The position numbers and the translations under genes were made by a program. From assembly GCA_003555395.1 (NCBI GenBank), contig PWHU01000142.1:1-36013 (forward strand): 36,013 nucleotides of DNA. Reading direction: 5' to 3'. Shown here in pieces: positions 1 through 36,013 of the stretch (the stretch's first letter is position 1; every line of letters starts with the position of its first letter). The notes under the pieces were generated by a model. It ran no database searches. It saw only the letters and a list, made by a program, of their open reading frames with translations, and was not told where the DNA came from. This stretch comes from Thermoplasmata archaeon (GTDB lineage: Archaea; Thermoplasmatota; Thermoplasmata; Halarchaeoplasmatales; Halarchaeoplasmataceae).

Positions 1-1960
1 CCCTCTTCTCTTTTATCTCTTCTTCAGAGTCTTCTACCCATCTTTCCCTTTCTCCTATCTCTCTCTCTCTCTGACTAAGTTCGGTTCTCACGGCTTCTAT
101 ATCCGCCCACTCCTCTTCAACTTCTTTTTTATCTTCTTCTAAAGCTCTCTCCACCTCGACCAAGTCATTCTTCCTCTCTTCGATCTCTGCTTTCTCTTCT
201 TCAAGCTCCTCTCTCCCCTTCAATATCTGTTCTCTTTTTTCCTTTAAACGCGACGCTTTCTCTTTCAGCTTCTTTTTCTTACTTTTAAGGATCTCCCATT
301 TTTCCTCCATCATGGCCTTCTTTTCTTCTATCTCATCTTGAGAGGCTTCTACCCATCTTTCCCTTTCTCCTACTTCTCTCTCTCTCTGATTCAATTCGGT
401 TCTTACGGCTTCTATATCGGCCCACTCCTCCTCTATCTCCTTTTTATCCTCTTCTAAAGCAGCCTCTCTTTCGACCAAGTCCTTCTTCTTCTCCTCGATG
501 TCTGCCTTCTCCTCTTCAATCTCTTTCCACCTTTCGTCGATCCTTTTCCTTTTTTCTTCTAATTCCGCATTCTCTTCGTTGATCTCTTCTCTCTCCTTCT
601 CCAATCGCTTTTCTTTTTCCAAAAGGTCCGATTCTTTTCTTTCCAGCTCTTCAAGTTCCTCTTGAAGAGATTTTTCTTTCTCTCGGATCTCCTCATCTAG
701 AGCCATTAACGGCCCTTCTCTTCTCTCCAACTCCAATTCCCTTTCTTCTAATCTCGTCCTTTTTTCTTCGAGGTCGGCCCTCTCTTGATCTATCTGTTCT
801 CTCTCTTCATCCAATTCGTCCCTCTCGCGCTCTAATTCCGCTTTCCTTTCTTCTAACTCCTCTCTATCTTCCTCCAAGCTCTTTTCTTCTTCTAAAATAT
901 ACGATTCCTTTTTTTTCACCTCATCCCATCTCTCATCGATCATCACTTTATTATCTTCTATCTCTTTTTCAGAGGATTCTACGGCTTTTTCTCTTTCTTC
1001 CAATGATTCTTTTAGGGCGTTAAGTTCGGACCTCTCTGCACTTATCTCCTTTTTCTTCTCCCTCAACACATTCTGTCTTTCGTCCAATTCCCCTTCTCTT
1101 TCATCTAGCTCTGCTTCTATTTCATCTAACTCTGCTTTCTTATTTTCCAACCCGGAACGTTCTTTATCTAGTTCTTCCTCTCTCTCACTCAATATTTTTT
1201 CTTTTTCTAACAGATCAGATTCCTTATCCTCAAGCTCTTTTCTTTTCCTATCTAGTTCTTCTTGCTCCGCTTGAAGAGATTGGTCTTTCTCCTGAAGCTC
1301 TTTATCCAAAGCCCTCAAGGGTCCTTCTCTTCGGTCCAATCTTCTTCTTTGTTCTTCTATTTCCGTATTCTTAGCCTCTATATCGGCCCATTCCGCATCT
1401 ATCTGCTCCCGCTCTTCATCCAAAGCCTTTTCTCTCTCTTCTAATTCTTTTCTTAGGCTCTCGAATTCCGCCTTCTTTTCTTCCAATTCTTCTTTCTCTT
1501 TCGTTATCTCTTCCCTTTTCTCGTCCAATCTACTTTCTTCTTCTAAAATATTCGACTCTCTCTTTTCAAGTTCTTCGCGTTCCTCTCGAAGAGCCTCTTC
1601 TTTCTCTTGAAGCTCTTTATCCAAAGCCATCAAAGGCCCTTCTCTTTCGTCCAATCTTCTTTCTCTTTCTTCAAGTTGCGTGTTCGTATCCTCTATATCT
1701 GCCCATTCCGCATCTATCTGCTCCCGCTCTTTATCCAAAGCCTTTTCTCTCTCTTCTAATTCTTTTCTTAGGCTCTCGAATTCTGCCTTCTTTTCTTCCA
1801 ATTCTTCTTTCTCTTCCGTTATCTCTTCCCTTTTCTCGTCCAATCTACTTTCTTCTTCTAAAATATCCGACTCTCTCTTTTCAAGTTCTTCGCGTTCCTC
1901 TTGAAGAGCCTCTTCTCTCTCCTGAAGCTCTTTATCCAAAGCCATCAAAGGCCCTTCCCT
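1..1960 (-). repeat. 315-bp (105 aa, 15 heptads) internal coding repeats in the coiled-coil gene
   Basis: cttctaccca at 31 and 346 (315); tatatc[c/g]gcccac at 98 and 413 (315); tatatc.gcccattcc at 1379 and 1694 (315); cc.ttc.c after 'aaagcc.tcaa' at 1323, 1638 and 1953 (315 each). Other spacings are 315 multiples plus or minus 21 or 42 bp. Confidence 0.85.
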
Positions 1961-2389
1961 TCTCTCCAATTCTAATTTTTTTTCTTCAAGTTGCGCTCGT
2001 TCATTCTCGATTTCCTCCCATCCATGGTCTATCCGCTCTTTCTTTTCCTTCAGAAATCTTTCTCTCTCATCCAACTCTTCTTTCCTATCATGGAGCTCTT
2101 TTTTTCTTTGATCTAGATGGGATTTTCTTTTTTCCACCCTGGATCGATCCATCTCGATCTCATCTTTTTTTTCTTCTAGATTTCGCTCTTTTTCTTCCAG
2201 CTCTTCTTTCAACGTTTCGAGCTCTTTTTCCCTCCCCTTCACATCAGATTCCCTTTTCCTGAGGGTTGCGCCCCATCTCTTCAAACGAGTTTCTTCTTGT
2301 TCAAGCTCTTCCTCCCGCTCCTGCAGCTTTTTTTTGAGTTTTTCAAGGTAAGACTCGGATTCGTCATACATCGGACCTTTTGGTGTCAA
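1..2389 (-). CDS. giant coiled-coil protein (Glu/Lys/Arg-rich), C-terminus truncated by window edge
   Basis: Minus-strand frame reads MTPKGPMYDESESYLEKLKKKLQEREEELEQEETRLKRWGATLRKRESDVKGREKELETLKEELEEKERNLEEKKDEIEMDRS...; no stop seen at sampled positions down to base 1, so it is absent from the ORF track. TTG start at 2389 with AGGAGG upstream (alternative ATG at 2371). Internal 315-bp repeat. Confidence 0.85.
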   Translation of the reverse strand, partial: MTPKGPMYDESESYLEKLKKKLQEREEELEQEETRLKRWGATLRKRESDVKGREKELETLKEELEEKERNLEEKKDEIEMDRSRVEKRKSHLDQRKKELHDRKEELDERERFLKEKKERIDHGWEEIENERAQLEEKKLELERREGPLMALDKELQEREEALQEEREELEKRESDILEEESRLDEKREEITEEKEELEEKKAEFESLRKELEEREKALDKEREQIDAEWADIEDTNTQLEERERRLDEREGPLMALDKELQEKEEALREEREELEKRESNILEEESRLDEKREEITKEKEELEEKKAEFESLRKELEEREKALDEEREQIDAEWADIEAKNTEIEEQRRRLDRREGPLRALDKELQEKDQSLQAEQEELDRKRKELEDKESDLLEKEKILSEREEELDKERSGLENKKAELDEIEAELDEREGELDERQNVLREKKKEISAERSELNALKESLEEREKAVESSEKEIEDNKVMIDERWDEVKKKESYILEEEKSLEEDREELEERKAELERERDELDEEREQIDQERADLEEKRTRLEERELELERREGPLMALDEEIREKEKSLQEELEELERKESDLLEKEKRLEKEREEINEENAELEEKRKRIDERWKEIEEEKADIEEKKKDLVEREAALEEDKKEIEEEWADIEAVRTELNQREREVGERERWVEASQDEIEEKKAMMEEKWEILKSKKKKLKEKASRLKEKREQILKGREELEEEKAEIEERKNDLVEVERALEEDKKEVEEEWADIEAVRTELSQREREIGERERWVEDSEEEIKEKR

Positions 2390-2512
2390 ATGATAATTCC
2401 TCCTATTGGATAATCTAGAGGGCCTTAAGGATTTCTTCAATTTATTCTATACCTATTATAAGTAACTTATTGCTGTTACTCTTTAATAGATATCCTAAGA
2501 TTCAAATAATCT

Positions 2513-2708
2513 ATAGTGGAACTCGTAACTTCTTTTAGGAAAGTAGACTTTCCTAAGACATGAGGAATCTATTGATTCCTCAGTGTTTTGAACTAAGTTA
2601 CGAGCTCCACTGATAGTCAAAGACCCTCCAAGGGAACAAAATTTATTTTGTGACCAAGAGGAATTGACCTAATTCCTCGTGAGTACAAAAAGTCGGGTCA
2701 TTGACTAT
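2513..2708. other. two tandem three-way-junction inverted-repeat structures (candidate structured ncRNA, leader or DNA element)
   Basis: A: closing stem 2515-2531/2595-2611 (16 of 17 pair) enclosing hairpins 2533-2543/2548-2558 and 2561-2569/2574-2582. B: closing stem 2613-2626/2695-2708 (13 of 14 pair) enclosing hairpins 2636-2641/2646-2651 and 2658-2665/2671-2678. Confidence 0.7.
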
Positions 2709-2807
2709 AAATGGTATTAAACAAATATGGGGTGCATAAATATATCTTTTTAAAATCCTAAGTTACCCTTCCCAACAATCTATAAAATATAAAAGGAGTA
2801 AACACTA

Positions 2808-3983
2808 TTGTATCTTGATAAGATGGATCTGAACGGATTACGAATTTTAGATATGACGAGGCTTTTACCCGGTCCCTACGCTACTATGCTGATGGCCGAC
2901 CTTGGAGCGGAGGTCATCAAGATAGAGGAGCCTGATAAAGGTGATCACGCACGTAGCATGGAACCTCTCATAAAAGGAGAGGGAGCACCTTTTCTGATGC
3001 TGAACCGGAACAAAAGATCCATCGAGATAGATCTGAAAAAAGAAAGTGGTAATGAGATATTCTTAAAACTTGCGAGAGACGCTGACGTTATATTCGAGCA
3101 GTTCCGCCCAGGGGTGGTAAAAAAACTGGGAGTAGATTATAAAACCGTAAAAAAGGTGAACCCTGATATAATTTACTGTTCGCTTTCCGGTTACGGCCAA
3201 ACAGGTCCTTTGAAAGATAAAGGCGGACACGATCTCAATTACGCTTCGGAGGGCGGCCTGATAGATTTAACTCGCTCTATGAACCGCGAACCCGCCATCC
3301 CCGGCTTCCCTATCTCAGTAATGACCGCCGGACTCTTTTCCGCCTTTTCTATAATCAGCGCTGTTTTGGACAGAGAAATGAATGATTCTGGTGGAGAGTT
3401 CATCGATATATCGATCTTAGACTGCTTGATCTCGCTCTCTGCCGGAATAGCTTGGAAATCTCTGCTTAAAGGCAAAACTCCAAGAGCAAGAGAAACGGTA
3501 CTGACCGGGGCCTATCCGTTCTATGATATCTATGAGACCAAAGACGGGAGGTACGTGAGCCTAGCCGCCTATGAAAAGAAATATTGGGAAAACTTCTGCG
3601 ACCTGATAGATAAGGAAGAACTGAAAGACGAGCAATTTTCTGAAAGAGAAGAGGTGAAAAAGATACTGAGAGAGGAATTTAAAAACAAAAAATTCGAAGA
3701 GTGGAAAATTTTAGCGGAGGAAAACGACGTGATGCTCTCTCCCGTAAATAACCTGACAGAAGTTTTCAAAAGCTTCCATGTACGGGAAAGAGAAATGCTC
3801 GGCTCGTTGGCTTTCGACGGAGAATATATCGGGCAGATCGGCTTCCCTGCAGAGTCCGATAAGGAGATAGACGAATTCAAGAGTCCTCCACCCAAGAAGG
3901 GTGAAAACGCATATGAAATCTTGATAGAAGCGGGTTACACGGAAGAAGAGATAGAGGAATTCAGGAGGGAAAAAGTGATTTGA
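2808..3983 (+). CDS. CaiB/BaiF family CoA-transferase (type III)
   Basis: LNGLRILDMTRLLPGPYATMLMADLGAEVIKIEEP..GDHAR, LNRNKRSIEIDLKKESG, VIFEQFRPGVVKKLGVDY family motifs. TTG start with ggag 9 nt upstream. Confidence 0.9.
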   Translation: MYLDKMDLNGLRILDMTRLLPGPYATMLMADLGAEVIKIEEPDKGDHARSMEPLIKGEGAPFLMLNRNKRSIEIDLKKESGNEIFLKLARDADVIFEQFRPGVVKKLGVDYKTVKKVNPDIIYCSLSGYGQTGPLKDKGGHDLNYASEGGLIDLTRSMNREPAIPGFPISVMTAGLFSAFSIISAVLDREMNDSGGEFIDISILDCLISLSAGIAWKSLLKGKTPRARETVLTGAYPFYDIYETKDGRYVSLAAYEKKYWENFCDLIDKEELKDEQFSEREEVKKILREEFKNKKFEEWKILAEENDVMLSPVNNLTEVFKSFHVREREMLGSLAFDGEYIGQIGFPAESDKEIDEFKSPPPKKGENAYEILIEAGYTEEEIEEFRREKVI

Positions 3984-4135
3984 AAGAGGGAGGGGACTGA
4001 CCGGCCCAAAACAAAAATCTCTAGCGAGGGAGACCTGAGGGGCCGATCAGCTCTCCGGTCGGAAATTATGCAACTTCTTTTTAAAAGTTATCATAATTTA
4101 TCAAATCTTATTTTTTCCTTCCACAGAGTAAGTCG

Positions 4136-4171
4136 ATTGTATAACAATACAATAGTTGTATGATAATACAA
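4136..4171. promoter_or_regulatory. tandem palindromes ATTGTAT-AACA-ATACAAT and TTGTAT-GATA-ATACAA (candidate operators)
   Basis: Perfect dyads at 4136-4153 and 4156-4171, centres 19 bp apart, immediately upstream of a TATA-like tatataaaaa at about 4177. Confidence 0.6.
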
Positions 4172-4176
4172 ATATC

Positions 4177-4195
4177 TATATAAAAATGTTTATAA
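4177..4195 (+). promoter_or_regulatory. TATA-like promoter element of the pha operon
   Basis: tatataaaaatgtttataaa located 55-73 bp upstream of ATG 4250. Confidence 0.4.
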
Positions 4196-4208
4196 AGGGT
4201 TAATATAA

Positions 4209-4226
4209 TGTTACAGTTGCGTAACA
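4209..4226. promoter_or_regulatory. palindrome TGTTAC-agttgc-GTAACA in the pha leader
   Basis: Perfect 6-bp dyad with a 6-nt spacer between the TATA-like element and ATG 4250. Confidence 0.45.
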
Positions 4227-4249
4227 ACCTCTAGCGAGGGAGATCAAAC

Positions 4250-5467
4250 ATGAACGAAAAAGAAGCACCTATCGAGAAGTATGTTAGAGTATACGATGAA
4301 GCACAGGATAACGAAGAATGCAAGTGTAATATGGTCGAATCCATGCTGAAAGACGAGATGCTGACGCTGGCAGAGCGGAACGGGATCGAAGTCAGCAGTG
4401 CATCGACGAAGGATGAGATCGCAGAGAAACTTGTGAAGCCGGAAATCTATGAGGATATAGTAGAAAAGAAAGAAGAACGTCCGTCCGTGAAAAGGGAAAC
4501 CGAAGAGCGGAAGAGAAGCGACGAACCACAGGAAGAACCGGAACCCATCGGGATGAACTTTTTAAGCTCTATTTCCGAGATATTCTCCGGGCCGTCCGTT
4601 ACGGGCTATAGAAAGACGAGCGAATTATGGCTCGATGGAATCCAAAGCACCCAAGAGAATCTTAAAAGGGTCACGGACGACCAACTGGACAAATGGAAAA
4701 AGATCGAGAACGAATGGACTGAAAGAGCTTTAGATTTCCAGGAACAGATAGACGTAGTTAGAAAGAATTCAAGCCTTCCGGCAGAGGAAACGAAAGAACT
4801 TTCGGTGATCTGGAGAAATTTCTACAACAAGATGGCCGCCAGGATGACAAGACTCGGAGAACAGACGAGAGAAGTGCAGGAATCATTGAAGGAGATAACG
4901 GAAGAATACGCGGATAGAGCGGAAGAGACCTTGAGCGAAGGCACTGATCCAAGAGATTTCGGTAAACTGTTCGGTTTGTGGTCCGATTTTTCAGAAGACA
5001 TGAGAAAAGAGATGAAGGACTCGATCGAAGACTACGTAGCGGACTACGAAGAGTTCGTTGAAACATGGGACAAATTCTCCAAGAAAACAGACGATCTCTT
5101 GGAGGATCTCCAGGAAGAGCAAGAGGCTCAAGTCGAAGAACTCTATGAACGATGGAACTCAAATTTCGATCAAATAGAGGGGTACGTCCGAGAAGATTAC
5201 CAAAAATACAAAGATTCGTACGAATCATTCCTAAAACAGATAGAAGAACAGAACACTAGGCTGACAGAGATAGCTTTCGAGATGGCAGAAGAGATGGAAG
5301 AGAACTATTCTAACATACTAGAAGGCTACATTGAAACGGTCAACAGGGGATATGAAAATCTATTCACCATGCCCGGCCTTTCCGCCTATAGGACTCGAAA
5401 AGAAAATGATGTGAAAGACTTAAAAGAGAGAGTAAAAAGATTAGAAGAAAAAATGGAGGAGGATTGA
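4250..5467 (+). CDS. phasin/PhaE-like granule-associated protein with SAP/Rho-N-like N-terminal segment
   Basis: First gene of the pha operon. Amphipathic helical body, C-terminal leucine-zipper-like VKDLKERVKRLEEKMEED. N-terminal MLKDEMLTLAERNGIEVSSASTKDEIAEKLV resembles Rho-N/SAP-type helix-extended-loop-helix. Confidence 0.6.
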   Translation: MNEKEAPIEKYVRVYDEAQDNEECKCNMVESMLKDEMLTLAERNGIEVSSASTKDEIAEKLVKPEIYEDIVEKKEERPSVKRETEERKRSDEPQEEPEPIGMNFLSSISEIFSGPSVTGYRKTSELWLDGIQSTQENLKRVTDDQLDKWKKIENEWTERALDFQEQIDVVRKNSSLPAEETKELSVIWRNFYNKMAARMTRLGEQTREVQESLKEITEEYADRAEETLSEGTDPRDFGKLFGLWSDFSEDMRKEMKDSIEDYVADYEEFVETWDKFSKKTDDLLEDLQEEQEAQVEELYERWNSNFDQIEGYVREDYQKYKDSYESFLKQIEEQNTRLTEIAFEMAEEMEENYSNILEGYIETVNRGYENLFTMPGLSAYRTRKENDVKDLKERVKRLEEKMEED

Positions 5468-5471
5468 AAAA

Positions 5472-6299
5472 ATGGCAGATCGAAAGAACATATTCGAATC
5501 TATGAGGTACCTTTCAGACATAGATTACAGTGGGTTCACCAACATGTTGGAACAACAGGAAAGATATATGAAGACTTTCAACCAGATGATGGGGGAGTCC
5601 GCTGATTTTGGAAAGGACGTTAAAGGATTGGTCGAACAGAACAACGAGCAGTACGAGAGACTGAAAAACATATGGGTGGATTTCTCTGACATCTCAGAAG
5701 ATATGATAGAGAAAAATATCGGCGAAGAATATTCAGAGGCTTTCATGGAATACAACGAAAAGATAAGAGATGATTTGAAAACACTCGTAGAATCCAGCCA
5801 AAAGGACGCCGAAGAACTCTATTCGGCTTGGACAGGGATAACGGAAAGTTTGTTCCAGGGAATCAAAGCAGGAACGGGCCCGAATCCGGATGATGTAGTT
5901 GAAGCGGTAGCGGATTTTCAACAGACCGCTCTTCATGTAGCCACGAGAAACATGGAGGATAATCAGGAATCTATGAAGAACTTACGGGAACTACTCGATG
6001 ATCTCGGAGACGACCTGAACAAGCAGATGAAAGAAAACGTTGACACTACTAACGAACGTTACGGGAAATTCATAGAAGATTGGATGAACAGTGTCGATAA
6101 GATGCAGGATACCGTTGAGGAATACATGGAAGAGATGGAAAAAAATTACTTTTCCTCGCTCGAACCGTATTTCGGTAAGAGGTCGGTGATGCCCCTTTTC
6201 CCATGGGTGCCAAACCGGCGGTTGAGAGAATACGAGAGCGAGATAGAAGAGCTAAAGGAGAAAATAGAAGAACTCGAAAAGAAGTTAGAAGATGGGTAA
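5472..6299 (+). CDS. phasin/PhaE-like protein
   Basis: Helical protein with repeated W-x-x-F/D segments, YFGKRSVMPLFPWVP and C-terminal coiled coil EYESEIEELKEKIEELEKKLEDG; starts 4 nt after the preceding gene. Confidence 0.6.
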   Translation: MADRKNIFESMRYLSDIDYSGFTNMLEQQERYMKTFNQMMGESADFGKDVKGLVEQNNEQYERLKNIWVDFSDISEDMIEKNIGEEYSEAFMEYNEKIRDDLKTLVESSQKDAEELYSAWTGITESLFQGIKAGTGPNPDDVVEAVADFQQTALHVATRNMEDNQESMKNLRELLDDLGDDLNKQMKENVDTTNERYGKFIEDWMNSVDKMQDTVEEYMEEMEKNYFSSLEPYFGKRSVMPLFPWVPNRRLREYESEIEELKEKIEELEKKLEDG

Positions 6300-6337
6300 A
6301 ACCACCTTCCATTTTTTATTTATAAGGAGGCAGTATA

Positions 6338-7165
6338 ATGGAAGAAGATGTATCATATGAAGATTTAAGAGAACAATTTGTTTCGGCTTGGGAAAAGTTT
6401 TACGAAGAGATGGAAGAATATATGGAAGAGTTAGAGAATCAGAACGCGGAGATCTACGAAGAGATGTACAAGCAGTGGAGAGAATACACGGATAACATAT
6501 CTAGCCAGCAGAAGGCTATCGACGGCTTAGAGTCTTATGCGTCTATGACCGAGATGTTCAATAATTGGGTAAAGATCTCCCAGAACTTTAGAGATATGGT
6601 TGAAGAGAACATAGAAGGAGATCTCCCACCGAATTTCAAAAACATCTATTCGGATTACATGGATAACGTGCGTGACGTTTTGACCGATGCGATAAACCAG
6701 ACCTTGGAAAAACAGCGAAAAGAACAGGAAAATCTTTACGACCTCTGGATAGATGCATGGTCTCAGATGGCCGGTGAAGAGGAAGAGGTACCTCAGATAT
6801 TCAAGATCGTCCAAGAAAATTGGATGGATTCTTATTCCAACCTTTTCAATATTTGGCAGGAGGGGCTTCAAGAAGAGAAAACAGAGGACCTATTCAAAAA
6901 GAGCCAAAACGAGATGATCAAGTCGGCGTCAGAAGCGATGCAGGAACTCATCAGTTCCGAACCCTACGCACAGCTGCAGGGTTCCTATATAGATAACATA
7001 CTCGATACGAAGATCACACAGCAGGAGTTGATGAACACCTATCTTGAGTCCATGAGCTTACCCTCTAGAGAGGATATGTTGAAGATATACGAGTCTATCC
7101 ACGAGTTGACCTCACGGGTCAGAGAAGTCGAGAGGAGATTGGACGATCTACCTATAGAAGAATGA
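6338..7165 (+). CDS. phaE: PHA synthase subunit PhaE
   Basis: Directly upstream of phaC; C-terminal NTYLESMSLPSREDMLKIYESIHELTSRVREVERRLDDL resembles the PhaE C-terminal signature (LxLPxRxEhxxhxxxhhELxxxVRxLxRxL). Confidence 0.75.
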   Translation: MEEDVSYEDLREQFVSAWEKFYEEMEEYMEELENQNAEIYEEMYKQWREYTDNISSQQKAIDGLESYASMTEMFNNWVKISQNFRDMVEENIEGDLPPNFKNIYSDYMDNVRDVLTDAINQTLEKQRKEQENLYDLWIDAWSQMAGEEEEVPQIFKIVQENWMDSYSNLFNIWQEGLQEEKTEDLFKKSQNEMIKSASEAMQELISSEPYAQLQGSYIDNILDTKITQQELMNTYLESMSLPSREDMLKIYESIHELTSRVREVERRLDDLPIEE

Positions 7166-7184
7166 AAAGTGATAGGGTGTTCAT

Positions 7185-8456
7185 ATGAAAGATATTCCAA
7201 AAGAACTCGGAGATGTTTCTACCTTGACAAAGGCTCAAAATGATTTTATGAATGATCTTGTTGAGCACGCTCTCGATATAGACAGAGCGGCTAAGCTTTT
7301 ACGATCGATGCCCCAAGTTGAGGTGGGACAAACTCCTTCCGAGGTAATATGGGAAAAGGACATAGCGAGACTGCTTCACTACAAATGTGAAGGCGATTTG
7401 GAAGATAGACCACCGATCCTGCTGGTGTACGCTTTGATCAACGAACCATATATCTTGGATCTTCAACCGGGCAGATCGGTAGTCGAAACTTTGTTAGATT
7501 ACGGGCTGGACGTATACATGATAGACTGGAAAAAGCCGGACAAGCGCCACCAGTTTGAAACGTTAGACGATTATGTGAATTATTTCATCGATGTCTGCGT
7601 AGATAAAGTTAGAAAATATCGGGATAAAGAATCGATCAATATTTTGGGTTACTGCATGGGAGGCACCTTGTCTGCCATGTACGCAGCTCTTCACTCGGAA
7701 AAAGTCCGCACGCTCTCGCTCATGGCCGCCGGACTCGACTTTGAGAAAGATACGGGAAATCTCAAGCTGTGGGCCGACCATGATTTTTTCCACCCGGAAA
7801 AAGTGACGGAAGCATTCGGGAACTGTCCCGCTGAATTCCTTGACGGTGCTTATCTATTTTTGTCACCTGTAAACAACACGGTGGGTAAACTTTTGAATTT
7901 AGCGGAAAACGTTGAAAACGAAGAATTCGTCGAGATGTTCTTTAGGATGGAAAAATGGATACATGACGGAAAAGACGTTCCGGGTAAAACCTTCTCCAAG
8001 TTCGTGAAAGACCTCTACCAGGAGAACAAATTGGTTAAGAACGAACTCAAAATCGGCGGAAAGAGAGTGGACCTGAAAAACATAGATATGCCAGTACTCC
8101 TTTTGATGGGAGAATACGATACACTAGTTCCACCAGAAAGTAGCGAATCCTTCATCGAAGCTATAGCAAGCGACGATACAGAGATAATGAAAGAATCGGT
8201 AGGACACATAGGTCTCTCAGTCAGTTCTAAAGTACATCCTGGTCTTTGGGGAAAAGTGGCAGAATGGATCAAAGAAAGGGACGAGAAACCCCTAACATCG
8301 ATCAACGGTATCGGAGAAAAATCAGCTAAGAAGCTGAAAGAGGCTTCGGTCAAGAGTGTTAGCGATCTTTCTATATCCGATGCTGAGGAACTTTCCGAAA
8401 AAACGGGGATATCTCAAAAAAGAATCCAAAAGTGGAAGGACAGGATAGAAAAATAA
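7185..8456 (+). CDS. phaC: class III poly(3-hydroxyalkanoate) synthase PhaC with C-terminal HhH extension
   Basis: LGYCMGGTLSAMYA lipase-like box (Cys nucleophile), MGEYDTLVPPESSE (Asp), VGHIGLSVSSKVHPGLWGKVAEWI (His). C-terminal SINGIGEKSAKKLKEASVKSVSDLSISDAEELSEKTGISQKRIQKWKDRIEK is HhH-like. Confidence 0.92.
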   Translation: MKDIPKELGDVSTLTKAQNDFMNDLVEHALDIDRAAKLLRSMPQVEVGQTPSEVIWEKDIARLLHYKCEGDLEDRPPILLVYALINEPYILDLQPGRSVVETLLDYGLDVYMIDWKKPDKRHQFETLDDYVNYFIDVCVDKVRKYRDKESINILGYCMGGTLSAMYAALHSEKVRTLSLMAAGLDFEKDTGNLKLWADHDFFHPEKVTEAFGNCPAEFLDGAYLFLSPVNNTVGKLLNLAENVENEEFVEMFFRMEKWIHDGKDVPGKTFSKFVKDLYQENKLVKNELKIGGKRVDLKNIDMPVLLLMGEYDTLVPPESSESFIEAIASDDTEIMKESVGHIGLSVSSKVHPGLWGKVAEWIKERDEKPLTSINGIGEKSAKKLKEASVKSVSDLSISDAEELSEKTGISQKRIQKWKDRIEK

Positions 8457-8472
8457 CGGAGGTGATCGTGTT

Positions 8473-9249
8473 ATGATAAAAGCAAACCAAAAAGAAAGCG
8501 AACCCTACTCTCTCGAAGGAAAAAAAGCACTGATCACAGGTGCTTCTAGGGGGATCGGCGAACAGATAGCTCTTACCCTCGCAGATCATGGGGCTGAAGT
8601 GGTGGTAAATTATAATACTAGTCATGATAAAGCCAGCGAAACCGCTACTACGGTCGAACTGGAAGGCGAAAACAGCTGGATATATCCGGCAGATATAAGT
8701 GATCATGAGGAAGTAAAACAGATGAAGGAACATCTAAAAGAGAATTTCGGAGAGATCGATATCCTTGTGAACAACGCCGGTATAAACAGAGATAAATTTT
8801 TCGCTAAGATGAAAAAAGAAGATTGGGACAAAGTTATATCAGTGAATCTCGACGGCGTATTTAACTGTACCAAAACTTTTCTTGACGACATACGTGAATC
8901 GGAGCAGGGGAGGATAATAAACATTTCTTCGGTGGTTGGCCAAAAAGGAAATATCGGCCAGGTCAATTACGCTTCTTCTAAAGCAGGAATAATAGGTTTT
9001 ACGAAGGCTTTAGCTCAAGAGCTAGTCAGAGATGACGTTACAGTCAACGCGGTAGCTCCTGGGTTTATAGCTACAGAGATGGTGAAAAACATCCCTGAAA
9101 AGGTGCAGAAAAATATCAAAAGTCAGATACCTATGAACCGTTTCGGTGAACCGGAGGAAGTTGCAGAAGTCGTCGCCTTTTTAGCATCTGCAAAATCCTC
9201 TTATATGACAGGAACAGTTATAGAAGTAAACGGAGGTTATTACCTATAA
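8473..9249 (+). CDS. acetoacetyl-CoA / 3-oxoacyl-ACP reductase (SDR; PhaB/FabG-like)
   Basis: ALITGASRGIGEQIA cofactor motif, LVNNAGINRDKFFAKM, SSVVGQKGNIGQVNYASSKAG catalytic S-Y-K; SD GGAGGTGATC. Confidence 0.9.
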   Translation: MIKANQKESEPYSLEGKKALITGASRGIGEQIALTLADHGAEVVVNYNTSHDKASETATTVELEGENSWIYPADISDHEEVKQMKEHLKENFGEIDILVNNAGINRDKFFAKMKKEDWDKVISVNLDGVFNCTKTFLDDIRESEQGRIINISSVVGQKGNIGQVNYASSKAGIIGFTKALAQELVRDDVTVNAVAPGFIATEMVKNIPEKVQKNIKSQIPMNRFGEPEEVAEVVAFLASAKSSYMTGTVIEVNGGYYL

Positions 9250-9274
9250 ATATCCTTAAAAAGGTGTTTTTCAT

Positions 9275-10078
9275 ATGACTGAAGAGAAAAATTTCTTTGA
9301 CGAGATCGAAGGTTTAGATACAACCTGTAGAAGATTGAGTGGTTTAAGCGCATTGGTCACTGGCTGCGCCCAAGGCATAGGTAGAAGGATCGCCCTAGAA
9401 CTTGCAAAAGAAGGGGCAGATATAGTCATAAACGATCTGAGTTCACAAAAAGAAAAGGCCAACAAGGTTGCCCAATACATCGAGAGCCATCTCGACAGAG
9501 AGGCATGGATGGTCGAAGCCGATGTTTCCGACATCGAAGATGTAAAACGTGCTAAAACCCAAGTGGAAGAAAATTTTGGGAAGATAGATATACTAGTGAA
9601 CAACGCCGGGATCAACAGGGACAACTTCTTCACCAAGATGGAAAAGAAAGACTGGGACCAAGTTTTATCGGTAAATCTTGACAGCGTTTTCAACTGTACG
9701 CACACATTTTTAGATCACATACAGGATTCAGCTCAGGGTCGCGTCATCAGTCTATCTTCAGTGGTAGGAGAAAGAGGTAATATAGGGCAGGTGAATTATG
9801 CCTCCTCTAAAGCGGGGATCATCGGTTTTACGAAAGCTTTAGCTCAAGAATTGGTGAGAGACGACGTGACGGTAAATGCGGTAGCTCCTGGATTTATAGC
9901 TACTAAGATGGTACTTGATATGCCGGAAAAGGTGAAGGATAAGATCAAAAAACAGATCCCTATGGCGCGCTTTGGAAAGCCAAAGGAAGTAGCTCGGACA
10001 GTTACATTTTTAGCCTCTAAAGACGCTTCCTACATAACAGGGGAAGTGATCCGAATGAACGGCGGCTTCTACCTTTAA
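9275..10078 (+). CDS. second SDR reductase (PhaB/FabG-like) with about 25-aa N-terminal extension
   Basis: ALVTGCAQGIGRRIA, LVNNAGINRDNFFTKM, SSVVGERGNIGQVNYASSKAG; tandem paralog of the preceding gene. Confidence 0.9.
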   Translation: MTEEKNFFDEIEGLDTTCRRLSGLSALVTGCAQGIGRRIALELAKEGADIVINDLSSQKEKANKVAQYIESHLDREAWMVEADVSDIEDVKRAKTQVEENFGKIDILVNNAGINRDNFFTKMEKKDWDQVLSVNLDSVFNCTHTFLDHIQDSAQGRVISLSSVVGERGNIGQVNYASSKAGIIGFTKALAQELVRDDVTVNAVAPGFIATKMVLDMPEKVKDKIKKQIPMARFGKPKEVARTVTFLASKDASYITGEVIRMNGGFYL

Positions 10079-10100
10079 ATATTTCCGGGACGCACCCGAT

Positions 10101-11327
10101 TTATGATCTCTCTCCAATAAGATATATGTCTTCAGCTTCCTTTATCTTCACATCTACGTGTTCTCCTATCAATCCCTCCTCTTCTTCTTTCAAAACTACG
10201 ACCTTGTAGTTGTTCATCCTTGCCTTTAGCGACTCGCGCTTCCCCTTCTCAAGTACGAGTGCCTGAGTTGTTTTTCCAACGTATCCTTCATTTATCTTTC
10301 TGCTGATTTTGAATCTCAAATCGGTCATCTCTTTTGACCGCTCCTTCTTTTCTCTCGAGTGTACTTTCCCCTCCATGTCTGCGGCTTCAGTTCCCCTTCT
10401 AGGACTAAATCTCGTCACGTTCACTATATCCGGTTTCGCTTGTTCGATCACCTTTTTGGTCCTTTCGAAATCCTCTTCAGTCTCTCCTGGAAATCCCACT
10501 ATCACGTCGGTAGAGAGGGTGAGTTCCGGGAAGTTCTCTCTGAATTCTTCCGTCAGTTTTTTCCATCCCTTCACATCGTAATTTCTGTTCATCTTTTTCA
10601 GTATCTGATCGGACCCGGATTGTAGAGGAAGGTGTAGGAAGGAATATATCCTCTGGTCTTCCATCAGTTCCATGAACTCAACTTTTATCTTTTTAAGGGA
10701 ATCGACGTTCATCATCCCCACTCTTATGCGGTAGTCTCCTTCTATCTTCAAAAGTTCATAGAGGAGTTCGTTTATATCGGTGGAGATATCTTTTCCATAA
10801 AGAGCCATATCCTGACAGGTCAATCTGATCTCCTTGGTCGAGGAGGAGACGAGTTCTTTGAAACGCTTTTTTATCCTTTCGGGAGGTCTGCTGGTCAAGC
10901 TACCTCTGGCGATCTTCGTTAAACAATAAGCGCAGTTCCCGTAACATCCTGAAGCGATGGGGATTGTGCCTACGAGTTCCTCTTGTTTTGGCCGCGAGGT
11001 AATCTTCACCTCTTGAGGCCGTATGAAGTCCAGCCGTGACTCTGGACAAGTGAGCTCGGCGTCGGATCTTCCAGAACTTTCGTTAGATATGGAGGACAAA
11101 CATCCGGAGACCGTCACCTTAGAAACTTCTTTCTGCAACTCTTCGATCCTGCGCTTCATCCTCTCCTCAGTTTTCTGTATAACCACACATGTTCCGATCA
11201 GAGCTTGGTCAGCGTCCTCCAAAGAATCCACTCTCCGATGACCTTTTTCTTCTAAAGACTCCGCTATCATCTCTGTCTCGCCTTGATTCATGGTGCAGCC
11301 GTAGGATTCCACGTAGAACTTCATCAA
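10101..11327 (-). CDS. MiaB-like radical SAM tRNA methylthiotransferase (archaeal t6A-type)
   Basis: YVESYGCTMNQGETEMI, SGCYGNCAYCLTKIARG (CxxxCxxC), HLPLQSGSDQILKKMNR, TDVIVGFPGETEEDF, C-terminal TRAM-like region. Confidence 0.92.
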   Translation of the reverse strand: MMKFYVESYGCTMNQGETEMIAESLEEKGHRRVDSLEDADQALIGTCVVIQKTEERMKRRIEELQKEVSKVTVSGCLSSISNESSGRSDAELTCPESRLDFIRPQEVKITSRPKQEELVGTIPIASGCYGNCAYCLTKIARGSLTSRPPERIKKRFKELVSSSTKEIRLTCQDMALYGKDISTDINELLYELLKIEGDYRIRVGMMNVDSLKKIKVEFMELMEDQRIYSFLHLPLQSGSDQILKKMNRNYDVKGWKKLTEEFRENFPELTLSTDVIVGFPGETEEDFERTKKVIEQAKPDIVNVTRFSPRRGTEAADMEGKVHSREKKERSKEMTDLRFKISRKINEGYVGKTTQALVLEKGKRESLKARMNNYKVVVLKEEEEGLIGEHVDVKIKEAEDIYLIGERS

Positions 11328-11417
11328 AAACCAATTTGGATAGAGGGGTATTTATTTTTGCCTATCCTTCGAGTAACTCGGTAAGGCTTTTAAGCTACGT
11401 CTCCGTTATCCAAAACG

Positions 11418-12785
11418 ATGCGGGTCTTACATCTTTCGGAAAAGGCGATAAGATATCATACTGAAAAGGAATTGAGAGACCTGGATCGATATTTTGATCC
11501 TGATATCACATTAGCATCAGGTTTCGAAAAGAAAAGCAGGAAGAAAGTGAAAGTGGAGAAAGCAACTTCTTACGAAACCATCCACCTGGAAGACGCCGAC
11601 GGTTACGCTATAAGGGATATTGGTCACGAATCTCTTCTTTTGGTGAGAGACGAAGATGCGGTAAAAGACGCGGTGAAAGAGAATGCGTCTTTCAAGGGTA
11701 AAAGGACTCTGGTCTTCACGGACCTGATAAAAGAGGAGATCGACCAGTCAAATTTTGAATACAGGTTGATAAACACCTCTCTCATAGATAGGCTTTCTGA
11801 CGAACTAGACAATTTTCGCATATTCTCGACCGATATAGAGGCTGGGAAGAAACAGTCACACAGAAACAGATACGTACAAGGATTGGGACCGTGTTTCGGC
11901 AGGGAAGGAGTGAAGATACCTTTCCTTTCCAGTGGAAAAGGTTTCAAAGTGAAGACATTCCCTGCGGAGAGGGTTGGACTTCTGGCTATACCGGACCTCG
12001 GGAAAAAATTCTCCGATCTTTTGAAAAGAAAAGACATAAAGGATAGAGCCGATCTAAAACAGTGCGATCCTGAAGAATTGATGAAACTGGACGGTGTAGG
12101 GCCCTACAGGTGCACCAAGTGGATCTCTTCCGCAGAAGCTATAGAGGAGGAAACGGTCTACAGGATACAGGAAGACGAGCTGAAGGACAAGCACCGCATA
12201 TTTCTCGACATAGAGACCGATTCTTTAAGACCTTCGATCATCTGGCATATCGGGCTCTACGACGATGAAGAAGAGAGGTATATCTACTTCCTTGAAAAAG
12301 AACCCGACAAGAGGGGGAGGATCATCGAGAGATTCGGCAGTTTCCTAGAAGAACATCTTGAGCCGGAAACCGTGCTGCTGGCCTGGTACGGGTCCGGTTT
12401 CGATTTCAAGGTATTAGACGACTTCTTTGAAAAGTATGGGCGGGAATTCCTAAAAACCTGGCGCCGGACAGAAAAAGTGGATCTGATGAAATGGGTGAAA
12501 AGCCACGCCGTGACTTCCTGCAGGACTTCAAAACTCGAAGATGTGGCTGGCCGTTTGGGTTATGAAAGAGAAAAGGAGAGTATGGAACTCAGCGGAGAAG
12601 AGGTCGCCCGCATCTATTCTGACCATATGATAGGAAGTGGTGAAGAACCTGACTGGACTTCTTTGAAAGAATACGCTAAAGACGATGTGTTATCTTTGAA
12701 ATTTATCTATGACGAGATCAGCGAAGCCCCCATGAAGTACGACCTGAAAGAGATGAAAAAGAGATATAGGAATGTCTGTTTCTAA
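11418..12785 (+). CDS. HhH plus RNase H-like (DEDD-type) nuclease-domain protein
   Basis: HhH-like DRADLKQCDPEELMKLDGVGPYRCTKWISSAEAI followed by HRIFLDIETDSL...LLAWYGSGFDFKVLDDF...YAKDDVLSLKFIYDE (DEDD acidic residues). Confidence 0.7.
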   Translation: MRVLHLSEKAIRYHTEKELRDLDRYFDPDITLASGFEKKSRKKVKVEKATSYETIHLEDADGYAIRDIGHESLLLVRDEDAVKDAVKENASFKGKRTLVFTDLIKEEIDQSNFEYRLINTSLIDRLSDELDNFRIFSTDIEAGKKQSHRNRYVQGLGPCFGREGVKIPFLSSGKGFKVKTFPAERVGLLAIPDLGKKFSDLLKRKDIKDRADLKQCDPEELMKLDGVGPYRCTKWISSAEAIEEETVYRIQEDELKDKHRIFLDIETDSLRPSIIWHIGLYDDEEERYIYFLEKEPDKRGRIIERFGSFLEEHLEPETVLLAWYGSGFDFKVLDDFFEKYGREFLKTWRRTEKVDLMKWVKSHAVTSCRTSKLEDVAGRLGYEREKESMELSGEEVARIYSDHMIGSGEEPDWTSLKEYAKDDVLSLKFIYDEISEAPMKYDLKEMKKRYRNVCF

Positions 12786-12804
12786 GGTGGGAAAAAAGTC
12801 TGTG

Positions 12805-13536
12805 TCAAAATCTCCAAATTACGTCGTCTCCCGGCTTGGAATAATGGAATATCTTTGTTTTTGCGTCCCATCCTTTCTCGACCAAGTCATCGATCCATTC
12901 TTCCGAGCCGAAGGTATGTATCGGTACGAAATACCTGGGCTTCACTCGCTCTATGAATTCTATCGGACCCGCCCAGCTCGGTAAACGCTCATCCATGTTC
13001 GAAAAGGCGATATCGATCTTTTCTTTCGTCAGCGCCTCAACGACTTCATCAAAAACTTCGACATGCTTTTCTCTCTTCTTTTTACTCCATTCGGGCCAAT
13101 TCCATTTAGCAAGGTCTCCTCCAAAATAGACGTTCAGATCGATAGAACCAGATCTGATCAGGAAAGCTACGCCGGCGTCGTTGCTCTCGAATGTTTTTAT
13201 CGAAAGATCATCTACCGCATAGGTCGAATCGGGATGAGCTTCTATGAGTTCGTCGTCCGGTCCAAGAGATGGGGTGAAAAACACGTCGCTCGAAAGTATG
13301 AAGTGCGTCTTTTCAGCATTCTGAGAGAATTTTACCACATCTGGAGAAAAATGGTCGCCGTGAGCGTGTGAAATGAAGACGTAGAGCTTCTTTCCGCTCA
13401 ACTGATCCTTAAATCTCTCTTCTACTCTTTTTTCCACGCTGCTGCCGGGATAATCGAAGAGGAGAACATCCCCGTTGACCTCCAAGGAAAAACAACTATG
13501 GTACAGGTAAGTGATCTTCACTTCCATCTTTTTCAC
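12805..13536 (-). CDS. metallo-beta-lactamase-fold hydrolase
   Basis: VFISHAHGDHFSPDV (HxHxDH), YLYHSCFSLEVNGDVLLFDYPG, YFVPIHTFGSEEWIDDLV. Confidence 0.85.
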   Translation of the reverse strand: MKKMEVKITYLYHSCFSLEVNGDVLLFDYPGSSVEKRVEERFKDQLSGKKLYVFISHAHGDHFSPDVVKFSQNAEKTHFILSSDVFFTPSLGPDDELIEAHPDSTYAVDDLSIKTFESNDAGVAFLIRSGSIDLNVYFGGDLAKWNWPEWSKKKREKHVEVFDEVVEALTKEKIDIAFSNMDERLPSWAGPIEFIERVKPRYFVPIHTFGSEEWIDDLVEKGWDAKTKIFHYSKPGDDVIWRF

Positions 13537-13657
13537 CGTGTGTTAAGAGCAAAGCTGTATATCTAATACCTCTTGTAGGCTTTTACTTTTTTGTTTCTTT
13601 AGAATCAAGTTTCATTCATCTCTCCCTTCTCAACCTTTAAGTAAAGCCTTTTACATC

Positions 13658-14707
13658 TTGAAGACGATGCTTGATGACTTATATGAGGCTATGAATGAGC
13701 TTTCCCAAACTCCAGAAGAGTGGGGCGAACCTTCCTTCAGCCAGGATCAATACTACGAGCCTGTTCCGTTATCCAAAAATAACCTAGATGACTATGATAT
13801 CCAAGAAAACACAAGAAGTATCTGCTGTATAGATGGAGGGAACAACAAGATATACGAAAGCCCTACGGACAGTATACATCTCATCAAGATCTATTTTAAC
13901 CTGTTCATGGGGAAAAAAAGGGTGAAGAATTTTGATCCTTTCACAGCCATACTGGTTTCAAGGTCTAAGGGAGAAAAAGTCGAATGTGAGTTGAGACCGC
14001 AGAACGATGTTTTGCCCCTTGAAAAGACCTCCTATGTTCTCAAGGAAGACGAACTGGAAAACGGCACTCCAGTGAGCTCCGGTCATACCATCAGGAAGTA
14101 CATCGAATGGAAAGCTCTTCAGTACATGGTGGAGGAACATCTGACCCCAAAAGATATCGTGGTGAGGGACGGTGTATTACAGACCACGGTGGAAAGGGAG
14201 AGAAGATACGCTGAAGAAGCATATGACAGGGTGAAGGAAAACCGGGTCGTCCTGGTGGGCATAGCGAAGACTAGTTCTTTGAAGACCTCCACCAGATATC
14301 CCTTGCTCGCTTCGATACGATCCATCGCCCGCGAGGCGGGTAAAGGTGAAGACCGGTGGTATTATCATCCAGTCGCTCATAACTCACATCCGGATCACAA
14401 GGGAGAGATGTACGTGGTGAAGTATCATCCTTCTTCGCAGTATGCGTTCCGGACCGAATTTTACAGGGGAAATCATGATGAGATGGAAAAGAAAGAAGTG
14501 GAAGAAGTCTTAGGTCATCTCGCATTTCAGGCTAAAGATCCGATCTTCTTGGGTTATCCCTACGGTCTTGTGGACGCGGACAAAAAAGCTAGAGTCACGG
14601 ACGATGAAGTGGAGTACCTCAGGAACATGGGGGATAACAAGATGAGCAAAACCTTTAGGGACAAAGTGAATGCGGTCAATGCCCACGACAGGTTGAGCGA
14701 GATATGA
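13658..14707 (+). CDS. nurA: NurA-domain 5'-3' nuclease
   Basis: CCIDGGNNKIYESPTDSIHLIKIYFNLF NurA-type DGG motif; immediately upstream of HerA. Confidence 0.8.
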   Translation: MKTMLDDLYEAMNELSQTPEEWGEPSFSQDQYYEPVPLSKNNLDDYDIQENTRSICCIDGGNNKIYESPTDSIHLIKIYFNLFMGKKRVKNFDPFTAILVSRSKGEKVECELRPQNDVLPLEKTSYVLKEDELENGTPVSSGHTIRKYIEWKALQYMVEEHLTPKDIVVRDGVLQTTVERERRYAEEAYDRVKENRVVLVGIAKTSSLKTSTRYPLLASIRSIAREAGKGEDRWYYHPVAHNSHPDHKGEMYVVKYHPSSQYAFRTEFYRGNHDEMEKKEVEEVLGHLAFQAKDPIFLGYPYGLVDADKKARVTDDEVEYLRNMGDNKMSKTFRDKVNAVNAHDRLSEI

Positions 14708-14737
14708 AATATAGGATATAAATAGAGAAGTGATACC

Positions 14738-16240
14738 ATGCCCATAGGCCAGATCGTTGGAGGAGAATACGGCGAAGTTTTGATCAGGCAGAAGAGCGGG
14801 AAAACCATCGAGATAGGAGATCTGTTAGCCATAGACGATCTCATACTCCAGGTGCTAGACCTAGAATACGGTTCCCTTTTAGAACAGACCGACATAGAGA
14901 GGATGAGCGGGATGGAATTGGAGGGGTATGAAGAAACGTCATTGATGGAAGAAGAGATCAGGAATTATATATACGCTAAAGCTAAACCCCTTGTGAGGAT
15001 CAAAGACGGGGAACCTAGGATACCAAAGATATTACCTCCATTTTTCGGAAGTCTAGACCGTGTCGATAAAGAAGATTTTGAATTTTTAGAAGAACCTGAG
15101 AACAGTCTTTACCTGGGCAGAGTCAGGAGCGGCAGTCAGGTGTTAGATGTTCCGATCCACATAAATGGAAAAGAAGCGCTCTCACATCACATATTGATAC
15201 CCGCGACCACTGGAAGAGGGAAAAGCAACCTCGTGAAAGTGATGCTTTGGAATCTGATTCCAAAGGATTACGCCGGGCTCATCATAATTGACCCTCACGA
15301 TGAATACTACGGGAGGAACGAACTGGGGGCAAAAGATCATCCTGAAGCCGGAAAGAAAGTCGATTATTATTCTACCAACCCGCCTCCTGGCGGTTACCAC
15401 CTGCGGATGAACCTTTCGATCCTAAAACCCTGGAATCTGAAAGGCGTGGTGGAACTCTCCGATGCACAGACCCAGGCACTCTATGTTTACTATGCGCATC
15501 ACGGCAAGGACTGGCTGGAGGCTCTATTGACCTCAAACCCCGAGGAAGTTGGCAGGTACGGAATACAAGAGACGACTTTGGACGCACTCAAACGGAAGCT
15601 GAGGCTCACTTTCGATCTCAAAGTGAAGAACGGAGAAGTGAGGCCCATGGGCAATATATTCGTCAATAAGGGCTCAGAGAGCTTGGTTAAAGATATAGCT
15701 AAGGCTGTTGAAGAGGGAAAAAAAGTCATCCTCGATACCAGCTCCCTGCCGCAGAACAAAGAGCTTCTCATAGCAAGCATCATCACCGATCGTGTCTTCA
15801 AAAATTATAAAAGTTACAAGGAAAAAGGAGAGTTAGAGAATAAACCTACTGCGGCTATAGTTATAGAGGAAGCTCCTAGGGTTCTGGGCGAAAGAGCAGG
15901 GAGGAACGTCTTCCACCAGATAGCTAGAGAGGGGAGAAAGTTCAGGACCGGCCTTATAGCTATAACGCAGCTCTCGAGCATGATACCTAGAGAGATACTG
16001 GCGAATATGAACACCAAGATAATCTTAGGGAACGAGATGAAGAGTGAAAGAGATGCGATAATAGGCAGCGCCGCCCAAGATCTATCGAAGGACAGTAAGA
16101 ACATAGCAAGCCTAGACAAAGGCGAGGCCATAGTGAGCAGTATCTTCACTAAGTTCGCTGTACCCATAAAGATCGATCTTTTTGATAATGTGGTTGAAGA
16201 GGAAAAAGGCAGCGAGAAGAAACTAGAATTCTTTGGATAA
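14738..16240 (+). CDS. herA: HerA-type bipolar DNA helicase/translocase
   Basis: [25 protein letters not shown] barrel domain, Walker [82 protein letters not shown]. Confidence 0.95.
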
Positions 16241-16252
16241 AAAGGGGATGAA

Positions 16253-16492
16253 TTAGAACGATTCGCCGAACCTATCTGGTGCGTCATCATGCTTGTCGTC
16301 TTGTGAGATAGCGCCACCACCTACTTTGAACATTAGAATGATCAACAATACTGTGGGGATCAAAAGAATGCAGAAAACATCCATCGGGTCTCCCGGGATC
16401 ATATTAAAGAAAAAAAGAACCCATAACATGATGATCGAGACTAAAGAAACGAACATTATCGTAGCCCGGGGGTTCACTTTTGATCCTTTCAT
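16253..16492 (-). CDS. small two-TM membrane protein
   Basis: 79 aa with two hydrophobic segments ([35 protein letters not shown]); stop is 13 nt from the convergent herA stop. Confidence 0.55.
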
Positions 16493-16505
16493 ATACTCTT
16501 AACCC

Positions 16506-19079
16506 CTATTCGTCGGCTTTTTTCTTTTCGGGATGGAAACTTTCTATAACGTTTACGTATTCTTCAACCTGTTCCATCGAAAGGCCTGTAAAATTCGATA
16601 TCTCCTCTCTAGAGTAACCGTCTTCCATCAAGTGCTGGACTCTGAGGGGATCTTTTATCTTTTCTCTTTCGATCTCCTCTCTTTTCTTCTTCAACGCTTC
16701 TTCTTTCTTTTTAAGAGATTGGTTTCTCTTTTTGGCTTTTTCTATTTTTGCAGAGAGTTCATCTTCCTTTTCCTTTAATTCATCGTTTCTCTGCTTCAAC
16801 TTTTCTCTACGGGAGGATACTTCCTCTCTTTTCTCTTTTAGATTACTCCTTAGCTCATCTATCTCTTCAGCTTTCTCATCTAATTTCTTTTCTCTCTCAT
16901 CGAGTTGGACTTTCCTTTCATCGAACCTTTCTTTCTTCTTATCAAGCTCTTTTTCAAACTCCTTGATATCCTGTTCTCTCTGTTTTAGTTCCTTCTTTTC
17001 CTCTTCAATCGACCCCCACTCCTTCTCCAACCTCGCTTTACTCTCTTCGATCTTATTCCTCTCTTCTTTTACCTCATCCAGCTTCTGTTCAGCATCTTCC
17101 CTTTCCTCTTTTATCTGTTCGAATTTCGTTTCCACATAGTTCTCCCTTCCTTTTAGATCGTTTTCTAGGTCATTTAATTCCTCAGCCTTCTCATCGAGTT
17201 CTTTTTCTCGTTGATCTAAAAAGACTTGTTTTTTATTTATTTTTTCTTCATTTTTTAATATCTCTTGTTCCCTCTGGTCAAGTTCCTCTTTGGTTTCTTG
17301 AAGTTCTTCATCTAATCCTTCCAGTTCTGACCTTTTCTCGACTATCATCCTTTCCTTCTTTCCGAGTTCGTCTTTCAACTCGCTCAGTTCAGCCTCTTTC
17401 CTATCTAATTCTTTACCTTTTTCCTCTATATTCTCTCTAGCCTTTTTGAGGTCTTCTAACTTTCTTTCCATCTCTTCCTCTTTTTTTTCTAATTTTTCTT
17501 CAAGTTCGTCTTCGCGTTCTTCCAATTCAACCTCTTTATCTAAAAGGAATTCCTCCTTCTCCTGAAGCCTCTCTTCCTCTTTTTTAATCTCACTTTCTTT
17601 GTTTCTTAATCCTCTATCCTTTTCCTGCATCTTTTTTATCTTATCTCGTAGTTCTTGATATTGGCTAGTCAATTTCTCTTCGAATCTTTTGAGCTCTTCT
17701 TCCTTCTTTTCTAACCTCTCTTCCTTTTCTTCCAAAGTTTCTTCCTTTTTTTCCTCAGCTGTTATGGCACCGGGTGGAGGTGGAATAGAAACTTCTTTAT
17801 CATGCTCTTTTTCTACAGCTTCTGTTGTCTCATGTTCAACTTTTCTTGGAGGACGATATCGTGGGCCACCTGGACCTGGGGCTGGCTTGACAACATCTGA
17901 TTCCATACCATCAAAGTTTTCTTTAGGGGTCTTAGTTTTCTCCAAAGAATTGTTCAGTTCTTGAGGTAAAGAGTCTCCTTCATCTTCATCTCCCTCAGCT
18001 CTATCAACGAGATCGGGAGGGGGGGGGGGAAATTCTTCAGAATGCTCTTTTTTATCTTTTTTTATGTCTTTTTTTTCAATATCTTTCTCTAGATATTCTT
18101 CCACCGTCTCTAGTATTATCTCAGCTTGTAGAGGGCCTATATCTTCTATTTCCTGTAGAACTTCCTTTGAAGCATTCTCTATATCTTCCAAGGCGTGGTA
18201 GCCATTATCATAAAGTTTTTCAGCGATGGAGTCAGGTAAACCATCCACCTCTTTCAATTTGTTGACTACTTCTTCATCTACTTCTTCATCTACTTTCATA
18301 TCCTCCTTATTCTCTTCTTTTCTATCTACAAAGTCGGGAGGAGGTGGTGGAAACTCTTCAGAAGCCTCTTCCTTTTCTGCTGGGGGCGATTCATCTAAAG
18401 AACTGTTGTTATCCTCGCTCATTTCTTCTTCATGTACGGCTTCTGGCGGAGGTGGAATTGGCTCAGTTCCCGAATCTGAAGTTCCCTCCTCTTCGATCAT
18501 CTCTTCATCACCTTCAGTCGGAGGCTGGGGTATGTTTTCGTGTTCCTCAGAGGATCTTTCAACGGCTTCAGTAGAGGATATATCTTCTTCATCAAATTCT
18601 TGCTCAGCTTCTGCTGTCTTTTCTTCTTCTACTCTAGTCTTTTCTTCTAATCCATCTTCAAGCTTATCTTCAGCTAACTCCTTTAGAGCGCTAACTTTTT
18701 TGGATGTGACATTTCTGATCTCTTCAAGTTGGGATAGCTCGGCCTCATCAATATCTTTAAAATTTTTGAAACCATGATCATATATTTTTTCAGCAGTGCT
18801 CTGGCCTATACCGTTTATGGTTTTTAAATCACCTAAAAAATCCTCTTTTGAGACCTCTTCCCCGTAATCCTCATGATCTTCAAGATCATGTAGATTCTCT
18901 CCCGACGTTTGATCCGGTGTAAAAGTAACATCTTCCTCGCCGATACCTTCCATAGTATACCCACAAGATTCACAATGTGCGGAAAAATCAGCTCCTACCT
19001 CTAAAGTTTCATTTCCGCAGTTTGGGCATTTTCTTTCTGACGGCACAGTTTCGGTTGGGTCGGGAGTATCGCGGCTCAT
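16506..19079 (-). CDS. zinc-ribbon / 2x HhH / Pro-rich / long coiled-coil / C-terminal HTH-like protein
   Basis: CPNCGNETLEVGADFSAHCESCG; KTINGIGQSTAEKIYDHGFKNFKDIDEAELSQLEEI; EVDGLPDSIAEKLYDNGYHALEDIENASKEVLQEIEDIGPLQAEIIL; EEFPPPPPD(F/L)VDR twice; about 350-aa heptad coiled coil; C-terminal DPLRVQHLMEDGYSREEISNFTGLSMEQVEEYV. Confidence 0.85.
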   Translation of the reverse strand: MSRDTPDPTETVPSERKCPNCGNETLEVGADFSAHCESCGYTMEGIGEEDVTFTPDQTSGENLHDLEDHEDYGEEVSKEDFLGDLKTINGIGQSTAEKIYDHGFKNFKDIDEAELSQLEEIRNVTSKKVSALKELAEDKLEDGLEEKTRVEEEKTAEAEQEFDEEDISSTEAVERSSEEHENIPQPPTEGDEEMIEEEGTSDSGTEPIPPPPEAVHEEEMSEDNNSSLDESPPAEKEEASEEFPPPPPDFVDRKEENKEDMKVDEEVDEEVVNKLKEVDGLPDSIAEKLYDNGYHALEDIENASKEVLQEIEDIGPLQAEIILETVEEYLEKDIEKKDIKKDKKEHSEEFPPPPPDLVDRAEGDEDEGDSLPQELNNSLEKTKTPKENFDGMESDVVKPAPGPGGPRYRPPRKVEHETTEAVEKEHDKEVSIPPPPGAITAEEKKEETLEEKEERLEKKEEELKRFEEKLTSQYQELRDKIKKMQEKDRGLRNKESEIKKEEERLQEKEEFLLDKEVELEEREDELEEKLEKKEEEMERKLEDLKKARENIEEKGKELDRKEAELSELKDELGKKERMIVEKRSELEGLDEELQETKEELDQREQEILKNEEKINKKQVFLDQREKELDEKAEELNDLENDLKGRENYVETKFEQIKEEREDAEQKLDEVKEERNKIEESKARLEKEWGSIEEEKKELKQREQDIKEFEKELDKKKERFDERKVQLDEREKKLDEKAEEIDELRSNLKEKREEVSSRREKLKQRNDELKEKEDELSAKIEKAKKRNQSLKKKEEALKKKREEIEREKIKDPLRVQHLMEDGYSREEISNFTGLSMEQVEEYVNVIESFHPEKKKADE

Positions 19080-19163
19080 CGGATTTCCCCATAAAGCAAT
19101 TAGACTAAATGTATAATAAATTTATCCCGAATATTTTTTATAAGTTTATTTAACATAAAAGTA

Positions 19164-19270
19164 CGCCGAGAAGGGGATTCGAACCCCTGAGGTGCAGAGC
19201 ACCACGAGATGTCTGGTCTCCTTTTAAGAGAGCTCCAATCTCGCGCCGTACCAGGCTAGGCTATCTCGGC
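19164..19270 (-). tRNA. tRNA-Ser(GGA) with 22-nt intron (19211-19232)
   Basis: Acceptor GCCGAGA/TCTCGGC with G73, T arm AGGGGTTCGAATCCCCT, long variable arm GGTGC-TCT-GCACC (class II). Spliced anticodon arm CGAGA-TTGGAGA-TCTCG; intron CTCTCTTAAAAGGAGACCAGAC at 37/38 in a canonical BHB. Confidence 0.88.
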
Positions 19271-19321
19271 AGAACGTGCTTAGAATCAAAGGGAAGGCAT
19301 ATATAAATCATTTTCTTGGAC

Positions 19322-20275
19322 TCAACCCCATGTCTTTGGATATTCGCCGGTAGGTGAAAAAACCCTGTCAGTCTTAACGACAAGGCCTTTATCTTTATCC
19401 AATACATCTTCCGCATCACATAACGCATTCCCTACTGCGAGTCCTTCTCCTTTAACTGAAACAAGTGCTACCTTATCGTCTTTAGTAAATTCATCCATCT
19501 CTAAAACTCCAGGTACCGCTAAATCCGATCCGTTCAAGATCGATGCCGCAGCGGTATCCTTTACCTTCACCTTCGGAAAGAGGTCTAAAACTATCTCATA
19601 AGGTACTAGAATGTCCTTCAATTTCTTTTCGTCGCCTTCCTTATAAAATTCGTACGCATCCATGACGTCCTGAAGAAAGATAGTCTCTTTTTCCTCAAAT
19701 CCGCCGGCTTCTGTTCTTCGAAGTTCCATCATATGGGCACCAGTCCCCATCACATTTCCGATATCTTTGCATAACGTTCGAATATAAGTTCCTGATTCAC
19801 ATCTGACTCTCAAAAGATAATCTCTTCCTTGTAAATCTAATATATCTATACTGTATATCTCTCTTTTTCTTCTCTGCCTTTTGACCCCTGAGCGAACAGG
19901 TGGCATCTGGTAAATATCACCGATGAACTCTTCAAGGACCTCTTTAACTTCGATTTTATCCACATTATTATGAAACTTCATCGCCGCTACATACTCTTTC
20001 GGTGAGAAATGTAGTAGGTCTAAAAGCCTTACGGTCCTGCCGAGGCCCATAGGAAGAACGCCTGTCACATTAGGATCAAGAGTCCCGCTGTGACCCGCTT
20101 TCATCTCGAATATCTTTTGCACCCATGCAGAAATTTGATGGCTCGAAGGGCCTTCAGGCTTATCTATTATGATCAGTGAACGCGGTATCGCTTCCTCTAA
20201 TGATCTTTTAGAAGGATATTCACCCCATTTCGATACCGTGTTGACTTCATCTATCACGTACTTCATGCTTGACAC
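19322..20275 (-). CDS. cbf5: archaeal tRNA/rRNA pseudouridine synthase Cbf5 (TruB family)
   Basis: IIDKPEGPSSHQISAWVQKIFEMKAGHSGTLDPNVTGVLPMGLGRTVRLL; LRVRCESGTYIRTLCKDIG; C-terminal PUA. True start is probably the internal ATG near 20266. Confidence 0.93.
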   Translation of the reverse strand: MSSMKYVIDEVNTVSKWGEYPSKRSLEEAIPRSLIIIDKPEGPSSHQISAWVQKIFEMKAGHSGTLDPNVTGVLPMGLGRTVRLLDLLHFSPKEYVAAMKFHNNVDKIEVKEVLEEFIGDIYQMPPVRSGVKRQRRKREIYSIDILDLQGRDYLLRVRCESGTYIRTLCKDIGNVMGTGAHMMELRRTEAGGFEEKETIFLQDVMDAYEFYKEGDEKKLKDILVPYEIVLDLFPKVKVKDTAAASILNGSDLAVPGVLEMDEFTKDDKVALVSVKGEGLAVGNALCDAEDVLDKDKGLVVKTDRVFSPTGEYPKTWG

Positions 20276-20783
20276 CTTCGATTATCTTGTCAACGATTTC
20301 TTCAGGTTCGTTATTCTCTGAATCAATCACTGCGTCGTAAAAAGATGTTTTAAAGAGATCAATACTGTAGTACTCTCTGTACCTTTTCTCTTCGCTCTTT
20401 TCCCTTCTAATCACTCTTTCCCTCAAACTATCTAAATCTTCATGACCTTCTCTTTGGGCTATCCTTTTAACTCTGGTCTCTAAAGGTGCTTTTATCCATA
20501 CTTTGAAAGCCTCCTTATCCGACATGTTTAGCAGATGACCTGTTAACCTTCCTTCCAAGATCATACCTTGAGATGCTTGTTCGACCATCTTTTTGTCTAA
20601 CTCTCTATCGATCTTTTCGTTCTCTTCGGCGAGAACACTGAAATCTTCCAAAGACATGGCTTTTTTTACGGCCATATCTCTAAATACTTCACCAGCAGAC
20701 AGTATTTTCATACCTGTAGATTCAGAAAGCTTTCTAGCCGCAGTAGAGGTCCCACTACCTGGAAGACCACTGATCGTGATCAT
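20247..20783 (-). CDS. cmk: archaeal-type cytidylate kinase
   Basis: MITISGLPGSGTSTAARKLSESTGMKILSAGEVFRDMA; IAQREGHEDLDSLRERVIRREKSEEKRYREYYSID. Confidence 0.93.
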   Translation of the reverse strand: MITISGLPGSGTSTAARKLSESTGMKILSAGEVFRDMAVKKAMSLEDFSVLAEENEKIDRELDKKMVEQASQGMILEGRLTGHLLNMSDKEAFKVWIKAPLETRVKRIAQREGHEDLDSLRERVIRREKSEEKRYREYYSIDLFKTSFYDAVIDSENNEPEEIVDKIIEGVKHEVRDR

Positions 20784-20809
20784 GATCTGTTGAAATATAT
20801 CAGAAGAAG

Positions 20810-21532
20810 CTACGTCTCTCCCTCCTTCAGCCGTTTTTTGAAGTCATACATCTTTAAGAGGATCATGAGAACCTGTGTGAAAGGTAGTGATATCAGCATG
20901 TAAACTCCTATCCACTGAGGAAAAGGCATGAAGCAACCGGGTATCAACGGGTTGGTCAATGTGGCGTTCAATTCCCAAGGAACTGAATAGCTAACATTAG
21001 GAAGACCTCCTACAAACTGCCAGATCCATCCAAATATGGATATAACCACCACCATAGTGATCGCCATGGATTTGAGTTGGGGTTTGAAGGCTTCCATAGA
21101 CATCTTGGAGATCTCTTCCTGCTGTTTTTCCATCCTTTTTACTTTGGTCTGCTTGTTAGCTCTTTTCGCCTCCATGAGCTCTTTACGGAATTCACTGCTT
21201 ATCTTCTGATTCTCGGCCATATCCACCCAATCCATAAAATAATCCCTGACCAAAGTGGAAAATGTTATCATTATGATGCCTGCGAACATCAGAGTCAAAA
21301 TAGGGTATTCACCTCCAAAACCGATCAGAGGATTAAGAACGCTACCCAATGCTTCTCCCATCTGGTATCTTAAGTCTTCATCGAACATTATCATCAGTGC
21401 CATCAGCCCCAAAAAGATATAGAGGAACCTACGTAGACTGAAAATAGATTTGTCGGATGATGTGTTCTCCTTTTTCACTTCACCCTCATCCTCTTCATTT
21501 TTTTCTTCATCTTCTTCGCTGATGACTTTCAC
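20810..21532 (-). CDS. DUF106 / EMC3-TMCO1-YidC-superfamily membrane protein
   Basis: Three TM segments, FSTLVRDYFMDW..., RKELMEAKRANKQTKVKRMEKQQEEISKMSMEAFKPQLKSM; located downstream of secY. Confidence 0.85.
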   Translation of the reverse strand: MKVISEEDEEKNEEDEGEVKKENTSSDKSIFSLRRFLYIFLGLMALMIMFDEDLRYQMGEALGSVLNPLIGFGGEYPILTLMFAGIIMITFSTLVRDYFMDWVDMAENQKISSEFRKELMEAKRANKQTKVKRMEKQQEEISKMSMEAFKPQLKSMAITMVVVISIFGWIWQFVGGLPNVSYSVPWELNATLTNPLIPGCFMPFPQWIGVYMLISLPFTQVLMILLKMYDFKKRLKEGET

Positions 21533-21552
21533 CTCTGTCTTTAATACTCATG

Positions 21553-23136
21553 CTACTGCTCACCAAAGAAGTCTCTCAAAGCGGGGTGCATCTCCATCAT
21601 CTGCTCTTTGCCTATCTGCTCGTACAGCTGTGTTAGTATAGAAACCGCTAGGAACAAACTTATGCCTGTAGCTCCTCCTACGGATCCGAGTAGGTCAGAG
21701 GCAGCACCGACTAACCCGATGAACAATCCACTGAAAGTAGTAACAGTGGGGATATATCTTTTTAAAACCCTTCTCAGTACTCGTGGATCTCTTCTGAAAC
21801 CGGGTATCTGCATACCGCTCTCCTGGATCTGGTCCGCAACGGATTCGGCGTCCATGTTTGTAGTTTTGACCCAGAATTTAGAAAACAGTACACACATTAC
21901 CGCCATGAATGCCACGTGTCCGATCACACGGCCTATAATGCTGATCTTTGAATGTTTCCAGTCTACTCCTTCCGGCGATAATAGGTACTCGTACCTTTCC
22001 GATATCAAAGGAAGCAGCCATCCTTGAAGACCGTCCGGACTGCTTATGTACCAGACAGCCCCGCTGATAGGCTCCGTAGTGCCTTCCTGGAATACTCCTA
22101 GCCATGACTGCCCTCCCAGTAAAGGAAAGTTTTGGAAGGTGGGATTGGTATAAAACAGCATGGAAAACAAGTTTATGTTAGCTAGAAGAGCATGAGCCAA
22201 AATGATGGGTATCACCGACGCATAAATCAATTTGATAGGATACCTACCTCTCGCTCCTCTGGCTCTTCCGTGGGCTAACGGCAACTCGATACGACTGCCT
22301 TGAATATATGCAACTATCAATAATATTATTATGGTGAAGATAAGGCCCATAACAGGATTGGGGGGTTGTATCAGCAGTGATTCTAAACCGCCGCCAGCTA
22401 TTTCTGCGGCAGAGTGTGTTCGTACCGTATGGATTATCCTAGGGATCGTACCTGCAGGAACATCTTCAGCCATCCCTGGGGCCGGCTGCCAATTGAAGAG
22501 ACCTGTGAAGATACCCTGGCCTACTCCGGCTACGATGAACAGACTTATACCACTTCCTATGCCCCATTTAGAAACAACCTCATCCATCAGGAATATAAAG
22601 TATCCTCCGATGAATATCTGTAGGATTATTAACGCTCGTGCCATCAACAGGCCGTGTCCGGAGAAATATCCTCCGAGAACGGAAACGAAACTTTCCGCGG
22701 GAACCAGATACCCATATACCTGGGGTATAGCCTGTATCAAGAGCATGATTATGACCAAGAACTTCTGAGTATTCTGAAAGACCGCCTTATCTTCAGGATC
22801 TTTCATGTCCAAGTTCACGATCTCAGCGCCCTGGAACAACTGCATGATAATAGATGCGTTGACTATGGGCATGATACCAAGATGAACGATAGATCCCATC
22901 TCGCCCGCAAATATAGCCCTGAACTGTTCGAAAAGATCCAGAGATCTTTCAGGGTCCAGACCATAAACGGTCACGTTGGTCATCACAAAATAAGTAATAA
23001 GGATCAAGATCAACCAGAACATCTTGCGGCGGAAATGTACATGACCGTCTGGTTTCTTGACTGCGGGCATACGGTCGATCAGAGGTTTCAATTTGTATAA
23101 GTTGCTCTTATCTTCGTCCTGGGCCATAAAGATCAC
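21553..23136 (-). CDS. secY: preprotein translocase SecY
   Basis: YKLKPLIDRMPAVKKPDGHVHFRRKMFWLILILITYFV; MPIVNASIIMQLFQGA; GRARGARGRYPIKLIYASVIPIILAHALLANI. Confidence 0.97.
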   Translation of the reverse strand: MIFMAQDEDKSNLYKLKPLIDRMPAVKKPDGHVHFRRKMFWLILILITYFVMTNVTVYGLDPERSLDLFEQFRAIFAGEMGSIVHLGIMPIVNASIIMQLFQGAEIVNLDMKDPEDKAVFQNTQKFLVIIMLLIQAIPQVYGYLVPAESFVSVLGGYFSGHGLLMARALIILQIFIGGYFIFLMDEVVSKWGIGSGISLFIVAGVGQGIFTGLFNWQPAPGMAEDVPAGTIPRIIHTVRTHSAAEIAGGGLESLLIQPPNPVMGLIFTIIILLIVAYIQGSRIELPLAHGRARGARGRYPIKLIYASVIPIILAHALLANINLFSMLFYTNPTFQNFPLLGGQSWLGVFQEGTTEPISGAVWYISSPDGLQGWLLPLISERYEYLLSPEGVDWKHSKISIIGRVIGHVAFMAVMCVLFSKFWVKTTNMDAESVADQIQESGMQIPGFRRDPRVLRRVLKRYIPTVTTFSGLFIGLVGAASDLLGSVGGATGISLFLAVSILTQLYEQIGKEQMMEMHPALRDFFGEQ

Positions 23137-23576
23137 GTCTCATCTGTGATTAATTCTCCTCCTGCTTCCTCTATCTTTTCTTTAGCTCTTGCGCTTGAAT
23201 CAGATATTTTTATTTTCATCTCTTTTGTAGCTCTACCTCTGCTCAAGAGTTTATCAAAACCAGCTTTCTCAAGGTCTACCTCATAGGTTGATCCTTCTTT
23301 CTCAGCAAACCCCTGCTTTATGAATTCATCTAACGCCTCTTCGATCTGGTATATGTTTATGACTTTGTCTTTCTCGATGAGCTTTTGTGGACGTGTAAAA
23401 CCCTTAGGTCCAAAGTAGTCAGGATCTTCGTTAGCTAGAGATGTCCACTTGTGTTTACCCAAGCCGGCTTTACCTCTACCTCCACGTTCTCCTGCTCCTC
23501 TACCTTTCTTCGTCCCGCGACCATGACTGCGGGAACCTCTATTTTTTTTTGTCTTTTTCTTACCCATGTATATCAA
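23133..23576 (-). CDS. rpl15: ribosomal protein uL15
   Basis: KKKTKKNRGSRSHGRGTKKGRGAGERGGRGKAGLGKHKW. Confidence 0.95.
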   Translation of the reverse strand: MIYMGKKKTKKNRGSRSHGRGTKKGRGAGERGGRGKAGLGKHKWTSLANEDPDYFGPKGFTRPQKLIEKDKVINIYQIEEALDEFIKQGFAEKEGSTYEVDLEKAGFDKLLSRGRATKEMKIKISDSSARAKEKIEEAGGELITDET

Positions 23577-24067
23577 CCTTCTTCAGACGTATCCTGGCTT
23601 ACATCTGGACCGAGCATCTTCTTCAACAGGTCGTTGATGTTTCGGCCACGATAACCAAGGGTACCACCGGTTTTATAAGGCTTTTTGACACCTTCGTATC
23701 CTCCTTCAGGAGGATGCATCCTGAATATGTTATCCAAACCGTTCAGCCCATCGATGGTTATCTCGCCGTTGGAAACGGCCTCTGCGAATTCTTCTATATC
23801 TTCGTATGAAGTCTGGTCATTTATTTCTTTTTCCATCGTTTCTACATCTAGATCAGAACTATGCTCCAACAGTTGAACAATGGTGTCTCCATCGACTTCG
23901 CCCCAAGTTATAAGATCCTTGACCTTGTTCAACATGCCTTGGTAAGCTGGAGTTTCCGGAACTACTGTACAGTGGTTTATCTTGTTCAAACGCAGCATTT
24001 TCAGTGTATCTTCCGTTTTTTTCTGTTTTTTTCTAGGACTTCTAACCCTTAGAACAGCAAAAGTCAT
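23573..24067 (-). CDS. rpl30: ribosomal protein uL30
   Basis: FAVLRVRSPRKKQKKTEDTLKMLRLNKINHCTVVPETPAYQGMLNKVKDLITWGEVD. Confidence 0.95.
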   Translation of the reverse strand: MTFAVLRVRSPRKKQKKTEDTLKMLRLNKINHCTVVPETPAYQGMLNKVKDLITWGEVDGDTIVQLLEHSSDLDVETMEKEINDQTSYEDIEEFAEAVSNGEITIDGLNGLDNIFRMHPPEGGYEGVKKPYKTGGTLGYRGRNINDLLKKMLGPDVSQDTSEEG

Positions 24068-24069
24068 GT

Positions 24070-24744
24070 TTAGCCCTCCTGTTCAGATACTTCATCTTCA
24101 ATTTCGTGTATACCTGAGATTATGCCAAGTTCCTCGGCCTGATCTTCTCTAACTCTCATCTTCGATGTTTCTTTCAAGGCATCGAAAACAGCTAATGCAT
24201 AATTCACCGTAGTGCGGGTTTTACCTTTAGAGAAGCCCCACATATCCTCTATCCCCGCTCTAGTAAGTATTGACTTTGCGGTTTCGCCTACAGCGAGACC
24301 TATACCGCTTGGCGCCGGCTTCAACTGAATTTTGACGGACCCTGTTTTACCCTCGACTTCAAAAGGGATTGTATGAGGATTACCACAGCCGCACTGCCAA
24401 GAGCCGCATCCTCGCCTGATCCTGACCATATTCAATTTAGCATTATCCATACATTTACGGATGGTGGGACCGACTTCTTTGCCTTTAGCGGTTCCTACTC
24501 CTACGTAACCGTTGTTATTTCCCACTACACAGGCAACGGTAAATCTAACTCTTCTTCCCGAGTCGGTCATCCTCTGGACCATGTTGACATCGAGAACATC
24601 GTCATCAAGATCAGGAAACAGAGCGTCTATTATCTCCGGCTCTTTGATGGGTAAACGTGTAGCTAATGCATCTTCCATCGTGGTGATCTCGCCTCTTTTC
24701 ACTTTTCTCCCTAGTCTAGTTTTTGGTTCCCATTCATACATCAT
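24070..24744 (-). CDS. rps5: ribosomal protein uS5
   Basis: [43 protein letters not shown]. Confidence 0.96.
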
Positions 24745-25247
24745 GATTCCTCCAGCTTGGATTTGATTTCTTCAAAGTCATTAGCAGTTTCCTCACCTAT
24801 ATGTTCTCCCCTGACGCGTTCCTCGGAAGGAAGTACCCCTGGATCGTGTGGAATATCGAGCCCCGCATCGACCATCCCTTTCAAAGCTGAAAATAGCCTT
24901 CCACCCTTTTCAGGATGATCTAAACCAATATCTAGAACTGCCTCTTCTATTCCATAGTCCCTTGCTCTTTTGCCTGCAAGAAATCCTACAAGGTAAGATG
25001 ACGGTATATTATTACCGTGTCCTTCCCATCCTAAATCCTTAAGATGATCGCTAGTCGCTGTCGCTTCCACTTGATCGCCTTCGGGAAGATAGCGAATGAA
25101 TTGGACTCTGATCTTATTATTAGAGGGTCTGACCACCGCTCTAACTTTACCAGACTTTAGGAGCCTCAATCTTTCCCTATAGTCCGTCTTGCCTTCTCTT
25201 CTTCTTCTCAAAGGCATCCTGTAACGTGATCCTTCAGCCATATTCAT
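24741..25247 (-). CDS. rpl18: ribosomal protein uL18
   Basis: [43 protein letters not shown]. Confidence 0.95.
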
Positions 25248-25732
25248 TCACCACCATTATTTTCCGATCCATAATCTTCATCTATGTGGCCTTCCATCTT
25301 TAAGTGAAGGAGCATGTCAGATCTATCTTCAAAGGTTCCTCCTTTAGCTCTGTTGTAAAACTCTCTATATGTAGAACGATCGATGTTTCCGTCATCTCTC
25401 AACTTTTTCAGTTCTTTTCTGATGGAACGTATCCTCTTCTTCCATTTGTCTTTTGAGGATTCTCTAGCACCCTTGGTGCCTTTCCTTTTACCGTAACCTC
25501 TTCTCCTTCCTTTAGATTTCTGGCCTTTCTTGTAATTTATACGACCTCTTGAGTTTCCATCCTTCGGCAGCTTTTTGATCACTCCCCTGTTTATGAGTTC
25601 TCTTACTTCTTCTCTCGTGATGGCTTCTATCACTTCGTCCAGCATAGTATCGTCTATCCAAACACGATCTTTGCCGCAGTCCAAGATTTGCGCTGCCAAT
25701 CTTTTTTGATATTTTACATCCATGTATATCAC
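25244..25732 (-). CDS. rpl19e: ribosomal protein eL19
   Basis: QKRLAAQILDCGKDRVWIDDTMLDEVIEAITREEVRELINRGVIKKLP; GRRRGYGKRKGTKGAR. Confidence 0.95.
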   Translation of the reverse strand: MIYMDVKYQKRLAAQILDCGKDRVWIDDTMLDEVIEAITREEVRELINRGVIKKLPKDGNSRGRINYKKGQKSKGRRRGYGKRKGTKGARESSKDKWKKRIRSIRKELKKLRDDGNIDRSTYREFYNRAKGGTFEDRSDMLLHLKMEGHIDEDYGSENNGGE

Positions 25733-25733
25733 C

Positions 25734-26165
25734 TCAGGATGGATTGAGGACCCTCAAGTCCATCTCTTCCGCTTTTTCCTCAATCTCTATCCTTTTTCTC
25801 ATGCCTACGCCATGTGCAACTCTAACGGCCTGTTTATCGGGATCAAGTCCTTCAAGGTCGTCTTTGTTATGAACCAGGACCTCTTCGAATCCGGAAGGAT
25901 GCAGACCCCTAACACCCCTGGGAGATCTGTAACCTACCTTTACATTGGGCGGTCTATACTTTTTGTTCTGTCTTGCCTGAGAATGGATTCCTCTGGGCTT
26001 TCGCCACGTACCTCTATCGATCTTCAACCGCCTGAACCATTCCTGTCGAGCGAAGTCGGGTCTTTGGGACTTTATCTTCTCTCTTTTCTTCAGCATCTCC
26101 TCCGTCTCTTCGTCAAGGTCAGGTTTTTTCTTTACTTCGTAATCCTCTTCATCTTCCATCTTCAA
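25734..26165 (-). CDS. rpl32e: ribosomal protein eL32
   Basis: FARQEWFRRLKIDRGTWRKPRGIHSQARQNKKYRPPNVKVGYRSPRGVRGLHPSGFEEVLVHN. Confidence 0.95.
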   Translation of the reverse strand: MKMEDEEDYEVKKKPDLDEETEEMLKKREKIKSQRPDFARQEWFRRLKIDRGTWRKPRGIHSQARQNKKYRPPNVKVGYRSPRGVRGLHPSGFEEVLVHNKDDLEGLDPDKQAVRVAHGVGMRKRIEIEEKAEEMDLRVLNPS

Positions 26166-26181
26166 ACACCTCTATCAATCT

Positions 26182-26733
26182 TTATCTCAAAGGTTTCCCC
26201 GACTTTTCTGTTATATAAATACCGTCCTGGAATACCCTCGGATCGGCCTTGGGAATCTTGGTCATCGATTCGATATTTGCCGCAGTTTGAGCGACGGCTT
26301 CTTTATCCGGTCCTTTCACGATAACCTGATCACCTTCTATAGTAGCTTTGGCTGAACCAACGATCCTAGCTCGTCTCGGTTTGTTTTCACCTACAAAATT
26401 TTTGATCACCACTTCGTTTCCTTCTGAAGTCACTTCCATAGGAAAATGTGAGTAGATGATCTTCAATTTGTAAACAAAATTTTCCTTAGACCCCTTTATC
26501 ATGTTCTCTATGTGCGACTTATAAGTGCCAGCAAGGGCCTTTTCTCTTTTGCTTGGCTCATCGACAGTCAAAACCACTTCGTCATCTTCTATATCTATAT
26601 GTATACTAGGATGTTCGAATTTCTTTTGAATTTCTCCGTTTTCACCCGAGACTACCAACTCTTCTTTTCGTTTTTCGACGTTCACGTTTTCCGGTATTTC
26701 GATCCTTTCTTCCAATTTTGCTTCTACTGGCAT
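26182..26733 (-). CDS. rpl6: ribosomal protein uL6
   Basis: ALAGTYKSHIENMIKGSKENFVYKLKIIYSHFPMEV; syntenic position. Confidence 0.94.
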   Translation of the reverse strand: MPVEAKLEERIEIPENVNVEKRKEELVVSGENGEIQKKFEHPSIHIDIEDDEVVLTVDEPSKREKALAGTYKSHIENMIKGSKENFVYKLKIIYSHFPMEVTSEGNEVVIKNFVGENKPRRARIVGSAKATIEGDQVIVKGPDKEAVAQTAANIESMTKIPKADPRVFQDGIYITEKSGKPLR

Positions 26734-26742
26734 GATGATCCC

Positions 26743-27132
26743 TCAATAAACATAGGCTAATAACTTCCCTCCGATACCTTTTTGTTTGGCCTGAGAGTGA
26801 GACATCACTCCCTTGTTAGTGGTCATTACGAGCAAACCGAATCCCTGGGCAGGGAGATATCTGGATTCATAGTTCTCTATATCGGCATTCGTTACTGACC
26901 AACGAGGTTTGACCACACGGCATTCGTTTATGCTGCCGTTCAAAATGATATTGTAAGATCCTCCTCTTCCGTCCTCTACATATTCAAATCTTTCCAAATA
27001 ACCGTTTTCCTGCATTACCCTCAGAACTCGACCTACAAGCTTTGAGGCCGGTTCTACTTCGCATTCTAACTTACCGCTGTTTTCCGCGTTCTTTATTTTT
27101 GACAGAGCGTCATTCAATGGATCATGTTTCAT
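26743..27132 (-). CDS. rps8: ribosomal protein uS8
   Basis: DPLNDALSKIKNAENSGK; LPAQGFGLLVMTTNKGVMSHSQAKQKGIGGKLLAYVY. Confidence 0.96.
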   Translation of the reverse strand: MKHDPLNDALSKIKNAENSGKLECEVEPASKLVGRVLRVMQENGYLERFEYVEDGRGGSYNIILNGSINECRVVKPRWSVTNADIENYESRYLPAQGFGLLVMTTNKGVMSHSQAKQKGIGGKLLAYVY

Positions 27133-27142
27133 ATATTACACC

Positions 27143-27307
27143 TCATGAATATTTTTCAAATCCTAAGTCCTCAGCTATCTCCCGGAAACACTGCCTGCAG
27201 ATATGAAGACCGTATCTTCTGATTATTCCCCGCTTCCTACCGCAGCGTCTGCATCCTTCCTTTCTTCCATAATTTTTTTCTGGTTTCAGCCCTTCTTCGT
27301 CGCTCAT
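27143..27307 (-). CDS. rps14: ribosomal protein uS14 (54 aa; absent from the supplied ORF track)
   Basis: Minus-strand translation [54 protein letters not shown]; Zn motif CxxC...CxxC; canonical L5-S14-S8 position. Confidence 0.95.
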
Positions 27308-27843
27308 GACTCATACACCTCCAAGTCGAATTCGTTCTCCATGAAATCTATAGATTCTTCCTTTGTCATCTTAAGTTCAGGGGGTATGCTCTTTTTGTTT
27401 TTCTTTCTATTAGCTATACGGATTCCTTTTCTTCCTATAACAATAGATATGTCCATACCGAAGACACCTATGTTGGGGTCATAGCTAGCTTCTTTGAAAT
27501 CAGTGTAATCGTGTATGCCGAAGTTAACGTTACCGTGATCATCGAAACTTTTTTCTGACAATCTATTTTCTTTGACCCAAAAAGCCTTCTCTAGAAAATC
27601 AAAAGCTTTTTGACCTCTTAAAGTAACCTTACATCCTACGGGCTGACCTTCCCTTATTCCAAACTCTGCATTGGTGGTGGTAGCTATGGTCTCAACGGGA
27701 GTCTGACCTGTTAGCATCTCCAATACGTCGAAAGCCTTACGAAGTTTTTCTCCGCCTTGACCGACTCCTATGTTGACAACACATTTGACCAACCGTGGGA
27801 CTTTCATCGGGTTTTCGTAATCTTTTGCTAGTGCTGAACTCAT
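27304..27843 (-). CDS. rpl5: ribosomal protein uL5
   Basis: [40 protein letters not shown]. Confidence 0.96.
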
Positions 27844-28559
27844 ACTATACCCACCTCAGGTATCTCTATCACTGGCGTGTCTTTTCCTATCACAAAAACG
27901 TAATCTTCGATCGTAGTTATGCCAGATTCGAAATGAACAAAATTTTGCTGTGAACCCCTGATAGTCTCGCATTCTTTTATCTTGCCTATCTCTCCTATGT
28001 GCTTTCCCCCTGTGATCAGGGCCATCATCCCTTCTTTGAACTCGTAGGACTCTAACACCTTTTGTGAGGGTATCTCCAGTTTCAAGACATCCTTAGTATC
28101 GTATCCGTCCTCATCTTCCCTTTGGATATTCCTACCATCATGTAGGTTGTACTGTGTTATTCCACTCTTCAGTGTGGTTTTATCAACTATTCTAACCAAC
28201 TTCCATCCTGTTTCGCTTTCATCTATCGCTTTCAATCGTATCTTGCCCTTTTGATCGAAAAGCACTCGGTAATTCTCCATCAGTTCCGGTATAGAAACCA
28301 CGTCCATCAGTCCGATAGGTCTATTCCTGTCGGTAACGACTTTACCGTCGACCTCGACCTTTCTTTCCGCCAATATCCTCTTAGCTTCTCGAGACGTGTT
28401 TGTATAATCCAATATGTCTCTTATAACCACTATTAGAGGTACACTCCTATCTGCAGGATGTGGACCCGCACTCGATTTTGGAGCCCAATGATATTCCTTA
28501 GTGGGTATTCCCCACATTTTAGTCGGCGAACCATAACGTTTGCTGTGTTTACTCATCAT
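27840..28559 (-). CDS. rps4e: ribosomal protein eS4
   Basis: KHSKRYGSPTKMWGIPTKEYHWAPKSSAGPHPADRSVPLIVVIRDILDYTNTSREAKRIL. Confidence 0.95.
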   Translation of the reverse strand: MMSKHSKRYGSPTKMWGIPTKEYHWAPKSSAGPHPADRSVPLIVVIRDILDYTNTSREAKRILAERKVEVDGKVVTDRNRPIGLMDVVSIPELMENYRVLFDQKGKIRLKAIDESETGWKLVRIVDKTTLKSGITQYNLHDGRNIQREDEDGYDTKDVLKLEIPSQKVLESYEFKEGMMALITGGKHIGEIGKIKECETIRGSQQNFVHFESGITTIEDYVFVIGKDTPVIEIPEVGIV

Positions 28560-28936
28560 TTACCCTCCTCGCTTATATTTTCAACTTTTTCTTTTCTCCA
28601 AGGGTCTGATAGATCAAGATCTCTTATCTTGAGGTTGGAAGGATGTATCCCATAAGGTTCCTTCGATTCATCAGCCTTTTCTACTGTCACTTTTTCCACG
28701 TAAACTTTTTCGTTACGTCTATCAACTTCCGCGACCTTATCTATATGGCCTTTGAAAGCTCCTCTCATAACTTCCACTTCATCTCCTTTGCGAACAGGAA
28801 AGCTCCTAGTCGCATACTTTTTTTGGAGATCCTCAGCTAAATTGGAAGACATGATCTTTCTTTTTTTGTGATGAGGGGCGTTCTTTTGCCTTTTCCTCTG
28901 CTTCCTTGGTTTTTCACTCATACATAAACACCTCAC
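28556..28936 (-). CDS. rpl24: ribosomal protein uL24 (start likely internal MSEKPRKQ)
   Basis: SSNLAEDLQKKYATRSFPVRKGDEVEVMRGAFKGHIDKVAEVDRRNEKVYVEKV (KOW). Confidence 0.94.
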   Translation of the reverse strand: MRCLCMSEKPRKQRKRQKNAPHHKKRKIMSSNLAEDLQKKYATRSFPVRKGDEVEVMRGAFKGHIDKVAEVDRRNEKVYVEKVTVEKADESKEPYGIHPSNLKIRDLDLSDPWRKEKVENISEEGK

Positions 28937-29331
28937 ATTATCATCGATGCGGCGGCTCCGACCCTAGGCCATCTTTCTGCGGCTTCCCTAGCTACCGGAC
29001 CCTTTATCTCAGATCCTCTCGTCTCACCATCGTCTTGAGTCAGAACCACGGCGTTATCTTCAAACTCTACCATCACACCGTCTGGCCTTCTAAAAGGACG
29101 TTTCTGTCTTACGATTACCGCTCTAGTCAATTCCCTTTTCATCTCCGGTGTACCCTTAACGACTGAAGCAACTATTTGGTCTCCGATACCGGCCCGAGGG
29201 TATCTTCTATGGACTCCGTGATAATTTATAACGGAAACCACTCTTACCTCTTTAGCACCGGTATTATCTATACACTTGAGTTTGCTCCCTACGGAGAGTC
29301 CTTTAGTCTGTTTACCAGCGATCCCCCTCAT
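28933..29331 (-). CDS. rpl14: ribosomal protein uL14
   Basis: LKCIDNTGAKEVRVVSVINYHGVHRRYPRAGIGDQIVASVVKGTPEMKRELTRAVIVRQKRPFRRPDG. Confidence 0.97.
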   Translation of the reverse strand: MRGIAGKQTKGLSVGSKLKCIDNTGAKEVRVVSVINYHGVHRRYPRAGIGDQIVASVVKGTPEMKRELTRAVIVRQKRPFRRPDGVMVEFEDNAVVLTQDDGETRGSEIKGPVAREAAERWPRVGAAASMIM

Positions 29332-29669
29332 TCTTTTCCACCTCTCGAGATGACCACGTAAGATTTACTCTTGCTGATAGGTCTGCACTCCATTATCTGT
29401 ACCTCGTCGCCCTCCTCTATGTCTATACAGGGAGGGAGATGGCTTGGATAATGGCTCTTTCTCTTTTCATACCTTTCAAATTTTGGGATGTAGTGGAAAT
29501 AATCCTTCCTTACAACCACGGATCCATCCATGTCCGTAGATTCTACGACACCTCTGATGATCCTACCTCTAACAGAAAGAGTGCCATGGAAAGGACAGTT
29601 TTCATCCTCGCACCTATCTTCGGGAGCTTCAACGTCAACACCTATATCGCGAGCTTCATTTTCTACCAT
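29328..29669 (-). CDS. rps17: ribosomal protein uS17
   Basis: GTLSVRGRIIRGVVESTDMDGSVVVRKDYFHYIPKFERYEKRKSHYPSHLPPCIDIEEGD. Confidence 0.95.
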   Translation of the reverse strand: MVENEARDIGVDVEAPEDRCEDENCPFHGTLSVRGRIIRGVVESTDMDGSVVVRKDYFHYIPKFERYEKRKSHYPSHLPPCIDIEEGDEVQIMECRPISKSKSYVVISRGGKE

Positions 29670-29676
29670 AATATCA

Positions 29677-29949
29677 TCAACCTAGTTTCTTGATCCTATC
29701 TTCGGGGCGGTATGCAATACTTGAACCGTCTAGAGTAATCCAGCGATCGTTCAGTCTGATCTCGAATCTATTGCCTTCTTTAGGGATCATCTTGTCTTCT
29801 TCATCCCTGATAACGAAGGTATTCTTCGTCTCGTCGATCACCTTTCCAGTGATCTCCATATAAGCTTCATGGTCGGAGTGAACGACCTCGATCTCGGAGC
29901 CGATGTATTCGTAGGCATAAGCCTGATCGTTATCTTCTTTCGCTGTCAT
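29677..29949 (-). CDS. rnp1: RNase P protein Rpp29/Pop4
   Basis: YEYIGSEIEVVHSDHEAYMEITGKVIDETKNTFVI...IPKEGNRFEIRL; canonical position next to S17. Confidence 0.88.
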   Translation of the reverse strand: MTAKEDNDQAYAYEYIGSEIEVVHSDHEAYMEITGKVIDETKNTFVIRDEEDKMIPKEGNRFEIRLNDRWITLDGSSIAYRPEDRIKKLG

Positions 29950-29950
29950 T

Positions 29951-30256
29951 TTATCTTATCTCCACCGAGAATCCTTTTCCTTCAAGATATTCTTTGACCT
30001 TTTCGATATGATTGCCCTGCAGTTCTATGCGACCTTTTTTGGTCGTTCCACCTGCAGCGCACTTGCTCTTCAGATCCGAAGCAAGTTCTTCTATGTCTAT
30101 ATCGCTCTCGTCTATACCATCGACTATCGTCACTTTTTTCCCGTATCTTCGTTGGTCCGTGTATATCTCTATCTCCTGCTGTTCTCGAGCGATGTCTTCG
30201 CATATGCATATCTCTTTAGGCAACCCGCAAGTAGGACAAACTTCTTCCGCCATCAA
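29951..30256 (-). CDS. translation initiation factor aIF1 (SUI1)
   Basis: [43 protein letters not shown]...[35 protein letters not shown]. Confidence 0.95.
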
Positions 30257-30471
30257 TTTCCTCCTTTTGATTTATTATTTTCTTCATTTATCACAGTGAG
30301 TATCCTAGCGATGTTTCTCTTTATGGTGCTTATACGTCCTGGGCTCTCAGGTGCTCCTCCCATGGCGGCAACGCCTTTCTCGTGAAGAAGTTCGTCTCTG
30401 AGTTCTTCTAACTTCTCTTCTCTATCGGACTTATCCATCTTTCTTATCTCTTCAGTCTTGATCAAAGGCAT
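30253..30471 (-). CDS. rpl29: ribosomal protein uL29
   Basis: [46 protein letters not shown]. Confidence 0.93.
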
Positions 30472-30472
30472 G

Positions 30473-31333
30473 CTATTCAGCCTCCTCTTCTTCTTCTACT
30501 TCTTCCTCTACCTCTTCCTCTACCTCTTCTTCTGCTTCTTCCTCTACTTCTTCCTCTACCTCTTCCTCTACCTCTTCTTCTATCTCCATTTCTTCCACAT
30601 CTTCCTCTAAGCTGTCTTTTTCTTCACTGGCCTTTTCTTCTTCAGCCTCTTTTTCCTCTTCTTCTTCCTCAACTTCTTTTTCAGCTTCTTCCTCAGCTTT
30701 TTCCTCTTTTTCTCCCTCAGCATCTTCTGCTTCTTCTTCAGGGGGTATTATCTCTATCTCATCCGGGAGTCTAGCTTCAGGATCCATGATTCTTACCGTG
30801 ACTCCAATGACACCTAACTTAAGTTTCGCCTGTGCAAAACCTTCGTCTATCCATTTTTTCTTTTCTTCTCCACAGTACTTTATATGTCCATCCTGGAATT
30901 TTTCTACCCGGTGTCTCGGACCTGTCAATTTGCCGGAAAGTATTATCTGACAACCTTTAGCTCCAGAATCAATAATGTTCCTAACAGTTGAGTGTCCTGC
31001 TCTTCGGAAGTACCAACCTCTTTCCAAAGAGGAGGCAAGTTTCTCGGCCATTATCTGTGCGTTCAGTTCTGGAACTGAAACTTCCTGAACTTCAACCTGT
31101 GGATTATCGAAATCAAATTTTCTCTTTATATCTTCTGTCAGCTCTCTTATCCTTTTACCTTTTCTACCAATCACCAAAGCTGGTCTTTCGGTGTAAAGGG
31201 TTATACGAGTTCCCATAGGAGTCCTAGTTACTTCGGCACCGCCGAAGCCCGCTCTTTCCGTCTGAGCTTGAAGGAATTCTTTGAGTTGAACGCGCTGCAT
31301 CTTTTCTTTTACAAACTTTTTTTCTCTTGCCAC
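30473..31333 (-). CDS. rps3: ribosomal protein uS3 with long Glu/Val-rich C-terminal extension
   Basis: ALVIGRKGKRIRELTEDIKRKFDFDNPQVEVQEV (KH); C-terminal low-complexity EEEVEEEVEEEAEEEVEEEVEEEVEEEEEAE. Confidence 0.96.
   Translation of the reverse strand: MAREKKFVKEKMQRVQLKEFLQAQTERAGFGGAEVTRTPMGTRITLYTERPALVIGRKGKRIRELTEDIKRKFDFDNPQVEVQEVSVPELNAQIMAEKLASSLERGWYFRRAGHSTVRNIIDSGAKGCQIILSGKLTGPRHRVEKFQDGHIKYCGEEKKKWIDEGFAQAKLKLGVIGVTVRIMDPEARLPDEIEIIPPEEEAEDAEGEKEEKAEEEAEKEVEEEEEEKEAEEEKASEEKDSLEEDVEEMEIEEEVEEEVEEEVEEEAEEEVEEEVEEEVEEEEEAE
30477..30590 (-). repeat. low-complexity 12-bp-like coding repeat (EEEV units) in rps3
   Basis: Repeated ttcttcctctac / tcttcctctacc units on the + strand. 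Confidence 0.8.
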
Positions 31334-31335
31334 TA

Positions 31336-31782
31336 TTACTCCTCCTTTTCTTCCAATATGATCTCGATGTTAGTTCTTTGAGTGTTTTGAGGTGAGCTCC
31401 TTCCAAAAGCCCTGGGTCTGAAGCCCTGTATAGGACTAGCCTTGTGGGCTGCTAGATGCTTGATGAGCAAATTTTCGGTGTCTAAACCTTTACTTTCAGC
31501 GTTCGCTTTGCACTCCTCTACCAATGCTCTTACCTTTCCACATACCTTTTTAGGATATCCTCCGGCCCCAGTTCCTTTCTGGTGAGCGATACGCTTGTTA
31601 TGTTTCTTGTAAGGCACCGCTCGGGTACCCTCGATGACTTCATCTAGTATATTAAGAGCTTTTTCTACTTCCTTGCCTCTGATCATGTCGCAGACCTCGA
31701 TAGATTTTTTTGGAGATATCTGAAATTCACGTCCATAGGCCTTGGCAGTGATTTCTGGATCCGGATCCATAGAGTAACCCAT
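31336..31782 (-). CDS. rpl22: ribosomal protein uL22
   Basis: AKAYGREFQISPKKSIEVCDMIRGKEVEKALNILDEVIEGTRAVPYKKHNKRIAHQKG. Confidence 0.96.
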   Translation of the reverse strand: MGYSMDPDPEITAKAYGREFQISPKKSIEVCDMIRGKEVEKALNILDEVIEGTRAVPYKKHNKRIAHQKGTGAGGYPKKVCGKVRALVEECKANAESKGLDTENLLIKHLAAHKASPIQGFRPRAFGRSSPQNTQRTNIEIILEEKEE

Positions 31783-31793
31783 ATTTCATCACC

Positions 31794-32201
31794 TCATTTG
31801 AGTGGTATATACTTCGAAGAACGAGTCGCTCCTATACCTGGCCCTGAGTGTTCCACCTGTTTTCTCGTCAGTGCGAATTCCCCAAGATAATGTCCGATCA
31901 TCTCTGGTTCTATCTTGACGGTCTTGAAATTTTCCCCGTCATGTATAGCGAGTTTCTTCCCAACAAATTCTGGGAGAATAACCATCTCTCTCCTGTGTGT
32001 TCTGTAAACGTCTTTATCCTTATTTTCGATCTTTTCCAGCAATCTTTTCTCACCCTTATTCAGACCTCTATCTAATGATCTTCTTGCTCTTGCTGGAAGT
32101 ACTTCTTTTAGCTCAGACAAAGACATATCCTTTAGCTCTTCAAGAGTATGACCTCGGTAAGTGAACTTCCGTTTATCTCTTGATCCTTCATTAGCAACCA
32201 T
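31794..32201 (-). CDS. rps19: ribosomal protein uS19
   Basis: [79 protein letters not shown]. Confidence 0.96.
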
Positions 32202-32207
32202 AATACA

Positions 32208-32939
32208 TCACCTCTGTTCTTTCTTCTTTTTCTTCTTATCCTTCTTCTTTTTTTTCGAGGAAAGATTACCTACTTTCCTACCGGGCGGTGCGTTAGCCGA
32301 AACAGTCGAAGGCACACCTACGTGCTGATGATCTCCTCCACCGTGTGGATGATCAACCGCATCCATAGCAACTCCTCTAACCTTTCTAGACCTCTTTGCC
32401 TTGCTTCTTAAACTCTTGGCTTTCTTACCGGCTTTCACGAAGGGCTGATCGGTTTGACCGCCACCGGCTACGATACCAACAGTTGCTCTACATCTGTTAT
32501 CTATTCTTTTGATCTTATCGGAAGGAAGTTCTAAAACTGTCTTCTTCCTCTCTTGAGCTATGATCGTAGCGTAACTGCCTGCAGTCTTCACCAGTTTTCC
32601 CCCATCGAGTGGTTCCATCTCAATATTGTAAACGAACATACCGACAGGGATCCGATGGAGTGGTAAAACGTTACCTTTTTCGACCTTAGCATCTGGTCCG
32701 ACCTGGATATCTTCTCCAACCCAAAGGCCGTGATTAGCTATCATGAAAGACTTTTCTCCGTTCTCAAATTTTATTTCTGCTAGCGGAGCCGACCGACCAG
32801 GAGCGTGATGAAGATCTACAACTTCTCCTTCTGTTTCCTGAGTTTTTGGATAACCGGGTTTAGCTAAATGCCTGTGACTCGGCGACCTGTAAGTAGAAGA
32901 TCCTTTTCCTCTTCTTTGAGGTATTATTCGCTTACCCAT
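32208..32939 (-). CDS. rpl2: ribosomal protein uL2
   Basis: MGKRIIPQRRGKGSSTYRSPSHRHL; GVAMDAVDHPHGGGDHQHVG. Confidence 0.97.
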   Translation of the reverse strand: MGKRIIPQRRGKGSSTYRSPSHRHLAKPGYPKTQETEGEVVDLHHAPGRSAPLAEIKFENGEKSFMIANHGLWVGEDIQVGPDAKVEKGNVLPLHRIPVGMFVYNIEMEPLDGGKLVKTAGSYATIIAQERKKTVLELPSDKIKRIDNRCRATVGIVAGGGQTDQPFVKAGKKAKSLRSKAKRSRKVRGVAMDAVDHPHGGGDHQHVGVPSTVSANAPPGRKVGNLSSKKKKKDKKKKKKEQR

Positions 32940-33209
32940 CTAGAACACCCCTATTCTCATACCTATCTCTTCAGCAGAATATTCATCCGTAAATTTAACC
33001 ACTGCTCTCTTACCGTTTCCATCTATCCTCGTGTTAATTTTTTCTACTTTCACGTCGAACAGTTCTTCAACGGCATCGGCTATCTGATGCTTATTAGCTT
33101 TAAGGTCGCATATGAATTCAAGCTTGTTCTCCTCTTCCATCTCCATCATAGTTTTCTCTGTAACATAAGGATGAAGCACGACTTTGTGAGCTGATTCATA
33201 TTCTGCCAT
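32940..33209 (-). CDS. rpl23: ribosomal protein uL23
   Basis: VVLHPYVTEKTMMEMEEENKLEFICDLKANKHQIADAVEELFDVKVEKINTRI. Confidence 0.96.
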   Translation of the reverse strand: MAEYESAHKVVLHPYVTEKTMMEMEEENKLEFICDLKANKHQIADAVEELFDVKVEKINTRIDGNGKRAVVKFTDEYSAEEIGMRIGVF

Positions 33210-33212
33210 GAT

Positions 33213-33980
33213 CTACCAATCCTCCATTTGATTTACAGACTTAACACTGAATATGGACAATCTACCCATGTCGCCACCAGGTGAAAGATCTTCTATGGTG
33301 AGGGTCTCAGGCGTCTTAACGGTAACTCCAGGTAAGTTACTGAAAGCTCTCAATCCTTCAGTACCTTCGGGAAGGACGACCAAAATACTTTTTGGCCTCC
33401 TGTACTTTCGGTTTCTTCTTTTACCTTTACCCGCACGTATCGTTTTTCCTTTTTTAGCCCTATTTACATCGGAATAGACTCCCAGATTTTTGAGAAGGTC
33501 GATGGCATCTTTCGTCTTATCTATATCTTCGATACCCTTCTCCACCACTAACGGAAATTCAAGAGATCCATCGTCTATCTCGTGTCCCCTCTTTTCGACG
33601 AGTTCTTTTTTCGTAGTAGCCGCAAGAGCGGACCTCCTTGCTTTAGCCCTTTCTTTCTTGTTTATCTTTTTCTTTGGTCGATGTTCGGGTTTAGGTGGGT
33701 GTGCTCTTCTACCGCCTCGGGTCTGAGGGGTTTTAGCGGCTCTGCTTCCCCCGTACTGTGTCAGCCTCTGCACTCTAGCCATACCCTGACCTATGCCCTG
33801 CATCTCGGTGGCGTGTCTCATACCCGCTTCTTCCGAAGGCCCATGGGGTTGTTTCTTATTGGTTTCCGATGCTTCGACAGCTCTTTTCACTATGTCGGGC
33901 CGTATCTCTTCTGAAAAAGCCGCTGGAAGATCCATCTCGCCTTTGGCATCTCCATCGATCTTGTATATCTTTGTTTTCAT
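33213..33980 (-). CDS. rpl4: ribosomal protein uL4
   Basis: KIYKIDGDAKGEMDLPAAFSEEIRPDIVKRAVEASETNKKQPHG; YGGSRAAKTPQTRGGRRAHPPK. Confidence 0.96.
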   Translation of the reverse strand: MKTKIYKIDGDAKGEMDLPAAFSEEIRPDIVKRAVEASETNKKQPHGPSEEAGMRHATEMQGIGQGMARVQRLTQYGGSRAAKTPQTRGGRRAHPPKPEHRPKKKINKKERAKARRSALAATTKKELVEKRGHEIDDGSLEFPLVVEKGIEDIDKTKDAIDLLKNLGVYSDVNRAKKGKTIRAGKGKRRNRKYRRPKSILVVLPEGTEGLRAFSNLPGVTVKTPETLTIEDLSPGGDMGRLSIFSVKSVNQMEDW

Positions 33981-33983
33981 GGA

Positions 33984-34982
33984 TCACACCCCCTGGTTAG
34001 ACTCTGTTGATATGTAAGTCAAGTTCGGTTCGTGAACATCATATCTATCATCTCTAACTGGATCCCTCATGATCGTCAATCTTTTCGTCGGACCGGGTAT
34101 CGAGCCATGAAGTATAACATATCCGTTTTTCACCACGCCGTAGTTCAAGAAGCCGCCGTCCGGTGTTACTTCTTCGCCTTCTTCCCCCACTTTAAGAACA
34201 CGTTTGTTCAATTCCGTCCTCTGGTGATAACCGGTCTGACCAGCTTGAGGTACCGTAGGTCTTGTATAGCCTGGTCTGAAGACACCTGTGGTACCGACGT
34301 TTCTTATCGATTTACTGTTCTTATGACGAAGTAGTTTTACGCCCCATCTCTTTACATGGCCTTGAAAACCTTTTCCCTTCGTTATGGCTAGAACGTCAAC
34401 CATCCTTCCGGGTTCACAGAAGTCTTCATATTCCACCTCTTCACCCAATATCTGTTCTCCGATATCTATCCTTTCTTGGATCGTACCCCCTCCTATCCTT
34501 ACTTCCATTATCTCAGGGGTCTTTTTCGGTATACCAGAAACGAGCTTGGGTTGAGTATGGATTATCGCTCTTACTTCATCAACAATATCTCTATCTATAT
34601 CCTGCCACATCTCATCTGTATCATATTGGTTTGGTATGGGTAATCTCTTTTTAAGGGAATCGTCGACCTTGCTCGCCCACACTTCCCCCATAGTCTTTAA
34701 ACCTTCGTGGGTCTCCTCATAAAACCGTAGTCCGCACACCTTTGCAGGAGGAACTTCCACTATGGTTATCGGTACTCTAACTTCCTGTCCTGATGTCGTG
34801 CTCGAAGATCTATAGTCCACAACAAAGGCGTGGCTCATCCCGGCCTTATATCCCGGAAAACCCTGTAGCTTCGGCTCTCCATCCCACTCTGGCCAAGAAC
34901 GTATCTTAGGCACGATGCTCTTCGCGCGTTTTCGTGGGGAATATCCCATTGAACCTCTTCTCGGATGATGTGTATCTACCAT
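33984..34982 (-). CDS. rpl3: ribosomal protein uL3
   Basis: HPRRGSMGYSPRKRAKSIVPKIRSWPEW; AITKGKGFQGHVKRWGVKLL; LHGSIPGPTKRL. Confidence 0.97.
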   Translation of the reverse strand: MVDTHHPRRGSMGYSPRKRAKSIVPKIRSWPEWDGEPKLQGFPGYKAGMSHAFVVDYRSSSTTSGQEVRVPITIVEVPPAKVCGLRFYEETHEGLKTMGEVWASKVDDSLKKRLPIPNQYDTDEMWQDIDRDIVDEVRAIIHTQPKLVSGIPKKTPEIMEVRIGGGTIQERIDIGEQILGEEVEYEDFCEPGRMVDVLAITKGKGFQGHVKRWGVKLLRHKNSKSIRNVGTTGVFRPGYTRPTVPQAGQTGYHQRTELNKRVLKVGEEGEEVTPDGGFLNYGVVKNGYVILHGSIPGPTKRLTIMRDPVRDDRYDVHEPNLTYISTESNQGV

Positions 34983-35160
34983 GTGTACACCTCGATATTA
35001 TCAACTCTGCGTAAAGCCATGGAGATAGAATCCCATGCTTTATACGACGCCCGCAGACCGTGACGTGTCAAGATAGGGATCCTAACTGGATTGCCCCATC
35101 ACGTCTGGTCAACAGACGATGTAATGGCCTATTACAGAGGTTTGTTATTTAAATCTAACG
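34983..35160 (-). promoter_or_regulatory. L3-operon promoter and about 140-nt structured 5' leader
   Basis: Minus-strand AT-rich TATA-like GATTTAAATAAC near 35144-35155; inverted repeats 35113-35118/35102-35107, 35099-35107/35054-35063 and 35033-35041/35013-35022. Confidence 0.5.
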
Positions 35161-35175
35161 GTCCAAGAGTTCTTT

Positions 35176-35200
35176 GAAAAGAAAACAGAAGAGAAAAAAA
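35176..35200 (-). terminator. U-rich archaeal-type terminator downstream of the surface-protein gene
   Basis: Minus-strand TTTTTTTCTCTTCTGTTTTCTTTTC about 30 nt after the stop codon at 35232. Confidence 0.5.
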
Positions 35201-35231
35201 GGGTTTTAAGGATCTCAGTATGAGTTTGTAT

Positions 35232-36013
35232 TCAATCGTACTCTCCTTCGTATCCGTTGTTCGGTTCAGGGACTTCCTCCTGTGGGGGCGGCGATATTTC
35301 CTCAGGGGATCCCTCTTGCCCAGTGTTGGTTTCTGGCGGAGGCGTCGGTTCTGGGGGCCCTTCAACATATCGGTCGTCCATCATCTCGTCTTCTTCATCT
35401 CCCTTTCCACGTGATGCCAAAACAACAACTAGTATCACTGCGACGATTACGATAACTATCAGTATCAACCACAAGAAGGGCCATCCTTCATCTTCAGGCT
35501 CTTCTTCTATGACCTCTTCTACTACGGAGACGTCCACTCGTTCAGTACTCACCAGGTCTTGATCATCGTAACTGCTGATCTCTATCTCGAACTCGCCGTG
35601 CTCTTCTGACTGCCAAGAGAACAGTCCTTCGTGTTCCTCATCCGGCTCAAGAGTGACTTCCTCGCTATCTTCCAACACGTCGTCAACGGTGAACTCTATT
35701 ATCTGTGTACCTTCAAAATCTCCTATGTTCGTAACGGTATATTCGACCTCTACAACTTCACCTTCAGTCACTTCTTCATCGTATCTGACTATCCCCACTT
35801 CAAAGAACGGCTCACGTAAAAAGTGCGCGGTTATCTCTTTATCCTCGTCCATAGTTATGGTTATCTCTTCGTTGTCTTCTTCTCCTTCCGGAACGTCTCC
35901 GCTCCACTCATTGAAGACCCAGCCACTCTGTGGATTCGCAGTTAACTCTACCTCTGTTCCCTCTTCATAATAATCTTCACCAGGATTTGTTGATACATAT
36001 CCAAATCCATCGA
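35232..36013 (-). CDS. membrane-anchored surface protein: InlB-type B-repeat-like and CARDB-like domains, TM, acidic/Pro-rich tail (N-terminus beyond window)
   Basis: Frame stays open to the window edge: DGFGYVSTNPGEDYYEEGTEVELTANPQSGWVFNEWSGDVPEGEEDNEEITITMDEDKEITAHF, then EVVEVEYTVTNIGDFEGTQIIEFTVDDVLEDSEEVTLEPDEEHEGLFSW, TM WPFLWLILIVIVIVAVILVVVLA, PPPETNTGQEGSPEEISPPPQEEVPEP. Confidence 0.75.
   Translation of the reverse strand, partial: DGFGYVSTNPGEDYYEEGTEVELTANPQSGWVFNEWSGDVPEGEEDNEEITITMDEDKEITAHFLREPFFEVGIVRYDEEVTEGEVVEVEYTVTNIGDFEGTQIIEFTVDDVLEDSEEVTLEPDEEHEGLFSWQSEEHGEFEIEISSYDDQDLVSTERVDVSVVEEVIEEEPEDEGWPFLWLILIVIVIVAVILVVVLASRGKGDEEDEMMDDRYVEGPPEPTPPPETNTGQEGSPEEISPPPQEEVPEPNNGYEGEYD

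Follow-up and report, generated by a model that had tools for sequence, protein, structure and literature searches.

The analyzed window, the 36,013-nt contig C179, belongs to a Thermoplasmata MAG (G000; 2.0 Mb, 94% complete, 193 contigs) whose nearest named relatives are the Thermoplasmata MAG B1Sed10_20 and Candidatus Haladaptatiplasma halalkaliphilum. It contains a pha operon with all genes on the forward strand, in the order of two phasin-like genes, phaE, phaC, and two SDR genes. The operon is flanked by ordinary archaeal genes, including those for an RNase H-fold protein with an HHH_5 domain, NurA, HerA, TruB, SecY, and ribosomal protein L3. The entire operon order was found at another locus (L020), and the order from phaE through the second SDR gene was also found at locus L021.

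The first gene (4250–5467, +) encodes a phasin-like coiled-coil protein of 405 aa with a conserved N-terminal helical domain (about residues 10–75), which was modelled with a pLDDT of about 90. This domain (4250–4489) recurs in a second coiled-coil protein of the same architecture, 409 aa in length, on contig C151 of the source genome (L104). A SAP/HeH-like nucleic-acid domain was considered for this N-terminus and dropped, as there was no significant Pfam match and a fold search against the PDB gave no match at E ≤ 0.001. The second gene (5472–6299, +) encodes a phasin-like helical/coiled-coil protein of 275 aa, a probable granule protein whose match to Phasin_2 (E 1.4e-4) was below the gathering score. 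The phaE gene (6338–7165, +) encodes a PhaE-type synthase accessory subunit of 275 aa, matching PF09712 over the gathering score (E 1.8e-11) and TIGR01834 below the cut-off (E 2.2e-13). Downstream of phaC, the two FabG/PhaB-type reductases are encoded in tandem. The first SDR (8473–9249, +), a 3-oxoacyl reductase that is the probable supplier of (R)-3-hydroxyacyl-CoA, matched TIGR01830 and TIGR01829 over their cut-offs, and the second (9275–10078, +) matched TIGR01830 over the cut-off.

The phaC gene (7185–8456, +) is a single open frame of 423 aa with no internal stops, and encodes a class III PHA synthase catalytic subunit with a C-terminal HhH fusion. Residues 17–365 matched TIGR01836 with an E-value of 1.2e-114, scoring 383 bits where the cut-off is 365.3. 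The lipase-like box G-x-C-x-G-G reads GYCMGG and includes C157, which together with D312 and H341 forms a Cys-Asp-His triad that was invariant in an alignment of eight archaeal PhaCs. The AlphaFold model of the whole protein matched the PhaC crystal structures from Aeromonas, Cupriavidus, and Chromobacterium. The full-length TIGR01836 match, the Cys box and triad, and the adjoining phaE place the protein in class III, and the gene encodes a functional-looking archaeal synthase of this class.

The C-terminal HhH module of PhaC

The TIGR01836 core match stops at residue 365 and is followed almost directly, with about 3–8 residues between, by a C-terminal HHH_5 domain (residues 369–422; 8289–8450, +). 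The match to HHH_5 (PF14520) had an E-value of 3.5e-11 and, at 43.9 bits, lay well over the gathering score of 27, and the isolated 53-aa tail matched the same model with an E-value of 1.5e-11, which is far beyond chance. An HhH module at this end had been proposed in the initial annotation, and the tail quoted there is present letter for letter. Its proposed start at 8285 was right to a codon or two, but 8285 ends a codon and the domain proper begins at ~8289. The annotation had also assigned the module to the RadA/topoisomerase type, which agrees with the weaker matches of the isolated tail to RAD51D_N (8.8e-7) and RadA (1.5e-6) and to DNA Pol IV and topoisomerase I models. The PhaC tail thus belongs to the same domain family as the N-terminal HhH of RadA/Rad51 and RAD51D; unlike in these proteins, it comes without an ATPase core and sits on an alpha/beta-hydrolase polymerase instead.

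In the AlphaFold model, which was built from an 8-sequence alignment, the tail helices span residues 378–386, 392–397, 400–407, and 411–422 with pLDDT values of about 85–93. The tail is predicted with confidence to be a compact helical bundle of short helices. The module has a net charge of +3 and the PhaC core has a net charge of –22. A Trp in the last helix was invariant in 13 of 13 PhaC HhH modules.

The source genome has 29 HHH_5 matches, 26 of them over the cut-off. As read from the sequences, the carriers include a small GTPase, a bactofilin-like protein, and surface proteins that have Ig- or InlB-like repeats and span the membrane once. At loci L083–L102 (for example L083, L085, L086, L087, L089, L090, L095, and L096) the HHH_5 domain is often a C-terminal tail. 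These tails possibly represent a lineage-wide cytoplasmic docking tag, which would be more unusual than the PhaC tail itself. Within the window, an 857-aa protein (16506–19079, –) combines two HHH_5 domains with a match to the RNase Y N-terminus that is weak and under the cut-off.

Distribution among Thermoplasmatota and haloarchaea

Among the Thermoplasmatota, the PhaC–HhH fusion was found in the source genome, in G003 (68% identity), in G011 (60%), and in G449, a member of a different family (46% in local alignment). The phaE–phaC–SDR–SDR order is common to the source and the two relatives at 68% and 60% identity. In G003, the nearest relative, the first Gly of hairpin 1 is lost, so that the motif reads WIG for GIG. 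The remaining Thermoplasmatota PhaCs that we found (about 16 genomes) have no HhH and end soon after the core. Several of these HhH-less PhaCs carry Lys-rich C-terminal tails with net charges of +6 to +14 in 13–28 residues (L022, L023, and L024, plus G438 and G356 at L072 and L033). The idea that HhH replaces the Lys-rich tails in halophiles was considered and found unsupported. The HhH carriers in the panel do have acidic PhaC cores, but the acidity of neighbouring ORFs (4–29 per genome) failed to separate HhH from non-HhH genomes: by this measure G449, with HhH, is not acidic, and G028 and G457 are acidic without HhH.

Nine of the 12 haloarchaeal plasmid loci examined have a PhaC ending in HhH, and all six haloarchaeal PhaC tails scanned with Pfam were over the HHH_5 cut-off. 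The annotation had implied that the extension was new and had called for a survey of archaeal PhaC C-termini; with these counts, the novelty does not stand. The C-terminal extension is common in haloarchaeal PhaCs, and a 2025 study described PhaC of Haloferax mediterranei as ending in an HhH domain, drew the comparison with PhaH, a phasin that binds DNA through its HhH, and put forward the nucleoid idea (PMC12028471). The annotation was correct that canonical bacterial class III PhaCs end at the core, as far as the examples examined from Priestia and Rhizobium show, neither of which has an HhH tail. Phage records gave only bacterial-type PhaC matches, none with an HhH tail.

The HhH of PhaC is therefore real and well conserved, but already described for haloarchaea. 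What is added here is its occurrence in Thermoplasmata, for which no description was found in the literature searched, together with a PhaC-specific HhH signature and alternative Lys-rich tails. A published haloarchaeal feature is thus extended to another archaeal phylum, and the gain is modest. With a polymerase-borne HhH common to haloarchaea and Thermoplasmata, the positioning and inheritance of storage granules in archaea become testable.

Relation to the haloarchaeal module

The window PhaC shares with haloarchaeal PhaC/PhaC3 (such as that of Haloferax mediterranei) the class III core and a C-terminal HHH_5 domain with the last-helix Trp. Haloarchaeal PhaCs mostly have a linker, often acidic, before the HhH, and PhaC3-like proteins have an extra domain of ~100 residues, whereas the window PhaC has neither. 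The haloarchaeal HhH modules are net acidic, mostly read GIGP-x-Y, and are without the hairpin Lys of the window module. The 275-aa PhaE of the window is longer than the small haloarchaeal PhaE (about 20 kDa), and the operon order (phasin–phasin–phaE–phaC–SDR–SDR) differs from the haloarchaeal maoC–phaR–phaP–phaE–phaC.

A profile made from haloarchaeal PhaC tails alone was compared across 20 HHH_5 loci of the source genome. The window tail scored 36.6 bits, while the next-best HHH_5 module among these loci scored 20.7 bits. The last-helix Trp was missing from the listed HHH_5 modules elsewhere in this genome. With this difference in score and the invariant Trp, the window tail is probably a PhaC-specific HhH module shared with haloarchaea rather than a local recruit, and recruitment from the genome's own HHH_5 pool (at most 20.7 bits) is disfavoured.

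In the tree of PhaC cores, the clade with the window PhaC was sister to the haloarchaeal clade and not inside it, with weak support for the sister relation (85/83), and the G449 core grouped among other Thermoplasmata. A single origin of HhH among PhaCs was not supported, as the core tree called for four changes of the HhH label, at least three of them forced. The deep forks are weak, and the distribution would be compatible with transfer, loss, and separate gain alike.

Possible functions of the HhH module

The analysis shows the fusion, how far it is conserved, how the module relates to that of haloarchaea, and which fold it is predicted to have. As the most likely mechanism we infer that the HhH may tie PHA granules to chromosomal DNA, and we give this reading a probability of about 45%. 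The nascent polymer and PhaE would keep the PhaC core at the granule surface, with the HhH module facing outward and making weak, sequence-independent contact with chromosomal DNA. Young granules would form on the nucleoid and be shared out with it, and the module would do the job of the separate bacterial proteins PhaH, PhaM, and PhaF.

Several observations make such a tether plausible: an HHH_5 domain on a TIGR01836 core, a confidently predicted fold, conservation in G003, G011, G449, and nine of 12 haloarchaeal PhaCs, the score against the haloarchaeal tail profile, and the Trp shared by all 13 PhaC modules. It is also favoured by the precedent of Caulobacter PhaH, which links granules to the nucleoid, as one of its ends binds granules and its HhH domain binds DNA non-specifically (reviewed in PMC13052382), and by the published comparison with H. 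mediterranei PhaC (PMC12028471). PhaH of Caulobacter crescentus is likewise a PHA-granule protein with an HhH domain, but it is a phasin of its own that binds granules N-terminally and has the HhH at its C-terminus, while here the HhH is on the synthase. PhaM of Cupriavidus necator and PhaF of Pseudomonas putida bind granules and DNA via histone-like ends (PMC13052382). They have only the proposed role of granule–nucleoid tether in common with the PhaC HhH; their DNA-binding ends are Lys-rich and on separate proteins, and are closer to the Lys-rich PhaC tails at L022, L023, and L024. That the tails of HhH-less PhaCs recall these ends also favours the tether. In a halotolerant DNase, DNA binding at high salt can be supported by HhH domains (PMC4486849).

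Other observations speak against the tether. The haloarchaeal modules are acidic and lack the hairpin Lys, and G003 has WIG for GIG. The step from HhH to DNA binding is further weakened by the HHH_5 domains on a GTPase, a cytoskeleton-like (bactofilin-like) protein, and surface proteins anchored in the membrane, for which DNA binding is not obvious. That the module is basic (+3) and the core acidic (–22) would favour DNA contact; however, net charge proved not diagnostic and gives no support either way, because the HhH modules of the genome's own DNA enzymes (Hef/XPF-like, Hel308-like) are acidic.

A role in synthase assembly or activity is only slightly less probable than the tether. The HhH would then be a protein–protein module that docks PhaC to PhaE, another PhaC, or phasins, with no DNA contact, for assembly, stability, or full activity at high salt. 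Such a role is consistent with the HHH_5 domains on many non-DNA proteins of the source genome and with the last-helix Trp, which is invariant in PhaC modules and missing from the listed modules elsewhere in the genome. In haloarchaea, the synthase reportedly requires its longer C-terminus for full activity, and truncation lowers PHA accumulation (PMC7137286; PMC2939530), but the truncations also took away the long linker, and grafting the PhaC3 C-terminus onto PhaC2 gave no activity (PMC2939530). In addition, the HhH is absent from most Thermoplasmatota PhaCs, and wherever the surroundings of these PhaCs were read, PhaE-like neighbours were present, so that pairing with PhaE does not require the HhH.

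It is improbable that the tail is a promiscuous lineage appendage from the genomic HHH_5 pool with little or no function. Many of the 26 modules over the cut-off are indeed at the C-termini of unrelated proteins, but none of the listed modules elsewhere in the genome is as close to the PhaC tail as the haloarchaeal PhaC tails are. The tail also persists, with the Trp invariant, across three species with identities as low as 60% and in G449, which belongs to another family; neutral tails would decay. The source MAG is split into 193 contigs, but an artefact of assembly or gene calling can be practically dismissed, since the fusion lies in one open frame and three other genomes as well as finished haloarchaeal plasmids independently carry the same in-frame fusion.

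A broader and rather doubtful reading is that the archaeal polymerase itself would be the nucleoid tether, with HhH and Lys-rich DNA-contacting ends being interchangeable and no dedicated PhaM, PhaF, or PhaH. Granule birth and chromosome attachment would then be one step in archaea.

Genomic context of haloarchaeal phaC genes

In Salinirubellus, a separate small gene annotated as a helix-hairpin-helix domain-containing protein (L057:4575–4823) overlaps the 3' end of phaC, and this phaC also ends in HhH. A maoC–phaC–SHOCT block, in which PhaC has the HhH, is common to haloarchaeal plasmids of different genera (L058, L059, L063, and L065). An integrase gene adjoins the block in three of the four plasmids and ParA in two of the four, which suggests that the block is a mobile PHA module.
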